The notes under the pieces are model-generated. The model was not told the DNA's origin, made no database searches, and saw nothing but the letters and a program-made list of their open reading frames with translations. Of a stretch of 52,066 nt of DNA, positions 1-52,066 are shown piece by piece. How positions within the stretch are numbered: position 1 is the first letter of the stretch; the number at the start of each line of letters is the position of its first letter. Source of the stretch: Acidimicrobiaceae bacterium (GTDB lineage: Bacteria; Actinomycetota; Acidimicrobiia; Acidimicrobiales; RAAP-2); the NCBI GenBank assembly GCA_003138855.1, contig PLHF01000104.1, positions 1 to 52,066 of the forward strand, in the 5' to 3' direction. Position numbers and translations under genes: made by a program.

Positions 1-256
1 AGTGACCACCAACGCGGTGGCGGCACGGCCGAGCGGAATCCGCCAGGATTGGCGTGAACCGCTGGACCCATCGGAACAAGGTCACGTGATCGACCTCGAT
101 CCCGCGCTCAGCGAGGAGTTCCTCCAGATCCCGGTAGGACAACCCGTAGCGCAGGTACCAACGCACGGCGAGCAGGATGACCTCAGGCGGGAACCTGAAT
201 CCAGCGAACGCCGAGCTCGGTGGCTGAATGGACGCGGTCACACGGCGATGTCTCAC
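1..256 (-). CDS. IS6-family transposase, N-terminal part (cut by window edge)
   Basis: This is the N-terminal ~85 residues of a DDE transposase; the gene runs off the left edge. The visible protein holds the IS6-type motifs FRFPPEVILLAVRWYLRYG, LSYRDLEELLAERGIEVDH and RWVQRFTPILADSARPCRH, which in IS6/IS240 relatives sit just before the first catalytic Asp; that residue lies outside the window. The start is taken as GTG at 256; GTG at 241 is an in-frame alternative. The gene reads away from the element's terminal inverted repeat at 322-335, as expected for the transposase-proximal end of an IS6 element. Family assignment rests on these motifs; whether the rest is intact cannot be seen. Confidence 0.85.
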   Translation of the reverse strand, partial: MRHRRVTASIQPPSSAFAGFRFPPEVILLAVRWYLRYGLSYRDLEELLAERGIEVDHVTLFRWVQRFTPILADSARPCRHRVGGH

Positions 257-321
257 CTCGAGAGCCTCGTTCAACCACCGCTCAGGCACGGACCGCAAGA
301 TTCGGAGCCAGGTTCGCACTC

Positions 322-335
322 AATGCAACAGAGCC
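322..335 (-). repeat. Terminal inverted repeat of the IS6-type element
   Basis: Read on the minus strand the end is GGCTCTGTTGCATT, close to the GGNNCTGTTGCAAA end typical of the IS6/IS26 group. It lies 66 bp upstream of the transposase start and exactly where similarity between the IS remnant at 336-641 and the related copy at 3035-4211 stops. It therefore marks the element boundary. IS6 elements normally duplicate 8 bp; the outer copy would begin with the bases at 336-343, but the partner flank is off-window. Confidence 0.75.
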
Positions 336-565
336 GGCTGCACGAAGAACCTTCTTCGACGCCGGCGGCCGAGCAGTCGTCCCAGCCCGGCGAGCAGAGC
401 ACGATCAGAGGGTCGCAGAGCCGGTCGGACGACCTGTCGGCGAAGCACGGCAACCTCGTGGCGGAGCATGACGACCTCGATCGCCAACTCGTCGCCGTCT
501 CGCCGGCTCAAGCGCACCAACTGGAGGATCTTGATGAAGGCCAGGCAGAGGAACGAGAGGGCCAT
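336..565 (-). pseudogene. 5' fragment of an integrase-type (rve) IS transposase
   Basis: About 76 residues match the N-terminus of the transposase at 3061-4135: MALSFLCLAF at the start, then LAIEVVMLRHEVAVLRRQV and RPALRPSDRALLAGL, ending at FFVQP. The coding sequence then runs directly into the IS6 inverted repeat at 335, so the catalytic domain is missing here. The fragment is a related but not identical copy, since several residues differ. It is dead as a transposase. Its upstream terminal repeat survives at 619-641. Confidence 0.85.
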
Positions 566-618
566 GGCCCAGTTTCATCTTCCCGGGCCATTCCACGAAA
601 GTCCTGTTCAAAGTGCCC

Positions 619-641
619 GGATGACAATCTCGGCACCCACA
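619..641 (-). repeat. Terminal inverted repeat of the truncated IS copy
   Basis: On the minus strand this reads TGTGGGTGCC followed by GAGATTGTCATCC, nearly the same as the two ends of the fuller copy at 3035-3057 and 4189-4211. It gives the right boundary of the truncated element and shows that both IS copies belong to one family. Confidence 0.8.
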
Positions 642-715
642 CCGTCAGGGTTGCCGTCGGATTCGATAAGCATTTACACTGACCTGACAACAGATTCCCT
701 CTGAGAGGAGTCGCG

Positions 716-2224
716 ATGGGCGACGCGCAGCTGTTCATCGATGGTGCGTGGGTCAACGCACAATCGGGCGAGACTTTCCCCACCTATGCACCTTCGACTG
801 GCGAGAAAATCGCCGACGTCGCCAAGGCAGGCCGCGAGGACGCGAGGCGTGCCGTGGAAGCAGCGCGCAAGGCATTCGACGACGGGCCCTGGTCGAAGAT
901 GTCGGGCAGGGAGCGCGCATCGAAGCTGCGTGCGGCCGCTGAGATCATCAACGGGCGTAGCGCGGAGATCGCCGAGATCGAAGCGCGCGATGGCGGCGGA
1001 ACGATCAAGAAGGCGATGTTTGCCGATGTTCCGGGAGCGGTCTCGACCTTCCAGGCGTTTGCCGATTGCGCGGAGAACGAGCCAGATGTCATCGAGCGCG
1101 GCGAGAGTCCGTTTCCACCCGCCAAGAGCATCGTGAGGCGCGAGCCGTTCGGCGTGTGCAGTGGCATCGTGCCGTGGAACTTCCCGTTCCTTATGGCCGG
1201 TTGGAAGATCGGTCCTGCTATCGCGGCCGGCAACTGTGTCGTGCTCAAGCCGGCGAGCTTCACCTCGCTCAGCGCGATCGAAATGGTGAAGGTGCTCGCG
1301 GAGGCGGATATCCCGCCGGGAGTCGTGAACTTGATCACGGGCCCTGGTGGCAGCGCGGGCGAGGAGCTCGCACAGCACCCCCTCGTCGACAAGGTCGCGT
1401 TCACTGGTTCGACGGAAGTCGGGCGGCGCATCATGCAGCTCGCGTCCGGCACCGTGAAGAAGGTGACGCTCGAGCTCGGTGGCAAGTCGGCGAACATCGT
1501 GCTCGACGATGCCGACCTCGACCTCGCCGCTGCCGGCGTGCTGTGGGGAACGTTCTTCCACAACGGTCAGGTCTGCGAGTCGGGAACGCGTGCGTTGGTG
1601 TCGCGCAAGATCTACGACGAGTTCGTCGGCTTGCTCGTGGAGCGAGCCGCGAAGATCGTCATCGGCGACAACATGGACATGGCCACCGACCTCGGACCGC
1701 TCGTCGCGCCGAGCCAGGTCGACACGACCGAGCGCTACGTGAAGCTGGGGCTCGACGAGGGCGCCAAGCTGCTGTGTGGTGGCACCAAGCCCACGAATCT
1801 GGCCGCCGGGCTCGATCAGAGCGCGTACTTCCTTCCCACGATCTTCGAGGCCGACAACTCGATGAAGATCGCGCGGGAAGAGATCTTCGGTCCGGTGCTG
1901 TGCGTGATCCCGTTCAACTCCGACGACGAGGCGATCAAGATCGCGAACGACTCGATCTACGGTCTCGGCGGCGGCGTGTGGTCGAAGAACCTCGAGCGGG
2001 CACACTCGGTCGCCGCGAGCATGCGCACCGGCACCGTGTGGATCAACGACTACCACATGATCACCCCGACGCAGCCGTTCGGTGGGTACAAGCAGTCGGG
2101 CATCGGGCGGGAACTCGGTGACTACGGCTACAACGAGTACCGCCAGATCAAGCACGTGTGGCAGAACACCGCCACTGATCGCAGCGGCTACGTGCACTTC
2201 TCAGCCCTGAGCGGCAACATTTGA
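716..2224 (+). CDS. NAD(P)+-dependent aldehyde dehydrogenase
   Basis: 502 residues, full length for the ALDH superfamily, which oxidises aldehydes to carboxylic acids in the cytoplasm. Visible hallmarks are PWNFPF in the cofactor domain, the general-base segment VTLELGGKSANIV, and the catalytic cysteine in FFHNGQVCESGTR. A ribosome site GAGAGGAG lies about 7 nt before ATG 716. The stop overlaps the start of the next gene, which encodes a DUF779 protein. ALDH-DUF779 pairs are a recurring actinobacterial arrangement, often with acetaldehyde-type ALDHs, so a short-chain aldehyde substrate is plausible but inferred. The gene is intact although surrounded by IS debris. Confidence 0.93.
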   Translation: MGDAQLFIDGAWVNAQSGETFPTYAPSTGEKIADVAKAGREDARRAVEAARKAFDDGPWSKMSGRERASKLRAAAEIINGRSAEIAEIEARDGGGTIKKAMFADVPGAVSTFQAFADCAENEPDVIERGESPFPPAKSIVRREPFGVCSGIVPWNFPFLMAGWKIGPAIAAGNCVVLKPASFTSLSAIEMVKVLAEADIPPGVVNLITGPGGSAGEELAQHPLVDKVAFTGSTEVGRRIMQLASGTVKKVTLELGGKSANIVLDDADLDLAAAGVLWGTFFHNGQVCESGTRALVSRKIYDEFVGLLVERAAKIVIGDNMDMATDLGPLVAPSQVDTTERYVKLGLDEGAKLLCGGTKPTNLAAGLDQSAYFLPTIFEADNSMKIAREEIFGPVLCVIPFNSDDEAIKIANDSIYGLGGGVWSKNLERAHSVAASMRTGTVWINDYHMITPTQPFGGYKQSGIGRELGDYGYNEYRQIKHVWQNTATDRSGYVHFSALSGNI

Positions 2225-2718
2225 TAGTGACCGGCACCATCGCGGCGGAGCGCGTCGTCGAACAGGCGGGGCGCGATCGTCGCGGCACGCTGGTGTTCAC
2301 GATCGGGACGGGCTGTTGCGAGTCGACCGCACCGTTCCTCTACGAAGACTTCTGGCCCGGACCCGACAGCGAGCCTGTCGGTGAGGTCGCTGGCGTTGTC
2401 GTCTTCGCCCCCGCGTATCTGCGCGCTCTCTACCCCGGCGACGACGGCGTCGTCATCGATGTCGAGCATGGCCTGATGGCCGAGTCGATGTCGATCGAGA
2501 CGGAGTATGGATGCCGGTTCGTCCTGCGCGATCGCGCCAATGTCCTGATCGACCGGCGAGCGCAACCTGCGCGTGAGGTACCGGAGTCGGTGTCGGCACT
2601 CCGGGCGCGTGGCTTGCAGGAACTACCCGAAGCGTTGCGCAGGGGCCCCGAGCCTCCCCCAACATCTGTCACGCGGCAGTCGCCCAATTCGGCATCGGAT
2701 GTCGATTCAGGATTCTGA
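2221..2718 (+). CDS. DUF779 family protein, partner of the aldehyde dehydrogenase
   Basis: 165 residues if TTG 2221 is used; GTG 2227 is the alternative and keeps all of the conserved domain. The core carries the family signatures FTIGTGCCESTAPFLY (a vicinal Cys pair), a central VVVFAPAYL stretch and a GMSIETEYG-like segment (here MSIETEYGCRF). The start codon overlaps the upstream ALDH stop, so the two are probably translated together. The biochemical role of DUF779 is not established; co-occurrence with ALDH suggests an accessory role in aldehyde oxidation. The last ~45 residues after VLIDRRAQP are proline/arginine-rich and look like an extra tail outside the domain. Confidence 0.85.
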   Translation: MIVTGTIAAERVVEQAGRDRRGTLVFTIGTGCCESTAPFLYEDFWPGPDSEPVGEVAGVVVFAPAYLRALYPGDDGVVIDVEHGLMAESMSIETEYGCRFVLRDRANVLIDRRAQPAREVPESVSALRARGLQELPEALRRGPEPPPTSVTRQSPNSASDVDSGF

Positions 2719-3034
2719 GGACACCGGAGAGACCAAGATGTTCATCTGGCGCACAACACGACCACCTCTAACCTCGATCATTCGTCCGACCCCCTGCTGA
2801 TGGCAGAGGCGTCGGCGAGTTGGCGGTCGTGATGGGTCTCGACAAGAGGACCACATCTGGGGCGTGAAGCGCCGCGGTGTTGTCATTCGAGTTCGGATGT
2901 CACGCCCTGCAGGTCTGCTTTGGGGTCGGGCGTACTGACCCGGCTGGTCAGGGGATGGCCGCCCGGAGTTTGACGAAGGCGTTGGAGAGATCGTTCGCCC
3001 ATGGCCAGGTCTTGTCCAGTCTCAGGACGAGCCC
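2719..3034. other. Intergenic stretch with a possible transposase C-terminus vestige
   Basis: No complete gene is visible. On the minus strand, 2948-3017 reads DKTWPWANDLSNAFVKLRAA followed by a stop. It resembles the C-terminal tail of DDE transposases of the IS1380 type, but only about 22 residues survive and the match is by eye. The rest shows nothing recognisable. Confidence 0.35.
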
Positions 3035-3057
3035 TGTGGGTGCCAAGAACGTCATCC
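3035..3057 (+). repeat. Left terminal inverted repeat of the IS
   Basis: TGTGGGTGCCAAGAAC followed by GTCATCC. It pairs with 4189-4211 and differs from it at two adjacent positions. Confidence 0.85.
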
Positions 3058-3060
3058 ACG

Positions 3061-4135
3061 TCACGCGACCAGGCGATATTCATGGATCAACCCTCCGAGC
3101 CGGTTCGTCCGCTGGAGCCGTGAAGGGTCGACATTCTCTGGTTCCGTTGGGGCAGTCTTCTTCGGCTGAGGCGGTAGCTGACCGAGGGATCGATGAGGCC
3201 GGTGGCTGTATGTAGTGCACGACGAACTCGTGGACCACGGCTTCGAGGTGACGTCGGCCGACGATGAGCATGCGATCAAGGCACTCCCGTCGGACAGTGC
3301 CGACGAAGCGTTCAGCGAAGGCGTTGGCACGAGGAGCTCGGATCGGCGTGCGGATGACCCGAATGCCCTCGGAGCGGAAGACCTCGTCGAAGCTGGCCGT
3401 GAACTTGGTGTCCCGGTCGCGGATCAAGAACCTGACCGGTTGCGTGCGCTGGGCGAGTTCATGGGAGAGATTCCTGGCCTGCTGGGCCACCCAGGCACCT
3501 GTTGGATGCGCCGTCACTCCCGTCACGAAGACCTTCCGGGTGTCGAGTTCGATGAAGAACAGAACGTAGAGCCTCTTCAGGAGCACGGTGTCCACGGTGA
3601 AGAAGTCGCAGGCCAGTAGGGAAGAGGCCTGGGTTCTCAGGAACTCACGCCATGTCGGCCCGGTCCTCTCTGGGGAGGGATCGAGGCCATGACGCTGGAG
3701 GATGTTCCAGACACTCGAAGGTGCCAGGTTGATACCCAGGACGGAAAGCTCGCCGTGGATCCGGCGATAGCCCCATGTCGAGTTCTCCCTGGCCAAGCGC
3801 ACCACCAACTGCACAGTTCCTGTGGGGATCTTCGGGCGACCGGAGGGCTTCGGGTAGGTCCACTTGCGACGGACCAGCTCACGATGCCAACGGAGCAGGG
3901 TATCGGGCTGCACGAAGAACCGATGGAGCTTCCCTCGGGGGATCAGCCGGCTGAGGCCGGCAAGGAGTGCTCGATCCGAGGGCCGCAGGGCAGGGCGGTC
4001 CACCTGGCGACGGAGGACCGCCACCTCGTGACGGAGCATGACGACTTCGATGGCCAGATCGGACTTGTCGGATCGTCGCCGGCAGAGGAATTCGATGGTC
4101 CGGAGGAAGGCGAGATAGAGAAGCGAGAGGGCCAC
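3061..4135 (-). pseudogene. Integrase-core (rve) transposase, frameshifted near its C-terminus
   Basis: The protein opens MALSLLYLAFLRTIEFL, has the HTH-like segment STWGYRRIHGELSVLGI, then an rve catalytic core: first Asp in CDFFTVDTVLL, second in LIRDRDTKFTASFDEVF, and the Glu in APRANAFAERFVGTVRREC. At about 3208-3214 one extra base breaks the frame: the reading after EFVVHY should continue SHRPHRSLGQ, which is found in the shifted frame and ends GGLIHEYRLVA at 3061. The lesion leaves the DDE triad intact but scrambles the last ~50 residues, so activity is doubtful. It may alternatively be a sequencing error. Proteins like this are usually labelled integrase-core or IS3/IS481-like transposases. 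Confidence 0.88.
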
Positions 4136-4188
4136 GGACCATGTTCGCGGTCACATCCGCTCCGGCGAAAGTCCCAGCTCAACGGCTC

Positions 4189-4211
4189 GGATGAGATTCT
4201 TGGCACCCACA
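4189..4211 (-). repeat. Right terminal inverted repeat of the IS
   Basis: On the minus strand TGTGGGTGCCAAGAAT followed by CTCATCC, 54 bp upstream of the transposase start. It is the partner of 3035-3057. Confidence 0.85.
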
Positions 4212-4284
4212 CGGTCCGGACGGCGAAGGCCACGTCCGCCTCCGGTGCCCTGCTTCAAACCCGGCACCAGTCGCCCGCTGCGAC

Positions 4285-4773
4285 TTGAAACCCGACTCGG
4301 TCCGCCCGAGCACCCAGGGCAGGTTGCGGATCCCGCTGACCGCCGCGGTCACCGACCACCCGCCCCCGATCTGCACCCAGCAGAGCGTCACCGTGCCACC
4401 TGAGGCCGGGGCCAAGTTCGCCCAACCTCTGCTCTACGGAAGCGACGATTGGCAGGCCGCCTACGCCACCTTGCGGAGCACCAACGAGGGGATGAACGGC
4501 TTCCTGAAGGACGGGGCCCGGGAGGCGTTGGGTGATCCCCAGCGCAGGAGGATCCGCGGGGTGGCCGCCCAGAGCATCTTCGTCTCCCTGCTGCTGTGGG
4601 CCGCCAACCTTCGCAAGATCGACCGGTTCCTCGTCGAGGCGGCCGCCGGGACTGCCCGTCGGCGACCCCGCCGGCGCCGGACCCGGGCCCTTGGCGAGTG
4701 GCTCCCGGGGCAGCCACCACCGCCCACGACGGTTACGGGCGGCCCCGGCCCGGACCCGCCGACCGCCGCCTGA
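4285..4773 (+). pseudogene. C-terminal fragment of a transposase-like protein
   Basis: The frame is open for about 160 codons but has no credible start or N-terminus. The recognisable part is CTQQSVTVPPEAGAKFAQPL, then YGSDDWQAAYATLRSTNEGM, NGFLKDGAREALGDPQRRR and IRGVAAQSIFVSLLLWAANL. This resembles the C-terminal half of DDE-type transposase-like proteins common in actinomycetes, in which the NEG(M/L)NG...KD segment precedes RRRxRGxAAQS. The N-terminal half is absent and the IS right end lies only ~75 bp upstream, so the gene was probably cut by IS-related rearrangement. After ~4650 the sequence is low-complexity Arg/Pro. Family name uncertain. Confidence 0.55.
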
Positions 4774-4987
4774 GAGAGGCGATCTCACCACCGCAACGTT
4801 GACCTCGGCGGCTGAGGCGCGCCCGCTGACTATCGGTGGACAGGCATCCCACCTAGATGGGCACTCCAGCATCATGATGGAGCCCTGCTGCGCGTCCGGA
4901 CCGCCCCGATGACCACCTTGAGCAGACAGGCGCCGCTTGCAGTTGGAGTTTTGTCGTCGCGACCTGCCCAGTTACGTCGACACCCCC

Positions 4988-5074
<87 letters not shown>

Positions 5075-5264
5075 GAGCGACCGGTAGAGGCTACCCGATG
5101 GATCAAACGGCCTGTTCACGCCCTGCTGAACCGCCGGCGAGACGCCATCACGGTGCCGCGTGGGCCGCTCCGGGACACCGGTCGACTTCGGGTGGCCCGG
5201 GCCCTGCCCGTCGCACCTGGACCGGCGACCGGTGGCCCAACCCCTACCTTGGGGTTGACACCGG

Positions 5265-5270
5265 TAGGCT
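5265..5270 (+). promoter_or_regulatory. Putative leaderless -10 box of fhaA
   Basis: TAGGCT ends 9 nt before ATG 5280, so transcription would begin at or within a couple of bases of the start codon. The same box with the same 9-nt spacing precedes pknB. No convincing -35 hexamer or ribosome-binding site is visible. Confidence 0.55.
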
Positions 5271-5279
5271 TTCGCCAGA

Positions 5280-5936
5280 ATGGGACTCCAGAAGTTCGAA
5301 GGGCGCCTCGAGCGCATGGTCGAAGGCACGTTCTCCAAGGCGTTTCGGAGCGAACTCCATCCTGTGGAGATCGGTCGCCGACTCACCAGGGAGATGGACC
5401 TCCAGCGGCGCGTCGGCGTCCACGGGCTCATGGCACCCAATGCCTTCGTCGTGCATCTGTCGACCAACGACTTCGACCGTTTCGAGACTTTCCTCGACGC
5501 ATTGGTGCGTGAGCTCGAAGAGGCCGCCCGGGAGCATGCCCGCACCGAGGAGTACGTGTTCGTGGGCCCGGTGACCGTCTCGGTGGTGGAGGACCCCCGC
5601 CAACGCAGGGGTCGATTCGCCATCGTCTCGGACGTGCACGAGGGACCCTCGGGCCTGCCCGCAGCGTCGATCGTGCTCGCCGATGGGGTGCGGGTCGTGC
5701 TCGGACCGGAGCCCGTCACCATCGGGCGCCTTCCCGAGAGCACGGTGGTGCTTTCCGACCCCAATGCCAGCCGCCGCCATGCCGAGATCCGGCGGTCCGG
5801 CAACGACGTGGTCGTGGTCGACCTGAATTCGACCAACGGAACCCGGGTGAACGGGGCCACCGTGCGCGAGCGAACCTTGGCAGACGGTGATCAGATCGTG
5901 ATCGGGACCACCGTCCTCCGGTTCGAGACCTCGTGA
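5280..5936 (+). CDS. fhaA: FhaA-like FHA-domain signalling protein
   Basis: 218 residues. The N-terminal ~110 residues (MGLQKFEGRLERMVEGTFSK, then an ELHPVEIGRRLTREMD-like stretch) match the DUF3662 domain of actinobacterial FhaA. The C-terminal FHA domain (about 140-215) shows IGRLPEST, SDPNASRRHAEI and NSTNGTRVNG, the phosphothreonine-binding loops. FhaA normally binds phosphorylated partners of PknA/PknB and tunes peptidoglycan synthesis at the membrane. Here the two domains are joined by a short linker (mycobacterial FhaA has a much longer one). It heads the fhaA-fhaB-pstP-pbpA-pknB block, all on one strand with small gaps. Start supported by the TAGGCT box immediately upstream. Confidence 0.93.
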   Translation: MGLQKFEGRLERMVEGTFSKAFRSELHPVEIGRRLTREMDLQRRVGVHGLMAPNAFVVHLSTNDFDRFETFLDALVRELEEAAREHARTEEYVFVGPVTVSVVEDPRQRRGRFAIVSDVHEGPSGLPAASIVLADGVRVVLGPEPVTIGRLPESTVVLSDPNASRRHAEIRRSGNDVVVVDLNSTNGTRVNGATVRERTLADGDQIVIGTTVLRFETS

Positions 5937-5956
5937 CCAGCGGCGCCTGAGCATCG

Positions 5957-6457
5957 ATGCACATCCTGCTGGTTTCGCTCCCGGGACCCACCGACAACAC
6001 TCCGGTACTCCGCGCCCTCGAGTACGGGGTGATCCTCCTGCTCTGGCTGTTCTTCATGTGGGTGGTCCGGGCGGTGTGGGTCGAGGTCCGCCCGCTGAAG
6101 CGGCGCCGGCGCCGTCGGGGGGAGAATCTCGACCCAGTGGCTGACGGCAAGTCGTCCAAGGGGCGCCGGCTCAAGCTGCACGTGATCCGGCCGGAGGACC
6201 AGGCCGGTCGGGCCTACGAGATCGGCCCTGAGGTCACCGTCGGCCGGGCACCGGGCTGCGGTGTCCTCATCGACTACGACACCTACTCCTCCAACCTGCA
6301 CGCCCGGCTTTACCGGCTGGACGGTGACCTGTGGGCGGAGGACCTGGGTTCCACCAACGGCACCTGGGTGAACACCGTGCGCATCGGCGAGCGCACCAAG
6401 CTCGAAAAGGGTGACCTTCTGCAGGTGGGCGGCACCGTGTTCGAAGTGGGGAAGTGA
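5957..6457 (+). CDS. fhaB: FhaB/FipA-like membrane-anchored FHA protein
   Basis: 166 residues. A single N-terminal membrane segment (about residues 22-43, VILLLWLFFMWVVRAVWVEV) is followed by a basic linker (KRRRRRRG) and a C-terminal FHA domain with VTVGRAPGCGV, YSSNLHARLYR and GSTNGTWVN. FhaB (FipA) is a phosphothreonine reader in cell division and envelope synthesis that works with PknB and PstP. The gene lies 20 bp after fhaA and ends 1 bp before the pstP start, so it is co-transcribed. All the FHA core residues (R, S, H, N-G) are visible. Confidence 0.93.
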   Translation: MHILLVSLPGPTDNTPVLRALEYGVILLLWLFFMWVVRAVWVEVRPLKRRRRRRGENLDPVADGKSSKGRRLKLHVIRPEDQAGRAYEIGPEVTVGRAPGCGVLIDYDTYSSNLHARLYRLDGDLWAEDLGSTNGTWVNTVRIGERTKLEKGDLLQVGGTVFEVGK

Positions 6458-6458
6458 G

Positions 6459-7799
6459 ATGACGCTCCTCCGGTCGGGCTCGGCCACCGACACCGGCCTG
6501 GTCCGGTCCGTCAACCAGGACCTGGCCGTCGAGTCGCCCAGCCTGTTCGCGGTGGCCGACGGGATGGGCGGCCACGCCGGGGGTGAGGTTGCCTCGCGAC
6601 TGGCCATCGAGGCCCTCGGGGTGGCGTTCGGACGCCAGCCGACCGGGGCCGGGCTGTCCGAAGCGGTCACCGAGGCCAACACTGTGGTCTGGCAGCGCAG
6701 CCAGGAGAACCCCGAGCTGCGCGGCATGGGCACCACGCTGACCGCCATGGCCGTGGTCAACGAGGACGGCCACGACGTCCTGGCCCTGGTCAACGTGGGC
6801 GATTCGCGCTCCTACCGGTTCCACGACGGCGAGATGATCCAGATCACCACCGACCACAGCCTGGCCGAGGAGATGGTCCGGACCGGTGAGTTGACCTCGG
6901 CCGAGGCCGCGGTGCATCCGCATCGGCACATCCTGACCAGGGCCCTCGGCGTGTCGCCCGAGGTGACCGTCGATCTGTGGAAGATCCAGCCGGTCCGGGG
7001 TGACCGGTACCTGCTGTGCAGCGACGGCCTCACCAACGAGCTGGACACCGCCCAGCTCGCCGAGGTGCTCTCGTCGGTTGCCGACCCGCGCCGGGCGGCC
7101 GAGCTGCTGGTCCGGGCGGCACGCTCCCACGGTGGCAGCGACAACATCACCACGGTCGTGGTCGACGTGGTGGTGGGCGAGGACGGAGACGCCTCGGTGC
7201 CGGCGGTGGCGGCCGTGGCCGCCGACTTCCGGACCGCGTCACCCGAGGCCGAGGAGGCGGCAGGCGACCAGGGTGAATGGGCTCAGGCGTCGACCCCGGA
7301 GCTGCCGGCGTCGAGCCGCCGCGAGCGCCGACGGGCCAAGCGGCGGGAACGCCGCGCTGCGCGCGGCAGGCGGCTGATCACCTTCCGTACGCTCCTGTTC
7401 GTGATCCTCTTCGGCGCGGTGCTCGCCGGGGCCTTCTACGCGGTGCGCTGGTACGACACCAACTCGTACTTCGTGGGAGTGAGCAACAACGAGCTGGTCA
7501 TCTACCAGGGGCGGGTCGGTGGCTTCCTCTGGTACCACCCCCAGCAGGTCGAGCGCACCGGCGTCACCACCGCCGACGTGTCGGCCCAGTACGTCTCGGC
7601 ACTGCAGGCCGGGGTGGAGGAGACCTCGGTGGCGAGCGCCCGGACCTACGTCGCCAACCTGGTCTGCACCCGCGAGCTCCAGGTGAACCCGGCAGCGATC
7701 TGCTCATCGTCCGCCACCGTGACCACGACCACGACCACGACCACGACGAGGCCGACCACCACGTCCGTCCCGGCCCCGTCCACCACCAAGGTGACCTGA
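6459..7799 (+). CDS. pstP: PstP-like PP2C-family Ser/Thr protein phosphatase
   Basis: 446 residues from ATG 6459 (1 bp after the fhaB stop). The N-terminal PP2C domain (about 1-235) has the metal-binding signatures VADGMGGHAGGEVA, GDSRSYR, CSDGLTNEL and GGSDNITTVVVDV. A basic juxtamembrane stretch (RRERRRAKRRERRAARGRR) precedes one membrane helix (about 306-332), and the outside part ends in a Thr-rich tail encoded by ACCACG-type repeats. PstP reverses PknA/PknB phosphorylation and so sets the activity of the whole module. The stop codon overlaps the pbpA start (TGATG). A complete gene by length and motifs. Confidence 0.95.
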   Translation: MTLLRSGSATDTGLVRSVNQDLAVESPSLFAVADGMGGHAGGEVASRLAIEALGVAFGRQPTGAGLSEAVTEANTVVWQRSQENPELRGMGTTLTAMAVVNEDGHDVLALVNVGDSRSYRFHDGEMIQITTDHSLAEEMVRTGELTSAEAAVHPHRHILTRALGVSPEVTVDLWKIQPVRGDRYLLCSDGLTNELDTAQLAEVLSSVADPRRAAELLVRAARSHGGSDNITTVVVDVVVGEDGDASVPAVAAVAADFRTASPEAEEAAGDQGEWAQASTPELPASSRRERRRAKRRERRAARGRRLITFRTLLFVILFGAVLAGAFYAVRWYDTNSYFVGVSNNELVIYQGRVGGFLWYHPQQVERTGVTTADVSAQYVSALQAGVEETSVASARTYVANLVCTRELQVNPAAICSSSATVTTTTTTTTTRPTTTSVPAPSTTKVT

Positions 7800-9301
7800 T
7801 GGAACGGCGCATCAGGCGGCTCGGGATCTTCATGGTGCTCTGCTTCGTGGCCCTGTTCATCCAGCTCAACAACATCCAGGTGGTCAAGTCCAACTCGCTG
7901 GCCAGCAACCCGGAGAATCCCCACGTCATCGAGGTGGCGCGCAGCCAGCCACGGGGCGACATCCTCGCCGCCGACGGCGTCACCCTGGCCACGTCGGTGT
8001 CGACGACGACCGGGTACTACAAGTACGCACGGGTCTACAACAAGGACACGGCCGTCCTGTTCTCCCAGATCGTGGGCTACGACTCCCTCATCTACGGCCG
8101 GACCGGCATCGAGGACGAGTACAACAGCTACCTCGAATCCCACACCCGCCAGGCCAAGACCCTCCGGGACCTGTTGGTCAACCGGACCACCACCGACGAC
8201 GTGACCCTGACCATCGGCAGCCATCTGCAGAGCCAGGTGGCTGCCGCGGTGGACGCCACCGATGTGAACGGGAGTGCCCCCCAGGCGGGTGCAGTGGTCA
8301 TCAACGTGAAGACCGGGGCCATCGAGGCCATGTACTCCAATCCCACCTACGACCCCACCGGGCTGGTCTCGCAGAGCACCAACGTGGAGCGGTACACGTG
8401 GGCGTCGCTGAACCCGAACAGCGCCCAGAGCCCCCTGGTGTCCCGGACGTTCCAGTACGGCTTCCTCCCCGGCTCCACCTTCAAGACGGTGACCTCGGCG
8501 GCCGTGTACGACCACCAGCCAGCGCTGGCCAAGGTCGACTACCCGGTGACCGGCTGCATCCCGCTCCCGCAGTCGGACAAGAAGCTGTGCAACTACGGGC
8601 ACAACGGTCCGAGCGGGCCCGAGCTGTGCGGCGGTGTCCTCGCCGACACGCTTCCCCAGTCGTGTGACACCGCGTTCGCCCAACTGGGGATGGCCCTCGG
8701 CGGACCGGCCCTCACCGACGAGGCCCAGGCCTTCGGGTTCAACCAGAACATCCCCATCGATCTGCCCGGCGCCGGGGTCTCGAACTTCCCTGCCGGCGTG
8801 TCGTTCAACTTGAACAAGCCGTCCCAGGCCTACTCCGCCTTCGGCCAGCAGGACGTGGTCGCCACTGCCCTGCAGATGGCGCTGGTGGCCGATGGCATCG
8901 CCAACCAGGGGGTGATCATGACCCCCCACGTGATGGAGCAGATCCGCGACACCCAGGGCAACCTGGTCACGTCGTACGTGCCCAAGCCCTGGCTGACGGC
9001 CACCAACCCGCTGACCGCGGCCGCGGTCACCACCCTGATGCAGGCCGTGGTGACCCGGGGGACGGCGGCCGGCGTCGGGTTCCCGGCCCTCTGGAACGTG
9101 GCGGCCAAGACCGGTACGGCCGAGACGGGGCCCAACGCCACGTTGACCAACGACTGGATGATCGCCTTCGCCCCGGCCAACAACCCCAAGGTCGCCGTGG
9201 CGGTGGTCGTGCCCAACCAACCCGGCAGCGACACCGGTGCCGAGGTCTCGGGCCCCCCGATGAAGACCATCCTCGGTGACGCGCTGGCGGAGACGCCGTG
9301 A
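7799..9301 (+). CDS. pbpA: PbpA-like class B penicillin-binding protein (transpeptidase)
   Basis: 500 residues, starting within the pstP stop. An N-terminal membrane anchor (about 7-25) is followed by a dimerisation region and a transpeptidase domain: active-site S226 in PGSTFKTV (SxxK), KTG at 437-439 in AAKTGTAE. The second motif reads SCD (288-290) in QSCDTAFAQ, where the family usually has SxN. Four cysteines around 253-289 could form disulfides outside the cell. PbpA cross-links peptidoglycan and usually works with a SEDS glycosyltransferase (RodA/FtsW); no such gene lies in this block. Its GTG-A overlap with a small frame at 9298 is noted separately. Confidence 0.93.
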   Translation: MERRIRRLGIFMVLCFVALFIQLNNIQVVKSNSLASNPENPHVIEVARSQPRGDILAADGVTLATSVSTTTGYYKYARVYNKDTAVLFSQIVGYDSLIYGRTGIEDEYNSYLESHTRQAKTLRDLLVNRTTTDDVTLTIGSHLQSQVAAAVDATDVNGSAPQAGAVVINVKTGAIEAMYSNPTYDPTGLVSQSTNVERYTWASLNPNSAQSPLVSRTFQYGFLPGSTFKTVTSAAVYDHQPALAKVDYPVTGCIPLPQSDKKLCNYGHNGPSGPELCGGVLADTLPQSCDTAFAQLGMALGGPALTDEAQAFGFNQNIPIDLPGAGVSNFPAGVSFNLNKPSQAYSAFGQQDVVATALQMALVADGIANQGVIMTPHVMEQIRDTQGNLVTSYVPKPWLTATNPLTAAAVTTLMQAVVTRGTAAGVGFPALWNVAAKTGTAETGPNATLTNDWMIAFAPANNPKVAVAVVVPNQPGSDTGAEVSGPPMKTILGDALAETP

Positions 9302-9408
9302 CGCCGGTGGCGCCGGAGGCGCACATCGAGGGCGGTGGCGCCGGTGACATGGTGGCGGTGCCCACCGCCGACCATCCCGAGCTGTCGACACCGATCGAGG
9401 AACGATGA
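9298..9408 (+). CDS. Possible 36-residue ORF coupled to pbpA
   Basis: A GTG at 9298 overlaps the pbpA stop (GTGA) and opens a frame of 36 codons (MTPVAPEAHIEGGGAGDMVA, then VPTADHPELSTPIEER) ending at 9408. The peptide has no membrane segment or known motif. The overlap is the kind used for translational coupling, but the frame is short and could simply be spacer between pbpA and pknB. Low confidence. Confidence 0.2.
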   Translation: MTPVAPEAHIEGGGAGDMVAVPTADHPELSTPIEER

Positions 9409-9436
9409 GAAACCCGGAACCGAGCGATTGCAGGCA

Positions 9437-9442
9437 TAGGCT
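9437..9442 (+). promoter_or_regulatory. Putative leaderless -10 box of pknB
   Basis: TAGGCT ends 9 nt before ATG 9452, the same hexamer and spacing as at fhaA. It suggests pknB has its own promoter besides read-through from pbpA. Confidence 0.5.
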
Positions 9443-9451
9443 TTGACCCAC

Positions 9452-11245
9452 ATGGACCCCAACCAGACGCCACGAGTCTTCTCCGAGCGCTACGAACTGA
9501 ACCACCTGATCGCCCGCGGCGGCATGGCCGAGGTCTATCGCGCCCACGACCGGCTGCTCGACCGGCCGGTCGCCCTCAAGGTCCTCTTCCCCGAGCTCTC
9601 GGTGGACCGGTCGTTCGTGGAGCGCTTCCGGCGCGAGGCCCAGGCCGCCGCCAACCTGTCCCACCCCAACATCGTCCCGGTCTTCGACTGGGGCGAGGAC
9701 ACCGGCACCTACTTCATCGTCATGGAGTTCATCGACGGGCGCCCGCTCTCCTCCATCCTGAAGTCGGCCGGCACCCTGTCGGCGGAGCGGACCGCCGACA
9801 TCGGGGCGCATGTGGCCGCCGCCCTCGGCTATGCCCACAAGCACGGCGTGATCCACCGGGACGTCAAGCCGGGCAACGTGCTGATCACCGATGACGGCCA
9901 GGTGAAGGTCACCGACTTCGGCATCGCCCGGGCCATCAACACCGAGGAGAGCCTCACCCAGACCGGAGCGGTCATGGGCACCGCCACCTACTTCTCGCCG
10001 GAGCAGGCCGAGGGCATCGGCGTCGATGCCCGGACCGACATCTACTCGCTCGGCGTCGTCCTCTTCGAGATGGTCACCGGCCGGCCCCCCTTCCTGGGCG
10101 ACACCCCGGTGGCGGTGGCGTCAAAGCACGTGCGCGACCATCCGCCGGCACCGCGCGAGCTCAACCCGTCCATCCCGCCGACCTTCGAGGCGATCATCCT
10201 CAAGTCGATGGCCAAGGACCCGGCCCACCGGTACCCGACGGCGGAGGACCTCCGAGCCGACCTCCTCCGCTTCAGCGAGGGCCGCACGGTGCAGGCCATG
10301 AGCGACACGACGGCACTGCTGGCGGCCGCCGGTGTGACCCGGACCATGGGCGCCGTCGGCGGCGTGGACGCCACCCAGGCGGTGGCGGCTGCCGACGGAG
10401 CCGGCAACGAGGGGGAGCCGGAAGAGGCCGGCTCCAACCGGACCCGGAACTACGCCATCATCCTCGTCGTCCTGCTGGTCCTGCTGGCTCTTGCCGGCTA
10501 TCTGCTGGCCCGCAACCTGGGCTACCTCGGGGGCAGCCCCTCGTTCAACCTGCCCACCGTCGCCGGGCAGCCGGTGGACCAGGCCACCGCCACCCTGAAG
10601 GGCGACGGCCTGGTGGTCAAGACCTCGGATCAGGTGTCGAGCCGGACGCCGGGCGTGGTCATCTCCACCGACCCCACGGGCAATTCCCTGGTCAAGAAAG
10701 GCGACACCGTGACCTTGAAGGTGGCGGTCCCCGCTCCTGTCCAGAAGGTACCGGTTCCCCAGGGGATCACCAACACCTCACTGGGCAATGCCGAATCGAT
10801 CCTGCAGGGAGCCGGCCTGCAGTACTCGGTCGTCAACAAGACGAGCACCGTCCAGAAGGGCACCGTGCTCAGCTCCAACCCGTCCGCGGGCACCACTGTC
10901 GCCCAGGGCAGCACGGTGGCCCTGACCGTGTCGTCGGGCCCTGCCGACGTGCTGGTCCCGTCGCTGGTCGGCCTGTCGGAGCCCGCCGCCGGGGTGGCAC
11001 TCGGGAACGCGGGGCTCAACGTCGGCGGCGTATCGTCGGCGGCCTCGAACCAGTACGCCGCCGGCCTGGTCATCTCGTCGAGTCCGGACACCGGGGCGTC
11101 GGTGACACCGGGCAGCTCGGTGGCCATCATCGTGTCCTCCGGCCCGCCTGCGACCACCACCACCACGACGTCGTCCACCACCACCACGTCGACCTCACCG
11201 AGCTCGTCGTCGTCGACGAGCACCCTCCCGGGCGGCACCCCGTAA
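9452..11245 (+). CDS. pknB: PknB-like Ser/Thr protein kinase with three PASTA domains
   Basis: 597 residues. Kinase domain about 14-280: glycine loop IARGGMAEVYRA, Lys43 in VALKVL, HRDVKPGN at 135-142, DFGIAR at 155-160, GTATYFSPEQAEG. One membrane helix (about 332-354, IILVVLLVLLALAGYLLA) leads to three extracellular PASTA repeats (about 367-430, 433-500 and 502-570) and a Ser/Thr-rich tail. PASTA kinases sense lipid II or muropeptides and phosphorylate FHA proteins, MviN and other envelope factors. Mycobacterial PknB has four PASTA units, so this one is shorter by one. ATG 9452 is chosen because of the TAGGCT box; TTG 9443 would add three residues. No second kinase (pknA) follows. Confidence 0.95.
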   Translation: MDPNQTPRVFSERYELNHLIARGGMAEVYRAHDRLLDRPVALKVLFPELSVDRSFVERFRREAQAAANLSHPNIVPVFDWGEDTGTYFIVMEFIDGRPLSSILKSAGTLSAERTADIGAHVAAALGYAHKHGVIHRDVKPGNVLITDDGQVKVTDFGIARAINTEESLTQTGAVMGTATYFSPEQAEGIGVDARTDIYSLGVVLFEMVTGRPPFLGDTPVAVASKHVRDHPPAPRELNPSIPPTFEAIILKSMAKDPAHRYPTAEDLRADLLRFSEGRTVQAMSDTTALLAAAGVTRTMGAVGGVDATQAVAAADGAGNEGEPEEAGSNRTRNYAIILVVLLVLLALAGYLLARNLGYLGGSPSFNLPTVAGQPVDQATATLKGDGLVVKTSDQVSSRTPGVVISTDPTGNSLVKKGDTVTLKVAVPAPVQKVPVPQGITNTSLGNAESILQGAGLQYSVVNKTSTVQKGTVLSSNPSAGTTVAQGSTVALTVSSGPADVLVPSLVGLSEPAAGVALGNAGLNVGGVSSAASNQYAAGLVISSSPDTGASVTPGSSVAIIVSSGPPATTTTTTSSTTTTSTSPSSSSSTSTLPGGTP

Positions 11246-11270
11246 CCCGGTGCCCCGCGTTACCCCGCGT

Positions 11271-11852
11271 TCAGCGGGCGACCGAGGCGAGGAAGTTCGA
11301 CAGCAGCGACGGCCCGCTGGGCGTGAGCAGCGACTCCGGGTGGAACTGGACACCTTCCACCCGGAGGGTGCGGTGGCGGAGGCCCATGATCACCCCGTCC
11401 GCCGTGGTGGCGGTGACCTCCAGCACGTCGGGCACCGACGTCGGCTCCACCACCAGGGAGTGGTAGCGGGTGGCCGTGAACGGGTCGGGGAGCCCGGCGA
11501 AGACCCCCTCGCCGGTGTGGTGGATGGCCGAGGTCTTGCCGTGCATGAGGGTGGGGGCGGCCACCACGTCCCCGCCGTAGACCTGTCCGATGGCTTGGTG
11601 GCCGAGGCAGACCCCGAGGATGGGGAACTCGCCGGCCAACTCGGCGATCACCGTCATGGTGATGCCGGCCTGCTCGGGGCGGCCGGGCCCGGGTGAGATG
11701 AGGATCGCATCGGGCGAGGCGGCGCGGATGGAACGGATGTCGATGGCGTCGTTGCGGTGGACGACCGGTTCCGCCCCGAGCTCGCCCAGCTCCTGGACGA
11801 GGTTGTAGACGAACGAGTCGTAGTTGTCGATGACCAGCACACGGGTCGCCAT
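11271..11852 (-). CDS. pabA: Anthranilate/aminodeoxychorismate synthase glutaminase subunit
   Basis: 193 residues, a class I glutamine amidotransferase. It opens VLVIDNYDSFVYNLVQ, has the oxyanion motif ISPGPGRPEQAG, the nucleophile Cys82 in LGVCLGHQAIGQ, and the His-Glu pair in VEGVQFHPESLL near residue 174. It supplies ammonia to TrpE or PabB for anthranilate or p-aminobenzoate synthesis. No trpE/pabB is adjacent, so trpG and pabA cannot be told apart. It converges on pknB and is divergent from crgA, an arrangement also found beside the pknB locus of other actinomycetes. The start is fixed by a TACCAT box 9 nt upstream. Confidence 0.92.
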   Translation of the reverse strand: MATRVLVIDNYDSFVYNLVQELGELGAEPVVHRNDAIDIRSIRAASPDAILISPGPGRPEQAGITMTVIAELAGEFPILGVCLGHQAIGQVYGGDVVAAPTLMHGKTSAIHHTGEGVFAGLPDPFTATRYHSLVVEPTSVPDVLEVTATTADGVIMGLRHRTLRVEGVQFHPESLLTPSGPSLLSNFLASVAR

Positions 11853-11861
11853 GGTGCATCG

Positions 11862-11867
11862 ATGGTA
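11862..11867 (-). promoter_or_regulatory. Putative leaderless -10 box of pabA
   Basis: Minus-strand TACCAT, 9 nt before the ATG at 11852. There is no ribosome-binding site in between. Confidence 0.5.
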
Positions 11868-11920
11868 CCGGCCGGGCCGGTGGGCCCCGACCCCGGTACG
11901 AGCGGGTGGCGGTAACTGGC

Positions 11921-11926
11921 TATCCT
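11921..11926 (+). promoter_or_regulatory. Putative leaderless -10 box of crgA
   Basis: TATCCT followed by TCGGCC and ATG 11933 (6-nt spacing). It lies in the 80-bp divergent region shared with pabA. Confidence 0.55.
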
Positions 11927-11932
11927 TCGGCC

Positions 11933-12247
11933 ATGGCAACCAAGGCCAACGCCGGTCCGGGCAAGGCGCAGAAGAAGGGCCGTTCCGCGGGCGGGCGCAC
12001 CACCCCGGCGGGCAAGGCGCAGACCCAGTCGGTCCAGTCCAACAGGTACACGCCGCCCATCCCGAAGAAAGCCAAGACCAGTCCGAGGTGGATGGGGATC
12101 GCCATCATCGCCCTGTTCCTGCTCGGCGTGGTGGTGGTCATCCTCAACTACGCCGGGGTGCTCCCCGGGGGCGTGAACAACCTCTGGCTGATCGCCGCCA
12201 TCGGAGCGATCTTCGTCGGCCTCCTGCTGGCCACCCGATACCACTGA
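11933..12247 (+). CDS. crgA: CrgA-like cell-division membrane protein
   Basis: 104 residues. A basic, disordered N-terminus ending in RYTPPIPKKAKTSPRWMGI (the family signature) is followed by two membrane helices (about 57-75 and 83-100) joined by a short GGVNN-containing loop. CrgA links FtsZ, FtsI and other divisome parts in actinomycetes and is essentially restricted to that phylum, which supports the taxonomic call. Adjacent pabA and pknB match the conserved neighbourhood. A strong hairpin lies ~50 bp after the stop. Confidence 0.93.
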   Translation: MATKANAGPGKAQKKGRSAGGRTTPAGKAQTQSVQSNRYTPPIPKKAKTSPRWMGIAIIALFLLGVVVVILNYAGVLPGGVNNLWLIAAIGAIFVGLLLATRYH

Positions 12248-12298
12248 CCCCGACCCGGCCACCGGGGGGTCCTCCCGGGGCCCGGTGCCACAGGACGA

Positions 12299-12328
12299 GA
12301 AGAGCCGGCCCGTGCGGGCCGGCTCTTC
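12299..12328. terminator. Perfect 13-bp hairpin between convergent crgA and thiolase
   Basis: GAAGAGCCGGCCC, loop GTGC, GGGCCGGCTCTTC: a perfect 13-bp stem with a 4-nt loop. It sits 51 bp after crgA and 79 bp before the thiolase stop on the other strand, so it can terminate from both sides. There is no long T tract, as is common in actinomycetes. Confidence 0.85.
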
Positions 12329-12407
12329 GTCATCTGCTCTCCGACATGGTCGGCCGAGCTCCCGGACCCGGCGAGGAGCCGGACGGGGCATCGGGCGGTC
12401 GTCGAGG

Positions 12408-13589
12408 TCAGCCCAGTCGCTCGATGATGGTGGCGTTGGCCATGCCGCCGCCCTCGCACATGGTGAGGAGCCCGTAGCGGCCGTTGGTGCGCTCCAACTC
12501 GTTGAGCAGGGTGGCCATCAGCTTGGCGCCCGAGGCCCCCAGCGGGTGGCCGAGGGCGATGGCGCCACCGTTGACGTTGACCTTGTCGAGGTCGGCACCG
12601 AACTCCTTGGCCCAGGCCAGGGGTACCGAGGCGAAGGCCTCGTTGATCTCGACGATGTCGATGTCGTCGAGGGTCAGCTTGCCCCTCTCGAGGGCGGCCC
12701 GGGTGGCCGGAATCGGACCGGTCAGCATGGTGATGGGATCGCTGCCCACCACCGCGAAGCTGTGGAACCGGGCCCGGGGGGTGAGGCCGAGGGCCGCTGC
12801 CTTCTCCTCGCTCATGATGAGCACGCCGGAGGCGCCGTCGGTGATCTGCGACGAGTTGCCGGCCGTCACCTTGCCGTTCTCCTGACGGAAGGCCGGCTTC
12901 AGGTTGCCCAGGACCTCCACCGAGGAGTCGGGGCGGATGCCCTCGTCGGCGGTCACCAGCTCGTCGGTGTCGGCGCCGTCATCACCCTTGACGGCCACCG
13001 GGATGATCTCCCGCTCGAACCGGCCTTCGGCCGTGGCCTGGGCGGCCAGGCGGTGGGAGCGGACCGAGAACTCGTCGAGGTCCTCGCGGCTGAGGCCCCA
13101 CTGGTCGGCGATCAGCTCGGCACCCTCGCCCTGGCTAACCAGGCCGCCCCGCTCGGCGTAGCGGTTCATCATCCGGGGCCCGAAGGGGAACCCGAGGTCG
13201 CGGACGACCGACGCGCCCATCGGGGTGCGGGTCATGACCTCGACGCCGCCGGCGATGACCACGTCGTAGGCGCCGGCGATCACGCCCTGGGCACCGAAGT
13301 GGGCGGCCTGCTGCGACGAGCCGCACTGGCGGTCGATGGTGGTGGCGGGCACCGACTCGGGGAACCCGGCGGCCAGGACGGCGTTGCGGCCGACGTTGAG
13401 CGACTGCTCGCCGACCTGCATGACACAGCCCATGATCACGTCATCGACCAGGGCCGGGTCGAGATCGTTGCGCTCGACGAGCGCCATCAGCGGCTCGGAG
13501 GCCAGGTCGGCGGAGTGCCAGTTGCGAAGCTTCCCGTTGCGCTTGCCTCCTGCAGTGCGGACTGCGTCGACAATGACGGCGTTGGTCAT
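12408..13589 (-). CDS. Thiolase (acetyl-CoA acyltransferase)
   Basis: 393 residues, full length for a thiolase, which cleaves 3-ketoacyl-CoA or condenses acetyl-CoA. The nucleophile Cys89 lies in TIDRQCGSSQQAAHFG, the His motif is NGGAIALGHPLGASGA, and the second catalytic Cys is in LTMCEGGGMANATI. A good ribosome site (AAGGAG) precedes ATG 13589. The HTH-type palindrome at 13690-13707 about 100 bp upstream suggests repression by a TetR-like regulator, as for many fatty-acid degradation genes. No FadB partner is adjacent, so degradative FadA versus biosynthetic use is not settled. Confidence 0.93.
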   Translation of the reverse strand: MTNAVIVDAVRTAGGKRNGKLRNWHSADLASEPLMALVERNDLDPALVDDVIMGCVMQVGEQSLNVGRNAVLAAGFPESVPATTIDRQCGSSQQAAHFGAQGVIAGAYDVVIAGGVEVMTRTPMGASVVRDLGFPFGPRMMNRYAERGGLVSQGEGAELIADQWGLSREDLDEFSVRSHRLAAQATAEGRFEREIIPVAVKGDDGADTDELVTADEGIRPDSSVEVLGNLKPAFRQENGKVTAGNSSQITDGASGVLIMSEEKAAALGLTPRARFHSFAVVGSDPITMLTGPIPATRAALERGKLTLDDIDIVEINEAFASVPLAWAKEFGADLDKVNVNGGAIALGHPLGASGAKLMATLLNELERTNGRYGLLTMCEGGGMANATIIERLG

Positions 13590-13689
13590 GGTGGATCTCC
13601 TTCCGAGGTCCGGCGGAACGGGTGCCTGCCGGCCGTGTTCGGCTTGGTGGGAACTTCTGGCGGTGATGCGTTGGTGCGGCCCGGAAAAA

Positions 13690-13707
13690 CTTGACCGCCC
13701 GGTCAAG
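13690..13707. promoter_or_regulatory. 18-bp perfect palindrome, likely operator of the thiolase gene
   Basis: CTTGACCGCCCGGTCAAG is a perfect inverted repeat with 9-bp arms. It lies 100 bp upstream of the thiolase start. Its size and symmetry fit a dimeric TetR-family regulator site of the kind found at fatty-acid genes; the cognate regulator is not in the window. Confidence 0.65.
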
Positions 13708-13842
13708 AAGACTAGTCGCCCCCCCGGCGTCCCTGCCAGCATGCCGCCGGCCATCGCGTGGAGCCCCTGGTCGGCAGGGGTGACGAGGCAGCCCCCTCCG
13801 TTCCGCGACCGGTTCGGCTTCGACGCTGTCCCATCCCGGCAC

Positions 13843-13848
13843 TACGGT
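13843..13848 (+). promoter_or_regulatory. Putative leaderless -10 box of the thioesterase gene
   Basis: TACGGT, 7 nt before GTG 13856, consistent with the pattern at other genes here. The intervening GGGGAG could also serve as a ribosome site for a short-leader transcript. Confidence 0.4.
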
Positions 13849-13855
13849 CGGGGAG

Positions 13856-14344
13856 GTGACAGGCCGCGTCAAGGACATGGACCGCTGGTTGGGGAACGGG
13901 GGCATGGAGCTCATCGGAACGGTGGGCGCCTCGTTCGACGACTACGGCGTCGACGGCGAGGACCTCGGCTGGGTGGCCGGTACGTTCGTGCCCACCCAGG
14001 CGGCCTGCAATCCCCACGGCGTCGTGCAGGCCGGTGTGCACGGGCTCATACTCGACGCGGCCATGAACTTCGCCATCAACGCGGCACTGGCCGGGCGGGA
14101 CCGCACCCGGGCGACGCTCGAGATGAAGGTGGAGACCATGCGGCCGGCCCTGGTCGGCGAGCCCTACGCCCTGCGCGGCGAGGTGGTCCGGATGGCCCGG
14201 CAGGTCGCCTACGCAGAGGCGTCGGTGAGCGACGGCGCGGGACGACTGGTGAGCCGGTCCACCGGAACCTTCCTGCTCCACCGCCACCTGGAGGATCAAG
14301 GTCCGGCGGACGCAATGCCGCCGAGCGTCGTGGCAGGGGCCTGA
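13856..14344 (+). CDS. PaaI/YdiI-type hotdog-fold thioesterase
   Basis: 162 residues from GTG 13856; ATG 13877 is an alternative. The hotdog core carries CNPHGVVQAGVHGLILDAAM, where a His-Gly/Glu-type site is expected, followed by a TRATLEMKVETMRPALVGEP strand pattern and a terminal SRSTGTFLLHR strand. Such enzymes hydrolyse acyl- or aroyl-CoA thioesters in the cytoplasm. The gene is divergent from the thiolase, sharing a ~265-bp promoter region with the palindrome, so common regulation is possible. Substrate unknown. Confidence 0.8.
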   Translation: MTGRVKDMDRWLGNGGMELIGTVGASFDDYGVDGEDLGWVAGTFVPTQAACNPHGVVQAGVHGLILDAAMNFAINAALAGRDRTRATLEMKVETMRPALVGEPYALRGEVVRMARQVAYAEASVSDGAGRLVSRSTGTFLLHRHLEDQGPADAMPPSVVAGA

Positions 14345-14454
14345 GGCCCCGCCGGGCCGGCTGATCACCGCCTCCCCGTCGCGACCCCCCGGGGCGGGTC
14401 GCCAGAGTCCGACGCCGACGCCATGCCGGCCGCACTGGGAACGCAGGAGCACTC

Positions 14455-15135
14455 GTGGACCGAGTCGGGTTCGATACAGCTGTCTGCCGGGTGTGCGAAG
14501 GCCCGTGCCCTGCAGGCTTCGCCCTCTGCTTCTGCTGTCGGACCGCGGTCCGACAGTTGCAGCTGCCGCTCGCCCCGGTGGTGGCGATCACCACCTACCG
14601 CGTCGGCGACAGGACCCACCGGCTGCTCCGCGGCTACAAGGACGCTCCGGTGGGTGAGGTCCGCCGCCGGTGCGTCGGGGCGCTCTCCGCCCTGGTCGAG
14701 CGGTGGATGGCCGACAACGCCGGGCGGCTGCGCGAGCGGTTCGGGCACCCGTGGAGCGTGGTGGCAACCGTCCCGTCGTCGTGTCGACCGACCGGTTCCC
14801 CGGCGGATGCCGTGGCCACCCGTGTCCCCGACCTGGCCCGGCTCCACTGTGCGCTGCTGGTGCGGGGTGCCGGGGAGGTCGACCATCTGGTCGCCTCACG
14901 CCACGGATTCGAGCTTGCGCCGGGCATCGACCCGGGCTGGCTCCGCGCCCAGAGGGTCCTGGTCTTCGACGACAGCATCACCACCGGGGCCCGCGCCCAG
15001 AGCGCGGTGGCGGCGCTGCGAGGGGAGGGCGCCCGTGTCGCAGGGGTGCTGGCGGTGGGGCGGGCCACCGCCGCGCACGGCCCGCCCGCTCCCCTGGCGC
15101 CGTGCAGCGCCCGGCGAGCGGCGGAACCGACCTGA
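14455..15135 (+). CDS. ComF-like phosphoribosyltransferase-fold protein
   Basis: 226 residues. The N-terminus is Cys-rich (CRVCEGPCPAGFALCFCC), as in the zinc-binding part of ComF proteins, and the C-terminal half has the PRPP-binding loop RVLVFDDSITTGARAQSAV. ComF proteins are linked to DNA uptake and to recombination after uptake, but many actinobacterial members are uncharacterised. The usual KR/NQ-rich helper region is divergent, so this is a distant member. A CAGGAG ribosome site lies 6 nt before GTG 14455. The last ~25 residues are Ala/Pro-rich. Confidence 0.75.
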   Translation: MDRVGFDTAVCRVCEGPCPAGFALCFCCRTAVRQLQLPLAPVVAITTYRVGDRTHRLLRGYKDAPVGEVRRRCVGALSALVERWMADNAGRLRERFGHPWSVVATVPSSCRPTGSPADAVATRVPDLARLHCALLVRGAGEVDHLVASRHGFELAPGIDPGWLRAQRVLVFDDSITTGARAQSAVAALRGEGARVAGVLAVGRATAAHGPPAPLAPCSARRAAEPT

Positions 15136-15166
15136 GCTGCCCGAACGGGATCGTCGGATCGGTTGG

Positions 15167-15187
15167 TATAGTTGCTTGTTGCAAGCA
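15167..15187 (+). promoter_or_regulatory. -10 box and MarR-type operator of the marR-efflux operon
   Basis: A -10-like TATAGT (15167-15172) is immediately followed by the inverted repeat TGCTTG-TTG-CAAGCA (15173-15187), which would cover the transcription start. A palindrome with 6-bp arms in this place is a typical autoregulatory MarR site. The leader to the marR ATG would be about 110 nt. Confidence 0.7.
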
Positions 15188-15289
15188 CGTAGAGGGCCGA
15201 TCGGCAGTCCGCTCGGGCGGACGTGAGCTGGCCCTCCCGGGTCCACATCGTGGCGGCTCCTCGTCGCGGCGGTGTGAGAGGACGACTCC

Positions 15290-17577
<2,288 letters not shown>

Positions 17578-17586
17578 ACCGGGGAG

Positions 17587-18525
17587 ATGCTCCTGCGCAT
17601 CTTCACCGAGCCGCAGCAGGGGGCCAGCTACGACGCCCTGGTGGCGGTGGCGAAGGCCTCCGAGGACCTCGGGTTCGACGCCTTCTTCCGCAGCGACCAC
17701 TACCTGAGGATGGGTGACGGCGACGGGCTGCCCGGGCCCACCGACGCCTGGGTCACCCTGGCCGGCATCGCCCGGGAGACCAACCGCATCCGACTGGGGA
17801 CGCTGGTCACCTCGGCCACCTTCCGCCTTCCCGGGCCGCTGGCCATCACGGTGGCGGAAGTCGACGCCATGAGCGGCGGCCGGGTCGAACTCGGGCTGGG
17901 TGCCGGGTGGTACGAAGCCGAGCACACCGCCTACGGGATCCCCTTCCCGCCGCTGGGGGAGCGGTTCGAGCGCCTGGAGGAGCAGCTGGCCATCGTCACC
18001 GGGCTGTGGTCGACCCCGGTCGGCGATCGGTTCGGCTTCACCGGCTGCCACTACCAGGTGAGCGACAGCCCGGCTCTGCCCAAACCGGTCCAGAGGCCGG
18101 GGCCCCCGATCATCATCGGTGGAGGTGGACCGGCCCGCACGCCGCGGCTGGCCGCCACGTTCGGCTCCGAGTTCAACTTGGCGTTCTGCCCGCTGGAGGT
18201 CACCGGTGACCAGTTCGAACGGGTGCGTGCCGCCTGCGAGGTCGCCGGGCGTGACCCGGGCTCGCTGGTCCTCTCCGCGGCCCAGGTCGTGTGCTGCGGG
18301 CGGGACGAGGTCGAGATCGCCGGACGGGCCGCGGCCATCGGGCGCGAGGTGGCCGAGCTGCGCGAGCACGGCCTGTGCGGCACCCCCGACGAGGTGCTCT
18401 CCAAGCTGGCGGCCTACACGGCGTTGGGGGCGGAGCGGATCTACCTGCAGATCCTGGACGTGGCCGACCTGGACCATCTGGCGCTGATCGGCGAGGCGGT
18501 CCTGCCCCACTGCGCGGCGCTCTGA
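17587..18525 (+). CDS. LLM-class flavin/F420-dependent oxidoreductase
   Basis: 312 residues, a luciferase-like TIM barrel. Diagnostic segments are LGFDAFFRSDHYLRM near the N-terminus, NRIRLGTLVTSATFRLPG, SGGRVELGLGAGWYEAEH and PPIIIGGGGPARTPRLAA. Members of this branch in actinomycetes commonly use coenzyme F420 to reduce or oxidise small substrates; flavin use cannot be excluded. The gene starts 9 bp after the efflux gene, so it may belong to the same marR-controlled operon and modify the exported compound (inference). Confidence 0.85.
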   Translation: MLLRIFTEPQQGASYDALVAVAKASEDLGFDAFFRSDHYLRMGDGDGLPGPTDAWVTLAGIARETNRIRLGTLVTSATFRLPGPLAITVAEVDAMSGGRVELGLGAGWYEAEHTAYGIPFPPLGERFERLEEQLAIVTGLWSTPVGDRFGFTGCHYQVSDSPALPKPVQRPGPPIIIGGGGPARTPRLAATFGSEFNLAFCPLEVTGDQFERVRAACEVAGRDPGSLVLSAAQVVCCGRDEVEIAGRAAAIGREVAELREHGLCGTPDEVLSKLAAYTALGAERIYLQILDVADLDHLALIGEAVLPHCAAL

Positions 18526-18576
18526 CCCGTTCCGACCCTCCGGGGCACGTGGCCCGGCGGGGTGTCGGGCCGTCGT

Positions 18577-19608
18577 TCAGCCGGGTGACGTCCGGGCCGC
18601 CGATGGAGCAGACGCGTCCCCCATCGGCCACCCTTCGGCGACCAGGGACAGCGACTGCGCCCGGGCCTCGAAGGAGTGCGCCCGGGTCGACAGCATGAGC
18701 TCGTCGGCGCCGGTGCGGCACTGCAGGTCGGCCAGGCCCCGGAGCACCGAGTCCGGATCACCGATCAGGTGGGTGGAGGTGGCCGACTCGACCACCGTGC
18801 GCTCGTCCGGCGTGTACCGGTAGGCGGCAGCCTCCTCGGGACTGGGGAGTGGGCCCAGCCTCCCGGTCCGGAGTTGGAGGACGGCCAGCGCCGAGGGACC
18901 GGCCAGCCACTCGGCCTCCGCCTGAACCGGGGCGCACAGCACGGAGACGGCGACCATGGCGTAAGGCCGCCCGAGCACCGCGGACGGTTGGAACACCGAG
19001 CGGTACCGCTCGAGCGCCAGGTCCAACTGACCGGGGCTGAAGTGGTAGGCGAAGGCGAAGGGGAGGCCCAGCAGGCCGGCCAGCTGCGCACTGAAGGTGG
19101 ACGATCCCAGCAGCCACACCTCGGGGAGGTACCCCCGGCCGGGCACCGGTGCCGGATGGGTCGGGGGGCCGTCGGACGGGGCCAGGTAGTCGATCAGCTC
19201 GACCACGTCGTGGGGGAAGTTGTCGGGCCCGAGGTCGCCGGCGCGCCGGAGGGCGTGGGCCGTGACCGGATCGGTGCCCGGGGCCCGGCCCAGCCCGAGG
19301 TCGATCCTTCCCGGATGGAGGGCCTCCAGTGTGGCGAACTGCTCGGCGATCACCAGCGGAGCGTGGTTGGGGAGCATCACCCCGCCGGCACCCACCCGCA
19401 GGGTGGTCGTGGCGTCGGCCAGATGGCCGATCAGCACCGCCGGTGCCGAGCTGGCGACCGCCGGCATCCCGTGGTGCTCCGCCACCCACATGCGGTGGAA
19501 GCCCAGGGTCTCGATCAGCCCGGCGAGACGGGTGGTCTCGGCCAGGGCATCGGCCGGGGTGGACCCGCGTGCCACGGTGGCGAGGTCGCGGACGGAGAGA
19601 GGAACCAC
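18577..19608 (-). CDS. Luciferase-like monooxygenase (MsnO8-type LLM)
   Basis: 343 residues. It opens [15 protein letters not shown] and has [40 protein letters not shown] and the hallmark [14 protein letters not shown], all typical of the MsnO8-like subgroup of flavin-dependent LLM proteins. The fold and flavin-type catalysis are secure; the substrate is unknown. It converges on the F420-type LLM gene with a 51-bp gap and is a different subfamily, so the two are not a recent duplication. The start follows a GAGAGAGG-like region, so ATG versus an upstream codon is not certain. Confidence 0.85.
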
Positions 19609-19660
19609 GACCGGTACAACACCGCCGTGGCGGGCGCGCTTCCCCGGTCGTCGACCAGGG

Positions 19661-20128
19661 TCAGGCCGCCTGTGCGGTCAGTTCCTCGATGCGGGCCAGC
19701 GTCTTGTCCATGTTGGCCCTGGTCTTCTCGGGGAGCCCGCCCATCTTGAGGAACGGCCGCTGGTGGTCCTGGGAGATGTCCCAGCTCTCGGTGACCCTGG
19801 TACCGCCCTCGACCGGCTCGAGCTCGTAGCGCCAGATCCGCCCGCCCACGACCTTGCCCGCGAACCCGCCGGCTCGTGCCTGCCAGGCAATCCGCCGGTT
19901 CTCCTCGAACTCGATCACGGTGTTGGCCATCGAGTAGCTGATGCCCATGTGCATCGACATGCCGAAGGTGGCGCCCTCGGACAGGCGCTGAGGGGACCCC
20001 TCCTTGACCTGCTTCACGGTGCCCGAGCCGTCGATGTCGGGGTGGCGGGCCGCGTCGGCGATCAGATCGAAGATGGCCCCGGGTGGTGCCGGGATCACCC
20101 GCTCCACTGAGACGATGTTGCCTTCCAT
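19661..20128 (-). CDS. SRPBCC (polyketide cyclase/START-like) protein
   Basis: 155 residues with a helix-grip pattern: N-terminal strand [51 protein letters not shown] and a long C-terminal helix. SRPBCC proteins bind lipids or hydrophobic metabolites, and close relatives in mycobacteria are annotated polyketide cyclase/dehydrase. ATG 20128 is chosen because GGAGG lies 5 nt before it; the frame is open further upstream but that part is Arg/Ser-rich and unlikely to be translated. Confidence 0.82.
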
Positions 20129-20248
20129 GCCGTCCTCCGCTCTCGATGGGTCCTGGTGCGCCGTCAGCCTACCGGCGGGCCGGCCCGTCGGACCTGCCCG
20201 GTCGGTCGTGGAGTGAACGGGCGGGCGGAACGGTCCGGAGCGAACTGG

Positions 20249-20254
20249 CATCAT
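20249..20254 (+). promoter_or_regulatory. Possible -10 box of the glycosylase gene
   Basis: CATCAT 7 nt before GTG 20262. The first base departs from TANNNT, so this is a weak call that rests mainly on position. Confidence 0.25.
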
Positions 20255-20261
20255 CAGGTCC

Positions 20262-20891
20262 GTGACCGGAGGATCGCTGACCGAGGTCGTGGCATCGCTC
20301 GGGGAGCTGGACCCGGTGCTGGCCACGCTGATCGACCGGCACGGCATGCCGCCCCCGCGGCGGCGGGTCCCCGCCGCCGAACGGTTCGCGGCCATCGCCC
20401 GGACCATCGTCTACCAACAGCTGGCGGGCAGGGCTGCGGCCTCCATCCACGGCCGCTTCACGGCGGCGCTCGGAGGGTCGGTCACCGCCGAAGGCGTACT
20501 GGCTGCTCCGCCCGCCCTGCTGGCGTCCAGCGGACTCAGCGCATCGAAGGCCGCGTCGATCCGGGATCTGGCCGACAAGGTGGTCTCCGGCGAGATCGGG
20601 CTGGAGCGGATCGGCCGGCTGTCCGACGGCGCGGTGGTGGAGCACCTGACCCAGGTGCGCGGCATCGGGCCATGGACGGCGCAGATGTTCCTCTTGGGCA
20701 CGTTGAGCCGGCTCGACGTGTGGCCGACCGGCGACTACGGGGTCCGGGCGGGGTTCGCCAGGGCGTGGGTCCTGCCCGGCATTCCGTCGCCCGGCCAGCT
20801 GGACGCGCTGGGCCAGCCGTTCCGTCCCTACCGGAGCCTGGTGGCCTGGTACTGCTGGCGGGCGGCGGACGACCGGACCGGAGGAACCTGA
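20262..20891 (+). CDS. AlkA-like DNA-3-methyladenine glycosylase (HhH-GPD)
   Basis: 209 residues. The helix-hairpin-helix is LTQVRGIGPWTAQMFLL, and the catalytic Asp follows in VWPTGDYGVRAGFA; upstream is the FAAIARTIVYQQLAGRAAAS helix found in this family. The enzyme removes alkylated purines from DNA to start base-excision repair. It lacks the N-terminal domain of E. coli AlkA and any iron-sulfur Cys cluster, like short actinobacterial versions. Divergent from the SRPBCC gene. Confidence 0.9.
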   Translation: MTGGSLTEVVASLGELDPVLATLIDRHGMPPPRRRVPAAERFAAIARTIVYQQLAGRAAASIHGRFTAALGGSVTAEGVLAAPPALLASSGLSASKAASIRDLADKVVSGEIGLERIGRLSDGAVVEHLTQVRGIGPWTAQMFLLGTLSRLDVWPTGDYGVRAGFARAWVLPGIPSPGQLDALGQPFRPYRSLVAWYCWRAADDRTGGT

Positions 20892-20951
20892 GGGAACACG
20901 TGCGACGCCACGCCGATCGACCGGTGCCGGCGCCCGAAGTGGGCGCGGGTC

Positions 20952-21554
20952 TCAGGCGATCGGCAGGCTGTCGGCCAGCAGTCGCGACACCTTCTCGACG
21001 GTCCGGGAGTCCATCGCCACCGGTGTCTGCATCCGGCTGGCAACGAGCCGGGGCCAGCCGACCCGCACCTCGCCGATCTCGATGGCGGAGGCGAACCCCC
21101 ATTCGGCCCTGGGGAGGCAGAGCATGGCGTGCACCGGGACCTCCGACCCCCAGGGGGTGTTCCGGAGCGCCGCCCGTACGGCGTCCACCTGTCGGCAGAC
21201 GTTCGCCACCGTGTCGGCGCAGTTCCGCCGCCCGACGTGGAGCTCCTCGGGGCCGAGGTCCGAGATCGGGCCCGGGCGCCTGGTGTGGGCCAGCCCCTTG
21301 TAGTTCTCGGTGTGGACGACGGAGACGCCGGCGGGGGAGACGGCGATCAACCGGATTCGGGCCTTCCAGTCCGGTAGCCGCCGGTGCTGAAGGACCACGA
21401 CACCATCGCCCACGATCTCCAGGCGAGTCCGTTCCCGGCGGTCACGGCCGGACCGCCGCACCCACCCCGGGGACGATCTCCGGGCCGTGCCGGCATGCGT
21501 CGCCGATCCGACGGCCGGATCCGTCGCTTGATTCGATTCCTTTGCGTCCGCCAT
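20952..21554 (-). CDS. NERD-domain (nuclease-related) protein
   Basis: 200 residues. The recognisable core runs from VVVLQHRRLPDWKARIRLIA to VSPAGVSVVHTENYKGL and GRRNCADTVANVCRQVDAVR, which is the NERD pattern (rules and a D/H...A(V/I)GP(A)GV followed by ExxKG). In typical NERD proteins the second strand has D-x-K; here it reads TENYKG. The function of stand-alone NERD proteins is unknown; a DNA-processing role is proposed from the fold. ATG 21554 is chosen because minus-strand TACCAT lies 7 nt upstream. Confidence 0.72.
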   Translation of the reverse strand: MADAKESNQATDPAVGSATHAGTARRSSPGWVRRSGRDRRERTRLEIVGDGVVVLQHRRLPDWKARIRLIAVSPAGVSVVHTENYKGLAHTRRPGPISDLGPEELHVGRRNCADTVANVCRQVDAVRAALRNTPWGSEVPVHAMLCLPRAEWGFASAIEIGEVRVGWPRLVASRMQTPVAMDSRTVEKVSRLLADSLPIA

Positions 21555-21561
21555 CCGCCAC

Positions 21562-21567
21562 ATGGTA
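21562..21567 (-). promoter_or_regulatory. Putative leaderless -10 box of the NERD gene
   Basis: Minus-strand TACCAT, 7 nt before ATG 21554; the same hexamer precedes pabA. Confidence 0.5.
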
Positions 21568-21607
21568 GGGGAGGAGGCTGCCGCACGGTCGATCCGGGGC
21601 CGCAACC

Positions 21608-21613
21608 TAGTGT
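21608..21613 (+). promoter_or_regulatory. Putative leaderless -10 box of the CbiX-like gene
   Basis: TAGTGT ends 9 nt before ATG 21623; no ribosome-binding site intervenes. Confidence 0.45.
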
Positions 21614-21622
21614 TGGGTTGGT

Positions 21623-22105
21623 ATGGACGAAACACCGGGGCAAGACGGCACGGGCGCTGCCCCCCTCCCACCGGGGTCGTTGGGCGTGGTGATCGTCGAC
21701 CACGGGTCGCGTAGACAGGATGCCAACCGGCGCCACGAGGACTTCGTGCGGGCATGGGCCGCGCGCAGTGCCCACCCCGTCGTGGAGGCGGCCCACATGG
21801 AACTGGCCGAACCTTCCATCGGCACCGCCTTCGACGCGTGCGTGGCGGCCGGCGCCACCACCGTGGTGGTCGCCCCCTACTTCCTGTGGCCGGGGAACCA
21901 CTGGGATCGGGACATCCCCGCGTTGGCGGCCCGGTCGGCTGCCCGCCATCCTGGTGTCCACTACCTGGTGTCGGCTCCGCTCGGGCCCCACCCCCTGCTC
22001 ATGGACATCGTCGAACAGCGCATCGCGTACTGCCTCGCCCATGTGGCCGGTGACGTTCCCGAGTGCGATGTCTGCGCCGGAACCGGCAGTTGCCGCCTGG
22101 TCTGA
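21623..22105 (+). CDS. CbiX/SirB-like chelatase-fold protein
   Basis: 160 residues, single domain. VIVDHGSRRQDANRRHEDFV holds the metal-binding His of class II chelatases, and VVVAPYFLWPGNHWDRDIP has the second His region. It ends in CDVCAGTGSC, a compact Cys motif that could hold a metal or iron-sulfur cluster. Class II chelatases put Co2+ or Fe2+ into sirohydrochlorin for cobalamin or siroheme. No other tetrapyrrole genes are adjacent, so an alternative metal-handling role is possible. One-domain size matches CbiX-short/SirB-like forms that dimerise or have a degenerate half. Confidence 0.82.
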   Translation: MDETPGQDGTGAAPLPPGSLGVVIVDHGSRRQDANRRHEDFVRAWAARSAHPVVEAAHMELAEPSIGTAFDACVAAGATTVVVAPYFLWPGNHWDRDIPALAARSAARHPGVHYLVSAPLGPHPLLMDIVEQRIAYCLAHVAGDVPECDVCAGTGSCRLV

Positions 22106-22135
22106 CCGAGGCGCAGGCCAGACGGGTGCGGCGGC

Positions 22136-23269
22136 CTATCCGGCGCAGCGGTCTCCCAACCAAGGCTGCTGGCCGTCGAGGGCGTAGAGGGCGACGGCCA
22201 CCGTGTCCTGATCGGCCCTGGACGCGGTGTTCGGTGGCACGCCGACCAGGCCGGGAAGACCGGCGGCCTGTGCCGCCAGGTTCCAAGTCGACTGGCCGAA
22301 CTGGAACGCACCCATATAGGTACCGCCCGGCGAGACCGCCGCGTAGTTGCCGCCCGACTCGGCCTGCACGACGCACTGGAGGAACGGGTTGAGTGCAGGG
22401 TCGGTGCTGGCGCCGCCCGAGCCGCCGCCGGCCGACGGTGCCGGTGCCGGTGCGGTGGACGCGGTCGAGCTCTGGGTCGGGGAGGCTGACGGAGAGGTCG
22501 ATGTCGGAGCTGACGGAGGACGTGTCGTTGGAGCTGACGGAGCCCGTGTCGTCGACGACTTGGCTGCCGCGCGCTGCGCAGCTGCAACTGCCGCGGCGGC
22601 TGCCGCGCTCTGTGCGGCCGCCTGCTGGGCCACCGCTGTGGCCAGCTGCCCGGTGACCTGTGCCTGGACGGACTGCAGTTGCTGTTCGCTGCCGGTGGCA
22701 TGCCCGAGGTAGGAAGACTGTTGAGTCTGGTCCGTCTGGTCCTGGGCCTGCTGGCGTTGGAGCGTTGCCTGCTGTGTCAGGAGGGTACGTTGCGCGGTGC
22801 GCAGCTGATCCATCGCGGTGGTGATGTTGCCCACCGCGATGCTGCTGTACTCACTGGCCGCCTGGGCAGCTTCGCCACCCCCGGAGAACAACGCGGCGTC
22901 AGCGCTGGAGGCCTGCGTGCCGGCGTCCATATAGGAGTTGATCGCCTGGTGACGGACGGCGCCGGTCTTTGCCGCGATCAGCTGCTCGTCCTGACTGATC
23001 TGCTGGCCGATCTGCGCGATCGTGCGGGCGTCGGAGGCCACCTTCGCCGATGCCACCGAGTACTGCTGTTGATAGGCGTCGATCTGCAGCTGCTCCTCGA
23101 CCAATTTCTGAGAGATTGTTGCCGCCTGCGCCTGCAGATCCGTGATCTGGTCGGCCCCGGCGGGTCGGGGAAGGAGGACCACCGTCAAGGAGGTCAGAGC
23201 GACGAGAGTCGAGAGAAGCACCGCCGGAATGATCAGTCGACGGTGCGCTCCTGCGTTTAACTCCGCCAT
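22136..23269 (-). CDS. Secreted coiled-coil protein with Rpf-like transglycosylase domain
   Basis: 377 residues. An N-terminal export/anchor segment (about 10-38) is followed by a long coiled-coil region rich in Gln/Ala (DLQAQAATISQKLVEEQLQI onward) like the N-termini of NlpC/P60 partners, then an Ala/Ser/Thr/Pro linker, and a C-terminal ~75-residue lysozyme-like domain: CVVQAESGGNYAAVSPGG with the catalytic Glu, GAFQFGQSTWNLAA and a terminal WLGDRC. Rpf-type enzymes cleave peptidoglycan and help growth resumption and separation. The coiled-coil plus Rpf arrangement resembles secreted actinobacterial hydrolases. ATG 23269 places the membrane segment near the N-terminus. Confidence 0.83.
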   Translation of the reverse strand: MAELNAGAHRRLIIPAVLLSTLVALTSLTVVLLPRPAGADQITDLQAQAATISQKLVEEQLQIDAYQQQYSVASAKVASDARTIAQIGQQISQDEQLIAAKTGAVRHQAINSYMDAGTQASSADAALFSGGGEAAQAASEYSSIAVGNITTAMDQLRTAQRTLLTQQATLQRQQAQDQTDQTQQSSYLGHATGSEQQLQSVQAQVTGQLATAVAQQAAAQSAAAAAAVAAAQRAAAKSSTTRAPSAPTTRPPSAPTSTSPSASPTQSSTASTAPAPAPSAGGGSGGASTDPALNPFLQCVVQAESGGNYAAVSPGGTYMGAFQFGQSTWNLAAQAAGLPGLVGVPPNTASRADQDTVAVALYALDGQQPWLGDRCAG

Positions 23270-23506
23270 CGGTGCATACCGGGCGTGAAACACAATGGGA
23301 TACCAACCTAGTTGCCGGCCAGTGCGGAAACAAGGCACCCGTGGTACCGAACGGGGGGAAATCGGCGACCCCGTACACCGAAGGGCCTGGTGGCAGGGGG
23401 TGCAATGTCGCTGTTTGGAGCACGCTCCCAGGCACGCACACGCGTCGGGTTTCGTGCACTATCCGCTATCCGTCGACCCGCTCCATCCGCACGGTGAACA
23501 GCTTCC

Positions 23507-23735
23507 CTACCCACCGGCCGAGGTGAGGAACGCCTGGCGTGACGGGTACCTCATGATCGTGACGGGTACCTCATGATGGAGACGAACGGGAAGGCCTCGC
23601 CTCCCGCTCCGATGACCTGCGAGCCGATGTGCCCGGCGAACACGAAGTTCCCGCCTTGGCCTCGACGAACTCGCGCACGGCCTCGGCGTAGCGCACGGCC
23701 GCCCTCGTAGCGACTCGTGTCAGAGTCTCTGCCAT
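23507..23735 (-). pseudogene. Broken DUF1330-like (dimeric alpha/beta-barrel) gene
   Basis: The reading starts MAETLTRVATRAAVRYAEAV and continues REFVEAKAG in one frame. The following GNFVFAGHIGSQVIGAGGEA and FPFVSIMRYPSR lie in another frame, so a one-base loss near 23650 is needed to join them. Directly after, a 20-bp tandem duplication (23538-23577) shifts the frame again; removing one copy would restore RYPSRQAFLTSAGG. The (V/I)MRYPSRQAFL segment is the DUF1330/EthD-like signature, and the neighbour at 24635-25159 has the analogous IVRYPTRRSFID. Two independent lesions make a pseudogene likely. Confidence 0.6.
23538..23577 (+). repeat. 20-bp perfect tandem duplication
   Basis: CGTGACGGGTACCTCATGAT is present twice head to tail (23538-23557 and 23558-23577). 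Because 20 is not a multiple of three it breaks the minus-strand DUF1330-like frame. Confidence 0.95.
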
Positions 23736-23768
23736 GATGTTCGTCGAGGCAAGCGAAACGGGTATGCG

Positions 23769-24596
23769 ATGCAGGTGATCATCCTCGGCAGCGGGAGCCC
23801 ACTGCCCGACCCGGACCGGGCCGGTCCGTCGACGCTGGTGCGCACGTCGGCCGGGGACCTGCTGTTCGATTGTGGGAGGGGGGTCCTCATGCGCGCCGCG
23901 GCGGCCGGCTCGGGGGCGGGGGCGTTCCGTTCCCTCTTCCTGACCCACCTCCACAGCGACCACATCACCGACTTGAACGACATCTTCACCATGCGGTGGG
24001 CTCTGTCGTTCGAGCCGAACCCGCTGCCCGTCGTGGGCCCGATCGGCACGGATACCCTGCTGCGTGCCACCGAGGCGATGCTCGAACCGGATATCGGCTA
24101 TCGACTCGCCCACCACGCCGATCTGCAGTGGAGACCCTCCTCGACGGTGACCGAGGCCGAGCGGGGGGTGGTCTTCGACGAAGGCGGGGTGCGGGTCACG
24201 GCAGCTCCGACCGATCATGCGCCGGTCCGGCCGACACTGGGCTTCCGCATCGACGACGGGGGGCAGTCGGTGGTCGTGGCCGGCGACACGGTGCCCTGCC
24301 GGGGCCTCGACGAGCTGTGCAGCGGGGCCGACGTGCTGGTCCACACCGTGGTCCGGAGCGATCTCCTCGAGCAGATCGGCCTGCCGCGGCTCACCGACGT
24401 GATCGGCTACCACTCGTCGGTGCCGGACGCCGCCCGGACGGCCGCACGTGGCGGTGTCCGGACCCTGGTGCTCACCCATCTCGTTCCGGCACCGGCACCG
24501 GGCACCGAGCAGGAGTGGCTCGACCAGGCCGCGGCCGAGTTCGACGGCGAGGTGGTGCTGGCCACCGACCTGGCGATCATCGACATCGCCCGCTGA
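23769..24596 (+). CDS. Metallo-beta-lactamase-fold hydrolase (RNase Z-like)
   Basis: 275 residues. The zinc site is LFLTHLHSDHITDL (HxHxDH at 60-65), with further ligands in TDHAPV, VVAGDTVPCRGLDEL and IGYHSSVPDAA. The order and N-terminal start MQVIILGSGSPLPDPDRAGP are those of the ElaC/RNase Z-type subgroup, which in actinomycetes includes arylsulfatase-like and other phosphodiesterase or lactonase relatives. The flexible arm of true tRNase Z is short or absent, so tRNA processing is not assured. It is divergent from the broken DUF1330-like gene. Confidence 0.85.
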   Translation: MQVIILGSGSPLPDPDRAGPSTLVRTSAGDLLFDCGRGVLMRAAAAGSGAGAFRSLFLTHLHSDHITDLNDIFTMRWALSFEPNPLPVVGPIGTDTLLRATEAMLEPDIGYRLAHHADLQWRPSSTVTEAERGVVFDEGGVRVTAAPTDHAPVRPTLGFRIDDGGQSVVVAGDTVPCRGLDELCSGADVLVHTVVRSDLLEQIGLPRLTDVIGYHSSVPDAARTAARGGVRTLVLTHLVPAPAPGTEQEWLDQAAAEFDGEVVLATDLAIIDIAR

Positions 24597-24634
24597 CCGA
24601 CCACGAGACCTCCAGGCGGCCCCACCTGCGGTCG

Positions 24635-25159
24635 TCACCGACGACGGTGCCTTCGACCTCGAACGGCCGCCCCTTCGGCCACCGGGCCGGAAGGGGACGA
24701 ACCCGCCGGAAACGCGGTGAATCGCACGATGCCCGACCCGTCGGGCTCTCCCCGTACAGGGCCGGTGGGCAGCGAGCACATGATGACGGTGAAGTCCATC
24801 CCGACGTCCTTGTGGACCCGTTTCTCCCGGAAGTCCCGGCGGGACTGCATGTCGATGAAGGATCGACGCGTGGGGTAGCGCACGATCCCCATCCGGTGCC
24901 ACTCCGGGTCGGGGCCGCCTTCGGGCCCGACGCTGTCCCCGAAGTAGGCGACGTCTGCCCCGATGTCCGCCAGGACCTCGGTGGGGGCATACCGGTCGTC
25001 GGCCTCACTGCCGGAGATGCCGCTGTCCGCGCCCTCGCCGTAGTCGGCCCGCTCCTTGTACCGCATGAAGTTGACCATCCAGATCGGCCCGTCCTCCTCG
25101 GGGGGGGGCCGTGTGGCCAGGTGCAGGGCGTACGCGAAGTCGATGGTTCCGAACTCCAT
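24635..25159 (-). CDS. DUF1330/EthD-like dimeric alpha/beta-barrel protein
   Basis: 174 residues as read. The core has IWMVNFMRYKERADYGEG at the first strand, a middle AYFGDSVGPEGGPDPEWHRM segment, then GIVRYPTRRSFIDMQSRRDF, a ferredoxin-like fold used by small oxygenases, decarboxylases and stress proteins. The last 20 residues turn into Arg-rich sequence, while a +1 frame from about 24683 gives PFEVEGTVVGDDRRWGRLEV, which looks much more like protein. A one-base insertion in a GGGG run may therefore have altered the C-terminus. The start is supported by a well-formed promoter 6 nt upstream. Confidence 0.72.
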   Translation of the reverse strand: MEFGTIDFAYALHLATRPPPEEDGPIWMVNFMRYKERADYGEGADSGISGSEADDRYAPTEVLADIGADVAYFGDSVGPEGGPDPEWHRMGIVRYPTRRSFIDMQSRRDFREKRVHKDVGMDFTVIMCSLPTGPVRGEPDGSGIVRFTAFPAGSSPSGPVAEGAAVRGRRHRRR

Positions 25160-25165
25160 GACTGC

Positions 25166-25194
25166 AAGGTAACAGTTGACAGTATGAATGCCAA
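25166..25194 (-). promoter_or_regulatory. Leaderless promoter of the DUF1330-like gene
   Basis: On the minus strand TTGGCA (25189-25194), a 17-bp spacer, TACCTT (25166-25171), then 6 nt and ATG 25159. This is one of the two best-formed promoters in the window. The spacer contains ACAGT-TG-ACAGT on the plus strand, a short direct repeat that might bind a regulator. Confidence 0.7.
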
Positions 25195-25239
25195 TAGATA
25201 GCTTCGGCCAGGCCGGGAGGTTTGAACACCTTGGGTCCG

Positions 25240-25245
25240 TATAGT
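25240..25245 (+). promoter_or_regulatory. Putative -10 box before the leader ORF of the MFS gene
   Basis: TATAGT, 8 nt before ATG 25254. Good -10 match; no clear -35 at the usual distance. It fires away from the promoter at 25166-25194. Confidence 0.55.
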
Positions 25246-25253
25246 CGGATCCC

Positions 25254-25385
25254 ATGGTCCGCACACCCGCCGGTCCCGAGGGCATCAGGCCTGGTGCGCG
25301 GAGTGCCGGGACGAGAAGGCTCGCCACCTCGGCGGGCAGGATCTGGGGGTCGGCATGGACGGGGAAGGGGATCCGGATCCGATGA
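25254..25385 (+). CDS. Predicted 43-residue leader ORF upstream of the MFS gene
   Basis: It starts at ATG 25254 behind the TATAGT box and ends with TGA 25383-25385, which overlaps the ATG at 25382 of the transporter (ATGA). The peptide (MVRTPAGPEGIRPGARSAGT, then RRLATSAGRIWGSAWTGKGI, RIR) is Arg-rich with no known domain. Position, leaderless promoter and stop-start overlap make it a candidate leader peptide that couples or controls translation of the transporter. Codon content alone cannot prove it is translated. Confidence 0.4.
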   Translation: MVRTPAGPEGIRPGARSAGTRRLATSAGRIWGSAWTGKGIRIR

Positions 25386-27094
25386 CCGGACGTGGCCGGC
25401 CCTGGTTCGCGCACCTGTGGGACCGGAACCTCCACCGCTATCCGGACCCGAGGGCCCGCTACGGCTACCTGGCCGTCGTGGTGCTGACCACCATCGTCCT
25501 CTACTACCAGCAGTACGTGGGTGGAGCGGTGGCCCCCTCCGTCCTCGCCCACTTCGACATGTCGTTCCGCTTCTACCTGACGGTGATCGTGGTGTCGAGC
25601 GTGGCCGGGGCGGTCGCGTCACTGCTGGCCGGTCTGGCCGACCGATGGGGACGGGCCAACATGGTCGTCTGGGGGCTGCTCGTGGCCAGCACGATCACCG
25701 CCTTCGGCATCCCCAACGCCTCATCCTCCATGGTCTACGGCGTGCTGGTCGCGGGCGTCGGTTTCATCGAGGGCATGGTCCTCGTGGCCACGCCCGCCCT
25801 GGTCCGGGACTTCTCACCGCAGGTCAAGCGCGGCGCGGCGATGGGGTTCTGGGTCCTCGGCCCGGTGGTGGGCAGTCTGGTCGTCTCCGAGGTCGCCTCC
25901 AACACGCTCGCCCACCTGCATCCGTGGCAGGACCAGTTCCACATCGCGGGGATCACTGGATACGCGATGTTCGTCGTCGCCTTCCTGACCCTGCGGGAGC
26001 TCTCCCCGCCTCTGCGCGACCAGATCATGGTGTCGATGCGGGAGCGGGTGCTGATCGAGGCCAGGGCCCGGGGGATCGACCCGATCGCCGCGGTCCGCAA
26101 TCCGTGGCGCCAGATGGCCACGGTGCGGATCGTGGTGCCGGCGCTGGGTCTGAGCGTCTTCCTCCTCATCTACTACGCCGCCGTCGGGTTCTTCGTCATC
26201 TACTTCAGCTCGGTCTTCGGGTTCTCGGAGGCCCGGGCCAACGGCTTGGGCAACTGGTTCTGGGCAGCGAACGCGGTCGCCGTGGTGGCGGTCGGCATCG
26301 TGTCGGACCGGGTGGGGGTGCGGAAGCCCTTCATGGTCGTCGGTGGCGCGGGCGCCATCGTGATGGCCGCCATCTTCGCCAGCCGGGCGACGCACCCGGC
26401 CACGGCGTACTCGTCGTTCATCGTCATCATCTCGATGCTGTCGGTGAGCCGCGGGATCGCCTACGCGCCGTGGATGGCGGCCTTCACCGAGACGGTCGAG
26501 GAGCGCAACCCGGCACTGGTGGCCACCGGGCTCGCGGTGTGGGGTTGGATCCTCCGTGTCGTCGCGGCCCTCTCCTTCCTGGTCCTGCCCTACGTGGTCA
26601 CGTCGGTCTCGCCGGTCGTCGACTACGGGACGCAGGTCAAGGCGATCACCGTGCGGTACGCACCCCAGGTCACCACCCTGACCGCGCTCGAGCCCGCCAC
26701 CCTGGCCGCGCTCCAGAAGAACATCGGTGACCGGGCGGCCATCGCGGCGGCGTCGTCGCAGATCGTGGCGCGGCTGCACACCACCCCGTTGGGGGCCCTC
26801 CAACGCCTGCTGGCCCTGCGCTCCATGCCCCGATCGGTCCGGGAGTACCTGGCCGCCCACGGGCCTCAGGTGCGGGCCGCGCAACAGGAGGCCCCGGCGC
26901 AGTGGGAGCGCTGGTGGTGGGTGTGCGTCGCCGGTGAGGTGCTGTTCCTCCCGACCATCTTCTTCCTGGTCGGACGGTGGCTCCCTGCCACGGCCCGCCG
27001 TGACGCAGAAGAGCATCGGAGGATGGTCGATGCGGAGGAGGCGCACCTGTCCGACCGACCCGCCGGTGCCGTGGTGCCGACCCCGACGGCTTGA
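25382..27094 (+). CDS. MFS transporter with a large non-membrane insert
   Basis: 570 residues from ATG 25382, which overlaps the leader ORF stop; ATG 25355 would add nine. The first ~440 residues make an MFS carrier: TM1 YLAVVVLTTIVLYYQQYVGG, motif A GLADRWGRANM, LVATPALVRDFSPQVKRGAAM and the second-half loop SDRVGVRKPF. A ~150-residue mostly hydrophilic segment (from VDYGTQVKAITVRYAPQVTT to AQWERWWW) sits before the last membrane helix, FLPTIFFLVGRWLPATARR. MFS proteins with this late insert are known in actinomycetes but without an assigned substrate. Confidence 0.83.
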   Translation: MTGRGRPWFAHLWDRNLHRYPDPRARYGYLAVVVLTTIVLYYQQYVGGAVAPSVLAHFDMSFRFYLTVIVVSSVAGAVASLLAGLADRWGRANMVVWGLLVASTITAFGIPNASSSMVYGVLVAGVGFIEGMVLVATPALVRDFSPQVKRGAAMGFWVLGPVVGSLVVSEVASNTLAHLHPWQDQFHIAGITGYAMFVVAFLTLRELSPPLRDQIMVSMRERVLIEARARGIDPIAAVRNPWRQMATVRIVVPALGLSVFLLIYYAAVGFFVIYFSSVFGFSEARANGLGNWFWAANAVAVVAVGIVSDRVGVRKPFMVVGGAGAIVMAAIFASRATHPATAYSSFIVIISMLSVSRGIAYAPWMAAFTETVEERNPALVATGLAVWGWILRVVAALSFLVLPYVVTSVSPVVDYGTQVKAITVRYAPQVTTLTALEPATLAALQKNIGDRAAIAAASSQIVARLHTTPLGALQRLLALRSMPRSVREYLAAHGPQVRAAQQEAPAQWERWWWVCVAGEVLFLPTIFFLVGRWLPATARRDAEEHRRMVDAEEAHLSDRPAGAVVPTPTA

Positions 27095-27384
27095 CGCCCG
27101 CTGCAGGTTCCCCGCGGAGCCGGGCAGCACCGGCCCGGTGCCGGCGACGCACCCTGACGGGGGCACCGGGCGAGTGGTCAGGGCGGATCGGGACAGACCG
27201 CGACCCCGCGGGTGAACCAACTCCGGGGCTTCGGGCCGACCCCGTACCGCTGTGCGACGTCGTCGAGCGCGAAGCCCGCTCCTCGGACCAGGACGACCGG
27301 GTCCGAGGTGAGACGACAGCCACCGGTGACGCCCCGATTCGCTTCTATGCGATCCGGAAGGCCGTGGTGGGGGCTCCCGGATCG

Positions 27385-27852
27385 CTACGTGAAGATGATC
27401 TCCCCTCCGGCAGCCATCTCGTAGAATTCGCCGACGGTGATGATGCCCATGACCTGCTCGACCAGGTCGTCCTCGGTGAGCTCGAACAGGTCCACCGAGG
27501 CCTTGCACGCGTAGATCCCCGCCCCGGTGTCGGCGATCATCTCGACGAACTCGGGAATGGGAGGGATGTCGAGCTTCTCCATCTTCTTCTCGAGGTAGTG
27601 GGTCATGACCGAGGACACCCCCGGCAGGCCGCCAGCCATCGTGGCCAGGTGCAGCCCGGGGTTGCCGACGGTGGCCACCTTGATGTGGTCGATCCTGGAC
27701 CGGTGCACGACGTCGAGGCCGAAGAACGTGAAGAAGAGGTTGGCGTCGATCCCCTCGGCTCGGGCACCGTTCGCCATGATCAGCGCCGGGTACACGCCTT
27801 CGAGCGAGCCTTTCGAGACGATGATCGATACCTTTTCGATGGTGTCGCTCAT
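27385..27852 (-). CDS. DsrE/DsrF-like sulfur-carrier protein (DsrE2-type)
   Basis: 155 residues. SIIVSKGSLEGVYPALIMAN and DANLFFTFFGLDVV are the N-terminal DsrE-like strands, followed by TGAGIYACKASVDLFELTED with the single conserved cysteine (Cys116) that carries persulfide in this family. An HTTP-like hydrophobic C-terminus, MAAGGEIIFT, ends the fold. It follows the TusE/DsrC-like gene by ~40 bp in the same direction and has an AAGGAAGG ribosome site. It is likely to relay sulfane sulfur between the SQR-like enzyme and the TusE-like carrier (inference from neighbours). Confidence 0.85.
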   Translation of the reverse strand: MSDTIEKVSIIVSKGSLEGVYPALIMANGARAEGIDANLFFTFFGLDVVHRSRIDHIKVATVGNPGLHLATMAGGLPGVSSVMTHYLEKKMEKLDIPPIPEFVEMIADTGAGIYACKASVDLFELTEDDLVEQVMGIITVGEFYEMAAGGEIIFT

Positions 27853-27891
27853 GGCGCACCTTCCTTTCGTGGTCCGGGACCCGACGAGTGG

Positions 27892-28209
27892 CTAGATGCA
27901 GCCGCGGGGCTTGGGGATGCCGGCGATCTTGGCTGCGATCTTGGCCGGGCCCTTGGGGAAGAGCTGGTAGAGCTCCTTGACCGTGACGCCCGAGGTCTTG
28001 CCGAGGACGCGGACGGTCGGCCCCGTCCCCTTCTCGGCGTACTCCGTCCGCATGAACTTGATGACCTGCCAGTGCGGCTCGGTGAGCTCTTCGATGCCCT
28101 GGGCCCGGGCGATCTCCGGAGCCATGGCCTCGGTCCACTGACCGGGGTCCTCGAAGAACCCCTCGTCGTTGACCTTCACTTCTGTTCCGGCATAGGTGAC
28201 AACGGGCAT
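27892..28209 (-). CDS. TusE/DsrC-like sulfur-carrier protein with one C-terminal Cys
   Basis: 105 residues: NDEGFFEDPGQWTEAMAPEI, the helical WQVIKFMRTEYAEKGTGPTV core and the swinging C-terminal arm ending PKPRGCI. The penultimate Cys104 (CysA of DsrC) is present, while the second arm cysteine of true DsrC, 11 residues earlier, is Ala93. That makes it TusE-like, able to accept persulfide but not to form the DsrC trisulfide. AAAGGAG precedes ATG 28209. It is flanked by the SQR-like and DsrE-like genes on the same strand. Confidence 0.9.
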   Translation of the reverse strand: MPVVTYAGTEVKVNDEGFFEDPGQWTEAMAPEIARAQGIEELTEPHWQVIKFMRTEYAEKGTGPTVRVLGKTSGVTVKELYQLFPKGPAKIAAKIAGIPKPRGCI

Positions 28210-28250
28210 GGTCGGCTCCTTTCAGCTGATCCGGTGGGTGGCGCGGGCTG

Positions 28251-29495
28251 TCATGGGACGCCCTCTTTGTCCTTGCCCCGGGTGGGCATCGCCGAGCCGA
28301 CACCGGGCAGGTCGTGACCTGGCAGGAGGCTGTGCCAGTAGAGGGACTGGAACATCAGCTTGCCCAGATGGTTGAGCCGCGACTCCTTGAGCAGCGGGAG
28401 GCCCACGCCGGCGGGGAAGTGGCCCGGGAGGGGCTCGACGTCGTAGTTGAAGTCGATCAGCAACGCCTTGCCGAACCCGGTCTCGATGAAGCAGTTGGCG
28501 TGCCCGTCGTAGCTGCCGTCGAGCGGCTCGTCGGCCAGGAAGCGCCGGATGTTCTCGACGAGCACCTCGCCTTCGAAGTGGGTGACCGACCCGGCCTTGG
28601 ACGTGGGCACGCCGGCGGCATCGCCGATGGCGAAGACATTGGGCTTGGCGGTGGACTGCAGCGTGTGCACGTCGACCGGCACGAAGCCCAGGTCGTCACC
28701 GAGGCCCGGGGACCGCGACACGTAGGCCGCTCCTCCATGGAGCGGCACCACCACGGCCAGGTCGAAGCCGACTTCGCGCCCGTCGTAGGACACCAATCGC
28801 CCGCCGGGCCCGTCGACCTCCCCGGTGTTGAACTCGGTCACGAGGGCGACGCCCTTCTCCTCGAGCAGGCCGGCCAGTCTCGCGGCCGCCACCGGCTTGG
28901 TGAACGCCCCGTCCAGCGGGGTCACGTACGTCAGTTCGACGCGCTCGCGAACTCCTTGCTGTTGGAAGAACCAGTCCGCCAGGAAGCAGAACTCGAGGGG
29001 GGCGACCGGGCACTTGATGGGCATGTCGACCACGTTGACCACCACCCGGCCTCCCTCGAAGTACTCGAGTGCGTCATGGAGGCCGGCCGCTCCAACCCGG
29101 TCGTAGAAGGTGAAGACCTTCTCCATCCACCCCGGACCGGTGAGGCCCTCGGTCTCCTCCTCGACCAGTACGCACCCGGTGGCGATGACCAGCACGTCGT
29201 ACTCGAGCACGGTGCCGTCCTGGAGTTGCACGCTGTCCGACTCGGTGTCCACGTGGTCGATCGGGACCTGCCGGAACTCGATTCCCTTGTGCAGCTGGTG
29301 CGCTCGGGACCGCACGATCTCGTCGGCGTGGGCCAGGCCGAAGGGGACGAACAGCAGCCCCGGCTGGTAGACGTGGGCATCGTCCTGGTCGACAACCACG
29401 ATCTCGAGGTCGTCGGTGGGATAGAGGCGCCGCAGCCGGTTGGCACTCAGGGTGCCTCCGGTGCCGCCTCCGAGGATGACGACTCGCTTGGGCAT
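28251..29495 (-). CDS. Sulfide:quinone oxidoreductase-like flavoprotein
   Basis: 414 residues. FAD-binding VVILGGGTGGTLSANRLRR at the N-terminus, VLVIATGC, a second dinucleotide region and the FAD/quinone motif VFAIGDAAGVPTSKAGSVTH. Four cysteines stand out: 108, 162 (IKCPVAPLEF), 170 and 335 (HANCFIETG). Cys162 and Cys335 match the redox pair of SQR enzymes, which oxidise sulfide to sulfane sulfur and pass electrons to quinone at the membrane. It is first in the cluster with TusE-like and DsrE-like genes. Related FAD/NAD(P) oxidoreductases have been labelled SQR-like without proof, so substrate is inferred. Confidence 0.85.
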   Translation of the reverse strand: MPKRVVILGGGTGGTLSANRLRRLYPTDDLEIVVVDQDDAHVYQPGLLFVPFGLAHADEIVRSRAHQLHKGIEFRQVPIDHVDTESDSVQLQDGTVLEYDVLVIATGCVLVEEETEGLTGPGWMEKVFTFYDRVGAAGLHDALEYFEGGRVVVNVVDMPIKCPVAPLEFCFLADWFFQQQGVRERVELTYVTPLDGAFTKPVAAARLAGLLEEKGVALVTEFNTGEVDGPGGRLVSYDGREVGFDLAVVVPLHGGAAYVSRSPGLGDDLGFVPVDVHTLQSTAKPNVFAIGDAAGVPTSKAGSVTHFEGEVLVENIRRFLADEPLDGSYDGHANCFIETGFGKALLIDFNYDVEPLPGHFPAGVGLPLLKESRLNHLGKLMFQSLYWHSLLPGHDLPGVGSAMPTRGKDKEGVP

Positions 29496-29701
29496 CTGTC
29501 CATCCTGGCGTGCCGCGACGCCGGCGGGTAGGGCATTTCGTCCCTTCTTCCGCGCCGGTGAAGGGCGCGTTCTGGCAGGTGAGAGCCTGTGTCGGCTACT
29601 CAAGTGCCCTGTGGGCATCCCGCCCCCGGCACCGGCCGGTCCGATCCAGGCATCCCGTCAGCCGTCTGCGGAGTGATACCCCAGGGCGTAGGTGCAGAAG
29701 A

Positions 29702-29875
29702 GTGACATGCCGGAAGTGCGGTCGTCCGTCGTGGAAGGGCTGCGGTGCTCACGTGGAGCAGGTGCTCCGCGACGTACCGCTTGCTGAACGTTGCCAGTGC
29801 CGGACCGAGGAGGCTCCCGCCGAGCGGCGCTTCTGGGCGTCCCGCTCGTCGATGACGGCGGGGAAGCAGGAGTGA
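29702..29875 (+). CDS. Small Cys-rich (zinc-ribbon-like) protein
   Basis: 57 residues from GTG 29702. VTCRKCGRPSWKGCGAHVEQ, then VLRDVPLAERCQCR, is a compact pattern of Cys-x2-Cys ... Cys-Gly-x-His ... Cys-x-Cys that is common among small actinobacterial proteins and likely binds zinc. The stop overlaps the GTG start of the next reading frame (GTGA), so it was coupled to the CoA-disulfide reductase-like gene that is now broken. It is divergent from the SQR-like gene. Function unknown; a metal- or thiol-linked role is suggested only by its neighbours. Confidence 0.65.
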   Translation: MTCRKCGRPSWKGCGAHVEQVLRDVPLAERCQCRTEEAPAERRFWASRSSMTAGKQE

Positions 29876-30193
29876 GGCCACCGAGGGCGACGGCGGAGAG
29901 CGGGACAGCGGATCGGACGAGGCGTGTGGTGATCATCGGGGGCGTCGCCGGAGGGATGTCGACGGCGACGCGGCTCCGCCGGCTCGACGCCAGGGTCGAC
30001 AGCGAGGTCGTCGCCATCGACCGGGCCCGTGGTCGTCTACTGCGAAGTGGGCCGGCGAGGGCACACGGCGACCGCGTTGCTGCGCGAGCTCGGAGTCGAG
30101 GCCCGCAATCTCGATGGCGGCTACAGGACCTGGTTCGCTGCGACCTGCGCCCGGGCGCAGGTCGCAGCGATCGTCCCTACGCCAGCTTCGTGA
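29872..30193 (+). pseudogene. Remnant of CoA-disulfide reductase-rhodanese fusion (internal deletion)
   Basis: The 5' part (GTG 29872, same frame to about 30018) encodes VVIIGGVAGGMSTATRLRRL, the FAD-binding start of CoA-disulfide reductase-like proteins. From about 30026, in a different frame, comes PVVVYCEVGRRGHTATALLR then ELGVEARNLDGGYRTW, the C-terminal rhodanese domain of the same fusion family, ending at TGA 30191. The ~400 residues that should lie between (most of the reductase) are gone. This is the cleanest example of gene decay in the window, and it lies beside the sulfur cluster that such an enzyme would serve. Confidence 0.8.
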
Positions 30194-30327
30194 AGAGCCG
30201 CTGGACCTCGTCGATCGGGGAGCCGGCAGCTTCGGCGTCGTCGGGGTGCTCGATGCAGTACCCGAGGCCGTTGGCGATGAGCCGGAACCCGGGGGGGAAA
30301 TGCCTGGTCAAGCCCGAGAGTTTGCAT
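30177..30327 (-). pseudogene. Small frameshifted ORF, unknown
   Basis: On the minus strand ATG 30327 gives MQTLGLDQAF. After a run of seven C (plus-strand Gs near 30292-30298) the sensible frame changes to PPGFRLIANGLGYCIEHPDD and AEAAGSPIDEVQRLFTKLA before a stop at 30177. The two parts read as one protein of ~50 residues if one base of the run is ignored. The homopolymer makes a sequencing error as likely as a true mutation. Family not recognised; the 3' end overlaps the rhodanese remnant. Confidence 0.4.
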
Positions 30328-30401
30328 CCCGTTCACCTTCCGGTCACGCTTCACCACGGGGGAACGTTCGGTGCGTTGTTCCGGGTAGCAGAGGGGGACC
30401 G

Positions 30402-31976
30402 TTGAGACCAGGGCCGGAAGGCAGTACGGCGAGGGGAACCGGTCCGGCGTTCGATCGGCGACTTTTTCTGGGAGGAGCGTTGGCTGCGGGCACCGGTGCC
30501 CTGTTGTCGGCATGCGGATCGCCCTCCACGGTATCCAAGGCTGCGTCGACCGCTCCGGCCGGATCGGATCTGGGGGCCATCGAGCACGTGGTGTTCCTGA
30601 TGCAGGAGAACCGGTCGTTCGACCACTACTTCGGCTCCTACCCGGGAGTTCGGGGGTTCGACGACCACCCTGCGGGAAACCTCGGCGCGTTCTCCCAGCC
30701 CTATGCCGCGAATGCCACCCGGTCGCCGGTCGGTCGCCAACTGCCGTTCCGCCTCGAGGTAGCCTCCGATCAGGGTGAGTGCACCCATGACCTGAGCCAC
30801 GATTGGCTGCCTCAGCACCTCTGCCGCGGGGGCGGCTCGATGGACGCGTTCGTGAGCACCCACACCTCGCCCCAGTTGGAGGGCCCGGTCAACGGTGTTC
30901 TCACCATGGGCTACTACACCCGTTCCGATCTGCCGTACCACTACGCGCTGGCCGATGCCTTCACCATCTGTGACGGCTACCACTGTTCGATCATGGGACC
31001 CACCCACCCCAACCGGTTGATGTCGATCTCGGGGACCATCGACCCTTCGGGGACGCACGGCGGGCCGGTGCTCATCACCAACCCGTCACCCGATGCGCGG
31101 TTCAGTGTCGACTGGACGACCATGCCCGAGGTGCTCGAGGACGCGGGCGTGTCGTGGAAGGTCTACACGCCACCAGGTCCGGCTTTCCGGGTGAGCTCCC
31201 CGGAGGTGCTGTACGTCTCCGATGCCATACTGCCGTACTTCTCCCAGTACTCGGACCCGAGCTCGCCGCTGTACCAGAAGGCGTTCAACCCGATCTTCCC
31301 CGACACCTTCACCCAGGATGTGCGGTCGGGGACCCTACCCAAGGTGTCGTGGATCATCCCTCCGCTGGGCTACGACGAGCATCCGCCGGCACCGCCGGCC
31401 CTCGGAGCCTGGGTCATCGACCAGGTGCTCCAGACACTGACCTCCAATGAGGACGTGTGGTCGAAGACGGTCCTGTTCGTCATGTACGACGAGAACGACG
31501 GGTTCTTCGACCATGTGGCACCACCGGTGGCTCCCCCCGGCACTTCGGGGGAGTACCTGACCGTGCAGCCCCTTCCCGCCGACGCCCAAGGGGTGGCGGG
31601 GCCGCTCGGACTGGGATTCCGGGTGCCGATGATCGTGGTCTCGCCGTTCAGCCGCGGGGGCTATGTCTCGTCGGAGACGTTCGACCACACCTCCCAGCTC
31701 CGGTTCCTCGAAGAGCGCTTCGGGGTGAAGGCGCCGAACATCTCGGCCTGGCGACGCAGCACGGTCGGCAACCTCGTCGGCACCCTACGAATGGGCAGTG
31801 CGCAGACGTCGCCGCCGGTCCTTCCGTCCACGTCCAACGACACCGTGGCGTACGTCGACTCCCTCGGTTGCCAGGCCGGCGACATCCTCGAGGTCAACAG
31901 CAGCCAGCCTCCGTATCCGCTACCCGATCCGCAGGTCATGCCGACCCAGGAGCCTGGCGCTCCGAAGCGGGTCTGA
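30402..31976 (+). CDS. Tat-exported phospholipase C / acid phosphatase family protein
   Basis: 524 residues from TTG 30402 (AGAGGGGG just upstream). The N-terminus FDRRLFLGGALAAGTGALLS followed by ACGS combines a twin-arginine signal with a lipobox Cys, so a Tat-exported lipoprotein is predicted. The mature enzyme shows the PLC/AcpA signatures FLMQENRSFDHYFGSYPG, CDGYHCSIMGPTHPNRLMS, PPLGYDEHPP and VMYDENDGFFDHVAPP, which supply metal and nucleophile residues. Such enzymes hydrolyse phospholipids or phosphomonoesters outside the cell to obtain phosphate or choline. It is shorter than mycobacterial Plc at the C-terminus, where the usual extra C-terminal domains are missing, closer to AcpA-type proteins. 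Confidence 0.87.
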   Translation: MRPGPEGSTARGTGPAFDRRLFLGGALAAGTGALLSACGSPSTVSKAASTAPAGSDLGAIEHVVFLMQENRSFDHYFGSYPGVRGFDDHPAGNLGAFSQPYAANATRSPVGRQLPFRLEVASDQGECTHDLSHDWLPQHLCRGGGSMDAFVSTHTSPQLEGPVNGVLTMGYYTRSDLPYHYALADAFTICDGYHCSIMGPTHPNRLMSISGTIDPSGTHGGPVLITNPSPDARFSVDWTTMPEVLEDAGVSWKVYTPPGPAFRVSSPEVLYVSDAILPYFSQYSDPSSPLYQKAFNPIFPDTFTQDVRSGTLPKVSWIIPPLGYDEHPPAPPALGAWVIDQVLQTLTSNEDVWSKTVLFVMYDENDGFFDHVAPPVAPPGTSGEYLTVQPLPADAQGVAGPLGLGFRVPMIVVSPFSRGGYVSSETFDHTSQLRFLEERFGVKAPNISAWRRSTVGNLVGTLRMGSAQTSPPVLPSTSNDTVAYVDSLGCQAGDILEVNSSQPPYPLPDPQVMPTQEPGAPKRV

Positions 31977-32345
31977 ACGACCACGCTCGACGGCGCGGAC
32001 CGGCCGAGCCTGGAGTAGCTGCATCAGGTCGGCTCGCGGCTGGCGTCGGTTCCCCCTGGTGTTCCAGCACCTCGTGGGGACGATCGCCGTCGGCACCGGA
32101 CCGGCTGTCGATTGGTTTCGCACCCGTCTGACATCCTGATGTCTGCTCGTCGAGGCGAAGCCGGGTCCGGTCGCCCCGGGTCCGGTCGGGTTCACCGTCT
32201 CCGTTGGCTACGCCGGGCACCCGGGCTTGTTCCGGCGGCTGAGCGATGGCCTGGTGCGCACCCCCCGACCTCCCGTTGGCCGTCGTCGCCGAATAGTTCA
32301 ATCTATGTTGAGTTCTACGGGCGTTGACTGAAGGAGGGCGGGGCC
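31977..32345. other. Intergenic region with a short direct repeat and likely promoter
   Basis: No gene is recognised. CCGGGTCCGGTCG occurs twice (32161-32173 and 32176-32188). Nearer the ABC permease are an imperfect inverted repeat TTCAA-TCTATG-TTGAG around 32300, containing a -10-like TATGTT, and the AAGGAGGGC ribosome site just before GTG 32346. Confidence 0.4.
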
Positions 32346-33440
32346 GTGTGGGCGATGATCGTCAAGGAGTTCCGCCAGCTCGAGCGGGACAGGCGGACCC
32401 TGGCGATGCTGATCGTCCTGCCCGTGCTGCTCCTGGTGATCTTCGGCTACGCGGCCCGGTTCGACGTCTCGAACATCCCGACCGTCGTGGTCGGCCCCCA
32501 GGCCGAGCAGGTCGCCGCCCATCTCGGCGCCCCGTTCCGGGTGGTGGAGGTCGACCCGGGAGCCGGCCGGTCTGTGGCGGAGTCGCGCCTGCAGGACGGC
32601 AAGGCCGTGGTCGGCGTGGTTACCGGGGGGAGCCCGCTCCTCGTGCTCATGGACGGGACCCAGCTCTTCTCCGTGCGGGCGGCGCAGACCGCGCTCGGGC
32701 ACATGGCCCAGGTGGCCGGTGCGGGTGGGGCGGCGCCTGCGGCGGCACAGGCGGTCACGGTCCAGATCCTCTACAACCCGAACCTGTCGACGTCGTGGAT
32801 CATGATCCCGGGTCTCACCGGCCTGATCCTGGTATTCATCGGCACCCTGGTCACCAGCCTCGGCATCGTGCGCGAACGCCAGTCCGGGACCATCGAACAG
32901 CTTGCGGTCATGCCCTTCCGACCCTGGGACGTCATCTTCGGGAAGATCGTCCCCTACCTGCTGGTCGCATCGGTCGACCTCGTGATGATCGTGGTCGTCG
33001 GCATGCTGCTCTTCGGCGTCCCGTTCGTCGGCAGCGTCGCCACGTTCGCGCTGGGTGCGGTGCTGTTCCTGATGGTCACCCTGGGCATGGGCGTGCTGAT
33101 CTCGACCGTGTCGCAGAACCAGGGACAGGCCATCCAACTGGCCATCATGTTCCTGGTCCCCCAGGTCCTGCTGTCCGGCCTGATCTTCCCGATCTCGTCG
33201 ATGGCTGCGGGGGTGCGGTGGATCGCCTACGTCCTCCCCCTGACCTACTTCGTCCAGATCAGCCGGGGCGTGATGCTGAAGGGCACGCCGATCGACGCGC
33301 TCTGGGAGCCGCTCGTACTGCTCGCCGCACTGGCGGTCGTCGTGCTCGGACTGGCGGTACTCCGGTTCAGGCGTGACCTGGCGCCGAGCGACCGGCGTCG
33401 TCGGGGCGCCGACTCCGAGCCGGAGAGCCTGCAGCCATGA
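32346..33440 (+). CDS. ABC-2 type exporter permease
   Basis: 364 residues from GTG 32346 with AAGGAGGGC upstream. A first membrane helix (about 19-37, LAMLIVLPVLLLVIFGYAA) is followed by a ~130-residue outside domain and five to six helices in the C-terminal half, including MIPGLTGLILVFIGTLVTSL and a family motif near GIVRERQSGTIEQL. This layout is that of YbhS/YhhJ-type ABC-2 permeases, which export drugs or lipids. The stop overlaps the first ATPase gene by the ATGA arrangement. Only one permease gene is present, so a homodimer is likely. Confidence 0.87.
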   Translation: MWAMIVKEFRQLERDRRTLAMLIVLPVLLLVIFGYAARFDVSNIPTVVVGPQAEQVAAHLGAPFRVVEVDPGAGRSVAESRLQDGKAVVGVVTGGSPLLVLMDGTQLFSVRAAQTALGHMAQVAGAGGAAPAAAQAVTVQILYNPNLSTSWIMIPGLTGLILVFIGTLVTSLGIVRERQSGTIEQLAVMPFRPWDVIFGKIVPYLLVASVDLVMIVVVGMLLFGVPFVGSVATFALGAVLFLMVTLGMGVLISTVSQNQGQAIQLAIMFLVPQVLLSGLIFPISSMAAGVRWIAYVLPLTYFVQISRGVMLKGTPIDALWEPLVLLAALAVVVLGLAVLRFRRDLAPSDRRRRGADSEPESLQP

Positions 33441-34255
33441 CGTGGGGGCTGGAGGCCGCCAGCGTCCGGTTCGGCCCACGGGTGGCACTGGACCAGGTGA
33501 CGCTCACGGTACGGCCGTCGACCGTGGGCGTGGTCGTCGGCGGGGACGGAAGCGGGAAGTCCACGTGCCTCCGGGCCCTGGTGGGTCTCGTCCGGCTGAG
33601 CGGCGGCACGGCCCGCCGACCGCCGAAGCGGGCGATCGGCTACGTCCCCGCCACGGCCGGCCTGTACGTCGACCTCACCGTGGAGGAGAACCTGGCATTC
33701 TCCGGAAGGGCCTACGGGATGACCGGGCCGGAGCTCGCCAGCAGGTCGACCGAGCTGCTCGAGCAGATCGGCCTGGCGGACGCCCGGGACCGGCTCGGGG
33801 GCCACCTCTCGGGGGGGATGCAGCGCAAGCTCGCCGTCGGGACGGCGCTGCTCCATCGACCCGCCCTGCTGGTGCTGGACGAGCCGACCACCGGGATCGA
33901 CCCGGTGAGCCGGGCCGAACTGTGGCGCCTCATCTCCGGAGCGGCGGCTGAGGGCGCAGCCGTCGTGGCCTCGACCACCTACGTGGACGAAGCCCGGAGG
34001 GCATCGACCCTGACGCTGTTGGAAGGTGGCCGGTCGATCGCCACTGGCTCCCCCTCCCAGGTCGTGGCGGCCGTGCCCGGCAGGTTGGGGATCGTCAGGG
34101 GCGGGGCACAGCCACCGGGTCTGTCGTGGCGCTGGGGAAGGACCTGGCGGGTCTGGGCCCCCTCGGGCGTTCTTCCCGTGGGCGCCGAGCCTCAGCAGCC
34201 CGACCTCGAGGATGCCGTCGTCATCGCCGCCCTGGCCGACGGGCACGGGGCATAG
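33437..34255 (+). CDS. ABC transporter ATPase 1 (H-loop His replaced)
   Basis: 272 residues. Walker A GGDGSGKST, signature LSGGMQRKLA, Walker B LLVLDEPTTGIDP are all good. At the switch (H-loop), where STH(Y/F)MDEA is expected, it reads ASTTYVDEARRAS, so the catalytic His is Thr. The same loss occurs in the first half of YbhF-type fused ATPases. It overlaps the permease gene and is followed 4 bp later by ATPase 2, with which it probably forms a heterodimer. The last ~60 residues form a poorly conserved C-terminal domain. Confidence 0.85.
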   Translation: MTWGLEAASVRFGPRVALDQVTLTVRPSTVGVVVGGDGSGKSTCLRALVGLVRLSGGTARRPPKRAIGYVPATAGLYVDLTVEENLAFSGRAYGMTGPELASRSTELLEQIGLADARDRLGGHLSGGMQRKLAVGTALLHRPALLVLDEPTTGIDPVSRAELWRLISGAAAEGAAVVASTTYVDEARRASTLTLLEGGRSIATGSPSQVVAAVPGRLGIVRGGAQPPGLSWRWGRTWRVWAPSGVLPVGAEPQQPDLEDAVVIAALADGHGA

Positions 34256-34259
34256 CGGG

Positions 34260-35123
34260 ATGCCGGTGCTCGCCCGGGCCCGGGGCGTGACCATGTGCTT
34301 CGGCGCCCTCACCGCCGTCGACTCGGTGGACCTGGCCGTCCGGGGGGGCGAGGTGGTCGGGTTGCTCGGGGCCAACGGCGCCGGCAAGACCACGCTCATC
34401 CGGCTCGTGCTGGGACTGCTGCGGCCCACCCGTGGCGAGGTGCTGCTCTTCGGGGCACCCCCGTCGATGGGCACCCGGAGGCGCGTGGGGTATGTTCCCC
34501 AGACCCTCGGCCTCTACGACGACATGACCGTCCTGGAGAACTGGACGTTCACGGCCGCCGCCTTCGGCACGGAGCGGGGGCCGCTGCCTCCCGGCATCGG
34601 CGAGGTGCAGGACGAGCTGGTCGGGACCCTGCCGCTCGGCGTCCAGCGGCGCGTGGCTTTCGCGGTGGCGTTCTCCCACCGGCCCGAGCTCCTGGTGCTC
34701 GACGAGCCCACCTCCGGAGTCGGGCCGTTGAGCCGGGCCCGCCTGTGGCAGGACATCCGCGACAGCGCCGAGCACGGCACCGGAGTTCTGGTGACCACCC
34801 ACAACATGGAGGAGGCGGAGCAGTGTGACCGACTGGTGGTGCTGGTCGACGGGCGGGTGGCGGCAGACGGCACGGTGGCCGACGTCATCGGCGGCCGCCG
34901 GGTGGTCGAGGTCAGGTGCGACGACTGGAGGAGCGCCTTCGAGGTGCTCGACGCCGAAGGGCTGATCGTGCAGGTCCAGGGGGACGCGCTCCGTGTGCCG
35001 GGCACCGTCGGGCAGGTCGAGGAGATGCTGGCCCGCCACGGCGTGGGAGGGGCCGTGTCGACGGTGCCCGCCAACCTCGAGGAGGCGTTCGTCGCCGTGG
35101 CCTCGGGCACCGCACGACGATGA
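34260..35123 (+). CDS. ABC transporter ATPase 2 (degenerate signature)
   Basis: 287 residues. Walker A LLGANGAGKTTLIRL, Walker B ELLVLDEPTSG and the switch His in TTHNMEEAEQCD are intact. The signature reads LPLGVQRRVAFA rather than LSGGQ, and the D-loop is GVGPLSR where the Asp is missing. Its defects are the mirror image of those in ATPase 1, so a heterodimer would have one competent and one degenerate ATP site. ATG 34260 is used because the frame before it overlaps ATPase 1. Confidence 0.87.
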   Translation: MPVLARARGVTMCFGALTAVDSVDLAVRGGEVVGLLGANGAGKTTLIRLVLGLLRPTRGEVLLFGAPPSMGTRRRVGYVPQTLGLYDDMTVLENWTFTAAAFGTERGPLPPGIGEVQDELVGTLPLGVQRRVAFAVAFSHRPELLVLDEPTSGVGPLSRARLWQDIRDSAEHGTGVLVTTHNMEEAEQCDRLVVLVDGRVAADGTVADVIGGRRVVEVRCDDWRSAFEVLDAEGLIVQVQGDALRVPGTVGQVEEMLARHGVGGAVSTVPANLEEAFVAVASGTARR

Positions 35124-35148
35124 GGGGGTCGGGGAACGGGAGCTCTCC

Positions 35149-35154
35149 TAGACT
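35149..35154 (+). promoter_or_regulatory. Putative leaderless -10 box of the RidA gene
   Basis: TAGACT, then TCGGGC and GTG 35161 (6-nt spacing). It lies in the 37-bp gap after the ABC operon, implying separate transcription. Confidence 0.55.
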
Positions 35155-35160
35155 TCGGGC

Positions 35161-35619
35161 GTGATCGCGGAGCGACTCGCGGAACTGGGGATCGAGCTTC
35201 CGCCGGTGTTCCCGCCGGCGGGCAACTACCTCGGCTGTGTCGTCCTGGACGACATGGTCCACGTGGGAGGACATGGACCCATCAACGGGACGGAGGTCCT
35301 CCGCGGCAAGGTGGGTGCAGATCTGTCTCTGGAAGAGGGCCGACGGGCAGCGCGCATCACTGCACTGTCGATTCTGGCGACCCTGCAGTCCGAGCTCGGC
35401 GACCTCGACCGCATCGAGCGCTTCGTCAAGGTGTTCGGCATGGTCAATGTCGCTCCGGGCTTCAATCAGACCCCTGCGGTCATCGACGGATGTTCGGACC
35501 TTCTGGTCGAGGTCTTCGGCGAGGCGGGACGACACACGCGCAGTGCCGTCGGCCTGGCGGAGCTGCCGTTCGGCATCCCGGTGGAGATCGAGCTGACGGC
35601 TCGCCTCCGTTCGGGCTGA
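35161..35619 (+). CDS. RidA/YjgF-YER057c family protein
   Basis: 152 residues from GTG 35161. The fold core is LGCVVLDDMVHVGGHGPING, RAARITALSILATLQSELGD and the terminal GLAELPFGIPVEIELTARL. Archetypal RidA hydrolyses enamine/imine intermediates using an Arg near the C-terminus (usually in R-x-(A/C)-V-(E/G)-V); here RSAVGLAELPFGIPVEIE takes that place, which is the YjgF-like variant seen in many actinomycetes. The catalytic ability of this subgroup is untested. It follows the ABC operon but has its own promoter. Confidence 0.85.
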   Translation: MIAERLAELGIELPPVFPPAGNYLGCVVLDDMVHVGGHGPINGTEVLRGKVGADLSLEEGRRAARITALSILATLQSELGDLDRIERFVKVFGMVNVAPGFNQTPAVIDGCSDLLVEVFGEAGRHTRSAVGLAELPFGIPVEIELTARLRSG

Positions 35620-35715
35620 CGGTCCGCCCCTGTGGGCACGTCGGGTGCGATGGGCACCGGCCCCGATCTCCGGGCCCGGCGGGTGGCGAACCAGAAGCGC
35701 TCGGGGTCGAGTCGG

Positions 35716-36075
35716 CTACACGATCGGGCCGCGGCCGGGGTCGTCCGGTGCGGGCGCCACCCCCGATCGGTCCCGGACGGTGGCCTCGAAGCCATCCGGA
35801 TCGTCAGGGGTGATGAACGGCCGCACGAAGTGGCCCGCATCGAGGATGAACCCCACTCGCTTCCGGGGCCGTTGCGGGTCGTAGTTCGCCCAATAGTGCG
35901 GATTCGCCGTACCCCAGATGCGACCCCTGCCGGTGAACGTGCCGATGTCGACGCGCCGGATCGAACGTATCGAAGCGTAGGGAATGCGCTTGGTGCCCCA
36001 CGGGAAGTAGTACCCGCGCAGGTTGATGCCGTCCGACGTGCACTCGATCCATCGATCCCGGTAGTTGCTCGACAT
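35716..36075 (-). CDS. Small PH-like domain protein
   Basis: 119 residues. The pattern WIECTSDGINLRGYYFPWGT KRIPYASIRSIRR (strands of a bacterial PH-like barrel), then FTGRGRIWGTANPHYWANYD, looks like the bPH2 type of small membrane-associated or cytoplasmic proteins of unknown role. A C-terminal Pro/Asp tail of ~15 residues follows. ATG 36075 fits the fold; the frame is open upstream but Ser/Arg-rich. No neighbour suggests a pathway. Confidence 0.6.
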   Translation of the reverse strand: MSSNYRDRWIECTSDGINLRGYYFPWGTKRIPYASIRSIRRVDIGTFTGRGRIWGTANPHYWANYDPQRPRKRVGFILDAGHFVRPFITPDDPDGFEATVRDRSGVAPAPDDPGRGPIV

Positions 36076-36283
36076 CAGTTGGCGTCCCGCCCATGAGCTC
36101 GCAGGTCCCACCGCGGCGCGGGTCGGTGGGGTGAAGGGGTTCGGGTACCGGCTCGGTGCCCGCTTCCCCCTCGACGATAGGCGACGGTGCCCGACACCTC
36201 CAGCCTGCCCGGCCATGGGGGCCGAGCCCACACCGTCATGATGGAGTTCCGCCCGGTGCCCTGATCACGAAAGGCATGTCTCG

Positions 36284-36753
36284 ATGACCGACCACGCGAT
36301 ATACGAATACGTTCCCCACTACCGAACGCAGACGAAGATCGGCCCCGAGATCCCCAGGCCCGTCAAGGTTGCGGAGCAGTTCCCCCACGGGAGCGCCGCA
36401 GCCCGGTTCAACGGATGGTTCGCGGTGAAGGTGACAAGAGGAGTCGGCACGATGTGGTGCGCCTATGCCTTTGCCGCCCTCGCCTGCGTCGGGCTGCCCT
36501 CCGCCATCAGCTCGCACAGCCCCGTGGTCCCGGTGTCCTGGATCTCCCAGACCTTCCTGCAGCTGGTCCTGTTGTCCGTGATCATCGTCGGCCAGAACGT
36601 GTTGGCAGCTGCGGCTGACAAACGGTCCGAGGCCACGTTCCAGGATGGCGATGCCGTGCTGCACGAATCAGTCAAGCTCCAGGAGCATCTCCTGGCACAG
36701 GACGAGGTGCTCACCGGCCTGGTCGACCGAGGGTGGAGGCGCGGATCGCCTGA
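36284..36753 (+). pseudogene. DUF1003 membrane protein with a frameshifted end
   Basis: The N-terminal ~155 residues are a normal DUF1003 protein: NGWFAVKVTRGVGTMWCAYA, two membrane helices, then SWISQTFLQLVLLSVIIVGQ, NVLAAAADKRSEATFQDGDA and LHESVKLQEHLLAQDEVLTG. Family members usually end soon after this. Here the +1 frame reads VEARIA and a stop at 36753, giving LVDRVEARIA if two extra G near 36731 are ignored; in the nominal frame the protein instead runs on for ~95 Arg-rich residues to 37030, deep into the convergent gene. A small insertion is therefore likely. DUF1003 function is unknown. Confidence 0.65.
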
Positions 36754-36860
36754 GCGTGGCTGCGTGGCGTCCGCGGTTGAAGGGCCGCCGACGGTCCGGT
36801 TCCGGATCATCGCGGAGTCACCACCCGACGGTGCCGCCCTTTATCCTGTGCGGCCTGGCG

Positions 36861-37298
36861 TCACTGGCTGTCCGGTGCGATGTCGGGTCCGGGGTCGCCC
36901 CCGGTCGTGGCGATGGTCAGGCGTTGGAGGTAGTGATCCCAGCCCCCGGTGTGGTCGGAGACGGCGTCGGCGGGAAGGCCCCTGTGCACGAGGCGGACAC
37001 GTGTCTTGTCGCCGTCAGGGAGCAACGTGATCTCGACCTGCGTCGAGCCTGCAGGGATCGGGTGGTCCGGCTCGTCCCACCCGAAGGTGAAGACAACCTT
37101 CTCATCGGGGAGGACCTCGACGAATTCCCCGACAGAGGCGTGTCTGCCCCCCACGAGCACTCGGTACACGCCGCCAGGGCGGGGGTCGAGCTCGGCCTCG
37201 GTGCCGAGCCACATCGTGTGCAGCCCGGGATCGATCAGGAATTGGAAGATCGTCGCCGGACTGGCGTCGACCAGGACCTCTCGTACCAATTCGGCCAT
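36861..37298 (-). CDS. SRPBCC/AHSA1-like protein paired with an ArsR regulator
   Basis: 145 residues: LVREVLVDASPATIFQFLID, RVLVGGRHASVGEFVEVLPD, KVVFTFGWDEP and GGWDHYLQRL are the ligand-cavity strands and C-terminal helix of the AHSA1/CalC-like SRPBCC group. Small ArsR-SRPBCC pairs are common in actinomycetes and are thought to respond to hydrophobic toxins or metabolites. Its ATG overlaps the ArsR stop at 37298, so both come from the promoter at 37622-37651. The 3' end overlaps the read-through of the DUF1003 frame on the other strand. Confidence 0.87.
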   Translation of the reverse strand: MAELVREVLVDASPATIFQFLIDPGLHTMWLGTEAELDPRPGGVYRVLVGGRHASVGEFVEVLPDEKVVFTFGWDEPDHPIPAGSTQVEITLLPDGDKTRVRLVHRGLPADAVSDHTGGWDHYLQRLTIATTGGDPGPDIAPDSQ

Positions 37299-37615
37299 CA
37301 GTGGCTTCCTTTCATCTGCTGGGCAGCCTCGGACAGATCGCGCAGGCGCTCGAGGCTGCCCGTCCAGTAGTCGTCGAGGAAGTCGCGCAGCTTCGCCATC
37401 TCCTCGTGGTTGGCGCGATACAGCCGGCGGGTGCCATCGCGCCGTTCGAGGACCAGCGCGGCATCCCGTAGGACCGCGAGATGCTGAGACACGGCCGAGC
37501 GGGTGACATCGTCGAACCGGGCTGCGATGTGGGCTGCGGGCAGCTCCTGGGACCAGACCAGGCGGAGGATCTCCCGTCGCCGGGGCTCCGCAAAGGCCTT
37601 GAGTGCAGCATCCAC
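37298..37615 (-). CDS. ArsR-family transcriptional regulator
   Basis: 105 residues from GTG 37615. MDAALKAFAEPRRREILRLV, HIAARFDDVTRSAVSQHLAV and LRDAALVLERRDGTRRLYRA make a canonical winged helix. No Cys-based metal site (for example CxCxxC in helix 3) is visible, as in regulators paired with SRPBCC proteins, which sense organic signals. It shares its promoter with the overlapping SRPBCC gene, and a near-palindrome in the promoter suggests self-repression. Confidence 0.9.
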   Translation of the reverse strand: MDAALKAFAEPRRREILRLVWSQELPAAHIAARFDDVTRSAVSQHLAVLRDAALVLERRDGTRRLYRANHEEMAKLRDFLDDYWTGSLERLRDLSEAAQQMKGSH

Positions 37616-37621
37616 GCCCTA

Positions 37622-37651
37622 AAGGTAAGCATCTACTTGCGTTAGTGTCAA
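37622..37651 (-). promoter_or_regulatory. Promoter and likely operator of arsR-SRPBCC
   Basis: On the minus strand TTGACA (37646-37651), 18-bp spacer, TACCTT (37622-37627), 6 nt, GTG 37615. The imperfect palindrome AAGCA-TC-TACTT (37627-37638) overlaps the -10 edge and the spacer and is a good ArsR operator candidate. Confidence 0.8.
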
Positions 37652-37790
37652 CTGACCTATGGTGGGGCTCGCGGGGTGTACGGAGTGGGACCGGTAACGC
37701 GGTGACGTGTCGGATCGACCCCGGTCTGTCGGGTTCGCCCGCTCCGGGGACGGTTCGTTGTTTCAGCCAGGCCGAGACAGGAGGGATTCG

Positions 37791-38186
37791 ATGCCTTACG
37801 GCTTCGTAGTGTCAGATGTGTTCCGAACGACACCGGACGTCCTCTACGACGCCTGGATGTCGAGCGAGGGCCATAGCGCGATGACAGGCGCCCCCGCGAC
37901 CGTCGATCCCCGGATAGGTGGAGCGTTCGAGGCGTGGGACGGCTATATCACCGGAAGGACACTCGTGCTCGAGCCCGGGCGGAGGATCGTCCAGTCCTGG
38001 AGAACCTCGGAGTTCTCCGATGTCGACGGGGACTCGCAGATTGACGTGGCGTTCGAACCGCTGGACGATGCAACAAGGATCGTCATTCGCCACGGCAATG
38101 TTCCCGATGGCCATCACAGCTACGAGGAAGGTGGCTGGCAGCAGCACTACTTCGAGCCGATGCGGGCGTACTTCGAAGGGACCTGA
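37791..38186 (+). CDS. SRPBCC (AHSA1-like) protein, second copy
   Basis: 131 residues from ATG 37791 with ACAGGAGGG seven nt upstream. It has DVFRTTPDVLYDAWMSSEGH, GRTLVLEPGRRIVQSWRTSE and EEGGWQQHYFEPMRAYF, the same fold as the gene at 36861-37298 but not a recent duplicate. It reads away from arsR and could also be controlled by the operator between them (155-bp gap). Function beyond small-molecule binding is unknown. Confidence 0.85.
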   Translation: MPYGFVVSDVFRTTPDVLYDAWMSSEGHSAMTGAPATVDPRIGGAFEAWDGYITGRTLVLEPGRRIVQSWRTSEFSDVDGDSQIDVAFEPLDDATRIVIRHGNVPDGHHSYEEGGWQQHYFEPMRAYFEGT

Positions 38187-38363
38187 CGGGCCACGGCGCC
38201 CGCCAGAACAGACCGGTGCGCCTGAGGAGTGCGGCGACCGCGGGACGCGATCGGAACCTCGAGAGTGGTTGCAGCCAGTGTCCGAGCCTGTCGGAGGTCG
38301 TTGCGCCCCCCGGGGTCCGGGGCCAGACCTGCCTCTGACCCCGTCGCCGTCGGAAGGAGATTC

Positions 38364-39610
38364 GTGAGCTCGGTCGGTCCCTTCTCCCTGCCGCTCGAAT
38401 GGTTGCCCGAGGAGGGTCTCGACATCCTCACGTCCATCAGGAGATGGGCCGACGAGGAGGTCATCCCCGTTCGGAGGAGCATCGACGAGGACTGGGAGGC
38501 ACACGAGCTCTCCCATCCCCTCCTTTCCACCCTCTGCGCGACCTCGGCTACCAGTGGGCTGCGTGGCCGAAGGAGTACGGCGGTGGCGGGATGAACGCGA
38601 TCATGTCCGCCCTCTGCCTCGAGGAGATCTCAAGAGCCGATGTCGGCCTGGCGACAGCGGCGAGCTGCTCGGTGTGGGCTATGTCGCCGATCATGCCCCC
38701 TCGCGAGAACCGCCCCCTCATGGAGCTGTTCACCCCGGAGTTCCTCTCCGACGAGCGCTGGTACGTGGGCTCTGCCGCCATCACCGACGGCCGCGGCGGA
38801 TCTGACGTCGAGAACCTGGACGGGACGCACGGTCGCCATATCGCGACGACTGCGAAGAGGAGCGGAGACGAGTGGGTGGTGAACGGTCACAAGCTGTGGC
38901 CCACCGATTCCGGAGGCCTGGCGGACGTCTTCAGCGTGTTCTGCACCACCGACCCGGAAGGTGGTGACGAGGCCTTTGCCATCATCTACGTTCCGTCCGA
39001 CACCCCGGGGGTGACTCAGGGCGGCCCCTACCGGAAAGCGGGCATGTCGGGGGAATCGAACAGCGACGTGTGGTTCGATGACGTGAGGGTCCCGGTGGAG
39101 TACCGCGCCCACGGTCCATACGAGGACGCCCTGGCCGCCAGGGCGTTCATCTGCTCGGGCAACGTGGGCACGGGCGCCCAGTGCATCGGCGTGATGCGTG
39201 GCGTGTACGAGTTGGTCCGGGACTGGTGCGACACACGGGTGGTGGGCGGCAAGGTGCTGAAGGAGCACACCATCACGGCCGGCGTGCTCGCCGACATCGT
39301 GGTCTCGATCGAGACGAGCAGGGCCGAGACGTACCTCAAGGCCCGGATGCTCGACCAGCCCGAGGTCTACGGAAGCCGGGACAACCCGGAGATGCTGGCG
39401 CGCACCCGGGTCACCAAGCCGTACGTGTCCGATCAGCTCACGTCCGTCGTGAACAAGGCGATGGACCTGATGGGCGCCTATGGCTACGCGCGCGAGGGCG
39501 ACCTCGAGAAGTACTGGCGCGACTCCAAGATCTTGAGCTTGTGGATGGGCGGCCGGGCGCTGCCCCAACTCGACATCGCCCGCTGGTTCTTCGACGCACA
39601 GACGTACTGA
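38364..39610 (+). pseudogene. Acyl-CoA dehydrogenase, frameshifted near the N-terminus
   Basis: GTG 38364 (GGAAGGAG upstream) begins MSSVGPFSLPLEWLPEEGLD and continues to SHPLLSTL. At 38532-38535 an extra CT shifts the frame; the next frame gives RDLGYQWAAWPKEYGGGGMN and the rest of a complete acyl-CoA dehydrogenase: GSAAITDGRGGSDVENLDGT, VNGHKLWPTD, a SNSDVWFDDVRVPVEYR segment and VNKAMDLMGAYGYAREGDLE, where the flavin and base regions lie. Only ~60 residues are separated from the body. Unless it is a sequencing error, no full-length product is made. The enzyme would oxidise an acyl-CoA with FAD. Confidence 0.8.
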
Positions 39611-39639
39611 AACCCGCCGATGGTTTGGCGGGCGGACCG

Positions 39640-39887
39640 ACTCGCGATTCGACGCGAACGCGCCGTACGCCGTGGAGGACCGTCGGTGTCACGATCACCG
39701 CTTCGTCCACCAGGCATCGTGCATCGGCGAGGGTCTCCAGAGGAGGAACTCGTGGGGACCTGCACAGCTCGTGCACGTGGACCACTCGGACAGTCGATCG
39801 GTGCCTGGTTGCGAGCGCCGTGGTGAAGTCCACCGCGGCGTGCGCCGATTCACTTTGGTCGATAGCGAGCAACAAGGAATCCCCCAT
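39640..39887 (-). pseudogene. Truncated universal stress protein (UspA family)
   Basis: ATG 39887 starts MGDSLLLAIDQSESAHAAVD, FTTALATRHRSTVRVVHVHE, the first half of the Usp fold. After ~75 residues (LADARCLVDEAVIV) similarity fades, and the frame runs into the antisense strand of the acyl-CoA dehydrogenase without the C-terminal G-x2-G-x9-G(S/T) ATP motif. The gene therefore lost its 3' half in a rearrangement at roughly 39.62-39.66 kb; the exact junction is uncertain. Confidence 0.6.
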
Positions 39888-40398
39888 GACTACACCTCCG
39901 CCATCTCTCGAATTCGAGGATATTGGCAGCGGGCGCAATAGTGCTGTGAGAATCGTTCTGTCGGGCTGTTCGGGTCGAGCGATCTCGAGGCCTCGATGCC
40001 GGCCGGCTGCTTGTAGGCCGGGTGCAGGAGGGGAGGCGGCTTGCCCGCTTCGGCACCCGCGTCCTGCGTGCTGGCGGCATGGTCGGGATGAGTGGGCACT
40101 TCAGCGTCCGCGCCGCCTGGATCGGTCTGATCTGCGTCGGGGGCGGACTCCGACGCCCGTCCGCGGCCCTCTCGCTTCTGCCTCTCCCTCAGCCCACAGG
40201 CCTCCTTGCCCGCTCGCGCCCATGTCGGGTCGCCCCCGACCGCTCCCGAGTCGCATCACGTGGTCCCAAGCGGATCAGTAGGGATTCGAGTGGAGTCGAT
40301 CGGGGATCGCCACCGAGCTCGAGCGGTGGCCAGCGACCAGTCGGCACTCCCAGGATCCCTCATCCAGCGTGGGCCTTGGGCTCACGCACGCTTTCTGC
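39888..40398. other. Region without a recognisable gene
   Basis: About 510 bp. Frames on both strands are open by GC bias but show only Arg/Pro/Ser-rich sequence. No RNA gene or repeat was recognised. It lies between two truncated genes, so rearranged debris is likely. Confidence 0.5.
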
Positions 40399-40746
40399 GT
40401 GATCCGGCGATTGTTGCTTCTGGCCTGTGGTGCATTCGGCCTCGGCCTCGGCTTTACCGCATGTACTTCGACGCCGAACCAGGGCATCCAGTCGACCGCC
40501 GCCGCCCCGGGCCACCACGGGAGTTCGCCGACCGTTCACCTGGCGCTGAGCAATCAACAGCCGATTCCGATCGTGCACCTTCCTCGCGGAGGGTGCGTCG
40601 AGGTCACGGTCCCCAAGTCCCCGTTCGATGGAGTCCGCACCGAGGCTCCGAGGGTCACTCCTCCGGGAAGGCTCCAACTCGTCTCGGATGCGTTGAACCC
40701 CTTGCCGGCCAGCAGAGGCCGGCGCGGATGTCTGCGATGGCCCTGG
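40399..40746 (+). CDS. Truncated or 3'-fused lipoprotein, unknown function
   Basis: GTG 40399 begins a clear lipoprotein signal: VIRRLLLLACGAFGLGLGFT followed by AC at the lipobox, then TSTPNQGIQSTAAAPGH and HLALSNQQPIPIVHLPRGGC. After about 85-95 residues (QLVSDALNPLP) the sequence loses protein-like character, and the frame stays open through antisense of the P-type ATPase until 41850, so the true 3' end is missing. I give the end of the intergenic region as the limit. The secreted domain is not recognised. Confidence 0.45.
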
Positions 40747-43509
40747 TCATCCTCTCGGCTGGGCCGGCACACCGCGGGTGCCCACGTCCGCATGACTGCT
40801 GCCTATCCGCCTGCCGATGGCTTTGCCGATCTCCCAGAAGAGCAACAGAAGCGCCGCCGGCGCGATGGCGAGCAGCCACTGGTACGCATGCAGGTGAGTA
40901 GTGCCCAGCAGCTTTTGCAAGACTCCGAACTCAACCACGAGGAAGGCGAGGACGACTTCCCCGATCGACATGAGGTTGATCTCCTTGCAGTCGAAGGTCG
41001 ACTGCCGGAACACCGAGTCGGTCAGGCTCCGGCTCTCGAAGGTGCACACGATGCGGAACCACGCGAAGGCCGAGAGGGCCAGAGATGTGGCAACCGCAAC
41101 GCGGTGGTCAACTTGCGTTCCGAACTGGATCAGGCCCAGCACGCAGACAGCCATGAAAGCGCCCACGAGAAGGGCCATCGCCAGGATCCTGGCATTGAGG
41201 AGGGGCTGATTGCGCGGTCGCGGAAGTCGGCTCATCAGTCCAGGAGTCTCGAGGTCGAACCCGAGGGCGATTCCGAGGGGCATGTCGATGAGGAAGTTGA
41301 TCCAAAGGATCTGAATCGGTGTGAACGGTTCACCGGCGGCGATATTCAGCACGCTGGCGCCCAGAAAGATGAGGACGAACGCCACCAGCGTGATCAAGAT
41401 GAAGCGGACGTACTTCATCAGGTTGTCGTAGAGCATTCGTCCCTGCTCCACGGCAAAGACGATCGTGGCGAAGTTGTCGTCGGAGAGGATCATGCGGCCG
41501 GCGTTCTTGGCCACCTCGGTGCCGGTGCCCATGGCGATCCCGATGTCAGCCGCTTTGATGGCGGGTGCGTCGTTGACCCCGTCACCCGTCATGGCGACGA
41601 TGTCACCTTTGGCCTTGAGGGTCTCCACGAGCAAGGCCTTGTGCTCGGGGGCGACCCGACCGACGACACCGATTTCGTCAATGCGGGTGAGCCGGTCGGC
41701 CTCGGAGAGCGCGGCAAAGCCGGAGCCCAAGATGGCCTCGCCCGGGATGCCGAGCTTCTTCGCTATCGCAGCAGCGGTAATGACGTCGTCACCGGTGACC
41801 ATCCGGACGCGGATGTGCGCAGCCTGTGCGTTGGCGACCGCGGCCTTTGACTCTTCACGGGGCGGGTCGATCATTCCGACGAGGCTGGTCATCTCCAGGT
41901 CCTGCATCAGCGCCAGCAGATCGCCATCTGGGTCGAACGTAGCCGGGTCGAGATCGCGGAAGGCGGCAGCCATCACCCGCAGTCCTTCGCCCTCCATGCG
42001 CTCCACGTGGCCCTGGGTCTGTTGCTGCAGCTCGGCGTCCCACGGCACGTGCTCGCCGGCCGAGAGGGCCGTGGATACCCGATTCATCACGGCCGGTGCG
42101 GCACCCTTGACGTAGCAGCGCACCACTTGGTTGCCGGATCCGTCGGTGGCCGTGTTGAACGTTGCCATCAGCTTGTACGTGGGGTCGAATGGCAGCGTCG
42201 CCAATCGGGGAAGTCGCTCCCGGGTGGCTTCGACGTCGAGCTTGGCCTTCGCGCCGAGCACCAGCAGCGCGCCCTCTGTGGGGTCGCCCACCACCTTTCC
42301 GTCAACCAGCCGGGCGTCGCTCGCCACCACGAACGGCATGATGGCCTCATCGATCGTTGGCGATCGGCCGGCTGCATGGCGGACGCTTCCCTCCAGCCCG
42401 TAGCCCATTCCGGTGATCGTGTAGCGGTCAATTGCGTCGACCACCTCAACTGCGGTCATCTGGTTCATCGTGAGCGTGCCGGTCTTGTCCGAGTTGATGG
42501 CCGAGGTGGAGCCCAGCGTCTCCACGGAGGACAGGTCCTTGACGATGGCGTTGCGTTTGGCCAGTCCAACTGCGCCCAGCGAAAGAATCACCTCGACGAC
42601 GGTGGGTAGTGCCTCGGGGATGGCCGCAATGGCCAGCGCCACGGCGGTGACGAACAGGGTCTTCGCCGCCAAGCCACGTGAGGCGCCGAGGGCGAACATC
42701 ACCATCATCGTCACCAGGGCAGCCAGGGCGATCCATTGTGTCATCCGGGTGAGTTGCCTGGAGAGCGGTGTCTCCTCCTTGGTCGTGGCCGTGAGCAGCC
42801 CCGAGATCCTGCCCACCTGGGTGTTGGCCCCTGTCCCCGTGACGATCATCTCACCACTGCCATGAGTGACCGGTGTGTTCATGATGGCCATGTTCGACTG
42901 GTCGCCTGCGCCCAGGTCCCCCTTCTCGAGCGTTCCCGCGCCCTTTGCTGCGGGCGTGCTCTCCCCGGTGAGCGCCGACTCGTCGATCTGCAGCGAGCTG
43001 GCCCCGACAATTCGGCCATCGGCAGGCACCTGGTCACCTGCAGTCAGCAGCACGATGTCGCCGACCACCAGTTGGTCACCCGGTATCTCGGCCTCCTCAC
43101 TGTCGCGTCGTACCCGGGCCGAGCTCTTCATCATCGACTTGAGCGCGTTCATCGCGCTCTCCGCCTTGCCTTCTTCGCGCATGCCCACCACGGCATTGAC
43201 CACGGTGAGCACGAAGAGGAGGATCCCGGTGCTCCATTCCTTGATGACCAACGACACGGCGCCGGCGGCGACAAGGATGATCTGCATGAAGGTGCGGTAC
43301 TCGTCGGTGAAACGCCGCCAACCCGGCTTGGCTTTCTCCTCAGGTAGGGCGTTCGGTCCGTTTCGCGTGAGCAGTTCGCCCGCCTTCGCCCCCGTGAGCC
43401 CCACCGCCGGATCGACGCCGAGGGTCGAGGCGACCTCCTCGGCGGGCATCGCGAACCACTGCTCGGTGTTGCTCGTGGCTGAGCCGGGATCCTGCGTCGT
43501 CGAGGTCAT
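40747..43509 (-). CDS. Type II (P2) cation-transporting P-type ATPase
   Basis: 920 residues. N-terminal actuator domain with DESALTGESTP, transmembrane PEALPTVVEVILSLG, the phosphorylation site SDKTGTLTMNQ (Asp341), nucleotide domain with KGAAPAVMNR, hinge TGDGVNDAPAIKAADIGIAM and a six-helix C-terminal block. This is the SERCA/PMCA-like class; PEALP replaces the Ca2+-pump PEGLP, so Ca2+, Mn2+ or Na+/K+-type specificity is open. It pumps cations across the membrane using ATP. The gene starts 2 bp after the PPK2 stop, so the two form an operon. Confidence 0.92.
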   Translation of the reverse strand: MTSTTQDPGSATSNTEQWFAMPAEEVASTLGVDPAVGLTGAKAGELLTRNGPNALPEEKAKPGWRRFTDEYRTFMQIILVAAGAVSLVIKEWSTGILLFVLTVVNAVVGMREEGKAESAMNALKSMMKSSARVRRDSEEAEIPGDQLVVGDIVLLTAGDQVPADGRIVGASSLQIDESALTGESTPAAKGAGTLEKGDLGAGDQSNMAIMNTPVTHGSGEMIVTGTGANTQVGRISGLLTATTKEETPLSRQLTRMTQWIALAALVTMMVMFALGASRGLAAKTLFVTAVALAIAAIPEALPTVVEVILSLGAVGLAKRNAIVKDLSSVETLGSTSAINSDKTGTLTMNQMTAVEVVDAIDRYTITGMGYGLEGSVRHAAGRSPTIDEAIMPFVVASDARLVDGKVVGDPTEGALLVLGAKAKLDVEATRERLPRLATLPFDPTYKLMATFNTATDGSGNQVVRCYVKGAAPAVMNRVSTALSAGEHVPWDAELQQQTQGHVERMEGEGLRVMAAAFRDLDPATFDPDGDLLALMQDLEMTSLVGMIDPPREESKAAVANAQAAHIRVRMVTGDDVITAAAIAKKLGIPGEAILGSGFAALSEADRLTRIDEIGVVGRVAPEHKALLVETLKAKGDIVAMTGDGVNDAPAIKAADIGIAMGTGTEVAKNAGRMILSDDNFATIVFAVEQGRMLYDNLMKYVRFILITLVAFVLIFLGASVLNIAAGEPFTPIQILWINFLIDMPLGIALGFDLETPGLMSRLPRPRNQPLLNARILAMALLVGAFMAVCVLGLIQFGTQVDHRVAVATSLALSAFAWFRIVCTFESRSLTDSVFRQSTFDCKEINLMSIGEVVLAFLVVEFGVLQKLLGTTHLHAYQWLLAIAPAALLLLFWEIGKAIGRRIGSSHADVGTRGVPAQPRG

Positions 43510-43511
43510 CG

Positions 43512-44558
43512 TTATCGACCGTTGACTTGTTCGCTCGAATCGCTCGGTATCTTGGCTGTCTTGTCGTGATTCTGGTGTCTCAGGTGGTTCGTTCCGGCCT
43601 CTTCCTTCTCGGCTGCCGCCTCCAAGGAAACCTGGAAGGGGTCGGAGGCGGCGCCCTCGGGGGCCTCGGCGAGGAGCTCGGCCTTGGCCTCCAGCTCGCC
43701 ACGCTGCTCCTCGGGCGTCACCTTCGGGAATTGCGGGTCGAGCTCGATCAGGGTGTGAGTCAGTACGGCACCCACACAGATCCGGGCGAACCACTTGTGG
43801 TCGGCCGGGATGACGTACCACGGAGCCCACTCGGTGCTGGTATTGGACAGCACTTCGGAGAAGGCCCGCTGGTAGTCATCCCAGAACTTGCGCTCCTTTG
43901 TATCGTTGGCCGAGAACTTCCAGTTGTGGTCGGGGAGGTCGAGCCTGCGAAGGAAGCGGATGCGCTGTTCTTCCTTCGAGAGGTTCAAGAAGATCTTGAG
44001 GACCTTGATGCCATTGTCGGTGAGGAACCGCTCCCAGTCGTTGATCTCGCGGAACCGGCGCTCCCACACGCCTTTGCCTTTCGCCTCCTTCGGGAGGCGC
44101 TGGCGCTCTAGTAGCTCAGGGTGCACCCGCACCACCAGGACCTCCTCGTAGTGCGATCGGTTGAAGATGCCGATCTCCCCGCGAGCCGGGAGGCGCCGTG
44201 CATAGCGCCACAGGAAGTCATGGCTCAGCTCCTCTGCCGACGGAACCTTGAAACTGCTCACGTGGACGCCCTGGGGATTCACCCCGCTCATCACGTGGCG
44301 GATGGTGCCGTCCTTGCCGCCGGCGTCGAGCGCCTGGAGGCAGACGAGCAGGCCGTGCGAGTCCTGGGCGGCGAGCCGTTCTTGGTAGTCGGCGAGGAGC
44401 TCCACGCTTTGTTGGAGGATCGATTCACTGGACTTCTTGTTCAAGAAGTCGGCCTTGTAACCGGGATCGAAATCCCTGGCCAATGTCACCTGGGCGCCCG
44501 GCTTGACGCGCAAGGGCTTGATGAGCTCGGCAGCCCAGTCTGCTCTGGTCTCGGACAT
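43512..44558 (-). CDS. ppk2: Polyphosphate kinase 2 (PPK2 family)
   Basis: 348 residues. Walker A LQALDAGGKDGTIRHVM (77-86), the lid SGVNPQGVHVSSFKVPSAEE, Walker B region RGEIGIFNRSHYEEVLVVRV and GVWERRFREINDWERFLTDN are all PPK2 features. PPK2 enzymes use polyphosphate to phosphorylate AMP, ADP or GDP, or make polyphosphate from NTP. The ~50-residue C-terminal tail is charged and low-complexity. The neighbour directly downstream is a P-type ATPase that consumes ATP, suggesting a functional link. Class (I, II or III) cannot be fixed by eye. Confidence 0.93.
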   Translation of the reverse strand: MSETRADWAAELIKPLRVKPGAQVTLARDFDPGYKADFLNKKSSESILQQSVELLADYQERLAAQDSHGLLVCLQALDAGGKDGTIRHVMSGVNPQGVHVSSFKVPSAEELSHDFLWRYARRLPARGEIGIFNRSHYEEVLVVRVHPELLERQRLPKEAKGKGVWERRFREINDWERFLTDNGIKVLKIFLNLSKEEQRIRFLRRLDLPDHNWKFSANDTKERKFWDDYQRAFSEVLSNTSTEWAPWYVIPADHKWFARICVGAVLTHTLIELDPQFPKVTPEEQRGELEAKAELLAEAPEGAASDPFQVSLEAAAEKEEAGTNHLRHQNHDKTAKIPSDSSEQVNGR

Positions 44559-45192
44559 AATTCAGCCCTCCGATTGATTGGAGCCACGCGCCTCAGCATG
44601 TCTTGACGGGCGAACCGACCTCGAAAACTCGAGGACCCAATTCTCGAGTGGAGCAGCTGACCGCCCCTGCTTCGGTTGACATCATCTGCCCGCACCCTTC
44701 CTGGTACTAGGGCCGAAAGTCACCCCCTGACGTTCAACTCAACACCTTGGATGTCATCTCGCGCAGATGCGATCGTCGGGGCAGGTCAAAGGCGCACCCA
44801 GGCCCATCCCTCGATCAGTACCGGCAGTGCCGTATCCGACTGGTGACGACAGCCCCGGCATCTACAACTCAGACCGTTGTCCACAGTCCGACTCCTGGGT
44901 ACGAAAAGGTAAAGGACGAGTCGGTGGGTTGATTGAACTCGGCAGAGGAAAGTCCTCGAGCATCTTTGCAAAGGGAAGGTGGAGCATTGCATGGGGGGAC
45001 GGAGTGCCATGTCGGCGCTTCGTTGCCATCCTGGTGGTCGGGCTCGACGCTCGTGGTCAGTGCGTCAAGTCGGAGTTGTGAGATCGGTCAGAATACGCGT
45101 GAGTTGGACGGCTTCGATGGGCGGAAATTGTCCACGAATAGGGACATAAGACCCTGGTCTCGCGCTCGCCATTACCTCATGATGATCTTGCG
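44559..45192. other. 634-bp intergenic region upstream of ppk2
   Basis: No gene is recognised. Near ppk2 there is a nested inverted repeat around CTCGAG (CTCGAAAACTCGAG and a third CTCGAG within 44620-44652), a possible regulatory element in the ppk2 promoter region. The rest has only low-quality open frames. It also serves the divergent membrane protein at 45193. Confidence 0.4.
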
Positions 45193-45633
45193 GTGGGACA
45201 ACGTGCCGCGTCCCTGGTGGGCGTGGCCGAACGATGGAGGCGGACCGTGGAGCAGCGAGGCGAGGGTTGGGTGTTGTTTGCCGGGATCATCCTGGTGCTG
45301 GGGGGTGTCATGAGGGGATTCGACGCCATCTGGGCCTTTTCGTACCACGGTGTCCTGCCCTACAACTTGGAAGCTGCGATCTTCGGTCACAGTCTGCACA
45401 CCTACGGATGGATCGACCTGATTGTCGCCGTCATCCTGATCGTCTGCGGCTTCGCCGTCGTATCCGGCTCTGGCCCTGCCCGATGGATCGGCATTTTTGC
45501 CGCCGCGATCGCAGGGATCAGTGCCATCTGGTGGATGCCCTTTTACCCGGTGTGGGCCCTCGTCTACATCATCATTGCCTTCCTCGTGATCTATGCGCTG
45601 GCGGTCTACGGGGGTGTGCGCGAGCCGTCGTGA
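45193..45633 (+). CDS. Four-helix membrane protein of the DUF7144 type
   Basis: 146 residues from GTG 45193. After a ~25-residue polar start come four membrane segments: GWVLFAGIILVLGGVMRGFD, WIDLIVAVILIVCGFAVVSG, ARWIGIFAAAIAGISAIWWM and ALVYIIIAFLVIYALAVYG. The pattern (WxxFAGxxL ... AR(W)xGI ... PxYPxWx(L/A) ... VIYAL) is that of small actinobacterial DUF7144 proteins of unknown function. No ribosome site is obvious; the start may lie at a later codon. Confidence 0.78.
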   Translation: MGQRAASLVGVAERWRRTVEQRGEGWVLFAGIILVLGGVMRGFDAIWAFSYHGVLPYNLEAAIFGHSLHTYGWIDLIVAVILIVCGFAVVSGSGPARWIGIFAAAIAGISAIWWMPFYPVWALVYIIIAFLVIYALAVYGGVREPS

Positions 45634-46027
45634 TCCTCGATCCCGAGGCAGTGGGCGGGAATTCCGGACGGAGGTCTCGCTCAACGGATCGCCGCAAACC
45701 GGATGGCGATCCGAAGACCTGTGGACCGAGGCCCAGCGGGGGTCTCGTGCGTGCTCGACCGCATTAGCGGGCCATGGTGGCCTTCCTGGCACTGCTGGCC
45801 GCGTCTGTCTGCGATCTACCAGGCAGAACTCGGTGGAGATGATGGGACTCGAACCCCTTCCGGAGCACCGACGGCGTCGACCGATTGCGCCGGCGAACCG
45901 ATGTAGTTGTGCCTGCCGTGACACCGGGACACAGAAGGGCCGGAGGGCTCCTCCAAGGGCACTTCAGATCATTCAGCGGTGGCACCTGCAAGCCCACGGC
46001 GCACTGCCCTCAACCAATGACAAAGTC
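45634..46027. other. Intergenic stretch containing a tRNA/tmRNA 3'-end fragment
   Basis: No coding gene is recognised. The only feature is the fragment at 45832-45858, described separately. The small frames on both strands around it are read-through of that fragment. Confidence 0.6.
45832..45858 (-). repeat. 3'-end fragment of a tRNA or tmRNA gene (possible att scar)
   Basis: On the minus strand GGGGTTCGAGTCCCATCATC then TCCACC is the T-loop, 3' acceptor strand (CATCTCC), discriminator A and CC of a tRNA-like 3' end; the last base of CCA is G. The T-stem pairs imperfectly and no matching 5' acceptor (GGAGATG) or anticodon arm is found within 150 bp, so only the 3' end is present. Such fragments are typical footprints of integrases that target the 3' ends of tRNA or tmRNA genes. 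Confidence 0.6.
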
Positions 46028-46414
46028 TCAACACACACGAGAAATCGCTGCGGTCCGGTCTTCGAACCCTCTGATGTCGGCGACCAGACCATCTCTAATG
46101 GTCAGGATCTGCCAGCGCTCCGTCGGCCCTCCAGATTCCGACGGAGAATGCTCATCGACCACGCTGAGACCAACGAGGATCTGGCCGCCGAACACGCTCG
46201 TTTCGGTGACGACCGCTCGGACCCCCTTCGCTCGACCACGGCGGTACCAGGCAAGTACCTGTTCACGGTTGCGACACCCGGAGTTCATATCGTCCGGCGC
46301 CCCCCAGGTGACGTTGGGATCGAGAAGGTCCCGATAGCCGAGGAGATCGGCTGGCTGGAGCGCAGCGCGAATCTGTCCGGCGATCTGCTCCATCCCCGCT
46401 GGGTCAAATGCCAT
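46028..46414 (-). CDS. SnoaL/NTF2-like small protein
   Basis: 128 residues from ATG 46414, with GGAGG 8 nt upstream. MEQIAGQIRAALQPADLLGY, RDLLDPNVTWGAPDDMNSG, REQVLAWYRRGRAKGVRAVV and RWQILTIRDGLVADIRGFED form the cone-shaped NTF2-like fold used by SnoaL cyclases, ketosteroid isomerases and many orphan proteins. The Asp/His catalytic residues of true cyclases are not evident. Neighbouring genes are other small accessory enzymes. Confidence 0.8.
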   Translation of the reverse strand: MAFDPAGMEQIAGQIRAALQPADLLGYRDLLDPNVTWGAPDDMNSGCRNREQVLAWYRRGRAKGVRAVVTETSVFGGQILVGLSVVDEHSPSESGGPTERWQILTIRDGLVADIRGFEDRTAAISRVC

Positions 46415-46523
46415 TGTGGATACCTCCATCAGCCCCTTCATGCGATTCTCACACCAGCAGGCGGGCTTAGGTACTTCACGCACCCTGCCGGTTGGGCGAG
46501 GCAATACCAGAAATGAGTGTTAG

Positions 46524-46865
46524 TTAGTGCGGCAGCCGCTCGGTGAGCATGACGATGACCTCATCCCCTTCAGTCTTGCCGATCTTCTTCCTAATCTCAG
46601 CTCTGATCGGCAGCTTGTGCGTGCCGTCACCCGTCGCCATGAATGAACACTGGAACGGTTCGCCCTCCACCGTTCCGCGCACCTTCACGAGGCCCTTGGT
46701 CCCGAAGTACTCAGCCGAACCGTCCATCACGACGTAGGTCCAACCACCCTTGGCGGCGCTCTTCTGCATCGTGGCCCGAAACGTCTTAATCCATCTCCCA
46801 GATTCTCCACCTGAGGCGCTGAACTGTCGACACGTCACGTTCGATTGTGCTGAACTAGCAGGCAC
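46524..46865 (-). CDS. DUF1905 family protein
   Basis: 113 residues with GTG 46865 as start; later starts are possible because the domain begins at [20 protein letters not shown]. It continues [40 protein letters not shown] and [12 protein letters not shown], the complete DUF1905 beta-barrel. Family function unknown; it often occurs alone or fused to YdeI-like OmdA domains. It is divergent from the VOC gene with 16 bp between, so the true start may be further inside. Confidence 0.82.
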
Positions 46866-46881
46866 CTGAGGAGGATGTCGG

Positions 46882-47661
46882 ATGACTGTTCGTAGCAGTA
46901 GCCCTGTCGGTGCGCCATGTTGGACAGACCTCTGGACGTCCGACGTCGACGTGGCCCGATCGTTCTATACCGAGCTGTTCGGCTGGGAGGCCCTGGAGCC
47001 GAGCCCCGAGTTCGGGGGCTACTTCATGTTCGCTCGGGACGGCGTACCGGTAGCTGGAGGCATGGGTCCGATGGGCGACATGCCGGCCAGCAACCGCTGG
47101 CGGATCTACCTGTCGACGGCCAACATGACCGAGACGCTGGAGTCGGCGACCGGAGCGGGTGCCCAGATCAGCGTGCCGGCCATGCCGGTCGCCGATCTCG
47201 GCATTCAGTCGATTCTTGTCGACCCGTCGGGGGCCGACCTCGGAGCATGGGAGCCCGGAACCTTTCCTGGATTCACCGTCCTGAACGAGCACGGAGCGCC
47301 CAGCTGGTTCGAGCTCCTGACCCGTGACTACCCGGGTGCCGTCGAGTTCTATCGATCGGTGTTCCACTGGGACGCCAACGTCGTCGCCGACGTCGACGAC
47401 TTCAGATACTCGACGATGCTCGATCCCCATGGCGACGGCGAACTCGCCGGCATCGGTGACGCCACGTCGCTCCTGCAGGATGGGGAACCGGCGTACTGGT
47501 CGACCTACTGGGAGGTCAACGACGTCGACGCCGCAGTCCAAAGGGTCGGTGAGCTCGGTGGATCGGTCGTCGAGGCCGGGCAGGACACGCCCTACGGTCG
47601 ACTGGCGACGGTCGAGGATCCGCTGGGGGCACGGTTCAAGTTCCGCACTTCGCCACGGTAG
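46882..47661 (+). CDS. Two-domain VOC (glyoxalase-like) protein
   Basis: 259 residues, two tandem VOC modules: the first opens [20 protein letters not shown], the second [20 protein letters not shown], each with the characteristic beta-alpha-beta3 layout ([15 protein letters not shown] and [11 protein letters not shown]). Proteins like this in actinomycetes are called VOC hydrolase/extradiol-type and may detoxify or bind small molecules such as antibiotics. GAGGAGG lies 5 nt before ATG 46882. Confidence 0.88.
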
Positions 47662-47730
47662 GGCGTCACCATTGCCGGGTGCCTTTCGCGTCCGGGATAA
47701 GACCGTAGCCGGGAGAAACGGTGAAACGAC

Positions 47731-48243
47731 ATGGCTGAGCTGGAACCGGGCACCGAGCTGACCGCCTTCAGCAGCCCGAACGCGGTACCGACCGAGTGGT
47801 CTCGTGCGCGTGCGACGTTGGCGAAAGCTGAGCTGTACTGGTTGTCGACCGTCCGACCGGACGGACGGCCGCACGTTACGCCTCTGTTGGGAGTCTGGCT
47901 CGAAGGAGCGCTGTACTTCTGCACCGGTCCGGACGAGCGCAAGGCGAAGAATCTTCGGGAGAACCATCACTGCGTCGTTACGACGGGCCACAACACCCTC
48001 GAGGGGTTGGACATCGTTATTGAAGGAACCGCCGAGACAGTGAGCGATGACGCGGAACTGGTTCGCGTCGCCGACACCTACGAATCGAAGTACGGATCGC
48101 ACTTCGCCGCACCGAGGGGAACGTGGGCTGGCCTCGGGGACGCCATCCGTCGATCAGAGGCCCTCGTCTACCGAGTCACCCCAGTGACGGGCTTCGGGTT
48201 CGGCAAGGGAGAGCTATTCAGTGAGACCCGGTGGCGCTTCTGA
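47731..48243 (+). CDS. PPOX-class (pyridoxamine 5'-phosphate oxidase-like) flavin/F420 protein
   Basis: 170 residues: YWLSTVRPDGRPHVTPLLGV, ALYFCTGPDERKAKNLREN, CVVTTGHNTLEGLDIVIEGT and a C-terminal GKGELFSETRWRF strand. The split beta-barrel with R-P-D-G-R-P-H-V-T is shared by F420-dependent reductases and FMN-binding proteins of actinomycetes. It is distinct from the PPOX gene at 51228-51812, which has the same fold. Substrate unknown. Confidence 0.87.
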   Translation: MAELEPGTELTAFSSPNAVPTEWSRARATLAKAELYWLSTVRPDGRPHVTPLLGVWLEGALYFCTGPDERKAKNLRENHHCVVTTGHNTLEGLDIVIEGTAETVSDDAELVRVADTYESKYGSHFAAPRGTWAGLGDAIRRSEALVYRVTPVTGFGFGKGELFSETRWRF

Positions 48244-48447
48244 TGGTGCCGCACTTCCCACGTCGCCGAATGCGTGGGAGGCATGCTTTGCGGGCGAGCA
48301 TGACGATGGAACAGCTCGAGATCAGAGCCATGATGGACAAAGCGAAAAGGGCGGATCGTGGGTCGGACTGAGCACGTCCGGGTCGGACGCCCGTCGACTC
48401 GGACGCCTGAAGGGCGGCAATGAGGCGGGCGAAGTGAGACGTTTCCC

Positions 48448-49011
48448 GTGAGCAAGCTGATCTACTCGGCGATCACGTCGGTCGACGGCTTCGTCGAAGA
48501 CGACAGCGGCAATTTCGACTGGGGTGCTCCGGACGCGGAGGTGCACGGCTTCATCAACGACCTCGAGCGGCCGATCGGCATCTACCTCTACGGGCGCCGT
48601 ATGTACGAGACGATGCTCTTTTGGGAGACGGCCCACAACGTTCCGGATCAGCCCTACGTCATTCAGGACTTCTCTGAGATCTGGCAGGCAGCCGACAAGA
48701 TCGTCTACTCGAAGTCCCTGGATGCGGTTTCCAGCGCCAGGACGCGTATTGAACGGGATCTCGACCCTGAGGCAATCCGTCAGTTGAAGGCGGCGGCCGC
48801 AGCCGACATCACGGTTGGCGGTGCCGAACTCGCCGGCCAAGCCATCAGCACCGGACTGGTCGACGAACTGCGCCTGTTCATCGTCCCAGTCCTCGTCGGG
48901 GGTGGGAAGCCGACTCTTCCTGACCACATCCGGCTCGACCTCCAACTGCTGGACGAACGGCGATTCAGGAGTGGCGTCACCTATCTCCGGTACAGCGTCT
49001 CAGCCCTGTAG
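48448..49011 (+). CDS. RibD C-terminal/dihydrofolate reductase-like protein
   Basis: 187 residues from GTG 48448. SKLIYSAITSVDGFVEDDSG, YLYGRRMYETMLFW, DKIVYSKSLDAVSSARTRIE, and DITVGGAELAGQAISTGLVD form the DHFR-like NADPH fold of RibD-C proteins; LFIVPVLVGGGKPTLPDH is the family's terminal signature. These stand-alone proteins are common in actinomycetes and often annotated deaminase-reductase; the true substrate is unknown. Confidence 0.88.
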   Translation: MSKLIYSAITSVDGFVEDDSGNFDWGAPDAEVHGFINDLERPIGIYLYGRRMYETMLFWETAHNVPDQPYVIQDFSEIWQAADKIVYSKSLDAVSSARTRIERDLDPEAIRQLKAAAAADITVGGAELAGQAISTGLVDELRLFIVPVLVGGGKPTLPDHIRLDLQLLDERRFRSGVTYLRYSVSAL

Positions 49012-49217
49012 ATTGAGATGAGATCGCCAGTTCGACTGTCCTTCGAGGTAGGCCGGTAGAGGGGGGCGGCGCAGTCAGATGGCATGGAGCGAGATCACTG
49101 CCAGCGCTCGAGCTGAACAATCGGCGAGTGCGTGGGTCGGCACCGGCGGTACGCTGAGCTTCGTGAGCAGACGCTGTTTCGGAGAGTGGGCCAACTCAGG
49201 TCATCGGAGGTAGCGCA

Positions 49218-49709
49218 GTGGGGAAGATCACCCCGTTCTTGTGGTTCGACGACCAGGCCGAGGAGGCCGTCAAGTTCTATCTGTCGGTCTTTCCAAACTC
49301 CCGGATCCTTCAGATTGCACGGCACGGCGAGGGAGGTCCAGGGCAAGCCGGCACGGTGATGACCGTCCACTTCGAGCTCGACGGCAACGAGTTCGTCGCG
49401 CTGAACGGCGGTCCCGTGCACTACGGCTTCGATGAGTCGGTCTCGTTCGTGGTCGATTGCGCAACCGACGAGGAGGTTGACCACTACTGGGAAGCTCTCA
49501 CCGATGGCGGGGAGGAGATCGCCTGCGGATGGCTGAAGGATCGCTACGGTCTCCGCTGGCAGATCGTGCCAACCGATCTTCCTTCGGTTCTCGGTGACCC
49601 TGACCCGGAGCGGGCGAGCCGGGCCATGCAGGCCATGATGACCATGAAGAAGCTCGACATCCACGCGATGAAGGACGCTGCCGACGGGGTTACCCGCCAG
49701 GTCGATTGA
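49218..49709 (+). CDS. PhnB-like VOC protein (3-demethylubiquinone methyltransferase-like)
   Basis: 163 residues from GTG 49218 with GGAGG 7 nt upstream. KITPFLWFDDQAEEAVKFYL, SVFPNSRILQIARHGEG, TVHFELDGNEFVALNGGP, SFVVDCATDEEVDHYWEALT and CGWLKDRYGLRWQIVPTDLP are the PhnB/YjdN-type VOC pattern. Despite the old family name such proteins are not methyltransferases; a resistance or small-molecule-binding role is suspected. Single domain, complete. Confidence 0.88.
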   Translation: MGKITPFLWFDDQAEEAVKFYLSVFPNSRILQIARHGEGGPGQAGTVMTVHFELDGNEFVALNGGPVHYGFDESVSFVVDCATDEEVDHYWEALTDGGEEIACGWLKDRYGLRWQIVPTDLPSVLGDPDPERASRAMQAMMTMKKLDIHAMKDAADGVTRQVD

Positions 49710-49882
49710 GTACAACGGGACCCGCCTGCCCATGAGGAGTGGCAGAACGCACTGTGCCGAACCCGGCGACTGGTCCTCTCTGTCTCGCCGCACTGCCGGT
49801 CGTTCTTCGTGGCGCCTTCGATTGCCACTGACCCGGATCGACAGTGCATTGGTGGCCTGCACGATGAAAGGAAGCGAGACCA

Positions 49883-50119
49883 ATGAAGACGATGACATGC
49901 AAGCAACTGGGTGGACCATGTGAACTTCAGCTCCATGGCGATACCGCTGATGAGGTGATCAAGGCGCAAGACAAGCATCTGAACGAGATGGTTTCGAACG
50001 GCGACGACACGCACGAGGATGCCTTGCGGGAGATGAAGGGGAGGTGGAAGCGTCCCATAGCAGCAATGGGATGGTATCGGAGCACCAAGCGTGCCTTTGC
50101 TGCTCTTCCCGAAGACTGA
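49883..50119 (+). CDS. DUF1059 family small protein
   Basis: 78 residues from ATG 49883 (AAAGGAAG upstream). MKTMTCKQLGGPCELQLHGD and TADEVIKAQDKHLNEMVSNG, with Cys6 and Cys13, fit the DUF1059 pattern of CxxxGxxC followed by a helix; this copy has a longer C-terminal tail ending KRPIAAMGWYRSTKRAF. The Cys pair might bind metal. Function unknown. Confidence 0.75.
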   Translation: MKTMTCKQLGGPCELQLHGDTADEVIKAQDKHLNEMVSNGDDTHEDALREMKGRWKRPIAAMGWYRSTKRAFAALPED

Positions 50120-50377
50120 TCATTCCCACGGGAAGATCACCCACTGGATTCCGTTAAAATGAAATTGTGTGCTTGATGATGTGCCCGTGTCGTTCCCATC
50201 TACTCGATCGACCACAGCCAGTTCGAGGACGAACAGGGGCTGGCAGCCAGCGTCACGGGCCTCTGATCGGAGAAGGGCCTTGCACTTGATCGCCGGGTCG
50301 GTGGGACGCTGCGACTGATTGACCCCCTGTGGGAGGCACGTAGGGGAGCCTTCCTGTGCTGAGGAGAAGTCGGACCC

Positions 50378-50734
50378 ATGATCTTTGGCGCTCACGTGAT
50401 TCTGTACAGCGCGGATGCCGCGGCAGACCGAGTGTTCTTCCGGGATGTCCTCGGATACTCGTCGGCGGACGCTGGCCACGATTGGCTGATCTTCAGGCTT
50501 CCTCCAGCGGAGTTGGCCGTTCATCCTACCGGTGACAATGGTGGACACGAGCTCTATCTGATGTGCGATGACCTCCGTGCCGAAATGGCCGCTCTCTTGG
50601 AGAAGGGCGTCCGATGCTCCGGCGTAGAGGAAGCTCGATGGGGATCGGTCACGACGATCCAACTTCCCGGTGGTGGGACCGTCGGCCTGTACCAGCCGAA
50701 GCATCCGACAGCACTTGCGCCAAGGACGTCCTGA
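50378..50734 (+). CDS. Single-domain VOC protein
   Basis: 118 residues from ATG 50378 (GAGGAG 9 nt upstream). IFGAHVILYSADAAADRVFF, RDVLGYSSADAGHDWLIFR, ELAVHPTGDNGGHELYLMCD and VTTIQLPGGGTVGLYQPKHP form one VOC module. The expected metal residues (first His of HVI and a C-terminal Glu/His) are partly present, so binding of a metal or organic ligand is plausible. Many such proteins are of unknown function. Confidence 0.83.
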   Translation: MIFGAHVILYSADAAADRVFFRDVLGYSSADAGHDWLIFRLPPAELAVHPTGDNGGHELYLMCDDLRAEMAALLEKGVRCSGVEEARWGSVTTIQLPGGGTVGLYQPKHPTALAPRTS

Positions 50735-50847
50735 CTCGGCCTGGGATCCTCGGACGTCCTGGCCTCCGATGGGCGTCCCATACCGTCGGCTGGGTGGGTT
50801 TGTTGCCATTTGCCACCTGTCAACACGCCGTTGGCTTTAGAGGGAAT

Positions 50848-51078
50848 TCAGGGTGCGGCCGTGTTGCCCGCAAGCGTCCAACCGACGAGCGCATTGGCAT
50901 GACCGTGCCCCATTCCGTACTCGGACTTGAGGTAGCCGACGATCGCCATGTGCCTGTCAAGACCACTGTCGACGATGATCTTCTGCCACTCCGCAATGGA
51001 GCGACCGTACTTCGTCTCGATTGACGGGAAGTACGAGGCTGGCCCTTGTTTCGGCCAAGGCGCAGACTGTTCAGCCAT
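50848..51078 (-). CDS. Small DUF4287-like protein
   Basis: 76 residues from ATG 51078; ATG 51087 is an alternative 9 nt upstream, and AAGGAG precedes both. APWPKQGPASYFPSIETKYG, RSIAEWQKIIVDSGLDRHMA and IVGYLKSEYGMGHGHANALV show the DUF4287 pattern (PxxYFxxIExKxGxxxxEW ... HGxxxxWLKxxHGxGHGHANAL). The protein has no known activity. It reads toward the VOC gene and is divergent from the PPOX gene. Confidence 0.8.
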   Translation of the reverse strand: MAEQSAPWPKQGPASYFPSIETKYGRSIAEWQKIIVDSGLDRHMAIVGYLKSEYGMGHGHANALVGWTLAGNTAAP

Positions 51079-51227
51079 GATTGACATCTCTCCTTCTCGC
51101 GCTCGCGGACGAGCCAACTGCCGATGCATTCTCGCGCCGCCGGGTGACCCGGATCGCCAGAGGAGGGAGGCGCTTCGCCTCTCAGAGAACGGGCCATGGC
51201 CGCCCAGGCGGTGGACAGTGGGCAAGA

Positions 51228-51812
51228 ATGGCGACACAGATGAGCTCGCTCCCTTCGCCCCATCGAACAGTCGTGGATACCAGAAACCTTGCGGACCTCT
51301 ACGGGCTGCCTGTCCTCGACTGGGACACGATTGCCATCCGCCTTGCACGGGGGGTGACCCAGGCCCCCAGGACGGGCGGGCCTGATCGGCATACCTGCTG
51401 GTTGGCGACGATTAACCGGGACGGAAGTCCGCACGTGACGGGCGTCGGCGCGCTCTGGGTCGATGACGCCTTCTGGTTCGAGACCGGGGAGCAGACTCGT
51501 AAGGGGAGGAATCTCGCCCGTGACCCACGTTGCACTCTCAGCGTTGCCACTCACGAGTTCGATCTCGTCGTGGAAGGCATCGCCGAGAAGATCAAGGATC
51601 GCGAGACCGTCGCCCGGATGGCGGAGAAGTGGTGCGATCAGGGTTGGCCGGCCCGAGTCGATGAGACCGGTCTGGCCCTGACCGCCGACTTCAGCGCCCC
51701 GTCCGCGGGTCCTCCGCCATGGGTGATCTATCGCCTCGTGCCCGATCGGGCAACAGCCCTACAGACCGTAGAGCCCGGAGGGGCAACGAAGTGGCGATTT
51801 CGGTCGAGCTGA
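51228..51812 (+). CDS. PPOX-class F420/FMN protein, second copy
   Basis: 194 residues from ATG 51228. TCWLATINRDGSPHVTGVGA, AFWFETGEQTRKGRNLARDP, CTLSVATHEFDLVVEGIAEK and a terminal GGATKWRFRSS strand form a split beta-barrel of the pyridoxamine-phosphate-oxidase superfamily. Similar in fold to 47731-48243 but from another subfamily; cofactor (F420 or FMN) not determinable by eye. No clear ribosome site. Confidence 0.85.
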   Translation: MATQMSSLPSPHRTVVDTRNLADLYGLPVLDWDTIAIRLARGVTQAPRTGGPDRHTCWLATINRDGSPHVTGVGALWVDDAFWFETGEQTRKGRNLARDPRCTLSVATHEFDLVVEGIAEKIKDRETVARMAEKWCDQGWPARVDETGLALTADFSAPSAGPPPWVIYRLVPDRATALQTVEPGGATKWRFRSS

Positions 51813-52066
51813 CCTTCGGCCCCAAGGATCCACCGGCGAGCGAAGGGTTGTGCGGTGACGTTGAGGCCGACCGAAGGACTGCCGACGTGGCTCGAGAGTC
51901 GCTCTCCCGGATCCTGCTTCGCTGCCGACTCGGAGGCGGTCCCTAACCGTCGGCCGGATCATCGATGCTGTTCTAGCCGTCAGGAAACGCTTGGGCGATT
52001 CGCACGCTGACAAAGCGTTCAACGAGAGGTTTCGGCAGCGGCGCAAAAACCATTTTGCATTTGCCG
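51813..52066. other. Terminal stretch without a recognised gene
   Basis: 254 bp to the window end. Nothing recognised; the last ~30 bases (AAAAACCATTTTGC) are notably AT-rich compared with the rest and may be a promoter or the edge of another element. Confidence 0.4.

Follow-up and report, generated by a model that had tools for sequence, protein, structure and literature searches.

The 52,066-nucleotide stretch of an Acidimicrobiaceae bacterium analyzed here (the window) carries three genes on the minus strand: a type III SQR of 414 aa (28251–29495), a single-cysteine, DsrC-family sulfur carrier of 105 aa (27892–28209) and a DsrE-family sulfurtransferase of 155 aa (PF13686; 27385–27852). An earlier sequence-only reading of this DNA had described the same genes in this order on one strand. 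The intergenic gaps are ∼40 bp, and a purine-rich stretch resembling a ribosome site lies directly 5′ of each proposed start; a longer ORF for SQR begins at 29618. A promoter scan found no promoter, and three terminator-like matches were obtained against 1.5 expected. What is left of a CoA-disulfide-reductase/rhodanese fusion, now decayed, lies divergent from SQR on the plus strand, as two remnant pieces that differ in frame (29875–30027 and 29978–30190). On the minus strand, a CsoR/CstR-like repressor survives as a remnant of its C-terminal part (30180–30290). Two relatives, G009 and G011, have an intact fusion next to the trio, and the repressor is full-length in G009, G004 and G041. The three genes probably constitute an operon-like, sulfide-detoxifying module in which sulfur would stay protein-bound.

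The window SQR scores 556.5 bits against NF049943 (type III SQR; cut-off 525). Residues 4–394 align with mitochondrial SQOR structures, the nearest solved entries, with both catalytic cysteines (Cys162 and Cys335) falling on cysteines. In sequence, SQR and DsrC match solved structures clearly and DsrE does so moderately. The family score and the alignment place the flavoprotein inside the SQR families, in agreement with the previously suggested SQR-type flavoprotein with a Cys162/Cys335 pair. Described type III SQRs have two catalytic cysteines, Cys159 and Cys331/339 (PMC13047784, PMC10989961), and a selenoprotein subtype is characterized by the motif HxxU (PMC13188914). The window SQR passes the cut-off of this family, but has HANC at the HxxU position, Cys335 replacing selenocysteine, and no in-frame TGA; it is the Cys form of type III SQR and not the selenoprotein form.

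The sequences compared (100 SQR, 94 DsrC and 92 DsrE rows, with 5 identical SQR pairs) come from relatives and from the named loci listed, a selected set found by two peptide patterns and consisting of the best 80 among the matches listed. Among these rows, Cys162 is retained in 98 of 100 SQRs, partly by selection since one of the two patterns includes it, and Cys335 in 97 of 100. Both cysteines are present in all 15 SQRs of an unselected phylum sample. The window DsrC passes the cut-offs of PF04358 (118.5 versus 24.9 bits) and TIGR03342 (99.2 versus 53.5 bits) and ends in PRGCI, where Cys104 is penultimate, as expected of the TusE/DsrC-like protein proposed earlier. The penultimate cysteine is found in all 92 listed rows in which the tail is present (2 further rows end at contig ends). 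The position of the second arm cysteine, correctly noted as missing by the sequence-only reading, is Ala93 in the window, and is Ala in 90 and Ser in 2 of the 92 listed rows. The other DsrC type, present in 11 phylum-sample genomes, does have this second cysteine. Of the hallmarks of dissimilatory-type DsrC, a second arm cysteine and DsrAB in the genome, the window protein lacks the first, and no dsrA over the cut-off was found for the second. A single cysteine is a feature of TusE as well, and single-cysteine DsrC proteins outside Dsr organisms are usually filed as TusE or left unexplained. The DsrE-like protein with Cys116 was also identified correctly: it passes PF13686 (103.6 versus 25 bits) and PF02635, but lies below the cut-off of the DsrE2 equivalog NF047629 (89.4 versus 210 bits). 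Cys116 is kept in 89 of the 90 rows listed, the sole exception (L069) having an unreadable codon. Cysteine conservation in all three proteins far exceeds chance.

The trio is a real unit. SQR, DsrC and DsrE occur in the same order and on the same strand in 74 of the 80 best-matching named loci listed, with median gaps of 45 and 42 bp. Among 61 genomes, comprising the window's own genome and 60 relatives, exactly 19 contain DsrC, always with a copy adjoining a close SQR; the close SQR itself is present in 20 genomes, which include these 19 (hypergeometric p = 7e-15, ignoring relatedness), and is missing from 41. In a phylum sample of 198 genomes, this SQR is found in 15, with DsrC and DsrE alongside in every case. 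Conservation as a unit in relatives, the preset test of the proposed grouping, is thus seen in all three sets. The pairwise distances of the three proteins correlate with r of 0.60–0.68 (83 of the 92 rows holding all three, after 4 duplicates and 5 fragmentary rows were dropped), a level reached in none of 1000 shuffles, although such correlation is also expected from common ancestry alone. Single-cysteine DsrC also occurs apart from this SQR: G180 (L173) gave no SQR match at E 1e-60, and one of two additional DsrC copies read there is of this type. The trio is found in Streptomyces and Lentzea, in Acidimicrobiia, and in MAGs assigned to several further phyla. Clustering of ORFs of at least 70 aa from the 80 named loci listed and a 21.5-kb stretch of the window did not reveal a fourth core gene. 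Most clusters consisted of shadow ORFs of the trio; beyond these, the most widespread were one at scattered positions in 21 loci, and DUF302, thioredoxin and PIG-L in 8–10 loci each.

SQRs that have lost a catalytic cysteine also have no partners beside them. One is lost in 5 of 95 distinct SQR rows listed, none of which adjoins DsrC, while DsrC adjoins 89 of the 90 distinct SQRs with both cysteines (Fisher p = 1e-7, ignoring relatedness). The tree resolves these losses into two independent events only, so that the pattern is supportive and not decisive. In G062, an SQR that has lost a cysteine lacks partners, and an intact trio is located elsewhere in the genome. Contig ends limit some rows: L104, one of the five, has 180 bp after SQR before the contig end, and L061 has 38 bp. 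In G064, the genome that contains L111, a divergent pair of DsrC and DsrE genes lies so close to the end of a contig that any SQR neighbor would be off the contig.

The sequence-only reading had left tRNA thiolation, detoxification and energy gain as possible outcomes. If DsrC were TusE and the trio served tRNA 2-thiouridine synthesis, the single cysteine and the TIGR03342 match would be accounted for. However, the protein lies below the cut-off of the TusE equivalog NF008562 (82.9 versus 191 bits), and solved DsrC/DsvC proteins match it at 73–88 bits, compared to 31 bits for 7syb, the sole match labelled sulfurtransferase. Neither TusA over the cut-off nor DsrH/TusB was found in any of the 19 trio genomes, and DsrC occurs among the 61 genomes only where this SQR does; we consider this role extremely improbable. 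Energy-conserving sulfur oxidation, with DsrC feeding reverse Dsr or sHdr, would be in line with the role of DsrC as carrier of the substrate for DsrAB in sulfur oxidizers (PMC3397948), but is also very improbable. No dsrA over the cut-off was found in the 61 genomes, a search without a positive control as 14 control genomes likewise gave none; weak matches in 31 of the 61 were to other sulfite/nitrite-reductase-like proteins. The window's own genome (94% complete) contains no small, cytosolic HdrB-like protein, its two PF02754-bearing proteins being large Fe-S proteins. The missing second DsrC cysteine, which the other DsrC type retains, also argues against this role. The earlier remark that no dsrAB or sHdr genes are in sight agrees with these searches. 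Since neither dsrA nor TusA over the cut-off, nor DsrH/TusB, was found in the 19 trio genomes, reverse Dsr and TusE-type tRNA thiolation are unlikely, and we rejected tRNA thiolation, rDsr and, from the window's own genome, sHdr as main roles. Among the three outcomes, tRNA thiolation is now disfavored and detoxification or homeostasis favored; energy may be gained through the quinone pool. TusA over the cut-off is present in 4 of the 61 genomes, none of which has DsrC (p = 0.21, not significant), and mutual exclusion of TusA and DsrC in this set was dropped as a candidate.

The surroundings of the trio are variable. Fifteen neighbor genes, mainly related to sulfane sulfur (CsoR, thioredoxin, DUF302 and rhodaneses), were tested: 27 of the 80 named loci listed have at least one of them close by, and the flanking DNA covered at the other 53 shows none. 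Some of the 27 loci have weak or general neighbors only. As to the persulfide-responsive CstR-type repressor of cst/yrk-type systems, one CsoR-family protein near a named locus has Cys35 and Cys64, and no histidine at the copper-ligand position of CsoR. Near-full-length matches to MBL-rhodanese (PDO-like) proteins are present in 7 of the 19 trio genomes and in none of the other 12; thus, no common sulfur sink was found. The lack of a single conserved sink, together with CsoR-family genes in the vicinity of 11 of the 80 named loci listed, would suit carriers that feed the synthesis of Fe-S clusters and thio-cofactors, or that signal or regulate through sulfane sulfur, instead of serving detoxification. 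This is improbable given the strict pairing with a sulfide-oxidizing enzyme, and no biosynthetic gene is among the conserved neighbors of the named loci listed. As 41 of the 61 genomes lack the close SQR, biosynthesis does not depend on this enzyme.

In other members of the phylum, TusA (PF01206) takes the place of DsrC and lies between SQR and DsrE in all 7 SQR-x-DsrE loci read (L196–L198, L200, L201, L203 and L204). These SQR-TusA-DsrE2 loci share gene order and strand with the window trio, but the carrier differs and their SQRs are 35–39% identical to that of the window. The order is reversed in L202, L145 and L146. This occupancy by TusA in other lineages was not foreseen by the sequence-only reading.

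The trio is most likely a sulfide-detoxifying relay in which DsrC replaces the TusA of SQR-TusA-DsrE (cst/yrk-type) systems. SQR, at the cytoplasmic face of the membrane, would oxidize H2S, transfer two electrons through FAD to the quinone pool, and hold the sulfur as sulfane sulfur on Cys162/Cys335. The sulfane sulfur would be transferred to Cys116 of DsrE and then to the penultimate Cys104 of DsrC, which would play the part of TusA in SQR-TusA-DsrE modules. DsrC would deliver it to a species-dependent user, such as a persulfide dioxygenase or rhodanese where present, or possibly biosynthesis elsewhere. Families, cysteines, gene order, co-occurrence, the missing partners upon cysteine loss and TusA in the slot elsewhere are seen directly; we infer the enzyme activity, membrane side, physical transfer and its direction, and the terminal acceptor. 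Loading of the penultimate DsrC cysteine by DsrEFH provides a precedent (PMC3397948; PMC13293266). Given that DsrC occupies the TusA slot, sulfur could also pass from SQR to DsrC and on to DsrE; however, DsrC gave no sulfur to DsrEFH in the assays described in these sources (PMC3397948; PMC13293266).

SQR may instead use a small acceptor (CoA, mycothiol, cysteine or sulfite), with DsrE and DsrC only downstream, feeding a dioxygenase, rhodanese or biosynthesis, and no direct transfer from SQR to protein. Human SQOR passes sulfur to a low-molecular-weight thiol or sulfite, and the SQR of the trio might do likewise, with DsrE and DsrC acting later. Mitochondrial SQOR being the closest solved SQR is consistent with this route, and the CoA-disulfide-reductase/rhodanese genes beside some trios, decayed in the window, would fit a CoA persulfide intermediate. 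In Bacillus licheniformis, SQR is clustered with PDO, and no roles are assigned to the DsrE and TusA of this cluster (PMC9918477). Against it, DsrEFH and DsrC of Allochromatium vinosum accept no sulfur from glutathione persulfide or thiosulfate (PMC3397948), and the trio alone recurs in nearly all of the 80 named loci listed; other genes come and go. We regard a small acceptor as possible but unlikely. It is plausible, though tentative, that the relay is a widespread, closed, protein-bound channel from SQR through DsrE to single-cysteine DsrC that replaces glutathione or CoA persulfide; DsrC would then have been taken into the TusA slot for a role separate from both dissimilatory sulfur metabolism and tRNA thiolation.

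Searches of open-access PMC papers brought up no title or abstract opening that describes an SQR-DsrC-DsrE module, and the trio is a seldom-described form of the known clusters for sulfide handling. Like B. licheniformis yrkD-pdo and Staphylococcus aureus cst (with its CstA fusion), it links SQR to a DsrE-family protein and a small one-thiol carrier, and the CsoR-family repressor, rhodanese and thioredoxin of those clusters also surround some trio loci (PMC9918477). Those clusters have TusA linked to SQR, whereas the trio has single-cysteine DsrC instead. It also differs from SQR-DsrE-TusA-rhodanese-PDO clusters, as its core consists of only three genes and 12 of the 19 trio genomes have no near-full-length PDO-like match (PMC9918477). 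The A. vinosum relay likewise combines a DsrE-family donor with a penultimate-cysteine DsrC acceptor, but the trio has one DsrE-family protein in place of DsrEFH, no dsrA found, no second DsrC cysteine, and a fixed linkage to SQR (PMC3397948). The CsoR-PDO-rhodanese circuit of Streptomyces coelicolor is also an actinobacterial sulfane-sulfur homeostasis system with a CsoR-like sensor; in the excerpted account, it is contrasted with SQR-containing, H2S-oxidizing circuits, and DsrC and DsrE are not named (PMC7533328).

An SQR that keeps both cysteines thus emerges as the near-obligate partner of single-cysteine DsrC, which gains a directly testable role without DsrAB; a DsrC match alone does not indicate dissimilatory sulfur metabolism. 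The trio also bears on the acceptor of SQR sulfur in bacteria that are not known to have glutathione. Loci that differ in having TusA or DsrC between SQR and DsrE offer a clean natural experiment in carrier specificity.

Related SQRs (40–44% identity) in 6 phylum-sample genomes have a TGA exactly at the Cys335 position. Selenocysteine was rejected for the low-identity SQR matches of G015, G034 and G038, where L024 and L025 have a stop near the C-terminus and L026 has none within the aligned stretch. Only one of the TGA-bearing SQRs, that of G099, adjoins dsrC, and this DsrC is of the two-cysteine type.

Three consecutive ORFs on the minus strand, within 29495–27385, encode a flavoprotein of 414 aa (28251–29495), a DsrC-family protein of 105 aa (27892–28209) and a DsrE-family protein of 155 aa (27385–27852), in this order. 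The intergenic gaps are ∼40 bp, and the window sequence has a purine-rich, ribosome-site-like stretch before the start of each gene. In profile searches, the flavoprotein scores 556.5 bits against NF049943, the type III sulfide quinone reductase (SQR) family (cut-off 525). Mitochondrial (human) SQOR structures align with residues 4–394, placing cysteines of SQOR at Cys162 and Cys335. The DsrC protein passes the PF04358 and TIGR03342 cut-offs and misses that of the TusE equivalog; DsrE passes PF13686 and PF02635 and misses the DsrE2 equivalog. Window DsrC matches solved DsrC/DsvC proteins with 73–88 bits and a solved entry named only Sulfurtransferase with 31 bits. The sequence-only reading of an SQR followed on the same strand by DsrC-like and DsrE-like proteins is thus borne out.

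Among 61 genomes (the window's own and 60 relatives), 20 contain a close SQR (≥52% identity), the next matches lying near 34%. DsrC adjoins the close SQR in 19 of the 20, and a whole-genome search finds it in exactly those 19 and in no others of the 61. DsrE is whole beside SQR in 16 of the 20; it is split in two pieces at locus L010 and truncated by the contig edge at L022, while the contig of L012 ends inside DsrC. Neither partner lies alongside the close SQR of L020. The own genome also holds a second DsrC-family copy away from the trio (L134:849-1208, G000:C49), whose tail is altered after the PEPR motif, with the penultimate cysteine missing; within 5 kb are methyltransferase-like and PIG-L-like ORFs (both by eye) and a tandem rhodanese.

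We extended the survey to 80 named loci, the best 80 of at least 587 confirmed matches. DsrC is present in 75 and both partners in 74; in all 74 the genes run SQR-DsrC-DsrE along a single strand, separated by gaps with medians of 45 and 42 bp. The loci come from Acidimicrobiia, Streptomyces, Lentzea, Actinophytocola, Thermoleophilia and MAGs labeled Dormiibacterota, Gemmatimonadota, Planctomycetota, Acidobacteriota, Deltaproteobacteria and Ideonella, of which individual MAGs may be mis-binned; the closest named relatives among the matches listed are Acidimicrobiales MAGs, which makes an uncultured acidimicrobial actinobacterium the probable source of the window, and the phylum given for the sampled genomes below follows from that assignment. 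Of 198 genomes drawn evenly from the phylum, 26 have a DsrC over the cut-off. In 15 of these, it lies ≤0.9 kb from an SQR of at least 537 bits, with DsrE adjoining; these 15 are all the sampled genomes with such an SQR, and both catalytic cysteines are present in each. The remaining 11 belong to two families, with the classical second cysteine present in their best DsrC. Pairwise protein distances of SQR, DsrC and DsrE correlate across 83 loci. The trio is a real conserved unit.

Extra DsrC copies occur in 6 of those 11 genomes. Two were read, both from genomes that also have a two-cysteine DsrC: L173 (G180, with no SQR match at E 1e-60) has a single cysteine, and L174 (G085) neither tail cysteine. 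At L181 (G198), one TAA stop interrupts the SQR frame of a trio with readable DsrC and DsrE, which is recent decay or an assembly error.

Five of the 100 aligned SQR rows (95 distinct) have lost a catalytic cysteine, two of them Cys162 and three Cys335. No DsrC adjoins SQR in any of the five, whereas one does in 89 of the 90 distinct rows with both cysteines; the lone exception ends 38 bp after SQR. The tree requires two independent changes. One of the five, L104, has merely 180 bp downstream of SQR, and DsrC is absent from its genome altogether; G062, with a Gly335 SQR, retains a complete trio with both SQR cysteines on a different contig. This co-loss, with few events, fits cysteine-based sulfur transfer from SQR to its partners. 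All 92 DsrC rows whose tail is complete keep the penultimate cysteine, and at the second-cysteine position 90 have Ala and 2 have Ser, confirming that the carrier lacks the second arm cysteine. According to passages of Stockdreher et al. (PMC3397948), nearly all organisms lacking DsrAB carry Ala, Ser or Thr at this position, the penultimate cysteine is the only one loaded by DsrEFH, and neither DsrEFH nor DsrC accepts sulfur from glutathione persulfide or thiosulfate. Portions of Plum-Jensen et al. (PMC13293266) describe TusA-DsrEFH transfer as running both ways and DsrEFH to DsrC as one-way. Because of these published results, our preferred order is that sulfur would pass from SQR to DsrE and then to DsrC; such a relay is a plausible mechanism.

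Related type III SQRs (40–44%) in six phylum-sample genomes (L190–L195; G085, G124, G147, G158, G201, G099) have an in-frame TGA exactly at the Cys335 position, probably encoding selenocysteine; these genomes hold a two-cysteine DsrC. The position agrees with the HxxU motif given for NF049943 in part of a 2026 review (PMC13188914). The window protein, though over the family cut-off, encodes cysteine, so "selenoprotein subtype" would be an incorrect automatic label for it, and automatic naming may mislead. The window SQR and the TGA-bearing SQRs share an additional cysteine, Cys108, which among the 100 trio-type rows is otherwise present only in L110.

No dsrAB or sHdr genes had been noted in the window. 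dsrA exceeds the cut-off in none of the 61 genomes, nor in any control genome, with weak matches in 31. TusA is over the cut-off in four and DsrH/TusB is found in one, none of them among the 19 trio genomes. A PF02754 search of the own genome (94% complete) revealed no sHdr-type HdrB, since both proteins found are of other kinds: one, of 702 aa with Fe-S domains, is probably membrane-bound, and the other (∼526 aa) adjoins Fur- and rubrerythrin-like ORFs (by eye).

At seven phylum-sample loci with a more distant SQR (35–39% identity), SQR and DsrE flank a TusA ORF with CPxP, all on one strand; at L202, L145 and L146 the order is DsrE-TusA-SQR. TusA was assigned by Pfam for L203 and the G021 and G025 loci, and by the CPxP motif elsewhere. 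As outlined in sections of PMC9918477, the B. licheniformis yrk cluster has SQR with DsrE, TusA and rhodanese, and S. aureus CstA fuses the latter three alongside SQR. The window trio likewise links SQR, DsrE and a small carrier, which is DsrC instead of TusA. It is therefore best described as a yrk/CstA-kind module with DsrC replacing TusA. No description of an SQR-DsrC-DsrE module was found in the titles and abstract openings of the open PMC papers that our searches listed; the module is real, conserved and little described, a variant of SQR-TusA-DsrE systems and not a new kind.

The available flanking DNA of the 80 named loci was surveyed for 15 genes, at least one of which occurs at 27 loci: CsoR-family (11), thioredoxin (10), DUF302 (10), PIG-L (8), MBL-rhodanese (8), small rhodanese (7), CoA-disulfide reductase (CoADR)-rhodanese (7, three at 29–33% identity), ArsR (5) and others (1–2). 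An intact CoADR/rhodanese fusion is divergent from SQR in G009 and G011, and in G009 a CsoR-like gene lies on its far side; the corresponding position in G041 has a CsoR-like gene and a persulfide dioxygenase-like MBL-rhodanese. Directly upstream of the window operon (29875–30290), only short pieces of such a fusion and a CsoR-like gene are found, a scar of decayed genes that are intact in G009. Seven of the 19 trio genomes, among them the own genome (34% identity), have an MBL-rhodanese match of nearly full length. Of the outcomes originally left open (tRNA thiolation, detoxification or energy gain), the neighbors and this distribution point to homeostasis of sulfide and sulfane sulfur, with a sink that varies; energy gain via the quinone pool may accompany it.

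At a second sulfur locus in the own genome (L135, G000:C25:28000-38000), a distant SQR-like flavoprotein (28%) and a CoADR-like ORF that includes a rhodanese domain are accompanied by thioredoxin-like and LysR-like ORFs, DUF302 and a membrane protein of PF03601. In the window, a CbiX-family (sirohydrochlorin chelatase-like) gene lies at 21623–22105, ∼5 kb from the trio. Beyond the scar, the ORF at 30114–31976, whose true start is probably well inside it, has a PF04185 phosphoesterase-family (phospholipase C-like) domain.
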